The translations under genes and the position numbers were made by a program. From an uncultured Gemmiger sp. (GTDB lineage: Bacteria > Bacillota > Clostridia > Oscillospirales > Ruminococcaceae), in the NCBI GenBank assembly GCA_944388135.1, contig CALXHP010000075.1:1-40444 (forward strand): 40,444 nucleotides of DNA. The letters are read 5' to 3'. Below are positions 1-40,444 of the stretch, piece by piece (the first letter of the stretch is position 1; the number at the start of each line of letters is the position of its first letter). The notes beneath the pieces are model-generated. The model ran no database searches. It was not told the DNA's origin and worked only from the letters and a program-made list of their open reading frames with translations.

Positions 1-31
1 TCTTTCTCTTCACTAAAGTATTTTTTATCCA

Positions 32-54
32 CCCCCAGTTGAACTGGGGGTTTT
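32..54 (+). terminator. Probable intrinsic terminator of a gene to the left
   Basis: A 7-bp GC stem (CCCCCAG at 32-38, CTGGGGG at 44-50) with a five-base loop is followed by TTTT. It would end plus-strand transcription entering from outside the window. The T run is short, so this is a moderate call. Confidence 0.5.
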
Positions 55-73
55 ATCATGCCTATTCGGCGCC

Positions 74-105
74 AAAAGAAAAAGACCGCAGGTCGGAACC
101 TGCGG
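74..105 (-). terminator. Intrinsic terminator of the resolvase-like gene operon
   Basis: An 8-bp stem (CCGCAGGT at 86-93, ACCTGCGG at 98-105) has a four-base loop. On the minus strand it is followed by a T-rich tract (74-85). It lies just after the stop of the resolvase-like gene. Confidence 0.8.
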
Positions 106-118
106 CTTTCCCTTTGCC

Positions 119-511
119 TTATTCCATTATACAGCCCAGCGCAATTGTGATCTGCCGGTATTCTGGGAGCGGGTTGCCCTTTATGCTCTCAATGGAAACT
201 CCTTGCTTTTTGAGCTTTTCTTCCAATCGTAGCGTCTGTCTGCAATCCCGGCAAAGGCGGGAAATATCACTGACTAAAACCGCGTCTATCATGTGGCGGT
301 GGGCCAGCTTGGCCATTTCCCGGATGCCGGGGCGGTTTAGGGTAAGGCCGTTGCCGATCTCGGCTATTTCCGCCACAATATCATAGCCGCGCTCTTTGGC
401 ATATATGCGTAGCTGTTCCTTCTGCATTTCCAACAAGGTATCGTCTTGATCCGCGCGCGCAAGACGGCAATAGATCGCCACCCGCATTGTTTTCCTTGCA
501 TTCTTCTCCAT
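119..511 (-). CDS. Stand-alone serine-recombinase N-terminal domain without the nucleophilic serine
   Basis: The 130-residue product covers only the resolvase/invertase catalytic fold and has no DNA-binding or zinc-ribbon region. The N-terminal motif reads AIYCRLARADQDD. Family members have Ser after the conserved Arg-Leu (YCRLS), and here it is Ala. The later SRLCRD motif with its two arginines is kept. The start at 511 is preferred because GGAGG precedes it and it overlaps the TAA of the upstream yqaJ-like gene (ATAATG); an in-frame start at 526 is possible. Without the serine, strand cleavage is not expected, so a regulatory or DNA-binding role is more likely. Codons look intact, with no frameshift, which argues for a maintained protein rather than a decaying recombinase. 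Confidence 0.75.
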   Translation of the reverse strand: MEKNARKTMRVAIYCRLARADQDDTLLEMQKEQLRIYAKERGYDIVAEIAEIGNGLTLNRPGIREMAKLAHRHMIDAVLVSDISRLCRDCRQTLRLEEKLKKQGVSIESIKGNPLPEYRQITIALGCIME

Positions 512-1302
512 TATGTTGTCCTCCATAACTCTGCAATGATTTGTAGTACTGCGGTTTCCGCACGGCCAAGCTGCTGTTGCGGCAAATCTCTGTCACCAGC
601 GCCAAAACGGCGCTGTAAACTGGCCAGCACAAGCTCGCCGTCCTCGGTATAGGGCGGCGGGACCCGAGCCAGGATGTGCTCCTTCCAGAAGGATTCTTCC
701 AGAAAAATCATTTCCTGTTCATAGTCACAGTCACGATGCAGTTCGCGGATCTCCACCTCATCCTCGTTGTTGCCATACAGGCAGCAGAAGAAAACCCGGT
801 CAAGGTCCATAACTGCCATGTAGTGCCGGCCCTGGCTCTCGTAGTAGGGCGGCACGATGGGCGTGTCGCCGTCCCACCAGTGGCTGCGGGCGTTGTAGTT
901 GGTCGTCTTGATCTCCAGGATCGCTGTGTTGCCGTCCGGCAGGGTAACAAAGTAGTCCACGTCGGCCAGCATACAGGGGTGCCTGGGGTTGCGGAACATC
1001 TTTTTGATCTGGAAGATCGGGTAGCCGGTCTTTTTTGAAAAGATGCGGGCCACCAGATCTTCCAGCAGATGCCCCATCTCCAGCGCGACCCAGTTGCCGG
1101 AATCGTCCTGCGCGGAGGCAATGCCGAGTTTGTCATCGTAGAGGTCGCGGGCGGTCCGCCAGGGCGAGATGCCAAGGATGGCGGCGGCATCGCTGCCTCC
1201 GATTCCTTTGCGCCGCCAGGCCAGCCACTCTGCCTCTGATAAGCCGGCTGTGTCCACCAGGACTTCGGGTTCCTGCCGGGCGCCGGCGCTGTCCGCCGGC
1301 AT
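511..1302 (-). CDS. YqaJ-like (lambda exonuclease family) recombination nuclease
   Basis: The 263-residue product resembles YqaJ-type viral recombinases, PD-(D/E)XK nucleases that make single-stranded DNA ends for annealing. From this start the protein shows GIGGSDAAAILG near the N terminus, then EMGHLLEDLVA, then LADVDYFV and AILEIKTTN, which supply the acidic residues and the E-x-K of the nuclease core. A C-terminal tail of about 60 residues follows YESQGRHYMAVM. I place the start at 1302, where GGAGG sits eight bases upstream. The frame stays open to a GTG at 1482, but that extension is Pro/Cys-rich and overlaps a better-signalled small ORF. The stop overlaps the start of the resolvase-like gene. 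No RecT-type annealing partner is in the window. Confidence 0.8.
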   Translation of the reverse strand: MPADSAGARQEPEVLVDTAGLSEAEWLAWRRKGIGGSDAAAILGISPWRTARDLYDDKLGIASAQDDSGNWVALEMGHLLEDLVARIFSKKTGYPIFQIKKMFRNPRHPCMLADVDYFVTLPDGNTAILEIKTTNYNARSHWWDGDTPIVPPYYESQGRHYMAVMDLDRVFFCCLYGNNEDEVEIRELHRDCDYEQEMIFLEESFWKEHILARVPPPYTEDGELVLASLQRRFGAGDRDLPQQQLGRAETAVLQIIAELWRTT

Positions 1303-1304
1303 GG

Positions 1305-1469
1305 TCAGGACCTCCGGCGGCCTTGCAACCGCACCCGGTGCCGGCGATACAGCCGTACCAGGGCGGCACAGTTGTTGGCAGTGCGCAAGGCATCTGCCCG
1401 GCGGGTCTGGTTCCGGGGTGCAGGCGTTCGGCGGCGTACCTGTGCTTTGGGTCGGAGCGTTTGTTTCAT
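1305..1469 (-). CDS. Very basic 54-residue protein of unknown function
   Basis: This short ORF begins MKQTLRPKAQ and ends RLQGRRRS. Nearly a third of its residues are arginine. AAGGTGG lies about nine bases upstream of its ATG, the best ribosome binding site in the operon leader. Its TGA is two bases before the ATG of the yqaJ-like gene, so translation is probably coupled. I do not recognise the family. The charge suggests nucleic-acid binding, but that is inference. It competes for the same DNA with an N-terminal extension of the yqaJ-like frame; the ribosome binding sites of both genes favour this reading. Confidence 0.55.
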   Translation of the reverse strand: MKQTLRPKAQVRRRTPAPRNQTRRADALRTANNCAALVRLYRRHRVRLQGRRRS

Positions 1470-1537
1470 ACGATAATTCCACCTTTCTTGTATGTTTTTA
1501 TGTATTCCAAAAAGACCAATCTGCCTTTTTTGGCAAA

Positions 1538-1615
1538 CTAAAAAAGCGAGAATGACCGCCGCGCTGAAAGCCTGGGATCATGGCGCAAAAAACATGAACG
1601 GTGGTCATTCTCGCT
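1538..1615 (-). terminator. Leader hairpin with long loop and T tract (second leader terminator)
   Basis: Sixteen-base arms with one mismatch (1545-1560 and 1600-1615; AGCGAGAATGACC against GGTCATTCTCGCT) enclose a 39-base loop. On the minus strand the stem is followed directly by TTTTTTAG. It lies about 70 bases before the first ORF of the minus operon, so it would act as an attenuator or be bypassed. Confidence 0.55.
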
Positions 1616-1642
1616 ATACGTTCGGGAAAAATCCCGGAAAAC

Positions 1643-1691
1643 AAAAAAGCCAGCAGAGTCGCTGCCCAACGGGCAGATCGACACTACTGGC
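1643..1691 (-). terminator. Leader attenuator-like terminator with GCCAGTAG stem (minus strand)
   Basis: On the minus strand the outer stem GCCAGTAG/CTGCTGGC (arms 1684-1691 and 1649-1656) encloses an inner GC stem with a three-base loop (GCCC-GTT-GGGC), then TTTTTTG. It sits about 60 bases after the predicted start of transcription and well before the coding region, the usual layout of a regulated leader. Confidence 0.7.
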
Positions 1692-1719
1692 ACAAATGCA
1701 ATATAGACTGCGTGTACAT
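1684..1719 (-). other. Candidate 11-codon leader ORF (minus strand)
   Basis: An ATG at 1719 opens MYTQSILHLCQ and its TAG falls inside the 5' arm of the leader terminator at 1643-1691. A ribosome stalled here would prevent that stem from forming. There is no strong ribosome binding site, so this is a hypothesis. Confidence 0.25.
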
Positions 1720-1759
1720 TTGGCGTTTGCACGCCTGCACAAAAATCAACTATATGTAT

Positions 1760-1788
1760 ATGATAACATGGTTTGCGGGGGTTGTCAA
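1760..1788 (-). promoter_or_regulatory. Promoter of the basic protein-yqaJ-resolvase operon
   Basis: On the minus strand, TTGACA (1783-1788) and TATCAT (1760-1765) are separated by 17 bases. It fires away from the plus-strand promoter at 1849-1877. Confidence 0.7.
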
Positions 1789-1848
1789 ACCTTCTTATGC
1801 GAAAAATAACGCATCGCCCTGGGAGCCGCCATACACGGTAATTGCCTG

Positions 1849-1877
1849 TTGACAGCGACCGCCCAATCATGTAATGT
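1849..1877 (+). promoter_or_regulatory. Promoter of the plus-strand leader RNA
   Basis: A perfect -35 TTGACA (1849-1854), a 17-base spacer and a weaker -10 TAATGT (1872-1877). Transcription would start near 1884. A second -10-like TATAAT lies at 1918-1923 with TTGTGC 18 bases upstream. Confidence 0.55.
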
Positions 1878-1886
1878 AATACTGTA

Positions 1887-1922
1887 ATGTTCTTTGTGCG
1901 TTATCCGCACACGCTGTTATAA
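1887..1922 (+). other. Candidate 11-codon leader ORF (plus strand)
   Basis: An ATG three bases after the predicted transcription start encodes MFFVRYPHTLL and ends 12 bases before the leader terminator. It spans a small hairpin (GTGCG/CGCAC at 1896-1910). There is no ribosome binding site, so translation would be leaderless. The match in length with the minus-strand leader ORF may be chance. Confidence 0.22.
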
Positions 1923-1933
1923 TTGTACGCCGT

Positions 1934-1979
1934 GCCAGTAGAGGACCCCGCTTATAGCGGTGCCGTCTGCTGGCTTTTT
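1934..1979 (+). terminator. Leader terminator with GCCAGTAGA stem (plus strand)
   Basis: The outer arms GCCAGTAGA (1934-1942) and TCTGCTGGC (1966-1974) pair over nine positions with one G-U pair. An inner CCGC/GCGG stem is capped by TTATA, and TTTTT follows. The outer sequence nearly matches the minus-strand leader terminator at 1643-1691. Confidence 0.75.
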
Positions 1980-2050
1980 CTTTAATATACGCTACATGGC
2001 AGGAAGGAGATGTTGCTTAGAGCATCGTTATAGTATTCTTAAGCATATTG

Positions 2051-2075
2051 GTATCTGTATTTCGGATACAGATAC
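2051..2075 (+). repeat. Perfect 10-bp inverted repeat in leader
   Basis: GTATCTGTAT and ATACAGATAC flank the five-base loop TTCGG. No T run follows, so it is a leader hairpin or a protein-binding palindrome rather than a terminator. Confidence 0.6.
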
Positions 2076-2085
2076 AGCAGGTAAA

Positions 2086-2119
2086 GGGTTCTGGTAGTAC
2101 GCTGCCGGAGTCCTTTTTT
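2086..2119 (+). terminator. Intrinsic terminator just before the YkgJ-like gene
   Basis: Twelve-base arms (2086-2097 and 2102-2113) pair at every position if G-U pairs are allowed, around the tetraloop TACG, and TTTTTT follows. It lies 32 bases before the next start codon, so the gene needs readthrough or antitermination, or has a promoter I do not see. Confidence 0.7.
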
Positions 2120-2150
2120 CTTTTTCAAAATTGTAAGGAGGTTTTGCATC

Positions 2151-2816
2151 ATGAATATGGAAAGAAACATTCTGCCTGTCCGTACCCAGGACGTCATCAA
2201 CTTTCACTGTCGGCAATGCGGCCGCTGCTGCCGTCATGTCAAGGATTCCGTCATGGTGACGCCCTTGGATGCGTTTCGCCTTGCAAAATTTCTCAACAAC
2301 AAGGGGCATCGGTACGCCGATATTCTCGAACTGTACACGCAGTTCTGCGAGCCTATCGTTTTGACCGAAGAAGGGTATTCCATCTTCGTGCTGAAAACAA
2401 AAGGGCCGGAGGATGCCTGTATCTTCTTGGAAGGAGATCGGTGCACTGTATACGGAGCCCATCCCTATACCTGCCGCCTTTACCCCTTCACCGTGGAATA
2501 CGGCCACAACGGCCGCGACTTTGCATATTTCCTATGCACCGAACTGCCGCATCACTGGGCAGGCGGGCGCATCCATGTCGGGAACTGGCTGCAGAATCAT
2601 TTTACCCGCGAGGACAAGGAGTATATAAAGGCTGAAACCGCCTTTATCCCTCTGCTGGGGGAGGCGATTCGTTCGCTGCCTAAAGCCCGGCGGGACCGCC
2701 TTGTCTCGTTAATGGTGTACCACCTGTATTCAGGCTACGACCTGAACCAGCCGTTTCTGCCACAGTACCAGGCGCACACCAGGCGACTGGTCCAAGCGGT
2801 AGAAACTCTACGATGA
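2151..2816 (+). CDS. YkgJ-family cysteine-cluster protein
   Basis: The 221-residue product has the family signature Cys-x2-Cys-x2-Cys-Cys at residues 20-27 (CRQCGRCC). Further cysteines follow at 90, 98 and 108 in CIFLEGDRC and PYTCRLYPF. Such proteins are thought to hold zinc or an iron-sulfur cluster through these residues, and their substrates are mostly unknown. AAGGAGG precedes the ATG. An in-frame ATG two codons later is less well placed. The stop overlaps a possible ATG of the next gene, and the real next start is 15 bases on, so the two are co-transcribed. The leader upstream holds two terminators, which suggests conditional expression. Confidence 0.8.
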   Translation: MNMERNILPVRTQDVINFHCRQCGRCCRHVKDSVMVTPLDAFRLAKFLNNKGHRYADILELYTQFCEPIVLTEEGYSIFVLKTKGPEDACIFLEGDRCTVYGAHPYTCRLYPFTVEYGHNGRDFAYFLCTELPHHWAGGRIHVGNWLQNHFTREDKEYIKAETAFIPLLGEAIRSLPKARRDRLVSLMVYHLYSGYDLNQPFLPQYQAHTRRLVQAVETLR

Positions 2817-2830
2817 CAAAGGAGGCCGTC

Positions 2831-3394
2831 ATGTTAGAAGTAAAAGTCCGCCAGCCGAAATGCACATTCTGCCCTTATCATCATCAGCACACAGAAGCGT
2901 GTGGAAAAAAACTCAAAGGCGTCTATTTGCGGCCATTCAGCCGCTACTGCACCGGCGGGAAGCGTCCCAGAGTATTCAAAGCACAGGACCCGAAAGAAAG
3001 GGTCCCCGCCTGGTGTCCCCGGCGGTTCTCACCATGTGTCGTGCGCGTCTACCATTATAAAAGTCCGAATACGGAACTACTCCAATACCTGCTTCTGCAA
3101 AGAGGCATGAACCCCTTTGTTTCTGCCACGGACTACGCGGTCTGTTACGAAAGTCACACAGACATTAGCGCAGAAGAGATTCAAAACGAGGTGAGCGGCC
3201 TGAACTTGTCAGAGAGGCTGGGGTTTCCGCTGCGTCCGCGCGAAGTCTTGGAGATCGACGATGGACTGCACCCCTACTTCTTCCACCTGGATGATGAACT
3301 GCGCCTCCATTGCATTCCTTTTCGTAAAGAGGATTGCAGCCGGAACACCCTGACCGGTTTCTCTGCAAAAGAGGTGGTCCAATGGCGCGAGTAA
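2831..3394 (+). CDS. Cys-rich N-terminal protein of unknown function, mobile-element type
   Basis: The 187-residue product has cysteines at 11, 14, 24, 40, 62 and 69 in a pattern suggesting a zinc-binding module, with the phrases RYCTGGKRPRVF and PAWCPRRFSPC. The C-terminal half (SAEEIQNEV, then PREVLEIDDGLHPYFF) faintly recalls the YodL-like domain of conjugative-element proteins; I hold that loosely. The start at 2831 has AAAGGAGG five bases upstream and is preferred over the ATG at 2813, which overlaps the previous stop. From memory, proteins of this look occur in Firmicute integrative elements, which fits the neighbours. No function can be assigned. Confidence 0.65.
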   Translation: MLEVKVRQPKCTFCPYHHQHTEACGKKLKGVYLRPFSRYCTGGKRPRVFKAQDPKERVPAWCPRRFSPCVVRVYHYKSPNTELLQYLLLQRGMNPFVSATDYAVCYESHTDISAEEIQNEVSGLNLSERLGFPLRPREVLEIDDGLHPYFFHLDDELRLHCIPFRKEDCSRNTLTGFSAKEVVQWRE

Positions 3395-3456
3395 GGGCAG
3401 CATAAAGAACGCACTAAAGTTGCCGGTCTCCCGTACTTTTTCTTGCACAGCACAAC

Positions 3457-3465
3457 TGGTACAAT
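3457..3465 (+). promoter_or_regulatory. Extended -10 promoter of the 81-residue gene
   Basis: TACAAT at 3460-3465 is preceded directly by TGG, an extended -10. The -35 is poor. About 68 bases of leader separate it from the start codon at 3534. Confidence 0.4.
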
Positions 3466-3533
3466 GAATTTGTAAGCACAGAGAACTGTAGATGCTTTCA
3501 CCCTACTAATATTTTGTAGTCCGGGAGGTAACT

Positions 3534-3779
3534 ATGGCGCGTACACCCAAAAAGAAAGAATATCCAGACTTGATTTGCGGGATTCCCCGCGCGAACCTGG
3601 AGCAGTTTGCTCGATTTATTTGTCCATATGTAGAGGCATATTACGCAGATGAAAAAAACATGGCTGAGTACCAAAAAGAGAAGGAAAACGACAAGCTTTC
3701 ACATAACTTTCACAATTATACGCTTCCAAAAGAGTGTCAGAACAGGATTCCTGATTTTGTTGTCGTAAAGTTCCGCTAA
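3534..3779 (+). CDS. Small protein of unknown function with a possibly foreign tail
   Basis: The 81-residue product begins MARTPKKKEYPDLICGIPRANLEQFARFICPY and has a GGGAGG ribosome binding site six bases before the ATG. From memory, short proteins with a similar 'CGIPRxNLExFxR' front and a charged end occur in Firmicute integrative elements. Here the charged part (YQKEKENDK) is followed by an unlike tail, LSHNFHNYTLPKECQN..., encoded exactly from a 14-base sequence that recurs 95 bases downstream. The reading frame may therefore have been re-ended by a small insertion or recombination. Function is unknown. Confidence 0.55.
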   Translation: MARTPKKKEYPDLICGIPRANLEQFARFICPYVEAYYADEKNMAEYQKEKENDKLSHNFHNYTLPKECQNRIPDFVVVKFR

Positions 3780-3805
3780 ATTTCATAAAGCTTTCACATA
3801 ATTTT
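3693..3805 (+). repeat. Direct repeat AAGCTTTCACATAA, two copies 95 bases apart
   Basis: AAGCTTTCACATAA occurs at 3693-3706 and 3788-3801, each followed by a variant of TTT. Partial copies of CTTTCACA or TTTCATA lie next to each (3708-3715 and 3781-3787). The cluster lies about 210-320 bases from the tRNA-Val 3' end. Confidence 0.65.
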
Positions 3806-3881
3806 GCTTCAAAAAACCCGCATTTCCACTGCATCACCATGACACATGGCTTGCATGGCAGATGCACAGGCGATGCAGACA

Positions 3882-3939
3882 GACAAAAAGCCGGGGCGAG
3901 TTGCTTCCTATATGGAAGTAACCGCCTCGGCTTTTTGTC
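3882..3939. terminator. Bidirectional terminator
   Basis: A long stem (GACAAAAAGCCGGGGCG at 3882-3898 against CGCCTCGGCTTTTTGTC at 3923-3939, with one mismatch) continues inward to CTTCC/GGAAG around the loop TATAT. It has T runs in both directions. It closes the accessory genes on the left and insulates the tRNA on the right. Confidence 0.85.
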
Positions 3940-3969
3940 GTATCATCGAAATAAATAGCCCGTAAAAAG

Positions 3970-4002
3970 CAAATATCCGAACCCGGAAATCCGGGTTCGG
4001 AT
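3970..4002 (-). terminator. Terminator of the tRNA-Val transcript
   Basis: Perfect 12-bp arms (3975-3986 and 3991-4002) with a four-base loop. On the minus strand ATTTGCTTTTT follows. It lies 10 bases after the encoded CCA. Confidence 0.85.
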
Positions 4003-4012
4003 AAGGCTGTAA

Positions 4013-4089
4013 TGGTGGAGGATGGGGGACTCGAACCCTCGACCTCTGCGATGTGAACGCAGCGCTCTAACCAGCTGAGCTAATCATCC
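4013..4089 (-). tRNA. tRNA-Val (anticodon CAC) with encoded CCA
   Basis: The cloverleaf is clear: acceptor start GGATGAT, D arm GCTCAGCTGGTTAGAGC, anticodon stem CTGCG/CGCAG with loop TTCACAT (anticodon CAC), TTCGAGT in the T loop, and CCA encoded. Two pairs fail: position 4 with 69 (T with C) in the acceptor stem, and 50 with 64 (A with C) in the T stem. Both odd bases are on the 3' side. The gene has a full-consensus promoter and a strong terminator, so it is probably expressed. Confidence 0.9.
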
Positions 4090-4110
4090 ATAATGGGGTC
4101 AACGCTGTAT

Positions 4111-4139
4111 ATTATACGGCATGACCGCCGTTTTGTCAA
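4111..4139 (-). promoter_or_regulatory. Consensus promoter of tRNA-Val
   Basis: TTGACA (4134-4139), a 17-base spacer and TATAAT (4111-4116) on the minus strand match the consensus at all twelve positions. Arms AATGGGGT and ACCCCATT (4092-4099 and 4138-4145) flank it. Confidence 0.85.
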
Positions 4140-4166
4140 CCCCATTTTGGGAGTTTTTCCGGGAAA

Positions 4167-5321
4167 TTACTTGCTCAATTCTTCAGCCAGGGCATCCAGC
4201 TGGGCACGGCTGGCCGCATTCAGGGCGCTCTTGATGCTGACAGTCTGATCCAGAATGGTCAGGTTCTTGCTGTTCTCCAGCATCTTGCGCATCACACGGC
4301 CGGAAGTGGGCGCCCAGGTACCGTTCTCGATGATGGCAACGGTACGGTTCTGGTAATTCCGCTCGGTCAGATGCTCGATAAAGCAGCGGGTGAACGGGAA
4401 CACATCCCCATTGTAGGAAGGCGCCGCCAGCACCAGCTTGCTGTAACGGAATGCCTGCGCCACCGCTTCGGACATATCACAGCGGGCCAGATCCATCACC
4501 GTAACGTCCACGCCGTTGGCACGCAGCTTCTCGCCCAGCTCTTCGGCAGCCTGTTTGGTGTGGCCGTAAATGGAGCTGTACGCCACCAGAACGCCCTCGG
4601 TTTCGGGACGGTAAGCACTCCAGGTATCGTAAACGGCCAGGACATCCGCCAGCTGCTCCTTGTGCAGGACGGGGCCGTGCAGAGAGCAAACCGTTTCAAT
4701 CTCCAGACCGGCGGCCTTCTTGAGAACTGCCTGCACCTGGGGACCATACTTGCCCACAATACCGATGTAATAGCGGCGTGCTTCGGGAAGCCACTCCTCG
4801 TCCACATCCAAAGCGCCGAATTTGCCGAAAGCATCGGCGCTGAAAAGCACCTTATCCGTAGCGTCATAGGTCATAATGACTTCCGGCCAGTGGACCATGG
4901 GAGCCGTAACAAAATGGAGCGTGTGTTTACCCAGTTCCAGGGTATCCCCTTCCTTGACGACCACACTGCGGCTGGTGAAGTCAATATCGAAGAACTGCTG
5001 CATAATAGCCACAGCCTTGGCGGATGCCACGATCTTGGTGTTGGGATAAGCCTGGGCAAAAGCAAACACAGAACCGGAATGGTCAGGCTCCATGTGCTGC
5101 ACAATCAGATAATCCGGTGTGCGGCCGCCCAGAACGGAGGCAATGTTGGTCAGCCAGGCATCGGTGAAGTGGGCGTCCACAGAGTCCATGACAGCCACTT
5201 TTTCATCCTGGATGAGATAGGAATTGTATGCCATGCCGTTGGGCACCTTATACTGCCCCTCGAACAGGTCCACGTCATGATCGTTGACGCCTACGTACAA
5301 AATATCATTGGTGATTTCCAT
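4167..5321 (-). CDS. fprA: FprA-type flavodiiron protein
   Basis: The 384-residue product is an A-type flavoprotein that reduces oxygen to water, or nitric oxide to nitrous oxide, in the cytoplasm of anaerobes. The metallo-beta-lactamase-like domain carries the diiron ligands H76-x-E78-x-D80-H81 (HMEPDH), H144 (PMVHWPE), D163 (FSADAF) and H215 (CSLHGP). A flavodoxin domain starts near residue 243, with SSIYGHT as its FMN phosphate loop. Length is normal and there is no C-terminal rubredoxin or NADH oxidase extension, so a separate electron donor is needed. GGGAGG precedes the ATG. It lies downstream of the rnf operon but after its own promoter and the rnf terminator. Confidence 0.95.
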   Translation of the reverse strand: MEITNDILYVGVNDHDVDLFEGQYKVPNGMAYNSYLIQDEKVAVMDSVDAHFTDAWLTNIASVLGGRTPDYLIVQHMEPDHSGSVFAFAQAYPNTKIVASAKAVAIMQQFFDIDFTSRSVVVKEGDTLELGKHTLHFVTAPMVHWPEVIMTYDATDKVLFSADAFGKFGALDVDEEWLPEARRYYIGIVGKYGPQVQAVLKKAAGLEIETVCSLHGPVLHKEQLADVLAVYDTWSAYRPETEGVLVAYSSIYGHTKQAAEELGEKLRANGVDVTVMDLARCDMSEAVAQAFRYSKLVLAAPSYNGDVFPFTRCFIEHLTERNYQNRTVAIIENGTWAPTSGRVMRKMLENSKNLTILDQTVSIKSALNAASRAQLDALAEELSK

Positions 5322-5368
5322 TGCGGTAAACCTCCCTGCAGTTTCTTACAAATTCACCTACGGAATTA

Positions 5369-5377
5369 AGTATAGCA
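5369..5377 (-). promoter_or_regulatory. Extended -10 promoter of fprA
   Basis: TATACT (5369-5374) preceded by TGC on the minus strand forms an extended -10. No good -35 is visible. Confidence 0.45.
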
Positions 5378-5425
5378 TACTTGGAACAATCTGTCCCCTG
5401 TTTTTACAAAAAAATTGTCCGGAAG

Positions 5426-5457
5426 ACAAAAAAGTTCCCCGCCGTAAAGCGGGGAAC
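5426..5457 (-). terminator. Terminator of the rnf operon
   Basis: Nine-base arms GTTCCCCGC (5434-5442) and GCGGGGAAC (5449-5457), with TTTTTTGTC next on the minus strand, 13 bases after the rnfB stop. Confidence 0.9.
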
Positions 5458-5470
5458 CAAATGCGTGAAA

Positions 5471-6307
5471 TTAGTGCACTTCGGGAGCCGGAACCGGCGC
5501 GCCAATGGGACGCGGGGCGCCTTCCACCCACTGGATGGCTTTCTTGGGGCACTTGGTGACACAGGTGCCGCAGCCGTTGCACTTGGTGTAGTCAATGACA
5601 GCCACATTGTCCTTGAGGAAGATGGCCTGCTGCGGGCAGTTGCGCACACACAGACCACAGGCGATGCAGCCGACCTTGCAGGTCTTGTTGACCACAGCGC
5701 CCTTGTCCTTGTTGGAGCACTTGACGGCAGGCTGAGGCGCAATGGGTTTCATCTGAATGACCTTGCGGGGGCAAACCACCGTGCAGGCGGTACAGCCAGT
5801 GCACTTGCTGCGGTCCACAACCGCCACACCGTTGACCACATGGATGGCGTCAAACTTGCAGGCACGGGTGCAATCGCCCAGGCCCAGGCAGCCGTAGGAG
5901 CAGGCACTGGGGCCACCGGCCACAGCCGCCGCTGCCGCACAGGTCTGGATGCCTTTGTAATCAAACCGCTTGCCGCAGTTTTCGCCGCCGGCGCAGATAA
6001 CCGTGGCACGCAGGCTGGGGCGGTCGGTTTCCTCGGCGCCCATGATGCGGTTGATGGCATCGGCAGTCTTATCGCCGCCGGGGGCACATTTGAAGGTCGG
6101 GGCACCATCTTCCACGATGGCCTTGGCGTAGTCGGCACATCCGGCATAACCGCAGCCGCCGCAGTTGGCACCGGCCAGACAATCGGTGATCTGTGCAATG
6201 CGGGGGTCCTCATACACAGCCATAAACTTGGAGGCCAGCACCAGGATAAAGCCGCCGACCAGACCCAGCACCACCAGCACGACGATAGCAAATACGATCG
6301 GGTTCAT
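5471..6307 (-). CDS. rnfB: Rnf complex subunit B (ferredoxin-accepting Fe-S protein)
   Basis: The 278-residue product starts with a membrane anchor (residues 5-27) followed by the 4Fe-4S motif around C43-C74 (CLAGANCGGCGYAGC, then C74). Four more cysteine clusters follow: C136-C150, then CTGCTACTVVCP near 169, CIACGLCVRNCP near 214, and CNGCGTCVTKCP near 243. RnfB takes electrons from reduced ferredoxin at the cytoplasmic face and passes them into the complex. It is the last gene of the operon, as is usual in clostridia, and is followed by a strong terminator. A short Pro-rich tail (APRPIGAPVPAPEVH) ends the protein. Confidence 0.95.
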   Translation of the reverse strand: MNPIVFAIVVLVVLGLVGGFILVLASKFMAVYEDPRIAQITDCLAGANCGGCGYAGCADYAKAIVEDGAPTFKCAPGGDKTADAINRIMGAEETDRPSLRATVICAGGENCGKRFDYKGIQTCAAAAAVAGGPSACSYGCLGLGDCTRACKFDAIHVVNGVAVVDRSKCTGCTACTVVCPRKVIQMKPIAPQPAVKCSNKDKGAVVNKTCKVGCIACGLCVRNCPQQAIFLKDNVAVIDYTKCNGCGTCVTKCPKKAIQWVEGAPRPIGAPVPAPEVH

Positions 6308-6325
6308 TCTCTCTATTCCCCTTTC

Positions 6326-6967
6326 TTACAGAATCGCGTTGATGATGTTTTCCACCAGGCCGCCGAAGCCCATGAAGCTCAGCGAGGTGATGGCCGCAGA
6401 GACCAGCGTGATGGGCAGGCCCTTGAAGCTTTCCGGCGGGTTGGAATTTTCCACCCGCTGACGCACGCCGCAGAAGAGCAGCATGGCCACCAGGAAGCCC
6501 ACACCGGCACCGGCCGCGCAGATCAGCGCTTCGGCAAAAGCCAGCCCGAAACCGGACTCAGCCACAATGGCGGAGTAATCCTGCACGGCCAGGATGGTAA
6601 CGCCCAGCACGCAGCAGTTGGTGGTGATCAGGGGCAGATACACGCCCAGGGACTGGTACAAAGCCGGGACGTAACGCTTCAGGGTGATCTCGATAAGCTG
6701 GACAAGAACAGCAATGACCAGAATGAAGATGATGGTCTGCATGTAGCCCAGGTTGAAGGCATCCAGCAGGAAGATCTGCAGCGGGAAGGTAACCGCCGTG
6801 GCGATGACCATGACCACGATAACGGCCATGCCCATGCCGAAGGAGGAGTCCAGTTTCTTGGAAACGCCCAGGAAGGGGCAGATGCCGAGGAACTGCACCA
6901 GAACATAGTTATTGACCAGGATCATGCTGAAGAAGATCGTGGCAAAGGTTGCGATGTGAGAACTCAT
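6326..6967 (-). CDS. rnfA: Rnf complex subunit A (membrane)
   Basis: The 213-residue, six-helix membrane protein has the family start SHIATFATIFFSMILVNNYV and the phrases QFLGICPFLGVSKK and TTNCCVLG, whose cysteines bind the membrane-embedded Fe-S cluster shared with RnfE. It is homologous to RnfE and NqrE. The start overlaps the rnfE stop by four bases, and rnfB follows 18 bases later. Confidence 0.95.
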   Translation of the reverse strand: MSSHIATFATIFFSMILVNNYVLVQFLGICPFLGVSKKLDSSFGMGMAVIVVMVIATAVTFPLQIFLLDAFNLGYMQTIIFILVIAVLVQLIEITLKRYVPALYQSLGVYLPLITTNCCVLGVTILAVQDYSAIVAESGFGLAFAEALICAAGAGVGFLVAMLLFCGVRQRVENSNPPESFKGLPITLVSAAITSLSFMGFGGLVENIINAIL

Positions 6968-7659
6968 TCTTCAGCACCCCCTTTCTGATCCGCTTTGGCA
7001 GCGTCGATCTGCTCCAGCATCACGTCGCCGCAGGTTTTGCGCTCGATGGGTTTGTTGAGCTTGCGCTCCAGCCAGACACAGCCGGCCATCAGGCAGCCGA
7101 ACACGAAGAAGCCGCCGGGGGCCGAGTTCATCACCGTCATACGGTCCACGCTCTCGGGGATGATGGTGATGCCCAGCCAGCTGCCGCTGCCGATGATCTC
7201 ACGGATGGAGGACATCAGCGCCATGGTGAGAATGTAACCGATGCCCATGCCAAGACCGTCCAGGGCGGAATCCACCACGGTGTTCTTGCAGGCAAACATC
7301 TCGGCACGACCGAGGATGATGCAGTTGACAACGATCAACGCCAGGAAAACGCCCAGGGACTTGTACAGGTCCGGTACAAAGGCCTGCAGCACCATCTGGA
7401 CTACCGTAACGAAGGTGGCGATGATGACGATGTAGCAAGGCAGATGCACCTTGCCGGGGATGGCCTTGCGCAGGGCCGAGATAACGATATTGGAGCAGAC
7501 CAGCACGAAGGTCATGGACAGGCCCATGCCCACCGCGCCGGAAACGGTGGTGGTGACGGCCAGTGCGGAGCAGCAGCCCAGCACCAGGCGCAGAACGGGG
7601 TTTTCACGAATGATGCCCGCGGTAAATACTTTCCATTTGCTCGGTTTTTCAGCCATCAT
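6964..7659 (-). CDS. rnfE: Rnf complex subunit E (membrane)
   Basis: The 231-residue protein has six predicted helices and the phrases NPVLRLVLGCCSALAVT and IVVNCIILGRAEMFA. The paired cysteines match those that hold the shared Fe-S cluster with RnfA. A charged C-terminal tail (KADQKGGAEE) is cytoplasmic. The ATG overlaps the TAA of rnfG (TAATG), and a second ATG follows directly. Confidence 0.95.
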   Translation of the reverse strand: MMAEKPSKWKVFTAGIIRENPVLRLVLGCCSALAVTTTVSGAVGMGLSMTFVLVCSNIVISALRKAIPGKVHLPCYIVIIATFVTVVQMVLQAFVPDLYKSLGVFLALIVVNCIILGRAEMFACKNTVVDSALDGLGMGIGYILTMALMSSIREIIGSGSWLGITIIPESVDRMTVMNSAPGGFFVFGCLMAGCVWLERKLNKPIERKTCGDVMLEQIDAAKADQKGGAEE

Positions 7660-8234
7660 TACATACCCCCTTTGATTTCGTTGGTATAGCAGTCGATGGC
7701 CGCGTTCACGGCAGAAAAGACCGCATTGCTGGAATAGGTAGCGCTGGCCACACCATCCACAGGGTTACCGCTGGAGACGGCGCCGCCATTCCAGCCGATG
7801 AAGCCGGAAGTAAAGCTCTCGTCCGCCACCTTGGAACCGATGCCGGTGGTCTGGGTGGAAGCATCCACGCTGATGTTGGAGATGGCACCATTGGCGTCAA
7901 AGGCCACATAGACGGTAACATCCTTGCCGGAGTAGCCGGAAGAAGCAGCCTTGACGGCAGCCGCACCGGAGGCGGTGGTAACAGCACCTTCCACATCCTC
8001 CGTGCTGATATCGGCCACCTCGGTCAGGTCCGCATCGGTGGTACCCTCGGGCAGCACCGACAGATAGGCAGCCAGGGTCTCGGCCTTGGTGTTTTCTTCG
8101 ATAATGGGGGCGGTCACATCGTTGAGGACCGCCAGCAGGGCGCTGCATACCAGGCAGATGACTACCAGCACAATGACCGGCAGGACCAGTTCCTTAAAGG
8201 CGCTCTGCTTTTCCGGGGTCTGGTTGTTTGCCAT
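7659..8234 (-). CDS. rnfG: Rnf complex subunit G (covalent FMN protein)
   Basis: The 191-residue product has one N-terminal membrane helix (17-38) and an extracytoplasmic FMN-binding domain. The flavin-attachment motif is usually SGAT; here it reads VDGVASATYSSNAV, leaving Thr166 as the probable attachment residue with the Gly replaced. FMN transferase (ApbE) would be needed and is not in the window. The gene overlaps rnfD at its start and rnfE at its end, so expression is tightly coupled. Confidence 0.93.
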   Translation of the reverse strand: MANNQTPEKQSAFKELVLPVIVLVVICLVCSALLAVLNDVTAPIIEENTKAETLAAYLSVLPEGTTDADLTEVADISTEDVEGAVTTASGAAAVKAASSGYSGKDVTVYVAFDANGAISNISVDASTQTTGIGSKVADESFTSGFIGWNGGAVSSGNPVDGVASATYSSNAVFSAVNAAIDCYTNEIKGGM

Positions 8235-9202
8235 CAGTCAGCACCCCCTTCCTTTTTTGCTTTGGCTTTTTTGGCTTTCTTGTAGCCCAGAGGTACCTGA
8301 TGTCCCCAGGCGTTGAACCAGGGCACCATGAGGTTGCCCAGCAGGATGGCAAAGCTCATGCCTTCGTTCATGCTGGCAAAGTGACGGATCAGGAAAGTCA
8401 ACAGGCCGATGAAGATGCCATAGAACAGCTTGCCTTTGGTGGTAAAGGGGCTGGTGACATAGTCGGTGGCCATAAATACCGCACCGAACAGCAGGCCGCC
8501 AGCCATGCACTCCATCAGAGCCACATAGGGGTCACGGGTGTAGAGCAGGGTCAGGATGTAGCAGGTTGCCACAATGCTGACGGGAATGGTAGCCTGGATG
8601 GTACCGGTGGCCAGCAGAATGGCAAAACCGGCCAGGATGGCCAGGACACAGGTCTCGCCCAGCATACCGCCATGGAGACCCAGGAACATATCCATGAAGT
8701 TGACGGCACCCAGATCCACCGAGGAAGAAAGGGGCGTGGCGGAAGCCAGCGCATCCACCGCCATATCGGGGTAAACGTAGGCCGTCATGCGGGCGGTGAA
8801 GCCCAGGAACAGCACGATACGTCCCACCAGGGCAGGGTTGGCAAAGTTGTAGCCAATGCCGCCAAACAGCTGCTTGGTAATGACGATGGCCACAAAAGCG
8901 CCCACCACTGCGATCCACAGCGGCATGCCCACCGGCATGTTCAGGGCCAGGATGATGCCCGTCACCACAGCGGAGAGATCCCCCACCGTGTTGGGCTTAT
9001 GGGTCAGAAGTTCATACAGGTATTCAAACGCCACACAGGCAAAGGTGGTCACGACCACCTGAAGCAGTGCCTGTACACCGAAGATCAGGGCCGAAGCCAG
9101 GACACAGGGCAGCAGGGCGATGACAACATAGCCCATGAGGCCGCGGGTCGTGGAATGGTCCCGGATATGCGGCGAGGCGGTTACAAGCAAACGTTCTTCC
9201 AT
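8234..9202 (-). CDS. rnfD: Rnf complex subunit D (membrane, covalent FMN)
   Basis: The 322-residue product has multiple membrane helices and begins LLVTASPHIRDHSTTRGLM, typical of RnfD. Thr156 in ALASATPLSS is the expected covalent FMN attachment residue. RnfD relays electrons across the membrane and contributes to ion pumping. The C terminus is Lys-rich (KKAKKAKAKKEG). It starts three bases after the rnfC stop and ends overlapping rnfG. Confidence 0.95.
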   Translation of the reverse strand: MEERLLVTASPHIRDHSTTRGLMGYVVIALLPCVLASALIFGVQALLQVVVTTFACVAFEYLYELLTHKPNTVGDLSAVVTGIILALNMPVGMPLWIAVVGAFVAIVITKQLFGGIGYNFANPALVGRIVLFLGFTARMTAYVYPDMAVDALASATPLSSSVDLGAVNFMDMFLGLHGGMLGETCVLAILAGFAILLATGTIQATIPVSIVATCYILTLLYTRDPYVALMECMAGGLLFGAVFMATDYVTSPFTTKGKLFYGIFIGLLTFLIRHFASMNEGMSFAILLGNLMVPWFNAWGHQVPLGYKKAKKAKAKKEGGAD

Positions 9203-9205
9203 TTG

Positions 9206-10543
9206 TTATTTGCCTCCTTTCCGCAATTCAGACATGTACCACGCCTTGGCCAGCGTCATGGTCTGGCTGACAGGGCGCTTGGCCGGGCAGGCATAGCTGC
9301 AGCTGCCGCAGGCCACGCAAAGATCCACACAGCGGGCCTTCAGGGCATCGAAATCCTTATTGTTGAAGGCTTCGGCCACCACCACAGGTTCCAGACCCAT
9401 GGGGCAGGCGTCGATGCAGCGGCCGCAGCGGATACAGGCAGATGCTTCGGGCAGATCGGCGGCCTTCTTGCTGAAGAGCAGCAGACCGTTGTTCTGCTTC
9501 AGGACCGGGAAATCGGCGCTGGGGGCGGCACCACCCATCATGGGGCCGCCGAAGATGATCTTGCCCAGCTCCACATCGGGCTTGATCCCGCCGCAGGCTT
9601 CAATGACATCCCTGTAGAGGGTGCCGATGGGCACTTCCACGTTCTGGGGTTTTGCGATGGCGTCCCCTTCCACCGTCACACGCTTGGTGATCAGCGGCAT
9701 ACCGGTCTTGAGGTACTTGCCCAGGGTGGAAACACTGGTCACATTCATGATGATGCAGCCCACATCGGCAGGCAGACCCGCCTTGCCGGAAGGCCCGACC
9801 TGGGGTACTTCCCGGCCGGTGCAGGTCTCCACCAGGGTTTTCTCAGCGCCCTGGGGGTACCGGGTGGGAAGGGGCTTGACGCTGACGCCGGCCATCTCCC
9901 GGACCAGAGAGCACATCAGGTCGATGCACTCCGGCTTGTTGCGTTCAATGCCGATGATGCAGTTGGGAATGTTGCAGTACTTCATTACGGCGGCAATGCC
10001 CGAAATGATGGTATCGCTGCATTCCAGCATTTCGCGGCAGTCGGTGGTCAGATACGGCTCACACTCGGCAGCATTGATGAGCAGCGTATCGACGGTATTG
10101 GCCGCCAGCTTTACATGGGTCGGGAAACCGGCACCGCCGACGCCTACCAGGCCGCAGGCCTGGATGGCGGCCAGCAGGCTGGCTTTGTCGGTGACCGTGG
10201 GCGGAACGCAGGCCGGATCCACGGTCTGCTGGCCGTCTGCCTTGATCGCCACAGCCGTGGTCATCACGCCGTTGACCATCCGCATCGGGGCCACATCCTG
10301 TACGGTACCCGACACGCTGGAGTGGATGTTGGCACTGACAAAACCACCGGCCTTGCCGATCAGAGTGCCGACCATAACGGTGTCGCCCTTTTTGACGACG
10401 GGTTCCGCAGGAGCACCGATGTGCATCGACATGGGAATGATGACGTGCTCGGGCACCGCCATCTTGACCGTCGGCTGCCCTGCCGTCCCCTTCACATGCG
10501 GCACGCTCGCGCCTTTGGCGGAACGCTTTAGGGACTTGAACAA
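9206..10543 (-). CDS. rnfC: Rnf complex subunit C (NADH/FMN and Fe-S protein)
   Basis: RnfC is the peripheral subunit that exchanges electrons with NAD. The 445-residue product has a Gly-rich NADH/FMN-binding region (GVGGAGFPTHVK, then NAAECEPYL) and two 4Fe-4S motifs near the C terminus, CIRCGRCIDACP and CVACGSCSYACP. I place the start at a TTG (10543) giving FKSLKRSAKGASVPHVKG, with GGGGG eight bases upstream. The upstream ATG frame (to 10633) would add 30 unlike residues and overlap the promoter. First gene of rnfCDGEAB. Confidence 0.92.
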   Translation of the reverse strand: MFKSLKRSAKGASVPHVKGTAGQPTVKMAVPEHVIIPMSMHIGAPAEPVVKKGDTVMVGTLIGKAGGFVSANIHSSVSGTVQDVAPMRMVNGVMTTAVAIKADGQQTVDPACVPPTVTDKASLLAAIQACGLVGVGGAGFPTHVKLAANTVDTLLINAAECEPYLTTDCREMLECSDTIISGIAAVMKYCNIPNCIIGIERNKPECIDLMCSLVREMAGVSVKPLPTRYPQGAEKTLVETCTGREVPQVGPSGKAGLPADVGCIIMNVTSVSTLGKYLKTGMPLITKRVTVEGDAIAKPQNVEVPIGTLYRDVIEACGGIKPDVELGKIIFGGPMMGGAAPSADFPVLKQNNGLLLFSKKAADLPEASACIRCGRCIDACPMGLEPVVVAEAFNNKDFDALKARCVDLCVACGSCSYACPAKRPVSQTMTLAKAWYMSELRKGGK

Positions 10544-10635
10544 ACTATTTCCCCCATTTCCTTTTTTTCTTGGCAATGCAGATATGCCGCTGCCACGGCA
10601 AACTTTCCCTGCAATGCTCCAAAGTATACTCAATT

Positions 10636-10663
10636 ATTTTACCATTTTAAAGCGGCAAGTCAA
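10636..10663 (-). promoter_or_regulatory. Promoter of the rnf operon
   Basis: TTGACT (10658-10663), a 16-base spacer and TAAAAT (10636-10641) on the minus strand, about 90 bases before the rnfC start. Confidence 0.7.
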
Positions 10664-10711
10664 GGTGCCCAGTCGGACAAGGCTTTGCATTTTGTCCAAG
10701 AGCGCAATTTC

Positions 10712-10736
10712 TGCAACAATTTGCGCAAATGTTGCA
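10712..10736. promoter_or_regulatory. Palindromic operator candidate between rnf and the 45-residue gene
   Basis: TGCAACA and TGTTGCA flank a central TTTGCGCAAA, so the whole 25 bases read as a palindrome with one extra A on the left. It lies upstream of both divergent promoters, the place of a shared regulator site. The motif does not match a Rex site that I can recognise. Confidence 0.5.
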
Positions 10737-10751
10737 AAGGATGTACGATGC

Positions 10752-10780
10752 TTGCATCTTTTGGCGGTTTATGGTAGTAT
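10752..10780 (+). promoter_or_regulatory. Promoter of the 45-residue membrane protein gene
   Basis: TTGCAT (10752-10757), a 17-base spacer ending in TGG, and TAGTAT (10775-10780). Confidence 0.65.
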
Positions 10781-10827
10781 GTTGGTAATAATCGCTGTGC
10801 AGCTGTTTTTCTGCAAAGGAGGCAGGT

Positions 10828-10965
10828 ATGAAACACCTTGGTAAACTCTTGGCCCTTCTGGCAGCAGCCGGTGGACTGCTGGCCCTCACCGTCCTGCTCT
10901 GCCGGCGCGGCAGACGCCGTAAACGCGCCTCCTATGTAACCATGTTCCGGTACGAAAACCCATAA
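10828..10965 (+). CDS. 45-residue single-pass membrane protein
   Basis: The ORF has AAGGAGG six bases before its ATG, its own promoter, and a strong terminator directly after its stop. The product starts MKHLGKLLALLAAAGG, continues with a Leu/Ala membrane segment (about residues 5-25), then a cluster CRRGRRRKR and a tail ending MFRYENP. By the positive-inside rule the C terminus should be cytoplasmic. I know no family for it. It is transcribed divergently from rnf across a palindromic site, so a link to Rnf expression or assembly is possible but unproven. Confidence 0.7.
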   Translation: MKHLGKLLALLAAAGGLLALTVLLCRRGRRRKRASYVTMFRYENP

Positions 10966-11004
10966 AAATTGCCCCGATGCTTTGACGGCACCGGGGCAAT
11001 TTTT
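10964..11004. terminator. Bidirectional terminator
   Basis: Perfect 13-base arms AAAAATTGCCCCG (10964-10976) and CGGGGCAATTTTT (10992-11004) serve the 45-residue gene on the plus strand and the dipeptidase gene on the minus strand. Confidence 0.9.
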
Positions 11005-11017
11005 ATGATTCTCTTCT

Positions 11018-12415
11018 TTACAGATCGATGTCCTGCAGACGCAGCAGGGCCAGGATGTAGATCTTCAGTGCTTCCATCAGTTTTTCAAAGGGAGCACCCT
11101 CATTGGCGCCATGCATGGGTCCGGCAAACTCGGGGATCTCCAGATCGGTATGTTCCGGGCCAAAGCTGACCGCATAGGGGAAGTGGCGGGCATAGGTGCC
11201 GCCGCCCATGGTGAAGGGCGTCTTGTTTTCCCCTGTCACCTCATTGTAGGTGGTGATCAGCGTCTGGATTGCCGGACTGTCGGCAGCAATATAGAACGGG
11301 ACCCGGCTGGTGAGCTTTTCCAGATGGGCCGCACTGCCGCAGATCTTTTCCATGGCGGCGGTCATTTTTTCGGGATCGGTATTGGTGGGATACCGGCAGT
11401 CAAAGCTCTGACGGATCACACCATCTTTCATCTCGATGGTTCCGCCGATGATAGTCAGCGGATCAAACAGACCGTCATTGGCAGCGATGCCCAGCGTGCT
11501 GCCGTCGGTGGCAGCATGCAGCGTCTGCAACACGTTCAAGTAGGCCTGTTCCTGCTGGGTGCAGATACCGCTTTCCAGCAGGCAATGTACCAGCAAACCG
11601 ATGGCATTGACGGTTCCCTCCGGCATGGCCGCGTGACCGCTCTTGCCCCAGCCGTGGAGCACCGTAGTGCCGTTCTCCCCTGCTTCCGCCGTCACACCCT
11701 CGGTGAGCTTGATGGCCTCCAGCGCCACCCGCACCGTGCAGGATGCCCGGTCAGGCACTGCGTTGCGGGCCACACCACCGGCAAAGTCCACGATCACCCC
11801 GTTTTCCAGCTTGGGGCTGACGATCTCACCGTTGAAACCGCCCTTTTCACCGTTGCACACCGGAAATTCCGCATCCGGGGTAAAACAGAAGGCCGGCATG
11901 GGATAGTGCTCGGCGTAGTAATCCACGTCGTGCATATTGGTCTCCTCGTTGGCACCCAACAAGGCACGAACCGGATACTTCAGCGCTACGCCACTCTCTT
12001 TGAGATATTTCAGGGCATACAGACAGAGGATGCCGGGTCCCTTGTCATCGGCCACACCGCGGCCCAACAGCCAGCCATCCCGGACCCGTACTGTGTAAGG
12101 ATCGGCATCCCAGCCATTCCCCTCCGGCACTACGTCCACGTGGGTGATGGTGGCCAGGAATTTCTGCCCCTCGGAGATCGGGCCGGTTTCTGCCCACCCG
12201 ATGTAGCCGTCGGCATTGTGGGTCTCCAGTCCCAGCTCGGCGGCAATTTCCAGCGCTTTGTCCAAGGCAGCCTTGGGGCCGGCGCCGAAGGGAGCGCCCG
12301 GCTCCGGCGTACCTTCTACACTGGGCACTGCCACCAGACGGGTAATGTCACGGAGAATATTCTCACGGTTTTGTTCAGCAAAGGCGTCAATGGACACCCA
12401 ACGGGGATCATTCAT
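11018..12415 (-). CDS. pepV: M20-family dipeptidase (PepV/Sapep-like)
   Basis: The 465-residue product is a zinc or manganese peptidase that splits dipeptides in the cytoplasm. Metal and catalytic motifs are present: THVDVVPEG (H92, D94), GRGVADDKGP (D123 bridging region), GANEET (E157 catalytic, E158 metal) and TPDAEFP (D181). The first motif reads THVDVVP where the family usually has GHLDVVP. Length and C-terminal motif (GGGTYARHFP, then HGANE) are normal for the family. It has its own promoter and shares the terminator at 10964-11004. GGGAGG precedes the start. Confidence 0.9.
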   Translation of the reverse strand: MNDPRWVSIDAFAEQNRENILRDITRLVAVPSVEGTPEPGAPFGAGPKAALDKALEIAAELGLETHNADGYIGWAETGPISEGQKFLATITHVDVVPEGNGWDADPYTVRVRDGWLLGRGVADDKGPGILCLYALKYLKESGVALKYPVRALLGANEETNMHDVDYYAEHYPMPAFCFTPDAEFPVCNGEKGGFNGEIVSPKLENGVIVDFAGGVARNAVPDRASCTVRVALEAIKLTEGVTAEAGENGTTVLHGWGKSGHAAMPEGTVNAIGLLVHCLLESGICTQQEQAYLNVLQTLHAATDGSTLGIAANDGLFDPLTIIGGTIEMKDGVIRQSFDCRYPTNTDPEKMTAAMEKICGSAAHLEKLTSRVPFYIAADSPAIQTLITTYNEVTGENKTPFTMGGGTYARHFPYAVSFGPEHTDLEIPEFAGPMHGANEGAPFEKLMEALKIYILALLRLQDIDL

Positions 12416-12451
12416 GGAAGTACCTCCCAGGATAAATTGTAGGTTGCCCTT

Positions 12452-12479
12452 AGTATAGCACAGACATCCAAAATGTAAA
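12452..12479 (-). promoter_or_regulatory. Promoter of the dipeptidase gene
   Basis: TTTACA (12474-12479), a 16-base spacer ending in TGC, and TATACT (12452-12457) on the minus strand, with an extended -10. Confidence 0.6.
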
Positions 12480-12505
12480 GAGCCGGGCTCCGGTGCAGGA
12501 AGCTA

Positions 12506-12534
12506 TTGACAGGACTCGCTATTTGTGATATATA
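12506..12534 (+). promoter_or_regulatory. Promoter of the PadR operon
   Basis: TTGACA (12506-12511), a 17-base spacer and TATATA (12529-12534). The operator palindrome begins inside the -10. Confidence 0.75.
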
Positions 12535-12550
12535 GTATTTAGCAATACTA
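12533..12550. promoter_or_regulatory. Likely PadR operator
   Basis: TAGTATT and AATACTA, perfect 7-base arms around TAGC, overlap the -10 and the transcription start region of the padR gene. Position and shape fit autorepression by the PadR protein encoded 30 bases on. Confidence 0.65.
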
Positions 12551-12579
12551 AATATTTCTAAATAAAAGGGAGGGATCTT

Positions 12580-12948
12580 ATGGCAACAGACAGCGAACAA
12601 CGGTTTGCCCGACAGTTGAAAAAAGGCGTATTGGAAATGCTGGTGCTCAGCCTTCTGGCCGAAAAGCCGGGGCACGGGTACGAATTGATTGTACGGCTGC
12701 GGGAAAGCGGCGACGGTCTGCTGGACCTGAAAGAAGGAACGCTCTACCCTATTTTATATCGGCTGGAGGAGGAAGGGTGTATCTCCTCGGTCTGGAACAG
12801 CCCGGACGGCAAATTTTCCCCGGGTAAAGTTCCCCGGCGTGTGTATACCGTTACCGAAACGGGACACGCCATGCTGGCCAGGGAAACCGAAACATGGCGC
12901 CTCTTTGTAAACTGTGTGGAGCAATATCTGGGGAGGGACTCACAATGA
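12580..12948 (+). CDS. PadR-family transcriptional regulator
   Basis: The 122-residue product has the PadR winged-helix pattern: FARQLKKGVLEMLVLSLLAEKPGHGYELI, then LDLKEGTLYPILYRLEEEGCISS, then PRRVYTVTETGHAML in the wing. The C-terminal helix (ETWRLFVNCVEQYLG) is for dimer formation. It is followed with an ATGA overlap by a HAAS-domain membrane protein. This is a common pairing in which the PadR-like repressor controls the membrane protein. A palindrome over its promoter suggests autorepression; the inducer is unknown. GGGAGG precedes the ATG. Confidence 0.93.
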   Translation: MATDSEQRFARQLKKGVLEMLVLSLLAEKPGHGYELIVRLRESGDGLLDLKEGTLYPILYRLEEEGCISSVWNSPDGKFSPGKVPRRVYTVTETGHAMLARETETWRLFVNCVEQYLGRDSQ

Positions 12949-13664
12949 AATGGAAGATCGGCAATACAACCGTAGATGTTCTGCCGCCTGTCAAAAGATA
13001 TATGAATGCGATCGAACGCCGCCTGCGGGTTGATCGCAAGACCAAAATACGCATTATGACCGAACTGGCCAGTGATTTTCAGAGCCGCCGGGAGAGCGGA
13101 CAGACCGACGAAGCCATCATGGAAGAGCTGGGCACGCCGGAGGAAGTGGCCGCAGAGTTCAACGAGGCATTGGACGGCGACATCGTACGGCCCGTCCTGC
13201 GCTGGCGTTGGGGCTTTGTGGCATTGGCCGTTGCGGTACTTCTGGCAAAGCTGATCCTGCCCCAAATCACCTGGCAGATGTCCGGCGCCGGCAGCATCGG
13301 GATCATTGGCGGTGCCGACGGGCCCACCTCAATTTTCGTTTCTGCAAACGCCCCCACAGGAATTTGGAACATCCTCCCCTGGCTTTTGGGATGCGCTGCC
13401 GGCTTTTTGTCGGCAGGCTGGTGCCGGGTCGGTTCTCCCAAACGCTACGCAGTACCTCTGGTATTTTGCCTGCTGGGGCTTGCGCAGCAGGTGGTCCTGC
13501 TTCTGTCGATGGGGTATTTGTATGCTTCTGCAGTGCCAGGTGTTTTTCCGTCAATTTCTTTTGGCGCCGATTTTCTGTGGAGCTTCTTTGGGCAAAACGG
13601 CAGTTGGCTTTGCCTTGTCGTACTGGTCTGGACGATCTGGGCATGGCGCCGGACCCGAAAATGA
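12945..13664 (+). CDS. HAAS/DUF1700-like membrane protein carrying a GIIGGADGPT motif
   Basis: The 239-residue product begins MKWKIGNTTV, with GGGAGGG before the ATG that overlaps the padR stop. Residues 35-75 (RIMTELASDFQSRRESG, then AIMEELGTPEEVAAEFN) form the HAAS-type helical domain usually found next to PadR regulators. Four hydrophobic segments follow (about 88-107, 138-158, 168-196 and 219-236). Residues 118-131 read IGIIGGADGPTSIF, which matches the signature of the beta subunit of sodium-pumping decarboxylases (OadB/GcdB) and is not expected in this family. The protein is otherwise too short to be such a subunit. Function is unknown; sensing or regulation of a membrane process is likely. 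Confidence 0.8.
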   Translation: MKWKIGNTTVDVLPPVKRYMNAIERRLRVDRKTKIRIMTELASDFQSRRESGQTDEAIMEELGTPEEVAAEFNEALDGDIVRPVLRWRWGFVALAVAVLLAKLILPQITWQMSGAGSIGIIGGADGPTSIFVSANAPTGIWNILPWLLGCAAGFLSAGWCRVGSPKRYAVPLVFCLLGLAQQVVLLLSMGYLYASAVPGVFPSISFGADFLWSFFGQNGSWLCLVVLVWTIWAWRRTRK

Positions 13665-13702
13665 ATGGATGATTTTTGCCATCAAAAAAGTGGATTTTTT
13701 TC

Positions 13703-13729
13703 AAAAGCGGGCTTGACAAGCCCGCTTTT
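13703..13729 (+). terminator. Hairpin at the end of the PadR operon, containing a promoter element
   Basis: AAAAGCGGGCTT (13703-13714) and AAGCCCGCTTTT (13718-13729) pair perfectly around GAC. The loop and right arm contain the TTGACA of the next promoter. Only TTTT follows on the plus strand; on the minus strand a longer T run follows. Confidence 0.65.
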
Positions 13730-13741
13730 CCATGCTAAAAT
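13713..13741 (+). promoter_or_regulatory. Promoter of the tRNA-Ser pair
   Basis: TTGACA (13713-13718), a 17-base spacer and TAAAAT (13736-13741). It ends 28 bases before the tRNA-Ser(TGA) gene. Confidence 0.75.
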
Positions 13742-13769
13742 AATACTCGCATTTGGCGGCAGCCACTGT

Positions 13770-13860
13770 GGAGAGGTGTCCGAGTGGTTTATGGAACTGG
13801 TCTTGAAAACCAGCGATTCGCGTGAGCGGACCATGGGTTCGAATCCCATCCTCTCCGCCA
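13770..13860 (+). tRNA. tRNA-Ser (anticodon TGA) with encoded CCA
   Basis: A class II tRNA of 91 bases: acceptor GGAGAGG/CCTCTCC, anticodon loop CTTGAAA inside CTGGT/ACCAG, a long variable arm (CGTGAGCG region), T loop TTCGAAT, discriminator G and encoded CCA. Confidence 0.95.
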
Positions 13861-13899
13861 TTTTGTATAACAAGTGAATAGATAATCACTTTGACTTGT

Positions 13900-13990
13900 G
13901 GAGTAATACTCAAGAGGTCGAAGAGGCGCCCCTGCTAAGGGCGTAGGGTCCGAAAGGGCCGCGAGAGTTCAAATCTCTCTTACTCCGCCA
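13900..13990 (+). tRNA. tRNA-Ser (anticodon GCT) with encoded CCA
   Basis: A class II tRNA: acceptor GGAGTAA/TTACTCC, anticodon loop CTGCTAA inside CGCCC/GGGCG, a long variable arm (GGTCCGAAAGGGCC), T loop TTCAAAT, discriminator G and encoded CCA. Probably co-transcribed with the preceding tRNA-Ser. Confidence 0.95.
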
Positions 13991-14037
13991 ACAAAACCCG
14001 CGATGTATCGGAAGATACTCGCGGGTTTTGTATTTTT
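13991..14037 (+). terminator. Terminator of the tRNA-Ser pair
   Basis: ACAAAACCCGCG (13991-14002) and CGCGGGTTTTGT (14020-14031), with an inner GTATC/GATAC stem, followed by ATTTTTT. Confidence 0.9.
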
Positions 14038-14053
14038 TACTGCACAAAAATAC

Positions 14054-14091
14054 AACAGGGCTCTTTCGGTTCCTGTCCGAAAGGGCCTGTT
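14054..14091 (-). terminator. Terminator of the His/Cys-module membrane protein gene
   Basis: Imperfect arms AACAGGGCTCTTTCGG (14054-14069) and CCGAAAGGGCCTGTT (14077-14091) form a strong stem. On the minus strand a modest T-rich stretch follows. It lies 17 bases after the stop. Confidence 0.7.
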
Positions 14092-14108
14092 CTTTTGCTC
14101 CGTACTGC

Positions 14109-14768
14109 CTATTGATAGCACCGTTTGCAGGGGGTATAGCCGCGGGCTTCCGCCTCTGCCTGGGTCAACGGAACAGGGTCATTCATACTGCTGCAATTGG
14201 GATCGCTGTGATACCGCTTTCCGTTGCCGCTGCCTGCAATATACACAGTACCGCTTTGCGGCGCTGTGTTAGCCGGCGCATCATCCGCCGGTGCCTCTTC
14301 CGGAACGGTGGCTGCGCCGTTTTCTCTTTCTGCAACAGCCGGTTGCTCGAGTGCTGCAGGGAGGCTCTCCGCCACCGGAACGGGGGTGGGCGCAATCGTC
14401 GGAGCGGAAACAGACACTGACGTGGCCGAGGGCGTAGGGAGCGGGGTGGGAGTCGGGGTAACTGTTACCACAGGAGAAGGCGCCGGGGACACTTCTGGAA
14501 AGGCATCAGTACTCCTCTTCTCCGCAGTTTCCGGTGCTGCCGCCAGCACCACCAAAAAAGCTGCGATCAGAATTGCCCCTTTGGCAAATCGTGGAGATCC
14601 CGGCGGAAGAATTTTGCCCCAGAGGGCCCGAGCCGGCGCAAAGGGCAGCGCAAAAAACGCAATGAGAAGGGCCATGATTCCCGAAACAGAAAACAGTCCG
14701 CATTGGGCCAGCACCCCCAGGCAGAAGAAAATCAGAAACCATCGCCCTACATTTTTAGCAATCCGCAT
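14109..14768 (-). CDS. Membrane protein with Thr-Pro linker and C-terminal His/Cys module
   Basis: The 219-residue product has two or three membrane helices (about 9-47 and 62-78), a Thr/Pro/Ala-rich linker (93-165) and a compact C-terminal module beginning VYIAGSGNGKRYHSDPNC. The module keeps Y186-H187-x4-C192 and C214-x2-C217 (TPCKRC). This matches a short Ada-like metal-binding module seen at the ends of many secreted or nuclease proteins in Firmicutes (pattern: YH, Cys, Pro-Cys-x2-Cys). The helix arrangement should place the linker and module outside the cell. It starts 52 bases after the asparaginase stop, so the two may share a transcript. Function is unknown. Confidence 0.7.
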   Translation of the reverse strand: MRIAKNVGRWFLIFFCLGVLAQCGLFSVSGIMALLIAFFALPFAPARALWGKILPPGSPRFAKGAILIAAFLVVLAAAPETAEKRSTDAFPEVSPAPSPVVTVTPTPTPLPTPSATSVSVSAPTIAPTPVPVAESLPAALEQPAVAERENGAATVPEEAPADDAPANTAPQSGTVYIAGSGNGKRYHSDPNCSSMNDPVPLTQAEAEARGYTPCKRCYQ

Positions 14769-14820
14769 GTTGTCATCGACCCCTTACACAGTATACACGG
14801 TTTCCCGGTCCGGGGAACTT

Positions 14821-15831
14821 TTACAACGTTTCTTCCTCCGGGAGGAGAATATCATTCGCTACCGGCGTGAGGAAGCACTCCCGGAAAGCTGCCAGATCCG
14901 GACACTGCGGCAGCAGGTGCATGGTCTTGGTAACGACCGCCTCCAGCGTCATATCGTAGGCTTCAATCACACCCGTCCGCTTGATCTGATGCCCTACCTG
15001 GTAAACGCTCATATCGCTGCCTTCATAGATTACCTGGGTGGTCATGATGACAACCTTTCCCGCTTCGATCCAGGCCCCTACCTCCCGGGCAAAATCTGCC
15101 GACGCATAATAAGGGACACCGCCTACCCCGAACCCCTCCACAATAAGCGCGTGATACGCCGGGCGGAGCAGCCGCAGTACTTCCGGCTGAATACCGGGAA
15201 TCAGTTTCAGGACAAAGACATTCGGGTCCAGTTCCAGCTGCGCCACCGGCTTGCCCAGGCCCTGGGGTACCGGAAATACCGGATACACCTTTCTGTCCCG
15301 GATCCGGGCAACCTCCGGATATCCGATACTGGAAAACGCATGGTAACTTTTGGTGCGCAATTTTTTGGCGCGGGTTCCCAGCATGGCCTGTCCATCAAAA
15401 ACAATGGTAACGCCCCATGCGCAAGAGGAAGAAGCGTACAGGAATGCATCCAACAGATTGCGCCGGCCATCTGTTTCCCGCTCACCGATAGAGTTCTGGG
15501 CTCCCGTCAGCACAATGGGTTTGCGTGAATCGGGCAGCATGTAGCTTAACACCGCGGCGGTATAGGCCATGGTATCGGTGCCGTGGGTAATGACAAAGCC
15601 ATCGTAAACGTCATAGTGCTCCAGGATGGCCCGGGCGATCCGTTTCCAGTGGTCCGGATGGATATTGGTGCTGTCCAGCTGAAAAAGCTGCTTCGTTTCA
15701 ACCTGGCAGATTTCCCGGATCTCCGGAACTGTGCGCAGCAGCTCCTGGGAAGTCAATTGCGGGACTTTGCCCTCCTCGGTTTTCAGGGTAGCAATCGTGC
15801 CACCGGTGGCAAGCATCAGAATTTTTTTCAT
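14821..15831 (-). CDS. ansA: L-asparaginase type I
   Basis: The 336-residue product hydrolyses asparagine to aspartate and ammonia. Both catalytic threonine motifs are present: ATGGTIA (Thr12) and ITHGTDTMAYTA (Thr85, Asp86). The C-terminal half has GFGVGGVP and TQVIYEGSD, typical of the family. There is no signal peptide, so the enzyme is cytoplasmic, as for type I enzymes. Length is typical. The start is the ATG at 15831, giving MKKILMLATGG. Confidence 0.95.
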   Translation of the reverse strand: MKKILMLATGGTIATLKTEEGKVPQLTSQELLRTVPEIREICQVETKQLFQLDSTNIHPDHWKRIARAILEHYDVYDGFVITHGTDTMAYTAAVLSYMLPDSRKPIVLTGAQNSIGERETDGRRNLLDAFLYASSSCAWGVTIVFDGQAMLGTRAKKLRTKSYHAFSSIGYPEVARIRDRKVYPVFPVPQGLGKPVAQLELDPNVFVLKLIPGIQPEVLRLLRPAYHALIVEGFGVGGVPYYASADFAREVGAWIEAGKVVIMTTQVIYEGSDMSVYQVGHQIKRTGVIEAYDMTLEAVVTKTMHLLPQCPDLAAFRECFLTPVANDILLPEEETL

Positions 15832-15964
15832 CTATCTTTCTTCTTTCCCACTTCTGCTCACGATACAGAAGAAAATCAATCCCGTATATCTTACCATAAA
15901 GCGACAGGATTGTATACAAAAAGTCCCGTCCGGCAATTGTGAACCACTCCAGATTATACAGACG

Positions 15965-16018
15965 ACACAAAAATTCCCCTGATGTAGTGCGTGCATTTTC
16001 CTACATCAGGGGAATTTT
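15965..16018 (-). terminator. Terminator of the nifS-thiI-cinA-spoIID operon
   Basis: Perfect 18-base arms (15970-15987 and 16001-16018) with a 13-base loop. On the minus strand TTTTTGTG follows. It lies 60 bases after the spoIID-domain gene stop. Confidence 0.9.
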
Positions 16019-16078
16019 ATCTATTGCTCGTTTTTACCGGTTCGGTTCAAATTGCCCGGGCGGAACTTTTGTGCTCAA

Positions 16079-19000
16079 TCAGTAGGTTGTAATGGTCGTA
16101 CCGGGATAGTAGTGCAGCAGGATATCCTGATAGCCCCAACCGTTGCGGGCATAACCAATGGCCCCCCACTGACTCATACCGCAGCCGTGGCCGTACCCGT
16201 ACACATTGAAAATGAAACAGTCCAGGCTGGCGTCATAACTGACGGTAAAGCACTGGCTGCGCAAGCTGCGGCCGTCCACGCTTTGCCGTGCCAGAAGATT
16301 TTCACGGAACCATCTTCCGCTGACGGTCTGACTGTTGCCGTCCGGACCCACCTGAATTTTGGACACCCAGCCATATTGGTTGGCCGAAATGATCTTGAAC
16401 CAGTTGTTGGGGTCTACACCGGACAGATCAATGCCCAGTTCCGATTTGATACGGTCCTGCAGCGTCTGGCGGGAGAACCGTGCCGTACCGCTGGTGTTGC
16501 CGTTGGTATTCCAGTTGGTCGCCACCGACTGATCGTAAGGGCTGTCCACTGCCTGCAGCCAGGGGCGGTCGTTGCCCCAGACGTCCGCGGCAGAAGCCGT
16601 GCCCGTGCTGGCCGATGCAAAATAGGGCGTAAAGCAGACCTGCCCGTTGTAAGTAACCAGGACATGCGCCACTTCCTGGGCGGCAGCCAGAGCCGCTGCT
16701 CCCGGTGTGGTGCCCGCCACCGAGGGATACCCGGACTGGCTGAGAATCCAGCAATGGGTCGCCACACACTGAGCCTTATAGGCCTCGGCCGGGGCATTGG
16801 AGCCCAGCTCGTTCTGAGCCACCATGGCCAGGCACTGTACCAGGTCCATGGTCTGGGCGGTACCGTTCATCGTAACGTTGATGGTCTCCCCCGCTGCGCT
16901 GCTGCCGCCGCCGGAATCGGTGGAGGAACTGCTGTCACCGCTTTCGCCGGATACTGCTTCCTCGGTGGGGGCCGGGGTCGGCGATGTGGCGATCTGGTCT
17001 ACCGTAACGGTCTGTTCCGGCAAACCGCCCTCGGCACCCTGGCTGAGGTCCGATTCCGTCTCGTTTCCGGAACCCGCCAGATCGGTCAGGCCTGCCAGCA
17101 GTTTATCGGTACTGGCAATAATGGCATCCGTCTGCGCCTGCATATCGGCAATCTGAGAGTCCAGATCGGTGTCGGATTCCTCCTGCTGGGCCTGGGCATT
17201 GTTACGGTTGGCCGAACTGGCCGCGCTCTGCTGGGCATACCGCCCCACACTGGCGCTGAGCAGGCTGCTGACCGTAGGCATAGGCTGTTCCTTGCGCTGG
17301 TACTGCAGGGCCGTCAGAAGCGGTTCTTCCGCCGCGGTGATGGAAGCGCCGCTCAGCGCAGCACTTTCTTCCTCACCGATCATCCGCCCCGTCACACAAA
17401 GGAGGATACCTTCCTCGCTGGTCGTACTGGTCAGCGTCAGGAACCGGGATTCATCGCCGATTTCCACGTCTGTCTGCCAGAGGCTCCGGGCCTGGATACC
17501 GGCCACAAAGGAAAGATAATCATAATAGTTGGAAAGGTCTGTACTGCCGTACAGATCAAACGCGCCTTCCCCTTCTTCGGTGGGGTCCAGATAGTAGACC
17601 GCGACCACCTTAAAACGGTAGGTACCGCTTTGCAGATAGAGGGTAAAGCCGCTGTTGGCCTTGATGACGTCCTCCTGCGCCAGCGAAGCATAGGTGTTGC
17701 CGGTGCATTCCAGCACCGTGTTCCCCGGCGCAGACAGGTCCAGCGCACTGGCACCCGCAAAACGGGTAATGACCGCGGGGGTACCGTTCTCCCTCGTTTC
17801 CGGGGCGGTTCCCGCCGCATACACCAGCGTGCCGTCCAGCCCGGGCCATCCCAGGTAGCCTACGGCTCCCGGCCGTTTTTCCAGCGCGTTGGCCAGATAG
17901 CTTTCGGCGGTTTCATCATAGGTTGTGGTCCCGTAATTTTTGGGTGCCGGACGGACGCCCAAATCGTTGCGGAAGAACCACCACAGCCCGACAGCCCCCG
18001 CCAGGATCACCAGCACAAGCAGCACCAAAATGGTCAGAACGGTACGGCGCTGCCGGCGTTCTGTCCGCTCGATCATGGCAAGGCTGCGATTTTTGATGCT
18101 GGATACTTCCGGAGGTTCCTCCCGTTCGCGGCGGGGCACCGTCTCCGTTCTGGAGCGGCGGGCCGTCCGGGCCTGGGCAGCCGCCAGTTCCGCCTCATCC
18201 TCTTCCGAGAAAAGGCGTGTGGCCGCCCGGCTGAATTCTTCCGCACTGGTCGTACGCCCTGCGGCGGCATCGGCATCGTCTGCCGCCTGGGCAGCCGCCA
18301 GCGCCTGGGGGTCGATCTCGGCAGAAAAATCCGGGATGTCCTGGTCCAGAATGGACGGTGCGGGGGTGCTGCGGCCGCTGTACCCGGACGTCTCCCCTTC
18401 CTCCGGGGTCACCACCCGGCGACGGCGGGACGCACGGGCCGCCTGGGGCCCGGCCGTCTCGATGTTGGTGGGGTCGGTGTTGGGCGGAACGTTCTGGGTA
18501 AGGTCGGTTTCGAACTGGATCGTTCCCACCGGAACGGTGTTTTCCGTTGCAGGGGAAGTCGTATTCCGGGTCTGTTTCGGCGCGGCAGAGCGGGGCGGCA
18601 TCTGCGGCTCGGCGGTATCAAAATCCATCATGGGTTCAAAGTCCGCCGTGTGGTCACTCTCCTGGGTGGCAGGTGTGCGGCGGCGCAAAGAGAACCGCAC
18701 GGTATTGCCCCGCTCCCGTCCGGCTTCCGAAACCAGCAGCAGCGGCCGGTCCCGCCCGGGGCGGAAGGTGATACAGGAATCCGTCAGGCGCAGCCCCTGG
18801 AGGCGGCGGCGTAGCAGATCCAGGATCTGATTGCCAATGGCGGCGTCGTTCAGCTCCGGCGGCAATGCACAGGCCGCCGCACCATGGCGGTCACAGATCA
18901 GCACAAACGGGCACTGGCCCACCGTGGCCGGCATGTAGGCGGCAGCGAAATCCGCGCCCGTTACCTGAAGCGCCGACACTGCCCGCCCCGCAGCGGCCTG

Positions 19001-19465
19001 GACCACATCGCCGGGGAATTTTTTCAGCAGCTGCTGCGGCACCTTGATCTGGCGTTCCCGGTCCCCATTGGCGTAGCTTTCGGTGCCAAAATCAAATACC
19101 GATTCACTGTGGGCCAACGGCTGCAGCAAATTGCCCACCAGGCGGCCGGTGGTTTCATCCACGGCCACCAGCAGTTTGCGTTTTTGCAGCAGCAGGTCCA
19201 GGGTGGCCTGGGCCAGACTGGTCTCACCGGTGCCGAAAACGTCGTCCCCGAATTTGGCGTTGAGCTTCTGCACCCATTTATCGCAATATTGTTCGGCCAT
19301 GGCACGGTTGGGAGCGCTGACCTGTACGCAGACGGCAAATTCGCCGTCCCGTTCCAGCAGACGCAGGCCGGGGCAGCCGTCGTCGCGGGCCTGCCGCAAC
19401 ACGGCCGACACCTCGGCCGCCGTGGGACCGAATACGCGCAAAATTTTGAGTTGTGTGTTGACCAT
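16079..19465 (-). CDS. Large membrane protein: CinA-like domain, pseudo-sortase B and SpoIID domain
   Basis: The 1128-residue product has four parts. Residues 1-185 resemble the KH-like and C-terminal domains of CinA: LRVFG aligns with LRVLG of the neighbouring CinA, and VAVDETTGRLVGNLL aligns with ATAESCTGGMIAERI, but the active Ser and Cys are lost. Residues 260-470 are Pro/Ala-rich and charged. A membrane helix lies at 475-497. Residues 535-697 follow a sortase B pattern (YLGWPGLDGTLVY, NTVLECTGNTYASL, FKVVAVYYLD, FLTLTSTTSEEGILL); the His of GH and the Cys of LSTC are absent. Residues 860-1128 are a SpoIID domain ending with YGYGHGCGMSQWGA, with E886 as the likely catalytic Glu. So the SpoIID part should act on peptidoglycan outside, while the CinA-like part is inside. 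AAAGG precedes the ATG. Last gene of the operon. Confidence 0.85.
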   Translation of the reverse strand: MVNTQLKILRVFGPTAAEVSAVLRQARDDGCPGLRLLERDGEFAVCVQVSAPNRAMAEQYCDKWVQKLNAKFGDDVFGTGETSLAQATLDLLLQKRKLLVAVDETTGRLVGNLLQPLAHSESVFDFGTESYANGDRERQIKVPQQLLKKFPGDVVQAAAGRAVSALQVTGADFAAAYMPATVGQCPFVLICDRHGAAACALPPELNDAAIGNQILDLLRRRLQGLRLTDSCITFRPGRDRPLLLVSEAGRERGNTVRFSLRRRTPATQESDHTADFEPMMDFDTAEPQMPPRSAAPKQTRNTTSPATENTVPVGTIQFETDLTQNVPPNTDPTNIETAGPQAARASRRRRVVTPEEGETSGYSGRSTPAPSILDQDIPDFSAEIDPQALAAAQAADDADAAAGRTTSAEEFSRAATRLFSEEDEAELAAAQARTARRSRTETVPRREREEPPEVSSIKNRSLAMIERTERRQRRTVLTILVLLVLVILAGAVGLWWFFRNDLGVRPAPKNYGTTTYDETAESYLANALEKRPGAVGYLGWPGLDGTLVYAAGTAPETRENGTPAVITRFAGASALDLSAPGNTVLECTGNTYASLAQEDVIKANSGFTLYLQSGTYRFKVVAVYYLDPTEEGEGAFDLYGSTDLSNYYDYLSFVAGIQARSLWQTDVEIGDESRFLTLTSTTSEEGILLCVTGRMIGEEESAALSGASITAAEEPLLTALQYQRKEQPMPTVSSLLSASVGRYAQQSAASSANRNNAQAQQEESDTDLDSQIADMQAQTDAIIASTDKLLAGLTDLAGSGNETESDLSQGAEGGLPEQTVTVDQIATSPTPAPTEEAVSGESGDSSSSTDSGGGSSAAGETINVTMNGTAQTMDLVQCLAMVAQNELGSNAPAEAYKAQCVATHCWILSQSGYPSVAGTTPGAAALAAAQEVAHVLVTYNGQVCFTPYFASASTGTASAADVWGNDRPWLQAVDSPYDQSVATNWNTNGNTSGTARFSRQTLQDRIKSELGIDLSGVDPNNWFKIISANQYGWVSKIQVGPDGNSQTVSGRWFRENLLARQSVDGRSLRSQCFTVSYDASLDCFIFNVYGYGHGCGMSQWGAIGYARNGWGYQDILLHYYPGTTITTY

Positions 19466-19483
19466 GATGTGCCTTTCTTTGGG

Positions 19484-20785
19484 TTAGATATTGCTCTCTT
19501 CCGGAGGAGTTTCCAGCGTAACGGCCATGCCGTCAGGGACAGGCAGCCCCAGCGCCATCCGGCGCAACAGATCCAGGGCATACAGCGCTGCCCGGGTGCG
19601 GATGATGCCCCGGTCGTGATATCCGCCCAGAGTCAACCGCATAAGCCAGCCGGTGTTGGTACGGGTATCGGCACCGGCCAGATAGACGGTGCCCACCGGT
19701 TTGCCCGGCAGCGCGCCCCCGGGGCCCGCAATGCCGGTGATGCCCACTGCCAGCTCGGCGCCCGATGCCCGGGCCGCGCCGAAGGCCATCGCCACCGCCA
19801 CCGGACCGGACACCACGTTATATTGCTCGATGAGGGCGGCATCCACCCCCAGCAGTTTCTGTTTGGCCACTTCGGCGTAGGTGACGAACCCGAAGCCGAA
19901 CACCTCGCTGGAGCCGGGCACATTGGTGATCCGTTCCGCGATCATGCCGCCGGTGCAGCTTTCCGCTGTGGCCGCATGGAGGCCCTTTTCCCGCAGGACC
20001 CGCACCACGGTGTATTCCAGGGCAGGAACGTCCACATCGTAGGCGGCATCCCCCAGAATGGCCCGGAACTTTTCCAGGTACGCATTGCAGGCCCGCTCTG
20101 CTTCCTCGGCGGTGGCTTCCCGGGCAGTGACCCGGATCTCGCTCTCCCCCGTCTTGCAGTAGATGGCTGCCGTGGGGTTGGTGCTTTCAAAGAGGGGCGC
20201 CACCTTGCTGGCAATGCTGCTCTCCCCGCCCAGGACCCGCAGGGTGCGGGAATGGATGGTGCAGTTCTGACGCTTTTGCAGTGCCGGACGGACCTGCTCG
20301 GTCCACATGGCTTTCATCTCCCGGGGGACGCCGGGCATCAGCACGGCACAGTGTCCCTGTGCATCTTCAAACCAGGCTCCGGGGGCGGTGCCGTAATCGT
20401 TGATGATTTTATGGCCGCGGGTGGGTACCATGGCCTGTTTGCGGTTGTTGGGGGTGGGATTGCGGTTGGTCCGGGCAAAAAAGGCGATGATCTTGTCCCA
20501 CTCTTCCTCGTCGAAGTGCAGAGTATCCCCGAAGGCTTCGGCCACCGTCTCTTTGGTAAGGTCGTCCTCGGTGGGGCCCAATCCCCCCGAAAACACCAGC
20601 AAATCACTGCGGCAGCGGGCCTGATTCACCAGTTCCCGCAGCCGTTCGGGGTTATCCCCGATCACATGCTGGTGCAGCACGCTGATGCCCAGCTCGGCCA
20701 GTTCTCTGCTCAGGAACTGGGCATTGGTATTGACGATATCCCCCAGCAGCAACTCTGTGCCTACACAAATGATCTCGGCAGTCAC
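19484..20785 (-). CDS. cinA: CinA (competence/damage-inducible protein, NMN deamidase)
   Basis: The 433-residue product has the N-terminal molybdopterin-binding-like domain (EIICVGTELLLGDIVNTNAQFL, then SGGLGPTEDDLTKE) and the C-terminal NMN amidohydrolase domain with ATAESCTGGMIAERI and GITGIAGPGG. It recycles the NMN made by DNA ligase and hydrolyses ADP-ribose in known members. It starts with GTG overlapping the thiI stop (GTGA). The gene after it encodes a protein with a degenerate copy of its C-terminal half. RecA, often next to cinA, is not here. Confidence 0.93.
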   Translation of the reverse strand: MTAEIICVGTELLLGDIVNTNAQFLSRELAELGISVLHQHVIGDNPERLRELVNQARCRSDLLVFSGGLGPTEDDLTKETVAEAFGDTLHFDEEEWDKIIAFFARTNRNPTPNNRKQAMVPTRGHKIINDYGTAPGAWFEDAQGHCAVLMPGVPREMKAMWTEQVRPALQKRQNCTIHSRTLRVLGGESSIASKVAPLFESTNPTAAIYCKTGESEIRVTAREATAEEAERACNAYLEKFRAILGDAAYDVDVPALEYTVVRVLREKGLHAATAESCTGGMIAERITNVPGSSEVFGFGFVTYAEVAKQKLLGVDAALIEQYNVVSGPVAVAMAFGAARASGAELAVGITGIAGPGGALPGKPVGTVYLAGADTRTNTGWLMRLTLGGYHDRGIIRTRAALYALDLLRRMALGLPVPDGMAVTLETPPEESNI

Positions 20786-21975
20786 AGCAAATCATCCTCT
20801 CCCATACGAATGGCGATCTTCTCCACCTGTTCGGCCGCTTCGGTCTCCAGTGCCTTCAGGTCCGGCATGCCTTCCTCCGCCGCCAGAATTTCGGCCAGCG
20901 TGGGGTTGGTCTTGGGATGGGGCGGCGTGAAGATGGTGCAGCAATCCTCATAGGGCTCGATGGATGTATCGAAGGTGCCGATCTTGCGGGAAAGGGCAAT
21001 GATCTCGGTCTTGTCCATGCCGATGCAGGGGCGCAGCACCGGCAGGTCCTGGGCTTCATCGGTACAGACCAGCGCCGCCATCGTCTGGCTGGCCACCTGG
21101 GCCAGGCTCTCGCCGGTGATCAGCGCCTGCAGTTCCAGCTTGTTGGCCACCTGGTTGGCGATGCGCAGCATGCTGCGGCGCATCAGCACGGTAAACAACA
21201 CATCGGGGGCATGGTCCCGGATGTATTCCTGGGGCTTGGTATAGGGCACCACAAAGAGGGTGCAGTTGCCGGTATACTCCACCAGTTCCTTGGCCAGTTT
21301 CTGGACCTTGAGCTTGGCCCGCAGGCTGGTATAGGGCGGGCTGGCGAAATGGATGTGATGCAGCGCCAGGCCGCGGCGGGCCATGCACCAGGCCGCCACG
21401 GGACTGTCGATACCGCCGGACAGCAGGTTCAGTGCCCGGCCGCTGGTTCCCACCGGCAATCCGCCGGCGGCATCCACCTTGGGGCCGTGGACATAGGCCG
21501 CATGATCCCGGATCTCCACCATGATCTCCAGCTGGGGATTGTGTACATCCACCCGCAGATGATGATGCTTGTCCAGCAGATAGGCTCCCAGTTCCCGGCA
21601 GATTTCCGGGCTTTTCATGGGATAGGACTTGTCGGCGCGTTTGGCTTCCACCTTGAAGGTGCGCAGCCCCCGCAGCGTCTGCCCCAGGTAAGCCTCGGCT
21701 GTTTCGCAGATGGCGGAAAATTCCTTGCTGCATTCCACGGCACGGCTCATCTTGACGATACCGAATACCCGGGAGATGCGGCGGAAAACCTCATCCATAT
21801 CCAGGTCGTCCTCCAACGGTTCGATGAAAACCGTGCTCTGGGCCTGGTACACTTTAAACTTGCCCAGAGGTTCCAGACGCCAGCGGATGATTTTGGCAAG
21901 ACGGGCTTCGAACTTGCCGCGGTTAAGGCCTTTCAGGGTCATTTCCCCCTGGTAGGCCAGAATGATTTCTTTCAT
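20782..21975 (-). CDS. thiI: tRNA 4-thiouridine synthetase ThiI
   Basis: The 397-residue product has a ferredoxin-like and THUMP domain (residues 1-165) that binds tRNA and a PP-loop ATPase domain with LLSGGIDSPVAAW (Ser186-Ser191). It adenylates U8 of tRNA and transfers sulfur. There is no C-terminal rhodanese domain, the normal short form in Firmicutes. C-terminal cysteines are present in PYEDCCTIFTP. The sulfur donor is the cysteine desulfurase encoded just upstream. The gene starts 22 bases after the nifS stop and overlaps cinA. Confidence 0.95.
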   Translation of the reverse strand: MKEIILAYQGEMTLKGLNRGKFEARLAKIIRWRLEPLGKFKVYQAQSTVFIEPLEDDLDMDEVFRRISRVFGIVKMSRAVECSKEFSAICETAEAYLGQTLRGLRTFKVEAKRADKSYPMKSPEICRELGAYLLDKHHHLRVDVHNPQLEIMVEIRDHAAYVHGPKVDAAGGLPVGTSGRALNLLSGGIDSPVAAWCMARRGLALHHIHFASPPYTSLRAKLKVQKLAKELVEYTGNCTLFVVPYTKPQEYIRDHAPDVLFTVLMRRSMLRIANQVANKLELQALITGESLAQVASQTMAALVCTDEAQDLPVLRPCIGMDKTEIIALSRKIGTFDTSIEPYEDCCTIFTPPHPKTNPTLAEILAAEEGMPDLKALETEAAEQVEKIAIRMGEDDLL

Positions 21976-21997
21976 AGAGATGTTGCCTTTCGATCGT

Positions 21998-23155
21998 TCA
22001 GATATGCTGCAGACTCTGCAGGCCGTTGTTCAGACCATCCAACAGCGCGTCCACGTCCTCGTCTGTGTTGTCTGCGCAGAAGCTTACCCGCAGCGCCGTG
22101 CGGATGGTCCGTTCATCACAGCCCATGGCTTCCAGCGTATGGCTGGGTTCGCCCTTGTCGCAGGCGCTGCCCCCCGACACAAGCACCCCGCGGGTGTTGA
22201 GATAATTGATAAAGGTCTGGCTGTTGATGCAGCCGGTGGAGAAGTTCAGCACTTCCGGAACGGCGTCCTCGGGAGAATTGACAGTGATGCCGGGCAGTGC
22301 AGCCAGGCCGGCCCGCAGGCGATGGTTCAGGGCCTGGATCTGCCGGGTGCGGGTACGCATGGCCTGATACCCTTTGGCCGCCGCCAGGCCCAGCCCCACG
22401 ATGTAGGGGGTGTTTTCCGTGCCGGGACGCAGGCCCCGCTCCTGATGACCGCCGCAGTAGGGCGGACGCAGCGTCTGACGCTGGCTGTCCCGGATAAACA
22501 AAGCACCGATCCCCTTGGGCGCATGGATCTTATGGCCGGAAACCGCCAGGGTATCCACCCCGGCCCACTTTTGCAGGTCGATGGGAATGCGCAGCCAGGC
22601 CTGCACCGCGTCCACATGGAAATGGGTGCGGCTGTTCCGGGCCTTGATACCGGCTGCCAAGGCCCCAATGTCCTGCACGGCACCGGTCTCATTGTTCACC
22701 GCCATGCAGGATGCCAGCACCGTGTTTTTGTCCACCGCTGCCAGGAACTTGTTCACGTCCAGGTGCCCGTCCGCTTCGGGCAGGATCTCCACAACGTTGA
22801 AGCCTTCGTTTTTCAGTGCACGGGCCGCAAGCTGCACGCTGGGGTGTTCAAAACCGGACACCACTACCTTGTTGCCCCAGTGCCGCCGGGGCATGGCTGC
22901 GCCCCAAACGGCCATATTGTTGCCTTCGGTGCCGCAGCCGGTAAAGTAGATCTCATCACTGCGGCAATGCAGTGTTTTGGCGATCCGGGCACGGGCGTTT
23001 TCGATGCCGTCCTGGGCAGCCACCGCCGGGTCGTACAGGCTGCTGGGATTGGCCCACAGTTCCACCAGCGCATCGTGGATGACCTCGGTCACCGCCGGGT
23101 CGATGCGGGTGGTTGCGGCATTATCCAGATAATGAAGCTGGGGGTCGGAAAGCAT
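21998..23155 (-). CDS. nifS: Cysteine desulfurase (NifS/IscS-like)
   Basis: The 385-residue PLP enzyme takes sulfur from cysteine as a persulfide. PLP Lys209 lies in AVSGHKIHAPKG and catalytic Cys332 in SGGSACDKGEPSHTL. HYLDNAATTRIDPAV at the start is typical. Its place before thiI marks it as the dedicated sulfur donor for tRNA thiolation. There is no iscU nearby, so Fe-S assembly is probably done elsewhere. GTGAGG precedes the start. Confidence 0.95.
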   Translation of the reverse strand: MLSDPQLHYLDNAATTRIDPAVTEVIHDALVELWANPSSLYDPAVAAQDGIENARARIAKTLHCRSDEIYFTGCGTEGNNMAVWGAAMPRRHWGNKVVVSGFEHPSVQLAARALKNEGFNVVEILPEADGHLDVNKFLAAVDKNTVLASCMAVNNETGAVQDIGALAAGIKARNSRTHFHVDAVQAWLRIPIDLQKWAGVDTLAVSGHKIHAPKGIGALFIRDSQRQTLRPPYCGGHQERGLRPGTENTPYIVGLGLAAAKGYQAMRTRTRQIQALNHRLRAGLAALPGITVNSPEDAVPEVLNFSTGCINSQTFINYLNTRGVLVSGGSACDKGEPSHTLEAMGCDERTIRTALRVSFCADNTDEDVDALLDGLNNGLQSLQHI

Positions 23156-23195
23156 ACTGATTCCTCACATTTTTGCACAAAATTATACAGGATAA

Positions 23196-23224
23196 ATTAT
23201 ACACGTCCGAAGCGGGAAAAACAA
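23196..23224 (-). promoter_or_regulatory. Promoter of the nifS operon
   Basis: TTGTTT (23219-23224), a 17-base spacer and TATAAT (23196-23201) on the minus strand. A second TATAAT lies at 23182-23187. Confidence 0.6.
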
Positions 23225-23260
23225 CATCCCCCGCAAAATTTTTTCCGCTTTTTGGCAGCG

Positions 23261-23295
23261 AAAAGCCGCGGAGCAGCAAGCAGCCGTTCCGCGGC
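23261..23295 (-). terminator. Terminator of the aldo/keto reductase gene
   Basis: GCCGCGGA (23265-23272) and TCCGCGGC (23288-23295) form the stem. On the minus strand TTTTCG follows. It lies 13 bases after the stop. Confidence 0.65.
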
Positions 23296-23307
23296 AGAAA
23301 TGTACGT

Positions 23308-24321
23308 TTATTCGCCGAAATCCTGGGCAGCTTTCTTCATCATGCTGCGGATGGGCAGATTGTAGGGGCAGCGGGTCTCGCAGGCGCCGCACTCCACACA
23401 GGCACTGGCTTTCACCTTCAGGGTGGCGTAACGCTCACGGCCCCAGCCTTCCAGACCGTACCGGTTCAGGTATCCCTGGAAAAGGAACACATTGGGAATG
23501 GAGATTCCCACCGTGCAGGGCGCGCAGTAGTTGCACCGGCGGCAGAACTGGGTGCCCAGAGCATCCCGCACCTTCTGGCAGGCAGCCTGCTCCTCCTCGG
23601 TAAGGGGGGCGATATTGTCGGCGCCCTTCACGTTGCCTTCCAGCTCTTCGGGCGCGGCCATGCCGGGGATGGCCACCGTAACGTTGGGGTTGGAGAGCAC
23701 ATAGCGCAGCGCCAGACGGCCATCTTCGATGGCACCGCCTGCCAGGGGTTTCATATCGATGAAGCCCTTGCCGGCCTTGGCGCAGCGTGCGATGAGCTCG
23801 GCACCCTGCTGTTCCACAATATTGTAGGGGAACATGATGGTTTCGATCTCGGGGATGTCCAGCGCAGCCTCAAAGACAGCCGCCAGATGAGCGGTCAGAC
23901 CGATATGGCCCACCACCCCTTTGGCCTTGGCCTCCAGCAGCGCTTCCATGGAACCGCCCGGCGCCAGGATCTTCTTCAGGTCCTCCATGCTGGGGTTGTG
24001 GAACTGATACAGTTCGATGTGGTCGGTGCGCAGATTCTCCAGGCTCTTGGCCAGTTCAGACTCCATTTCGGCCTTGGTCAGGGCACGGCACTTGGTGGCC
24101 AGTACAAAGGCGTCGCGCAGGCCCAGTTCCTCCAGGGACTGGCCGATCCACCCCTCGCTGACGGTATAGGCGCGGGCCGTGTCAATATAGTTGATGCCCG
24201 CCTCGTGCGCCGCTTTCAGCAGCTCCCGGGTACCGGGCTGGTCGATACGCTGAATGGGAATGCCGCCAAAACCCAGCCGGGAAATTTTCAGGCCGGTCCG
24301 GCCCAATTCTACATATTGCAT
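23308..24321 (-). CDS. Aldo/keto reductase with C-terminal 4Fe-4S domain
   Basis: The 337-residue product has an NADPH-dependent aldo/keto reductase barrel (VELGRTGLKISRLGFGG, YIDTARAYTVSEGWIG, FVLATKCRA, and QFHNPS in place of the canonical QLH) and a C-terminal ferredoxin-like tail with CRRCNYCAPCTVGI and CVECGACETRCPYNLPI. Such fusions are common in clostridia; the substrate is unknown. The start at 24321 (MQYVELG) has AGAGGCG upstream and fits the family. The longer frame to 24390 runs through the promoter. Confidence 0.9.
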   Translation of the reverse strand: MQYVELGRTGLKISRLGFGGIPIQRIDQPGTRELLKAAHEAGINYIDTARAYTVSEGWIGQSLEELGLRDAFVLATKCRALTKAEMESELAKSLENLRTDHIELYQFHNPSMEDLKKILAPGGSMEALLEAKAKGVVGHIGLTAHLAAVFEAALDIPEIETIMFPYNIVEQQGAELIARCAKAGKGFIDMKPLAGGAIEDGRLALRYVLSNPNVTVAIPGMAAPEELEGNVKGADNIAPLTEEEQAACQKVRDALGTQFCRRCNYCAPCTVGISIPNVFLFQGYLNRYGLEGWGRERYATLKVKASACVECGACETRCPYNLPIRSMMKKAAQDFGE

Positions 24322-24361
24322 ATAAATTTCGCCTCTTTTTTGTTTTTGGAACTTCGGTTCT

Positions 24362-24370
24362 ATTATAGCA
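24362..24370 (-). promoter_or_regulatory. Extended -10 promoter of the aldo/keto reductase gene
   Basis: TATAAT (24362-24367) preceded by TGC on the minus strand. The -35 is poor. Confidence 0.45.
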
Positions 24371-24411
24371 AATCCCCTGCAAATTTCCACCCCCCTGCCC
24401 TACCTTTTGAT

Positions 24412-24440
24412 TGACAAAACGCAACCGGTGCGCTACCATT
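24412..24440 (+). promoter_or_regulatory. Promoter of proCBA
   Basis: TTGACA at about 24412-24417, a 17-base spacer and TACCAT. A better -10 (TACAAT) lies six bases further on at a wider spacing. No T-box leader fits in the short untranslated region. Confidence 0.45.
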
Positions 24441-24485
24441 ACAATAATCTTAGTATTCTACCTATTTAGATGGAGGGAAACTGCC

Positions 24486-25289
24486 ATGAAATACGGTTTT
24501 ATAGGCTGCGGGAACATGGGCGGCGCCCTGGCCCGTGCCGTCTGCAAGGGAGCCGGTGCCGGTGATGTTTTGCTTGCCAACCGCACCCCCGCCAAAGCCC
24601 AGGCTTTGGCCAATGAACTTGGCTGTGCCTGCGGCACCAACGAGCAGGTAGCCAGCATCTGCGATTTCATCTTTCTGGGGGTAAAGCCTCAGATGATGGA
24701 AGATATGCTGGATGCCCTGGCACCGGTGCTGGAATCCCGCGCCGAAAGCCGTCCCTTTGTGCTGGTCACCATGGCGGCAGGCCTTTCGATGCACCAGATC
24801 CGCCAGATGGCCGGCAGCGGCTATCCCATTATCCGCATGATGCCCAATACCCCGGTGGCATTGGGAGCCGGCATGATCCAGTACTGCTATGACGATGTGG
24901 AACCGGAGCAGCTTCAGGAATGGCTGCGCGCCATGGCCCCCGCCGGGCAGCTGGACGAAGTGCCGGAGAATCTTATTGATGCAGCCAGTGCGGTATCGGG
25001 CTGTGGCCCGGCCTGGGTCTATCAGTTCATCGAAGCCCTGGCGGACGGCGGTGTGGCTGCCGGGCTGCCCCGGGCCAAGGCCCAGGAATACGCCGCCCAG
25101 ACACTGCTGGGCAGCGCCCGCATGGTGCTGGAGAGTGGCCGGCATCCCGGCGCATTGAAAGACGATGTCTGCAGCCCGGGCGGCTCCACCATTCAGGGGG
25201 TACGCCTGCTGGAAGAGCGGGCTTTCCGCGGCGCTGTCACCGATGCGGTGCTGGCAGCTTTTGAAAAGACAAAGGAATTGGGGAAATAA
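24486..25289 (+). CDS. proC: Pyrroline-5-carboxylate reductase
   Basis: The 267-residue product makes proline from pyrroline-5-carboxylate with NAD(P)H. The Rossmann motif YGFIGCGNMGGALA opens the protein. The family phrases RMMPNTPVALGAGM, SAVSGCGPAWVYQFIEAL and LKDDVCSPGGSTIQGVRLLEE are present. The start at 24486 has GGAGGG upstream; the longer frame from 24411 begins inside the promoter. First gene of a three-gene operon in which the proB start follows by three bases. Confidence 0.95.
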   Translation: MKYGFIGCGNMGGALARAVCKGAGAGDVLLANRTPAKAQALANELGCACGTNEQVASICDFIFLGVKPQMMEDMLDALAPVLESRAESRPFVLVTMAAGLSMHQIRQMAGSGYPIIRMMPNTPVALGAGMIQYCYDDVEPEQLQEWLRAMAPAGQLDEVPENLIDAASAVSGCGPAWVYQFIEALADGGVAAGLPRAKAQEYAAQTLLGSARMVLESGRHPGALKDDVCSPGGSTIQGVRLLEERAFRGAVTDAVLAAFEKTKELGK

Positions 25290-25292
25290 CGC

Positions 25293-26069
25293 ATGCGAAT
25301 CGTTGTAAAGGTCGGCACCAGCACCATCGCCCATCCGGGCGGGCGGCTGAACATCCGCCATACCGAGGACCTGGTAAAAGTGTGGAGCGATATCAAGAAT
25401 GCCGGCCATGAGCTGATCGTCGTTTCATCGGCGGCCACCGGCCTGGGGGTAGGCAAACTGCAGATCCAAAAGCCCCAGGATATCACCACCAAACAGGCGG
25501 CCGCTGCTGTAGGCCAGTGCGAGCTGATGTACACCTATGACCGGCTGTTCAGTCAGTACAACCATACCGTGGCCCAGGTGCTGCTGACCTGGGAGGACTT
25601 TGACCACGAAAACCGCCTGCGCAACCTGTGCAGCACACTGGAACGGCTGCTGCAGCTGGGCGCCATCCCCATCATCAACGAAAACGACCCCGTGGCCATT
25701 GAAGAATATTCTCTGGGCGATAACGACACCCTGGCGGCGCTGGTGGCACAGTGCATCCACGCCGACCTGATCGTCCTGCTGTCCGACATTGACGGTCTGT
25801 ACACCGCAGACCCGCACAGTGATCCCAACGCCCGGCTGATTCCCGTGGTGGAGGAGATCACCCCTGAAATTGAACGACTGGCCGGCGGTGCCGGTTCCTC
25901 CTTGGGGACCGGCGGCATGCTGACCAAGGTGGTGGCTGCCAAGCGGGCCACCGCCGCCGGCGTAGATATGATCATTGCCAACGGAGCTCATGCAGAGATC
26001 CTGTATGACATTCTGGAAGGAAAATCCGTGGGCACCAAATTCATCGGCAAAAAGGAGGTTTTCGCATGA
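25293..26069 (+). CDS. proB: Glutamate 5-kinase without PUA domain
   Basis: The 258-residue product phosphorylates glutamate, the first step of proline synthesis. It has [17 protein letters not shown] at the start, [21 protein letters not shown] for substrate binding, and [15 protein letters not shown] for the nucleotide end. It stops after the amino-acid kinase domain, so the C-terminal PUA domain of the longer enzymes is missing; short forms are known in other bacteria. Overlaps proA by four bases (ATGA). Confidence 0.95.
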
Positions 26070-27358
26070 CGACCCGGGAGATCCTGGAGCTGGCCCAGGG
26101 GGCACAGATGCCGCTGGCGCTGGCTGCCACCCATACCAAAAATGAAGCATTGGAAGCCATGGCCGTTGCGTTGATCGCCGCCCAGGATACCATCCTGGCC
26201 GCCAACAAGCAGGACCTGGACGCTGCGCGGGGACGGATCAGCGACGTCATGCTGGACCGTCTGGCTTTGACCCCCAGCCGGCTGACCGATATGGCCAAAG
26301 GCATGCGGGAAGTGGCCGCCCTGCCGGACCCGGTGGGGGCAGTGCTGCGCAAGATCGTACGCCCCAACGGACTGGTCATTGAAAAGACCGCCGTTCCCAT
26401 GGGGGTCATTGCCATCATCTATGAAAGCCGCCCCAACGTGACCAGCGATGCCGCTGCCCTGGCTCTGAAAGCCGGCAGTGCCTGTGTGCTGCGCTGCGGA
26501 CGGGATGCTTGGCGCAGCTGCCACGCCATTGTGGAGGCGCTGCGTGCCGGTCTGCGCAAGGTACACCTGCCGGAATGTGCGGTCAGTCTGATCGAGGACA
26601 CCAGCCACGCCAGTGCCAATGAACTGATGACCGCCGATGGTCTGGTGGATCTGCTGATTCCCCGGGGCGGCGCCGGTCTGATCCGCGCCTGTGTAGAGAA
26701 TGCCACGGTTCCCTGCATCCAGACCGGGACCGGCATCTGCCATGTCTATGTAGACGCCGCCGCCAATCTGGATATGGCCCTGCGTATTGTGGAAAACGCC
26801 AAGACCAGCCGCCCCAGTGTCTGCAATGCCGAGGAGGCTCTGCTGGTCCACCGGGATGTGGCGAAAGAGTTCCTTCCCATGCTGAAAAAGTGCCTGGTGG
26901 ACGACCGCCAGGCGGCCGGACTGACGCCCGTGGAATTGCACCTGGACCCCGCCGCGGCCGCCATCATCGACGGTGTTCCCGCTGTTCCTGCCGATTTTGA
27001 CACCGAATATCTGGACTATAAACTGAGCGTGGCGGTGGTGGCCTCTCTGGATGACGCCATCGGGCACATTGCCCGGCATTCCACCCACCACAGTGAAGCC
27101 ATCGTTACGGCCGACAAGGCTGCCGCCCAGCGCTTTGTGACCTGCGTGGACAGCGCAGCCGTCTACATCAACGCCAGCACCCGCTTCACCGACGGCGGAG
27201 AGTTCGGCCTGGGCTGTGAGATGGGGATCAGCACCCAGAAGCTTCACGCCCGCGGTCCCATGGGGCTGGCGGAGCTGTGCACCTACAAATACATCATCCA
27301 TGGCAACGGCCAGACCCGCGGCGGGGCAGCCTCCCTGCTGCAGACGCCCTGCCACTGA
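26066..27358 (+). CDS. proA: Gamma-glutamyl phosphate reductase
   Basis: The 430-residue aldehyde-dehydrogenase-like enzyme reduces glutamyl phosphate to glutamate semialdehyde. Catalytic Cys is in [33 protein letters not shown] and [25 protein letters not shown] are family signatures. AGGAGG lies upstream within proB. Last gene of the operon, with a strong terminator 12 bases on. Confidence 0.95.
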
Positions 27359-27369
27359 TTTCCTGACCA

Positions 27370-27417
27370 AAATAAAAATCCCGCAGTCATGTTAAAATGA
27401 CTGCGGGATTTTTATTT
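27370..27417 (+). terminator. Terminator of proCBA
   Basis: Perfect 21-base arms (27370-27390 and 27397-27417) with loop GTTAAA. The arms include AAAAAT and ATTTTT, so it can work on both strands. Confidence 0.92.
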
Positions 27418-27420
27418 CCA

Positions 27421-27454
27421 AAAAGCAGCGGCCCGGATTTCTCCGGGCCGCTGC
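27421..27454 (-). terminator. Terminator of the GH25 muramidase gene
   Basis: GCAGCGGCCCGG (27425-27436) and CCGGGCCGCTGC (27443-27454) with a six-base loop. On the minus strand TTTTTGG follows. Confidence 0.85.
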
Positions 27455-27467
27455 AACACTGGCGGGA

Positions 27468-29456
27468 TCAGCCGATGTTCATATCCACTGCGGTGGGAAC
27501 GCCGTTGACGCGTCCCGAACCGGTGTACTGCCAGATGTTGTACTTATAATTGAAGCTCAGGGTATCGCGGTACTGGGCGATCCAGATGTTGTACTTGCTG
27601 ATGTTGGCAAAATTCAATGCATTGTAGAACCAGCTGGCGTAAGAGTACACGCCTGCCTTGTACCCTGCATTGCGGATGGTCTCACAGAAAGCCACCGCGC
27701 AGGCTGTGCGCTGAGCAGCACTGATGGCATTGGCCCGGCCGCCTGCCACCGATTCGGTATCATAGTAGACACCCAAAGGCAGAGAGTAACCGCTGACCAG
27801 ACTCAGAACCATGCTGGCCTCTTCCACGGCTTCCGCCTCGTTGATGGCCTGGCTGTAGAAGTAAACGCCCACCTTCAACCCGGCGTTGATCGCGCCCTGG
27901 ATATTCCGGCGATAGGTGGCATCCTCCACCAGGGCACCCGTACCGTACCCGCGGTAGCCGCAGCGGATGATGGCAAAGGTGATGCCGTCGGCCTTTACGG
28001 CGTTCCAGTCGATGGTTCCCTGGAATTTGGAAACATCAATACCGCGTGCCGTACGGTTCAGTGCACCGTCTGCCCCGAAAGTATAGACATCGCCCTGAAT
28101 GACCTGGTTGCCGGTTACCGGCTCATGGGTGACAGGATCATAATAATAGGTGGCGCCGTCGATCTCCTGCCAGCCGGTATAGATGTACTCGATTTTCTCG
28201 GTGCTGGTCACAGCAAAGCCGTAGCCTGCCAATGCGCTGGCGGCAATCTCATTGGGCCAGCCCGCTGTGGGGTCGGAAGGAGTGGGCGCCGGCGTAACAA
28301 CCGGTGTGGGCACGGGGGTGGGTATCGGCGTCGGAGCAACGGTAGGAGTCGGCGTCGGTGTGGCAGTGGGGGTGGGCGTAGGCGTCACCGTGGGTGTGGG
28401 CTCAATGCTGGGCGAAGGCTCCACTGCGGGACTTTCCTGCGGAGCCGGAGTTGCCGTGGCGTCTGCCCCCTCTTCGAAAATCATGGTGCCGTCATCCGTG
28501 CGGTGAGCCATGCTCATGGTACGGCCGGTGCTGCCCAGATTCACAATAGAGTCAGCGGCACCCGGCAGCCAGACAGACATGGCACTGTAGCCGGTGTAGC
28601 CACTGTCACGCTTGGCGCCTGTCAGGGCCTTGTTGCCGTCATAGACCGGCAGGTACGGCGTCTCGCTTCCGTTGGAAAGCAACAGATGACCGCTGCTGCT
28701 GAGTTTGGCCGTGTATGTAGTGGTGCGGCCCTTTTCCTCCTTGGAACTTTCCGCATACTGTACGGTATCGGTCACCTCTTCGGCAATGGGGGCGGAGCCG
28801 GCTGTATTGACCGCCGAGTCCTCGGCACTTTCGTTGATCTGGCTGGACTGGACGATCTTGTCTTTGACAGCCTCCACATCCGCTTTGTAGATCACCTTTT
28901 CTTCTACCGTGACCGTCGTGCTTTCCGGCACAAGATACCCTTCAATGGGCTGGATCGTCACCGTATAATCCCCCGGCTCCACATCTTCGGCCAGGGCGGT
29001 GCCGGTGGCGGTATCCACCGCATACTCGGTGGTCTCTCCTTCGGAGTCGGTCAACGTAACCGTTGCCTCCACGCCGGTAAGGGGCAGCTTGCCGGTCATA
29101 TCCGTCTCGCCGTCCTCCTCGCCTGGTGTGGGAGAAGGAGTCTGTGCCGTCTCAGCGGTTTCCTCCGCCAGGGTATACAACTGCACACCCACATCCTGCT
29201 GAATCACGCTGACGTCCGCCAGCAGCTCGATCTCCGGCTCGGGGGTCGGTTCGGGAGTCGGGGTGGGCGTTGCCGCAGGCGTCGGCGTGGGCGTTGCTTC
29301 CGGTGCGGGAGCTGGTCCAAAGGAGGCCGCAAACACCCCCAGGCCGATACTGGCTGTGAGCACGACGGCCGAGCCGCCCGCCACCAGTTTGTACAGCGGC
29401 AGCCGCGCAAAGGCGTTGCCGGAGAAATACTTCATGGGATTTCGCTTATTGAACAT
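27468..29456 (-). CDS. Secreted or anchored GH25 muramidase with Pro-Thr linkers
   Basis: The 662-residue product has an N-terminal membrane segment (about 22-44), a Thr-Pro linker (54-74), a Cna-B/SpaA-like beta domain near 126-185 (ending VEPGDYTVTIQPIEGYLVPES), a region of unknown fold (190-330), a long Pro-Thr linker (345-395), one cell-wall-repeat-like stretch (TGWQEIDGATYYYDP) and a GH25 lysozyme domain (470-662). Catalytic Asp474 (RGIDVSKFQG) and the D566-x-E568 pair (YYDTES) are present. It cleaves peptidoglycan at muramic acid. The start at 29456 has GTGAGG upstream; a TTG six codons earlier is less likely. Expressed alone. Confidence 0.9.
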   Translation of the reverse strand: MFNKRNPMKYFSGNAFARLPLYKLVAGGSAVVLTASIGLGVFAASFGPAPAPEATPTPTPAATPTPTPEPTPEPEIELLADVSVIQQDVGVQLYTLAEETAETAQTPSPTPGEEDGETDMTGKLPLTGVEATVTLTDSEGETTEYAVDTATGTALAEDVEPGDYTVTIQPIEGYLVPESTTVTVEEKVIYKADVEAVKDKIVQSSQINESAEDSAVNTAGSAPIAEEVTDTVQYAESSKEEKGRTTTYTAKLSSSGHLLLSNGSETPYLPVYDGNKALTGAKRDSGYTGYSAMSVWLPGAADSIVNLGSTGRTMSMAHRTDDGTMIFEEGADATATPAPQESPAVEPSPSIEPTPTVTPTPTPTATPTPTPTVAPTPIPTPVPTPVVTPAPTPSDPTAGWPNEIAASALAGYGFAVTSTEKIEYIYTGWQEIDGATYYYDPVTHEPVTGNQVIQGDVYTFGADGALNRTARGIDVSKFQGTIDWNAVKADGITFAIIRCGYRGYGTGALVEDATYRRNIQGAINAGLKVGVYFYSQAINEAEAVEEASMVLSLVSGYSLPLGVYYDTESVAGGRANAISAAQRTACAVAFCETIRNAGYKAGVYSYASWFYNALNFANISKYNIWIAQYRDTLSFNYKYNIWQYTGSGRVNGVPTAVDMNIG

Positions 29457-29497
29457 CCTAACCTCACCGTTCAAACTTTCAGATAAATAGATAGAGA

Positions 29498-29525
29498 ACT
29501 ATAATTGCAATGATAACACAAACAA
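29498..29525 (-). promoter_or_regulatory. Promoter of the GH25 muramidase gene
   Basis: TTGTTT (29520-29525), a 16-base spacer and TATAGT (29498-29503) on the minus strand. Confidence 0.5.
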
Positions 29526-29676
29526 GACAGGGTCTGCAAGGCTTCAGAAGGCCTAAAAAGGCAAAAACACTTGTAAAATTTTGCCAATCTTCTTTCGCCG
29601 TTTTTGTTGCCTTTTTCTCGAAAAAAAGTGATTTTTTCGCTTTTTTACCTCATGTGGTGGCGCAGGAGGATGTTTT

Positions 29677-29692
29677 ATACCAGAAGTGGTAT
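29677..29692. promoter_or_regulatory. Small palindrome, possible operator
   Basis: ATACCA and TGGTAT flank GAAG. It lies about 115 bases upstream of the thiT promoter and 150 bases upstream of the muramidase promoter, too far from both for simple repression. Confidence 0.25.
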
Positions 29693-29805
29693 TGTGCACA
29701 GCGAAAGCACCCCGTGGCCTTTTGGTTTGCTTACCTTACTTATATTACTTATAAAACCGGGCCATCGGGATCAAGCGGAAAGGCTTGTAAAGTGCTTTCT
29801 GTTTC

Positions 29806-29833
29806 TTGACAAAAAGGGATTGCGGTGTATACT
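29806..29833 (+). promoter_or_regulatory. Promoter of the TPP riboswitch-thiT transcript
   Basis: TTGACA (29806-29811), a 16-base spacer and TATACT (29828-29833). Confidence 0.8.
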
Positions 29834-29845
29834 GTTACTGGACAT

Positions 29846-29947
29846 AAAAACAGGGGCGCTGAGGGGCATCCTCGGCTGAGATCGAAGCAAACTGCCGCTT
29901 CGGGTCACCTTGAACCTGATCCGGATAATGCCGGCGTAGGAAGTTTG
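29846..29947 (+). ncRNA. TPP riboswitch (THI element)
   Basis: The conserved core is clear: GGGGCGC near 29854, GGCTGAGATCG at 29874-29884, ACCTTGAACCTGATCCGGAT at 29907-29926 and AATGCCGGCGTAGGAAG up to 29943. The arm between the first two is long (TGAGGGGCATCCTC forms its own stem). TPP binding should favour the terminator that follows and so shut off thiT. Confidence 0.95.
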
Positions 29948-29970
29948 ACCCATATTGTCATACTGCGTTT

Positions 29971-29995
29971 GCGCCTGCTTTTTGCAGGCGCTTTT
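29971..29995 (+). terminator. Expression-platform terminator of the TPP riboswitch
   Basis: GCGCCTGC (29971-29978) and GCAGGCGC (29984-29991) with loop TTTTT, then TTTT. It ends about 40 bases before the thiT start. Confidence 0.85.
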
Positions 29996-30036
29996 CTTGT
30001 TTTTATGTACTATTTACTGATCCGGGAGGATTTCTT

Positions 30037-30597
30037 ATGACCAAAACCTACTCCAAAACCCGCACACTCGTGGAATGTGCCTTGATGATCGCCCTGGGCA
30101 CTGTACTGGCGAACATCAAGATCTATGAACTGCCCAACGGCGGTGCCATCACCCTGTTCAGCATGCTGCCATTTATTCTGATCTCGTTCCGGCATGGGGT
30201 CAAATGGGGGCTTTTCACCGGTTTCGTAAACAGCCTGCTGCAGATGCTGCTGGGCTTTTATGCGCCGCCGGCTTCCGGTCTGCTGCCCCTGGTGGGAATG
30301 ATCCTGCTGGACTATGTATTGGCCTTTACCCTGCTGGGGCTGGCGGGCGCCATCGCCAAGCCTTTCTCCAACCGGTCGCTGGGCGTTGCCGTGGGCACTG
30401 CCGTTGTCTGCTGGCTGCGCTTTCTGTGCAGCTTCCTGTCCGGTGTATTGATCTGGGGCAACCTGAGTGACGGCTTGCCGGCCTGGACCTACAGCCTGAC
30501 CTATAACGGAAGCTATATGCTCCCCGAAACCATCCTGACTACGGTCGCAGCGGTACTCATCTGCAAGGCCGCACCTCAGTTGTTTGACGGACAATAA
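30037..30597 (+). CDS. thiT: Thiamine-specific ECF transporter S component ThiT
   Basis: The 186-residue membrane protein has about six helices. The phrases TRTLVECALMIALGTVLANIKIYELPNGGAITLFSMLPF and LLGFYAPPASGLLP mark the ThiT (YuaJ) family, including the conserved acidic and aromatic residues that bind thiamine. It needs the shared EcfA/EcfA'/EcfT energising module, which is not in the window. The TPP riboswitch upstream confirms the substrate class. GGGAGG precedes the ATG. Confidence 0.95.
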   Translation: MTKTYSKTRTLVECALMIALGTVLANIKIYELPNGGAITLFSMLPFILISFRHGVKWGLFTGFVNSLLQMLLGFYAPPASGLLPLVGMILLDYVLAFTLLGLAGAIAKPFSNRSLGVAVGTAVVCWLRFLCSFLSGVLIWGNLSDGLPAWTYSLTYNGSYMLPETILTTVAAVLICKAAPQLFDGQ

Positions 30598-30918
30598 TTT
30601 CCTGCTGCGCTCCACCGTTTTGGTGGGGCGCTTTCGCTTTTATTTTGACTCGTTTCTTTTTTGTCTCGGTTCATGTTATAAAAATAACTTTCATTTTCTT
30701 GTTTTGATTTTTCGATTCTTTGCTTCTTTGCTCAAAAATCATCCACGTTTTAACCAGTATTTCGGCCATCATTTCGTTCTTTTGACAAATCGTCTAAAAT
30801 GGCTTTCTTTTTTGTGAAGAATGTGTTAAGATGGATTTACAAAGTGTGCGGTTATCGGAACCAGGGTAACAGCACATTCACGTTGAGGACTTCATCGACT
30901 ATTTGGAGGAATGCTTTT
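30598..30918 (+). other. Intergenic and leader region before the PTS gene
   Basis: After the thiT terminator comes an AT-rich stretch with no gene. Near 30785 a TTGACA lacks a matching -10. A weak promoter (TTCTTT, 17 bases, TAAGAT) ends near 30832. A hairpin at 30845-30876 (TGTGC-GTTA against TAAC-GCACA, one mismatch) lies in the likely leader and could be an operator or regulatory stem. I see no clear antiterminator site. Confidence 0.45.
30607..30640 (+). terminator. Terminator of thiT
   Basis: GCGCTCCACC (30607-30616) and GGTGGGGCGC (30622-30631) with one G-U pair and loop GTTTT, followed by a T-rich stretch. Confidence 0.8.
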
Positions 30919-32457
30919 ATGATGAAATATCTGCAAAAGCTCGGCAAGGCATTGATGCTGCCCGTCGCCGCGCTTCCTGTCTGCGGTATCCTTATGGGTA
31001 TCGGCTACGCGCTCTGTCCGTCCACCATGCAGGGCGGCGAGGTCACCGGTATCGTACAGCTGATCGGCTTTTTCCTGGTCAAAGCCGGCGGCGCCCTGAT
31101 CGACAATATGTCCTGGCTGTTCGCCGTCGGCGCAGCCGTCGGCCTGGCTGACGACCATGACGGTACCGCCGGTCTGGCCGGTCTGGTCAGCTACCTGATG
31201 ATGACCAGCCTGCTGTCCGTGACCATGCCCTCCACCATCGAATGCTCTACCGCAAGCGGCGAGATCGCCACCGCTACCATTGCTGCTTCCGGTGTGCCCA
31301 TCACGATGATCGCCAGCCTGGCCGACAACGAAATCAGCATGCTGGCTTTCAGCAAGATCGCCGGCAACGCCTTTATTGGTATCCTGGCTGCCATCATCGG
31401 TTCCGCCTGCTACAACAAGTTCAAGAATACCCAGCTGCCTGATTTCCTGGCTTTCTTCAGCGGCAAGCGCTTTGTCGCCATCGTCACCGCGCTGGTTTCC
31501 ATCATCTCTGCCGCTATCCTGCTGTTTGCATGGCCCTTCATCTTCGGTGCTCTGGTTGCTTTGGGCAACGGCATCGCCAGCCTGGGCGGCATCGGCGCCG
31601 GTCTGTACGCCTTCTTCAACCGCCTGCTGATTCCCACCGGTCTGCATCACGCTCTGAACAACGTGTTCTGGTTTGATACCATCGGCCTGGGCGACCTGAA
31701 GCACTTCTGGGCCGGTGAAACCACCGCCGACGTGGGCTGGAGCCTCGGCATGTACATGTCCGGCTTCTTCCCCTGCATGATGTTCGGTATTCCCGGCGCT
31801 GCCCTGGCCATTGTCAAAACCGCCAAGAACAAGAAGGCCGCCATCGGTCTGGTATTCTCCGCTGCCATCTGCGCTTTTGTCTGCGGCGTTACCGAGCCCT
31901 TCGAATTCGGCTTCATGTTCCTTTGCTTCCCGCTGTACATTGTCTACGCTCTGCTGTACGGCATTTTCACCATCATCACCTACTACGTTGGCTTCCGTGC
32001 CGGTTTCAGCTTCTCTGCCGGTCTGACTGACCTGGTCTTCTCGGCTTCTCTGCCGGCTGCTGCCAAGACTTGGATGATCATTCCTCTGGGCATTGCCGCT
32101 TTCGTGGTGTTCTACCTGGTATTCTACTTCGCCATCACCAAGTTCAACCTCAAGACCCCCGGCCGTGAGGATGAAGATGCCGAAGCCGCTGAAGCCAACA
32201 TCACCCTTGCCAACAACGACTTCACCAAGATCGCCAGCGGTGTGCTCCAGGCTGTGGGCGGCAAAGAAAACGTTGCGAATGTTGACTACTGCGCCACTCG
32301 TCTGCGCTTCGAAGTCAAGGACAGCACTTCCGTGAATGAGAAGGCTGTCAAAGCTGCCGGCGCTGCCGGTGTCATTCGTCCCAGCAAGAACGCTTGCCAG
32401 GTCGTCATCGGACCCAAGGTTCAGTTTGTGTACGACGAATTGAAGAAAATGCTGTAA
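30919..32457 (+). CDS. nagE: PTS permease EIICB, N-acetylglucosamine/glucose family
   Basis: The 512-residue product imports and phosphorylates a hexose. The EIIC membrane domain (about 1-410) has LMLPVAALPVCGILMGIGYAL, NRLLIPTGLHHALNNVFWF and GVTEPFEFGFMF, which holds the sugar-binding acidic residue. The EIIB domain at the C terminus has the phosphorylated Cys in VDYCATRLRFEVKD. No EIIA domain is attached, so a separate EIIA-Glc-like protein must supply phosphate. nagB and nagA follow, which points to N-acetylglucosamine. GGAGG precedes the ATG; the longer frame from 30799 is unlikely. Confidence 0.93.
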   Translation: MMKYLQKLGKALMLPVAALPVCGILMGIGYALCPSTMQGGEVTGIVQLIGFFLVKAGGALIDNMSWLFAVGAAVGLADDHDGTAGLAGLVSYLMMTSLLSVTMPSTIECSTASGEIATATIAASGVPITMIASLADNEISMLAFSKIAGNAFIGILAAIIGSACYNKFKNTQLPDFLAFFSGKRFVAIVTALVSIISAAILLFAWPFIFGALVALGNGIASLGGIGAGLYAFFNRLLIPTGLHHALNNVFWFDTIGLGDLKHFWAGETTADVGWSLGMYMSGFFPCMMFGIPGAALAIVKTAKNKKAAIGLVFSAAICAFVCGVTEPFEFGFMFLCFPLYIVYALLYGIFTIITYYVGFRAGFSFSAGLTDLVFSASLPAAAKTWMIIPLGIAAFVVFYLVFYFAITKFNLKTPGREDEDAEAAEANITLANNDFTKIASGVLQAVGGKENVANVDYCATRLRFEVKDSTSVNEKAVKAAGAAGVIRPSKNACQVVIGPKVQFVYDELKKML

Positions 32458-32509
32458 GGAACCCCTTGCAGCGCCTCGATAAAGGTTCTGGTTCCCTTTA
32501 TTGACCTCC

Positions 32510-32549
32510 GCCGGGGGCGGGCGCAATGCCTGTCTCCGGCCTTTATTTT
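32510..32549 (+). terminator. Terminator of the PTS gene
   Basis: Thirteen-base arms (32510-32522 and 32528-32540) pair at every position when G-U pairs are allowed, with loop GCAAT, followed by CTTTATTTT. Confidence 0.8.
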
Positions 32550-32576
32550 CACCGAAAAATCGTAGTTTTCCATTAT

Positions 32577-32596
32577 CTTTCATGATATAATGAAAG
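32577..32596. promoter_or_regulatory. nagB promoter with overlapping operator palindrome
   Basis: CTTTCAT and ATGAAAG, perfect 7-base arms around GATATA, contain the -10 TATAAT (32586-32591). The -35 is weak. A repressor bound here would cover the -10, so amino-sugar-dependent control of nagBA is likely. Confidence 0.6.
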
Positions 32597-32642
32597 CAAA
32601 AGCTGGTTCTTATCCCCTACAATCATCAGGAGGTTTTTTCTT

Positions 32643-33371
32643 ATGAAAATTATCCGTGCAAAAGATTATTACGACATGTCCAGAAAGGCAGCCAACATTA
32701 TTTCCGCCCAGATCATCATGAAACCCAACTGTGTGCTGGGTCTGGCCACCGGCGGCACCCCTGTGGGCACCTACAAGCAGTTGGTGGAATGGTACAACAA
32801 GGGCGATTTGGATTTTTCCGAAGTCACCACTGTCAATCTGGACGAATACCGCGGCCTGCCCCGTGAGCATGCCGAGAGCTACTGGAGCTTTATGCACCGC
32901 AACCTCTTTGATCTGGTCAACATCAACCCTGCTTCCATCAACCTGCCCGACGGCACCAACATGGACGCCGAGGCCGAATGCGCCCGCTACGACTATGTCA
33001 TCAAGCGGGTAGGCGGCATCGACCTGCAGCTGCTGGGTATTGGCCATGACGGCCACATCGGCTTCAATGAGCCGGGCGAAGCTTTCGAGCTGGGCACCCA
33101 CTGTGTGGATCTGAAACCGGAGACCATCGAAGCCAACAAGCGTTTCTTTGAAGGCAACGAGGACCTGGTCCCGAAGCAGGCCTACACCATGGGCATCAAG
33201 ACCATCATGCAGGCCCGCAAGGTTCTGATGGTGGCTAACGGCAAGGACAAGGCAGAGATCGTCAAGAAGGCCTTCTTTGGACCCGTTACCCCGGAGGTCC
33301 CTGCCAGCATCCTGCAGATGCACCCTGATTTTATTCTGGTTGGCGACGAGGAAGCCCTGAGCCTGATCTGA
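32643..33371 (+). CDS. nagB: Glucosamine-6-phosphate deaminase
   Basis: The 242-residue product converts glucosamine-6-phosphate to fructose-6-phosphate and ammonia. GLATGGTPVGTYKQL binds phosphate, NLDEYRGL supplies the catalytic Asp, and GIGHDGHIGFNEPGE the active-site His and Glu. AGGAGG precedes the ATG. It has its own promoter with a palindrome and is followed 16 bases later by nagA. Confidence 0.96.
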   Translation: MKIIRAKDYYDMSRKAANIISAQIIMKPNCVLGLATGGTPVGTYKQLVEWYNKGDLDFSEVTTVNLDEYRGLPREHAESYWSFMHRNLFDLVNINPASINLPDGTNMDAEAECARYDYVIKRVGGIDLQLLGIGHDGHIGFNEPGEAFELGTHCVDLKPETIEANKRFFEGNEDLVPKQAYTMGIKTIMQARKVLMVANGKDKAEIVKKAFFGPVTPEVPASILQMHPDFILVGDEEALSLI

Positions 33372-33387
33372 GGCAGGAGGAGCAACA

Positions 33388-34515
33388 ATGATTATCCGCA
33401 ATGCAAAGGTATTTACCATAGACGGCAATTTTGTGGAAAAGGATCTTGTGATCCGGGACGGGCGCATCGTATTCGGCGCAGCACCCCTGCAGGACGAGGA
33501 AATCATCGACGCCAACGGCGCCTATGCCCTGCCCGGCCTGGTGGACATCCATTTCCACGGTGCCGTGGGCCACGATTTTTGTGATGCCGACGAGGCCGGT
33601 TTGCAGGCCATTGCAGACTTTGAAGCCAGCAAAGGTGTGCTGGCCATCTGCCCCGCCACCATGACCTTCAGCGAAGAGATTCTGAATGGGATCATGGATG
33701 TAGCTGCCGCCCACAAAAACGAGCGTGGTGCCGACCTGGTGGGCATCAATATGGAAGGGCCTTACATCAGCCCCAACAAGGTGGGGGCGCAAAACCCCAA
33801 GTATGTTATGGCGGCCGATGCGGGAATGTTCCGGCGCCTGCAGGAACGCAGCGGCGGGCTGATCCGTCTGGTGGATATTGCCCCGGAGGAACCGGGCAAC
33901 CTGGATTTCATCAAAGAATGCCACAATGAGGTCCGGATCTCCATCGCACACACCTGTGCTGATTACGAGACCGCCAAGGAGGCGTTTGCAGCCGGTGCCA
34001 CCCATATGACCCATCTGTACAATGCCATGCCCGGCATCACCCATCGTGCCCCCGGGCCCATCATCGCCGCACTGGAAGAGGGTGCCGAGGTGGAACTGAT
34101 CACCGACGGCGTACATATCCATCCGGCTGTGGTGCGGTTCACCTTCCGCACCTTTGGGGACGACCACGTCATCCTGGTGGCCGACAGCATGATGGCCTGC
34201 GGCCTGCCCGACGGTCAGTATTCCCTGGGCGGCCAGGCCGTCACGGTGCGCGGTCCCCGGGCCACCCTGACCGAGCAGCCCGGCACCATTGCCGGAAGCG
34301 CCACCTGCCTGTATGACTGCATGAAGCATGCCGTGCTGGAGATGGATGTACCCCTGGCCAGCGCCGTGCGTGCTGCCAGCCTGAATCCCGCCCGCAGCAT
34401 CGGCGTAGACGCAGACTACGGCAGCCTGGAACCGGGTCGCTGGGGCAATGTGATCCTGGCGGATTCGATGCTGAACATCGTCAAGATCATCCGCAAGGGC
34501 GAAGTGCTGGCGTAA
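33388..34515 (+). CDS. nagA: N-acetylglucosamine-6-phosphate deacetylase
   Basis: The 375-residue amidohydrolase removes acetate from GlcNAc-6-phosphate, feeding NagB. Metal and catalytic motifs are DIHFHGAVGHDF, GINMEGPYIS, IAHTCADY, THLYNAMPG, and VADSMMACG with the catalytic Asp. AGGAGG precedes the ATG. Cytoplasmic; order nagB-nagA matches the pathway with the PTS gene upstream. Confidence 0.95.
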   Translation: MIIRNAKVFTIDGNFVEKDLVIRDGRIVFGAAPLQDEEIIDANGAYALPGLVDIHFHGAVGHDFCDADEAGLQAIADFEASKGVLAICPATMTFSEEILNGIMDVAAAHKNERGADLVGINMEGPYISPNKVGAQNPKYVMAADAGMFRRLQERSGGLIRLVDIAPEEPGNLDFIKECHNEVRISIAHTCADYETAKEAFAAGATHMTHLYNAMPGITHRAPGPIIAALEEGAEVELITDGVHIHPAVVRFTFRTFGDDHVILVADSMMACGLPDGQYSLGGQAVTVRGPRATLTEQPGTIAGSATCLYDCMKHAVLEMDVPLASAVRAASLNPARSIGVDADYGSLEPGRWGNVILADSMLNIVKIIRKGEVLA

Positions 34516-34559
34516 GGAACAGTATTCATAATATTGTATAAAAATTTGTGGCCAGGCCA

Positions 34560-34588
34560 TTGCAAATTGTGTACACCTTTGTTATAAT
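34560..34588 (+). promoter_or_regulatory. Promoter of ireB
   Basis: TTGCAA (34560-34565), a 17-base spacer and a perfect TATAAT (34583-34588). Confidence 0.75.
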
Positions 34589-34623
34589 ATAGGTATTATT
34601 ACGCTGAGAAAGGGGAACTGGAT

Positions 34624-34875
34624 ATGCCGATCTCTGAGCCGACTGCTGTATTTTCCATCCGTGATGATCGCGATATGGAGATCAAACAGGCTGTGCTGCA
34701 GGTCTATCGTGCGCTGGAAGAGAAGGGCTACAACCCCATCAACCAGCTGGTAGGCTACATCCTGTCCGAGGATCCGACCTATATTACGACTTACAAAAAT
34801 GCGCGGGCCATTATCCGCCGCATCGATCGTGACGATTTGCTGCAGGCCTTGGTACGCGATTACGTCAAAGGGTAA
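34624..34875 (+). CDS. ireB: IreB-family regulatory phosphoprotein (UPF0297)
   Basis: The 83-residue product matches the IreB/UPF0297 family: VLQVYRALEEKGYNPINQLVGYILSEDPTYITTYKNARAIIRRIDRDDLL is nearly the whole family signature. In Enterococcus, IreB is phosphorylated by the Ser/Thr kinase IreK and affects cephalosporin tolerance; the N-terminal threonine here is in PTAVF. Usually ruvX and a UPF0473 gene follow, but here a terminator follows at once, so the gene stands alone. AAAGGGG precedes the ATG. Confidence 0.93.
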   Translation: MPISEPTAVFSIRDDRDMEIKQAVLQVYRALEEKGYNPINQLVGYILSEDPTYITTYKNARAIIRRIDRDDLLQALVRDYVKG

Positions 34876-34886
34876 TATTCTCTGAA

Positions 34887-34929
34887 CACAAAAATTCCCG
34901 TGTGCGATCAGCACACGGGAATTTTTGTG
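34887..34929. terminator. Bidirectional terminator between ireB and the methionine-gamma-lyase family gene
   Basis: Perfect 19-base arms (34887-34905 and 34911-34929) around GATCA with A/T tracts at the ends. Confidence 0.92.
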
Positions 34930-34936
34930 TTTGTAT

Positions 34937-36196
34937 TTATGCAAAGAATGCGTTTTGTACGGCGTTGAGCACCGCGGCACGACCGGCGGTAAAGTTCACG
35001 CCCCCCTGCAGATAGCAGGTATAGGGGGCACGCAGCGGGCCATCGCAGGAAATCTCGATGGTACTGCCCTCGGTAAAGCTGCCGGAAGCCATGACCACCT
35101 TGTCGGTGTAACCGGGCTCATCGGCCGGTTCCGGGGACGCAAAACTGTCGATGGGGCTGTTATGCTGGATGCCTGCGCAGAACCCTGTCAGGGCTTCTGC
35201 ACTGCCCGAATCAAAGCAGGTAACGATGTCGTTGTGGTCCTCGGTGTAACGGGGCACCGGATGGACCCCCGCCAGCTCCAGCAGACACTGGGCGTAGATG
35301 GCCGTTTTCAGTGCCTCACATACAACCCCGGGTGCGTAATAAAAGCCCAGGAAAGTGTCCCGCAGGCTGTCCTGAGTGCATCCCAGATCAGCCCCGATGC
35401 CCGGCGCCGTAAACCGGTGACTGCATTTTTCCACCAGATCGGCCCGGCCTGCAATGTAGCCGCCGGTGGGGGTGATGCCGCCGCCGGGATTCTTGATGAA
35501 GCTGCCCGCGATCAGATCGGCGCCCACAGCCAGAGGCTCCCTTGTCTGGGTAAACTCCCCATAGCAGTTATCCACAAAAATGACCGCCATGGGATTGGCC
35601 TTGCGGGCCACTTCCGCCACCTTGCGGATGGTCTCCAGGTCAAAGGCATTGCGCTGGGTGTAGCCGCGGCTCCGCTGGATATGCACCACCGTTGCCGTCC
35701 TGGCCTTCTCAGCGATCAGGTCGTAATCCGGCATATGGTCGGCCAGCAGAGGGCATTCATCATAGTGCACGCCATATTCCCGCAGGGTACCGCAGCCTTT
35801 GCCCGCTTCCCCGATACCGATCACACCTTCCAGCGTATCGTAGGGACGTCCGGTGGCAGCCAGCAAGGTATCCCCTGTGCGCAGCAGACCAAAAAGGGCC
35901 ACCGTCAGGGTGTGAGTGCCGCTCATGAACTGGGGGCGCACCAGCGCCGCTTCGGCACCCATACAGCGGGCAAAGACTTCCTCCAGCTTGTTGCGGCTGT
36001 CATCCCAGACGCCGTAGCCGCTGGACCCCCAGAAGTGCCGGGCTTCCACACCACAGTCGGTGAAGGCCCGCAGCATTTTCAGCTGGTTGTAGTCCCGGAT
36101 TTCCTCCACATGTGCAAACTGTTCCCGGCAGAGTTCCATGGCCCGGAGATCCAGAGCCAGCACTTCCGGTTTGATATCGTAAAACTGTTCGATCAT
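34937..36196 (-). CDS. Methionine gamma-lyase family protein (YnbB-like, 'aluminium resistance')
   Basis: The 419-residue PLP-dependent protein belongs to the family once named aluminium resistance protein. Signatures are HFWGSSGYGVWDDSR near the N terminus, RPQFMSGTHTLTVALFGLLRTGD, FVDNCYGEFTQTREP, and GSFIKNPGGGITPTGGYIAG, in which the lysine should hold PLP. The true substrate is not established. The start at 36196 overlaps the stop of the GNAT gene (ATGA); the longer frame lies inside that gene. Last gene of the murD operon. Confidence 0.88.
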   Translation of the reverse strand: MIEQFYDIKPEVLALDLRAMELCREQFAHVEEIRDYNQLKMLRAFTDCGVEARHFWGSSGYGVWDDSRNKLEEVFARCMGAEAALVRPQFMSGTHTLTVALFGLLRTGDTLLAATGRPYDTLEGVIGIGEAGKGCGTLREYGVHYDECPLLADHMPDYDLIAEKARTATVVHIQRSRGYTQRNAFDLETIRKVAEVARKANPMAVIFVDNCYGEFTQTREPLAVGADLIAGSFIKNPGGGITPTGGYIAGRADLVEKCSHRFTAPGIGADLGCTQDSLRDTFLGFYYAPGVVCEALKTAIYAQCLLELAGVHPVPRYTEDHNDIVTCFDSGSAEALTGFCAGIQHNSPIDSFASPEPADEPGYTDKVVMASGSFTEGSTIEISCDGPLRAPYTCYLQGGVNFTAGRAAVLNAVQNAFFA

Positions 36197-36975
36197 ACTG
36201 TTTCCCATTTCCGTGTAAATTGTTGTATCGTACCTGCCCGGGTGAACCCCAAACGGGTGTAAAAGCCTTGCAGGGCGGGCGCACTGACAAAGCGAACCGT
36301 ACGCCGGAAGGCCATCTGGTTGGCCAGCCGGACGATCAGCCATCCGGCCAGTCCCCTGCCCCGCCAGTCCGGCGCCGTAACACCGGCCGAGAGATAAGCC
36401 TCCGTCCGGCTCTGCTCATAGCATCCCACGGTGCAGACGGGTTTGCCCTGGTCCACCAGGGCATGGCAGCACCCCACCCCATGGGCGATCGAGGTACAGG
36501 CTTGTGAGTAGAACTGTTCCTGTTCCGCCACACTGTCCGGAAAAACCAGCCGGCTGACCGGCAGCATGGCGGGATGTTCCTCCAGCTGAAGCTCCGCCGT
36601 CGGAGCAGGCGGAACCGGCAGTGCCCTGCCCTGGGGCAGTTCCCATAACAGCAGCGGTGTTGCCCGCTGCCAGCCGTCCAGCGCTTGCTGCTCACTCAGC
36701 AAGCGATCCGCCTGCAAAAAACGAAGAAATCCCCCCAATTCCTCCGTCGCCTCCTCTCCCGCTTCGCCCGCAGGCAACGCCCCGCAGAGGGTTGCAGTGC
36801 CGCTCCGCAGCGCCAAAACCGCGGTTCCCGGCAGCAGATAGAAGTTCCATCCACTGGCCGGATGGGCCCCAAAGAGCGCACAACGGGTACCCATGGTGGC
36901 TTCAAAAAAGGGCTTACCGGCCAGGCGGCGGGCAAATTCGGCGCGGTGTGCAGAGTTGGTAACGGCTTGAATCAT
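36193..36975 (-). CDS. GNAT-family N-acetyltransferase
   Basis: The 260-residue product has a C-terminal GNAT domain. GVTAPDWRGRGLAGWLIVRLAN is the acetyl-CoA-binding motif, followed by VSAPALQGFYTRLGFTRAGT. The N-terminal 140 residues are less conserved and Ala/Leu-rich. Substrate unknown. It lies 26 bases after murD and overlaps the next gene, so it is in their operon. Confidence 0.85.
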   Translation of the reverse strand: MIQAVTNSAHRAEFARRLAGKPFFEATMGTRCALFGAHPASGWNFYLLPGTAVLALRSGTATLCGALPAGEAGEEATEELGGFLRFLQADRLLSEQQALDGWQRATPLLLWELPQGRALPVPPAPTAELQLEEHPAMLPVSRLVFPDSVAEQEQFYSQACTSIAHGVGCCHALVDQGKPVCTVGCYEQSRTEAYLSAGVTAPDWRGRGLAGWLIVRLANQMAFRRTVRFVSAPALQGFYTRLGFTRAGTIQQFTRKWETV

Positions 36976-37001
36976 GGGGATTCCTTACTTGAATGGTATT
37001 T

Positions 37002-38399
37002 TTATTGCAGCGCCATGACAATACGCTTGAAGTCGCGGCCGCGGACCTCAAAGTTGGGGTAGAGGTCAAAGGAGGCGGAAGCCGGCGAAAGGCTGACCAC
37101 ATCACCGGGTACGGCGGCGGCACGGGCCTTTTCTACGGCATCCTGCATGTTTTCCGCATGAAGGATCACCAGATCGCTGGCGGCAAAATCCGGATGTTCC
37201 CGGACCGCCTTCTCGATCCGGGGACCGGTCGCCCCCATGAGGACCAGCGTCTTGACGTGGGCCAGGATCTCCGGCGCCAAGGGCTCGTAGGGGATCTTCT
37301 TGTCATAGCCGCCCGCAATGAGGATGATCTTCTGGTCAAAGCTGCGCAGGCCGGCGATGGTCCGGGTGGGGCTGGACGCGATGGAGTCGTTGTAATAGGT
37401 CACGCCATCCAGTGTGCGCACCGGCTCGATGCGGTGTTCCACCCCGGTAAAGGTGGAGGCTACCTGCCGCATGGCTTCCACCGGCACACGGCCCCAGACC
37501 GCAGCAATGGCTGCCAGCAGGTTTTCCACGTTGTGCAGGCCACGAAGCTTCACATCCTTGCGGCAGACCACCGGTGTGACGGTTCCGTTCTCGGCGTAGC
37601 AGAGCATATCGTCCTCGGCTCGCAGGAAGGCACCGTTATCGGTCTCGTGCAGCCGGGTGAACCAGACCTGCTCCCCCTTGCAGTCGCGCTGCATACCGCG
37701 GGTGATCTCGTTTTCATAGCCCAGCACAGCACGGCAGGGCGGCACCTGCCACAGCAGGATGTTCCGCTTGGCGTCGATGTACTCCTGCATATCCTTGTGA
37801 TGGTCCAGGTGGTTGGGGGTCACGTTGGTGACCACTGCCACCTTGGGACTGCGGCGCATGCTGATCAGCTGGAAGCTGGACAGCTCCACCACGGCCACCG
37901 CATCGGGGGTCACGTCAGCCAGCTGGGGCAGCAGCGCCGCACCGATGTTGCCCCCCAGGAACACCCGGCGTCCGGCGGCTTCCATCATCTTGGAGATCAG
38001 CGTGGTGGTGGTCGTCTTGCCGTCCGAACCGGTAACGGCAATGATCTCGCAGGGGCAGAACTCAAAGAAAAGTTCCACTTCGCTGGTCACCATGGCACCG
38101 GCTTTCAGGGCAGCCTGCAGTTCCGGCTTGTAGTATTCATACCCCGGCGTCCGCATAATGATATCCTGGCCGGCAAAACCATCGGTATAATGCTCGCCGA
38201 GGCTCAGGTTCACCTTCAGGCGGCGCAGCGTCTCCGCATAATCGCCGAAGTCCTCCAGACTCTTCTTCTGGTCGCAGAGTGTCACCTGGGCACCCAGCTC
38301 CACAAACTGTTCAATGCAGCGTTTATGACTTACGCCTGCACCGATAAAGGCAACTTTTTTGCCGCGAATCAATTCCTGTAACTGTTCCATGGGCAGCAT
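37002..38399 (-). CDS. murD: UDP-N-acetylmuramoyl-L-alanine--D-glutamate ligase
   Basis: The 465-residue cytoplasmic enzyme adds D-glutamate to the peptidoglycan precursor. VAFIGAGVSH opens the UDP-binding domain, AVTGSDGKTTTTTLI is the ATP loop, NVTPNHLDHHKDMQEY and GVEHRIEPVRTLDGVTYYNDSIASSPTRT are family signatures, and LIAGGYDKKIPY lies in the C-terminal domain. It is outside the usual division-cell-wall cluster, heading an operon with a GNAT and a PLP protein. GGGGAG precedes the ATG at 38399. Confidence 0.95.
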   Translation of the reverse strand: MLPMEQLQELIRGKKVAFIGAGVSHKRCIEQFVELGAQVTLCDQKKSLEDFGDYAETLRRLKVNLSLGEHYTDGFAGQDIIMRTPGYEYYKPELQAALKAGAMVTSEVELFFEFCPCEIIAVTGSDGKTTTTTLISKMMEAAGRRVFLGGNIGAALLPQLADVTPDAVAVVELSSFQLISMRRSPKVAVVTNVTPNHLDHHKDMQEYIDAKRNILLWQVPPCRAVLGYENEITRGMQRDCKGEQVWFTRLHETDNGAFLRAEDDMLCYAENGTVTPVVCRKDVKLRGLHNVENLLAAIAAVWGRVPVEAMRQVASTFTGVEHRIEPVRTLDGVTYYNDSIASSPTRTIAGLRSFDQKIILIAGGYDKKIPYEPLAPEILAHVKTLVLMGATGPRIEKAVREHPDFAASDLVILHAENMQDAVEKARAAAVPGDVVSLSPASASFDLYPNFEVRGRDFKRIVMALQ

Positions 38400-38437
38400 T
38401 GTGCATCTCTCCCCTGCTGTTGATTTCTGTCTTTCTT

Positions 38438-38466
38438 ATTATACTCAAGGATGGGTCCTACTGCAA
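38438..38466 (-). promoter_or_regulatory. Promoter of murD
   Basis: TTGCAG (38461-38466), a 17-base spacer and TATAAT (38438-38443) on the minus strand. It sits directly after the probable prs terminator. Confidence 0.75.
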
Positions 38467-38468
38467 CA

Positions 38469-38492
38469 AAATCGGCCCGCCTGCGCGAGCCG
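38469..38492 (-). terminator. Probable terminator of the prs gene
   Basis: CGGC-CGC and GCG-GCCG arms (38473-38480 and 38485-38492) with one mismatch. On the minus strand ATTTTG follows. Moderate stem and short T run. Confidence 0.45.
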
Positions 38493-38509
38493 AAAAAACA
38501 ATTTACAGA

Positions 38510-39679
38510 TTATTCCTGGCCGCCCATGGGAATGCCGTGCTTTTCCAACAGGGCACGAATCTTGGTCATGGGATCAATGATGCTGGAAACGCTCTTGTCA
38601 TGGTTGATGGCGGCAATGAAGTAAGCGGTGTACTTGGACACATCCACGTCGAAGTACCACTCACGCTCCAGCAGTTCCGGCTTGCGGTAGGTCAGGTTGG
38701 TGCCCAGCACCGCCTTCAGGATACCGTCGTTGTAGGCCTTGTCGAACTTCTCCAGACCGGCGGTAAAGAGCGGGAAGGTGGCGCAGGTAAAGATGTTGCG
38801 GGCACCGCGCATCTTCAGCTCATAGGCAATGTCCAGCATGGACTCACCGGAAGCAATGATATCATCGGCGATAAAGACGTCCTTGTCCTTGACGCTCTCG
38901 CCCAGATACTCGTGGGCCACGATGGGGTTGCGGCCATTGACCACACGGCTGTAGTCCCGGCGCTTGTAGAACATGCCCAGGTTGCAGCCCAGTACGCTGG
39001 AATAGTACATGTTGCGGTTCATGGCGCCCTCATCGGGAGAGACGATCATGAAGTGATCCTTATGGAAGCTCACATCCGGCACATGGTGCAACAGGCACTT
39101 GAGCACCTGATAGGTGGGCATGACGTTGTCGAAGCTCATGGTGGGCACGGCGTTCATGACGCGGGGGTCATGGGCGTCGAAGGTGATGATATTCTTGACG
39201 CCCACCGCACGCAGCTGCTGCAGAGAGAACGCGCAGTCCAGGCTTTCACGGCTGACGCGACGATGCTGACGGCCGCCGTACAGGCTGGGCATGATCACGC
39301 TGATGCGGTGTGCACGGCCGGACACAGCCTGGATCAGGCGCATCAGGTTCTGGAAGTGGTCGTCGGGAGAAAGGTGATTCTCATACCCGAACAGCTGGTA
39401 GGTAACACTGTAGTTACCCGGATCGACGAAGATATACAGATCGTCACCACGGGTCGAAGCCTTGACCAGGCCCTTGGCGTCGCCGGACTGAAAACGCGGG
39501 CAATCCGAAGGAATAATGAACGACTCGACATCCATGCCGACTTCCCGTGCCCAGCGGACGAGGTGACCATCCACCAGTTTGCAGAGTTCTTCGGCACCAG
39601 GACAGGCGATCAAGCCCAGATCAGCAATTGCATCCTCTTTGGCAAAAAAATCGCGCGGGCCAAGATTTTGTTCAGCCAT
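38510..39679 (-). CDS. prs: Ribose-phosphate pyrophosphokinase, divergent clostridial form
   Basis: The 389-residue product should make PRPP from ribose-5-phosphate and ATP. The PRPP loop VFIADDIIASGESMLDIA is intact, RRVSRESLDCAFSLQQL resembles the flexible-loop region, and FDAHDPRVMNAVP stands where most enzymes have DLHA. It is about 70 residues longer than the common 315-residue form, with an extra N-terminal stretch. The start at 39679 has AAGGAG upstream. A GC-rich hairpin (39727-39741) opens its leader. Alternative: a PRPP synthetase-like regulatory protein, though the binding loop argues for activity. Confidence 0.82.
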   Translation of the reverse strand: MAEQNLGPRDFFAKEDAIADLGLIACPGAEELCKLVDGHLVRWAREVGMDVESFIIPSDCPRFQSGDAKGLVKASTRGDDLYIFVDPGNYSVTYQLFGYENHLSPDDHFQNLMRLIQAVSGRAHRISVIMPSLYGGRQHRRVSRESLDCAFSLQQLRAVGVKNIITFDAHDPRVMNAVPTMSFDNVMPTYQVLKCLLHHVPDVSFHKDHFMIVSPDEGAMNRNMYYSSVLGCNLGMFYKRRDYSRVVNGRNPIVAHEYLGESVKDKDVFIADDIIASGESMLDIAYELKMRGARNIFTCATFPLFTAGLEKFDKAYNDGILKAVLGTNLTYRKPELLEREWYFDVDVSKYTAYFIAAINHDKSVSSIIDPMTKIRALLEKHGIPMGGQE

Positions 39680-39999
39680 ACGTGTTTGCTCCTTACTTCC
39701 ATCATAAAATTGTTGTTGTTTTGAAAGGGGCGCACCGCCCCATTTATTAGTATTGTAGCACACGGGGCGCGTAAAATCAGCCCTGATACGCAAGTTTTTC
39801 GACGTTTTGGGCATTTTCTGCATTTTAAATATGAATCATTAGACACTCTGTCGGGAATTCTGTCGAATTTTACAAAAAATTTGCAATCCGATGTATAGGA
39901 TGATTGTAGCAGTTCCGGTTATGGTGCGTAAGCCCTTTTGCAACACAAAAAAACAGCGTTTGCTGTTACGCAAACGCTGTAAAAATTGAATCCAGTCGA
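39680..39999. other. Intergenic region between prs and rplQ
   Basis: It holds the prs promoter (extended -10 TGC-TACAAT on the minus strand, 39752-39760), a GGGGCG/CGCCCC hairpin in the prs leader (39727-39741) followed by a CAA-rich stretch, and the rplQ terminator. Nothing coding is seen between 39780 and 39940. Confidence 0.6.
39946..39980 (-). terminator. Terminator of the rpoA-rplQ operon
   Basis: ACAGCGTTTGC (39953-39963) and GCAAACGCTGT (39970-39980) with a six-base loop. On the minus strand TTTTTTTGTG follows. Confidence 0.92.
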
Positions 40000-40341
40000 T
40001 CAGACCAGCTCAATGATCGCCATCTCGGCAGCATCGCCGCGACGGGGGCCGATCTTGTAGATGCGGGTGTAGCCGCCGTTACGGTCGGCGTACTTGGGGC
40101 CGTACTCATCGATGACCTTCTTGGCGATATCTTCCTTGGTGATGTAGGAGAAAACCTGACGCTTTGCGTGCAGATCTTCCTGCTTACCGAGGGTGACCAT
40201 CTTCTCGGCCATGGAACGAACTTCCTTGGCGCGGGTAACGGTGGTCTCGATCTTGCCGTTCTCAAACAGATAGGTTACCATCGCACGCAGCATGGCGTTG
40301 CGGCTATCGGTGGTACGACCGAGTTTTCTGGTACCGGGCAT
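40000..40341 (-). CDS. rplQ: Ribosomal protein L17
   Basis: The 113-residue product is bL17 of the large ribosomal subunit. [36 protein letters not shown] is characteristic, as is the end, [21 protein letters not shown] precedes the ATG. It follows rpoA as in most bacteria and is the last gene of that operon. Confidence 0.97.
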
Positions 40342-40384
40342 TCCGTTTCACTCCTTATAGTTGGTATCCGCGTGTCGCGGGGGG

Positions 40385-40444
40385 TTAGTTTTCGTCGTCC
40401 TTGGTCAGAGAGAAACCAAGGCTGTCCAGCTTGGCCATGACTTC
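40385..40444 (-). CDS. rpoA: RNA polymerase alpha subunit, C-terminal end (partial)
   Basis: The last 19 residues, EVMAKLDSLGFSLTKDDEN and a TAA, match the end of the alpha subunit C-terminal domain. Its place just upstream of rplQ confirms the call. The rest lies outside the window. Confidence 0.85.
   Translation of the reverse strand, partial: EVMAKLDSLGFSLTKDDEN

Follow-up and report, generated by a model that had tools for sequence, protein, structure and literature searches.

Introduction

The closest described relatives of the protein reported here are the NMN deamidase CinA, the class B sortases and the SpoIID lytic transglycosylases. In NMN deamidase, the catalytic dyad consists of Ser31 and Lys63 in A. 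tumefaciens numbering (PMC5384747). T. thermophilus CinA is a dimer, and a glutamate of its KH domain stabilises the Mg of ADP-ribose (PMC4246079). According to PMC3855486, occasional fusions of CinA to further domains exist; its main text nowhere contains the word sortase. For SpoIID, the catalytic glutamate is E101 in the C. difficile enzyme (PMC6221140). An initial sequence-only reading of the DNA analysed here knew of no described system that couples CinA-type sensing to SpoIID. In agreement with this, we found no such description in the open-access literature, nor any paper there that joins the CinA, sortase and SpoIID families.

Results

Layout of the fusion protein and its locus

The window, i.e., the whole stretch of 40,444 nucleotides that was analysed, comes from an uncultured Gemmiger sp., a genus that NCBI places in the Eubacteriales, Oscillospiraceae. 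In our survey of relatives, order and families are coded, and genomes carry handles such as G035 and G048; the GTDB names are Oscillospirales and Ruminococcaceae. The fusion protein, its parts and the adjacent genes are as follows.

16079..19465, minus strand: fusion protein of 1128 aa (KH-CinA_C-like, linker, transmembrane helix, SrtB-like, linker, SpoIID), from ORF, Pfam, alignment and NCBIfam
19226..19447, minus strand: KH-like domain, residues 7–80 (Pfam CinA_KH 2.2e-5, just below cut-off; hhalign to CinA)
18770..19222, minus strand: degenerate CinA_C (NMN deamidase) domain, residues 82–232 (Pfam CinA; PDB 6mr3; hhalign)
19142..19162, minus strand: former catalytic loop AESCTGG, now VDETTGR, residues 102–108 (numbering via alignment to 2a9s and PMC5384747)
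18056..18760, minus strand: cytosolic linker, variable and probably disordered, residues 236–470 (alignment; dN/dS)
17972..18040, minus strand: transmembrane helix, residues 476–498, with RRQRRT just before it (mean hydropathy 3.09 over 19 residues)
17300..17920, minus strand: degenerate class B sortase-like domain, residues 516–722 (profile vs PDB SrtB; hhalign vs fused SrtB)
16892..17299, minus strand: linker, variable and probably extracellular, residues 723–858 (alignment)
16082..16891, minus strand: SpoIID lytic transglycosylase domain, residues 859–1128 (TIGR02669; PDB SpoIID 9e-24)
19484..20785, minus strand: cinA, 433 aa (MoCF-KH-CinA_C with AESCTGG retained), separated from the fusion by 18 bp on its upstream side (Pfam)
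20782..21975, minus strand: thiI, with a 4-bp overlap with cinA (Pfam ThiI 3.9e-65)
21998..23155, minus strand: class V aminotransferase gene, cysteine desulfurase-like, here called nifS (Pfam Aminotran_5 9.7e-73)

The RRQRRT stretch in front of the helix suggests an N-in, C-out topology. All 24 full-length Gemmiger-type proteins in the alignment, the window protein and 23 others, contain SpoIID.

A degenerate CinA module at the N-terminus

The sequence-only reading had recognised a degenerate CinA domain fused to a membrane SpoIID protein and lying beside cinA, and our searches bear this out. With residues 1–255 as query, residues 82–176 match Pfam CinA above the cut-off (5.9e-7, 29.7 bits vs 23.5), and the cinA gene lies upstream at the 18-bp distance given above. 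Residues 7–78 match Pfam CinA_KH just under its cut-off (2.2e-5, 24.9 bits vs 27), and the whole protein reaches 1.4e-15 with the NCBIfam CinA model PRK00549, far below that model's whole-protein cut-off. BLASTP aligned the fusion with the neighbouring CinA over 170 columns (E 1e-8, 22% identity) and reproduced the pairings claimed before, LRVFG/LRVLG, GDDVF/GDAAY and SESVFDFG/SSEVFGFG. A profile of 25 sequences (A1; profiles A1–A3 were all built without L049) found CinA 6mr3 in the PDB at 1.4e-14. Profile–profile comparison, which the earlier reading had suggested as a check, gave a clear match of A1 to 13 CinA sequences by hhalign (99.6%, E 7e-24), while the negative control against a SpoIID alignment stayed clean (0.1%, E 0.53); chance similarity to CinA was ruled out by this control. 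The match covers residues 6–232 and thus extends the domain to about residue 232, beyond the first 185 residues to which the CinA-like region had been limited. The MoCF domain (COG1058) of two-domain CinA had no match in the fusion, and the protein begins at the KH domain.

The Ser31/Lys63 dyad is absent from the fusion. The catalytic Ser and the GIAGP loop had been thought lost from the window sequence, and the alignment extends this to the homologues: Glu104 occupies the deamidase Ser position in 25 of 25, and the TGIAGP loop was not found in the Gemmiger rows. The Lys63 position holds K in 7, R in 5 and other residues in 13 of the 25 sequences; in the window protein it is R136.

A degenerate sortase and a conserved SpoIID domain

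Beyond the transmembrane helix follows a degenerate sortase at about residues 516–722, which had been overlooked in the sequence-only reading, as had the wider cinA-srtB-spoIID cassette. The domain aligned with SrtB of the PDB over its C-terminal half (best match of profile A2, 6.6e-8), and hhalign against the fused SrtB of relatives reached 2.6e-15 over most of the length. NCBIfam sortase_srtB (TIGR03064) matched at 1.5e-5, far below its whole-protein cut-off, and Pfam Sortase had no match in the window protein. The sortase signal is modest, with antibody chains appearing from 1.5e-5 in the same PDB match list; we took these antibody matches as chance. Intact fused SrtB rows of relatives served to set the positions of the catalytic His, Cys and Arg. 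There the window protein has T588, T681 and L688, so that none of the three is kept, and among 25 rows Cys occurs at its position in none, His in one and Arg in eight. Conservation is lowest in the SrtB-like domain, with a mean column identity of 56%, vs 75% in the CinA-like and 87% in the SpoIID domain.

The C-terminal domain matches TIGR02669 (SpoIID_LytB) above the cut-off (1.3e-31, 110.6 bits vs 83.3) and Pfam SpoIID below it (19.2 bits vs 23); against the sporulation SpoIID equivalog TIGR02870, the fusion scored 109.8 bits, short of the cut-off of 234.75. Its motifs NEL, at the catalytic-Glu position, and GHGCGMSQ are retained, and domain Glu28, equated with the catalytic Glu by alignment, is invariant in 23 of 23 sequences. 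The Glu position is likewise retained in those fused proteins of relatives that have the domain, except for one G285 protein (QNAIN), which was scored as fused only via a weak CINA match (6e-5). In a SpoIID tree with thinned Gemmiger rows, from which nine fetched loci (L188–L196) were left out after failing the filter, the Gemmiger fusion groups with 12 of 15 cinA-linked SpoIIDs, apart from 10 unlinked ones (98% SH-aLRT). The cinA-linked SpoIIDs of G035, G062 and G085 group with the unlinked ones, and the cassette was hence probably assembled more than once.

Cassettes and fusions in related genera

The domain order CinA-SrtB-SpoIID is also that of a gene cassette, thiI-cinA-srtB-spoIID, in related families. 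As the order-wide searches show best matches only, our counts derive from an 80-genus sample, with one listed genome per even-numbered genus (first 80 of 89). Among the 75 CinA-bearing genera sampled, cinA and srtB were fused or adjacent in 16, in 11 of these together with spoIID. Fused forms occurred in 6 genera; of the 10 genera with an adjacent srtB, 7 had separate cinA>srtB>spoIID genes, and in 56 of the 75 no srtB was seen within up to 6 kb downstream. In relatives, these parts are encoded by separate or partly joined genes whose active-site motifs are intact, for example the motif-intact CinA-SrtB fusions of G035, G051, G062 and G100. G048 combines an intact CinA with a dead SrtB and SpoIID, G376 a dead CinA with an intact SrtB and SpoIID, and a CinA match occupies the corresponding position in fused proteins from G048, G376 and G045. 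Genus g48 has lost the wall half and retains a degenerate CinA-like ORF. No CinA-SrtB fusion showed outside the order in a class search of 291 genomes (E <= 1e-30 only), because no match there starts before profile position 26.

In all 11 genomes with a motif-intact (Ser/Lys) fused CinA, this was the sole CinA match; some of these genomes are incomplete (G100 60%, G113 75%, G085 81%, G035 84%). Where the fused CinA is degenerate, a free cinA that retains Ser and Lys was also present (8 of 8 cases, plus 2 with weak stubs). A survey of co-occurrence, as proposed in the earlier reading, found the domain together with a second CinA match in 35 of 35 genomes searched within the genus.

Origin and selection

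In an AU test, neither descent from the neighbouring cinA (p 0.32) nor a clade with degenerate CinA from fusions in other genera (p 0.36) was rejected, the free and one constrained run of the longer tree search having ended early. A quick CinA tree with thinned Gemmiger rows did not place the degenerate domain, its branches being long, and trees constrained to either hypothesis beat the likelihood of a quick free tree; long-branch rows (the L141 stub, L176 and L158) were removed before the comparison of constrained and free trees and the AU test. Pairwise dN/dS in the KH and CinA_C-like parts was 0.02–0.24 in eight hand-picked close pairs, and the all-pairs medians were higher (0.30 for KH, 0.35 for the CinA_C-like part; dS up to 1.24). 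Purifying selection hence appears to act on the Gemmiger CinA-like module.

Discussion

It is evident from the sequence that the KH-CinA_C part has lost the deamidase Ser and MoCF, that the sortase-like part is without catalytic residues and that SpoIID keeps its catalytic-Glu position. We propose that this single-pass membrane protein is a collapsed cinA-srtB-spoIID cassette in which a pseudo-CinA anchors or pairs a working SpoIID wall enzyme, with a probability of roughly 0.55. Most likely, the pseudo-CinA would be a catalytically dead module by which a membrane lytic transglycosylase is anchored or dimerised. The CinA part would lie in the cytosol and the remainder outside, where the SpoIID part, a predicted lytic transglycosylase, would be the working enzyme acting on glycan strands and the pseudo-sortase would act as spacer or for docking. 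The pseudo-CinA, whose T. thermophilus relative is dimeric, might pair chains, by self-association or perhaps through the CinA encoded next to it, and thereby anchor the wall enzyme and set its geometry. Judging from the intermediates, neighbouring nifS-thiI-cinA-srtB-spoIID genes may have fused in several lineages. Where a separate cinA supplied the enzyme activity, the fused copy would have degenerated into a pseudoenzyme, as would the sortase in some lineages.

The sequence-only reading had instead considered a nucleotide-sensing module. In this view, the degenerate CinA_C would still bind a pyridine nucleotide or a related ligand and report it through the membrane to the wall enzyme. The altered loop has itself become fixed, with Glu104, Thr106 and Gly107 in 25 of 25 sequences and Asp103 in 24, and the Tyr58 position is always aromatic (Y 19, W 6), so that the pocket region is conserved and not drifting. 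However, the Lys63 position is variable, Glu stands at the Ser48 position in 23 of 25 sequences, the TGIAGP loop was not found in the Gemmiger rows, and in the hhalign alignment with CinA sequences the fusion does not keep the Mg/ADP-ribose glutamate of the T. thermophilus KH domain (PMC4246079), which together make ligand sensing rather unlikely. The dimeric state of T. thermophilus CinA (PMC4246079) would also suit a tether, in which the pseudo-CinA associates with the active product of the adjacent cinA and holds this NMN deamidase/ADP-ribose pyrophosphatase at the membrane. cinA indeed lies directly upstream in 25 of 25 aligned loci, in G359 and in the four g48 genomes; yet the free cinA is on another contig in G376, G045 and G218, and the 22% identity of the window's two domains renders a shared interface doubtful. 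We consider such tethering improbable.

Little credence can be given, too, to the view that the CinA and sortase parts are fusion leftovers which do no more than secure folding, translational coupling and targeting to the membrane. Both parts have lost catalytic residues and the SrtB-like part is the least conserved domain, but the CinA-like part shows 75% mean column identity and low dN/dS. Moreover, g48 keeps its degenerate CinA-like ORF without the wall half, which, with regard to the anchor proposed here, also speaks against a role for SpoIID alone. That the likeness to CinA reflects chance or a generic KH fold only can practically be dismissed: CinA_KH by itself stays just under the Pfam cut-off, but Pfam CinA exceeds its own, both profile comparisons (1.4e-14 and 7e-24) are strong with a clean control, and the match recurs at the same place in the fused G048, G376 and G045 proteins.

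Beyond the anchor proposed here, we may speculate that these clostridia connect pyridine-nucleotide metabolism with the cell wall through the membrane. On the cytosolic side, CinA, active or as a pseudoenzyme, might give the input to a sortase/SpoIID wall machine, encoded initially by a cassette and later as one protein, and this input might have been kept after catalysis was lost; we regard this as a tentative idea. Three well-known enzyme families are united in one gut-bacterial genus, and its relatives form a natural gradation between intact motifs and pseudoenzymes. As versions with intact, partly dead and dead domains coexist, the role of the cytosolic CinA module for the wall enzyme is directly testable.

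Comparison with known systems

With CinA/PncC (NMN deamidase, PF02464; with PF18146 and PF00994), the fusion has KH and CinA_C in common by profile, in identical domain order. In contrast to these enzymes, it is without MoCF, catalytic Ser and TGIAGP loop, its Lys position varies, and it is joined to a membrane wall protein. Homology to class B sortases (TIGR03064, PF04203) follows from alignment with SrtB of the PDB and with fused SrtB; the window domain, however, is devoid of the His, Cys and Arg that most fused SrtB of other genera keep, though not that of G048. With the SpoIID/SpoIID_LytB lytic transglycosylases (TIGR02669, PF08486), the fusion shares the full domain, the catalytic-Glu position and GHGxGMSQ. 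Its SpoIID, however, is the C-terminal part of a large bitopic protein and belongs to a clade distinct from the genome's other SpoIID (G000 C15).

Architecture of the fusion protein

In the window, a cysteine desulfurase-like gene (class V aminotransferase, nifS below), thiI, cinA and a 1128-codon ORF follow one another on the minus strand (23155 to 16079), and only 18 bp separate cinA from the ORF:

16079..19465, minus strand: 1128-aa fusion of a KH–CinA_C-like part, linker, membrane helix, SrtB-like part, linker and SpoIID part

In the isolated N-terminus, Pfam recognized CinA at residues 82–176 (5.9e-7, above the cut-off) and CinA_KH at residues 7–78 (2.2e-5, just below it), and BLASTP aligned it with the neighbouring CinA over 170 columns at 22% identity (E 1e-8). 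A profile of 25 homologues of this part matched the CinA structure PDB 6mr3 at 1.4e-14. In the profile–profile comparison that the sequence-only reading had proposed as a check, residues 6–232 aligned with a 13-sequence CinA profile (E 7e-24); SpoIID, as control, gave no significant match (E 0.53). The CinA domain postulated by that reading is hence confirmed, and it extends beyond residue 185, where the reading had ended it.

We numbered active-site positions after A. tumefaciens CinA, of which the S31A and K63A mutants are inactive according to PMC5384747. In the alignment of the 25 homologues, the S31 position is Glu in all and the E30 position Asp in 24, T33 and G34 are unchanged in 25/25, and the K63 position is variable. 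No TGIAGP loop was found in the Gemmiger rows of our active-site table, in line with the earlier claim that the catalytic Ser and the GIAGP loop are lost. The substitutions at S31 and E30, together with the retained Thr-Gly, indicate that the former catalytic loop is remodelled and fixed rather than random.

Between the membrane helix (residues 476–498, mean hydropathy 3.09, preceded by RRQRRT) and SpoIID sits a sortase-like domain that the sequence-only reading had overlooked. Its family profile matched class B sortases in the PDB from 6.6e-8, over the C-terminal half of the domain; antibody chains, listed below the sortases from 1.5e-5, were taken for chance matches. Profile–profile comparison with fused sortases of other genera gave 2.6e-15. 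The sortase His, Cys and Arg positions correspond to T588, T681 and L688 in the window, and across 25 rows of the family these residues occur in 1, 0 and 8, respectively. SpoIID is present as a full domain (TIGR02669, 110.6 bits against a cut-off of 83.3; below Pfam's own cut-off) and retains GHGxGMSQ and the catalytic-Glu position, the latter taken from PMC6221140.

Distribution of the fusion and of the cinA–srtB–spoIID cassette

A scan of named genomes found 31 loci at identities up to 94%, among them G. formicilis ATCC 27749; 28 are labelled Gemmiger, 2 Subdoligranulum and 1 Oscillospiraceae bacterium, and the host genus most likely is Gemmiger. The CinA-like domain and a second CinA match were present in 35/35 genomes of the genus, counting the window's, and cinA adjoined the fusion in all 25 loci inspected, i.e. 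23 from Gemmiger and two from other genera (G042, G046) that end at contig ends before SpoIID. Neighbouring cinA retained Ser and Lys in 26/26 cases (these 25 and one more locus, L047). SpoIID is the C-terminal part of all 23 Gemmiger proteins and the window protein; in G359, of a different genus, the entire fusion fits within 977 aa.

CinA was present in 75 of 80 sampled genera. In 6 of these 75 the CinA ORF also bears SrtB and/or SpoIID, and another 10 have srtB immediately after cinA. In 56, up to 6 kb of downstream sequence showed no srtB; in 3 the contig ended <1 kb past cinA. SpoIID occurred in the ORF or ≤6 kb downstream in 11 of the 16 linked genera. By family, genera were linked in 9/13 (f1, the window's), 1/1 (f4), 1/1 (f9), 1/7 (f16) and 4/9 (f24). 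As thiI lies upstream of cinA in 10/10 adjacent-srtB loci (≤6 kb) and in 35/61 remaining CinA rows (≤400 bp), the more ancient core would seem to be nifS–thiI–cinA. In G335, nifS–thiI–srtB–spoIID are consecutive without cinA (L202:1529-6000), and a search of this 1.3-Mb genome gave no CinA match. In G115, a short CinA_C gene, three srtB genes and spoIID are consecutive (L127:6014-11200). Three genera (G035, G257, G039) seem to have a circularly permuted SpoIID domain beside cinA–srtB: in L036:8232-9758, L124:1805-4129 and L154:2734-3987, the match to the GHGxGMSQ end of the profile comes ahead of that to the catalytic-Glu part.

Intact and degenerate fusions

Motif-intact CinA–SrtB ORFs were found in G035, G039 (CinA_C only), G051, G062 and G070 (both without MoCF), G085, G100, G205 (motif AESCTAG) and three more f4 genomes. 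A 1046-aa ORF in G048 joins intact CinA, dead SrtB and SpoIID, a 1121-aa ORF in G376 degenerate CinA (GEASTGG), intact SrtB and SpoIID; G045 has degenerate CinA (AENGTGG) and SpoIID with no sortase match. None of the 11 genomes with motif-intact fused CinA (G048, G035, G039, G085, G070, G095, G113, G076, G062, G100, G205) gave a second CinA match, although a copy could be missed in the four that are only 60–84% complete. Degenerate fused or stub CinA was accompanied by free cinA with Ser and Lys in 8/8 genomes (G218, G376, G045, G042, G046, G359, G277, G239). G341 and G388 fit this pattern with weak stubs (4.4e-5 and 2e-6, custom profile), for which a Pfam search gave no match.

In G062, an Ig-like domain of the Big_9 type is part of the CinA–SrtB protein, and the SpoIID protein encoded next to it has a Big_2 domain (L041:5172-10167). 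G218, besides its free cinA, encodes two additional fusions, and in genus g48 a 294–354-aa ORF with a degenerate CinA match follows cinA in 4/4 genomes inspected, none of these ORFs matching sortase or SpoIID:

L197:63-2930, G218: MoCF/KH remnant–TM–SrtB–SpoIID, 956 aa
L176:4141-7599, G218: degenerate CinA–SrtB–Big_2, 1153 aa
L141:6452-7429, g48: CinA-like ORF, stops ~40 residues past a membrane helix
L199:2463-3422, g48: likewise
L200:2524-3585, g48: CinA-like ORF, match weak and without Pfam support
L201:2065-2946, g48: likewise

Discussion

The fusion is best read as a putative bitopic wall enzyme carrying pseudoenzyme modules. In eight hand-chosen close pairs, dN/dS was 0.02–0.17 for KH, 0.04–0.24 for the CinA_C-like, 0.07–0.38 for the SrtB-like and 0.03–0.19 for the SpoIID part, and 0.18–0.83 for linkers, rough values with dS up to 1.24. 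Medians over all pairs with dS 0.05 to 1, likewise rough, were 0.30, 0.35, 0.58 and 0.23, and 0.62/0.79 for the linkers. Mean column identities of the CinA-like (75%), SrtB-like (56%) and SpoIID (87%) parts rank alike.

In a 39-row tree, the Gemmiger SpoIID domain groups with 12 cinA-linked SpoIIDs (98% SH-aLRT), a group counting the 956-aa protein of G218, linked by its own MoCF/KH remnant only. Within this group, the Gemmiger domain is placed close to G048 and G376, moderately supported (85, 80), and with the separate-gene row G257. The 10 unlinked SpoIIDs that passed our filter are on the opposite side, together with cinA-linked G035, G062 and G085. For the CinA tree, sisterhood of the degenerate CinA clade with the neighbouring cinA (AU p 0.32) was not rejected, nor was sisterhood with G376/G045 (p 0.36); the cinA duplication suggested by the sequence-only reading is therefore only possible. 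A role of the fusion in sporulation would agree with the Spo0A_C match in 14/14 genomes searched; however, the same 14 all have one or more additional SpoIID matches, and the fusion scores well below the cut-off of the sporulation SpoIID equivalog.

In an open-access library, we found no paper joining CinA and SpoIID, cinA and srtB, or class B sortase and SpoIID; titles and abstract openings held nothing relevant on a CinA–sortase fusion or the cell wall, SpoIID–sortase or Gemmiger–sortase. For the putative wall enzyme with its pseudoenzyme modules, we propose that the pseudo-CinA would serve dimerisation, because CinA of T. thermophilus is a dimer, as PMC4246079 describes.
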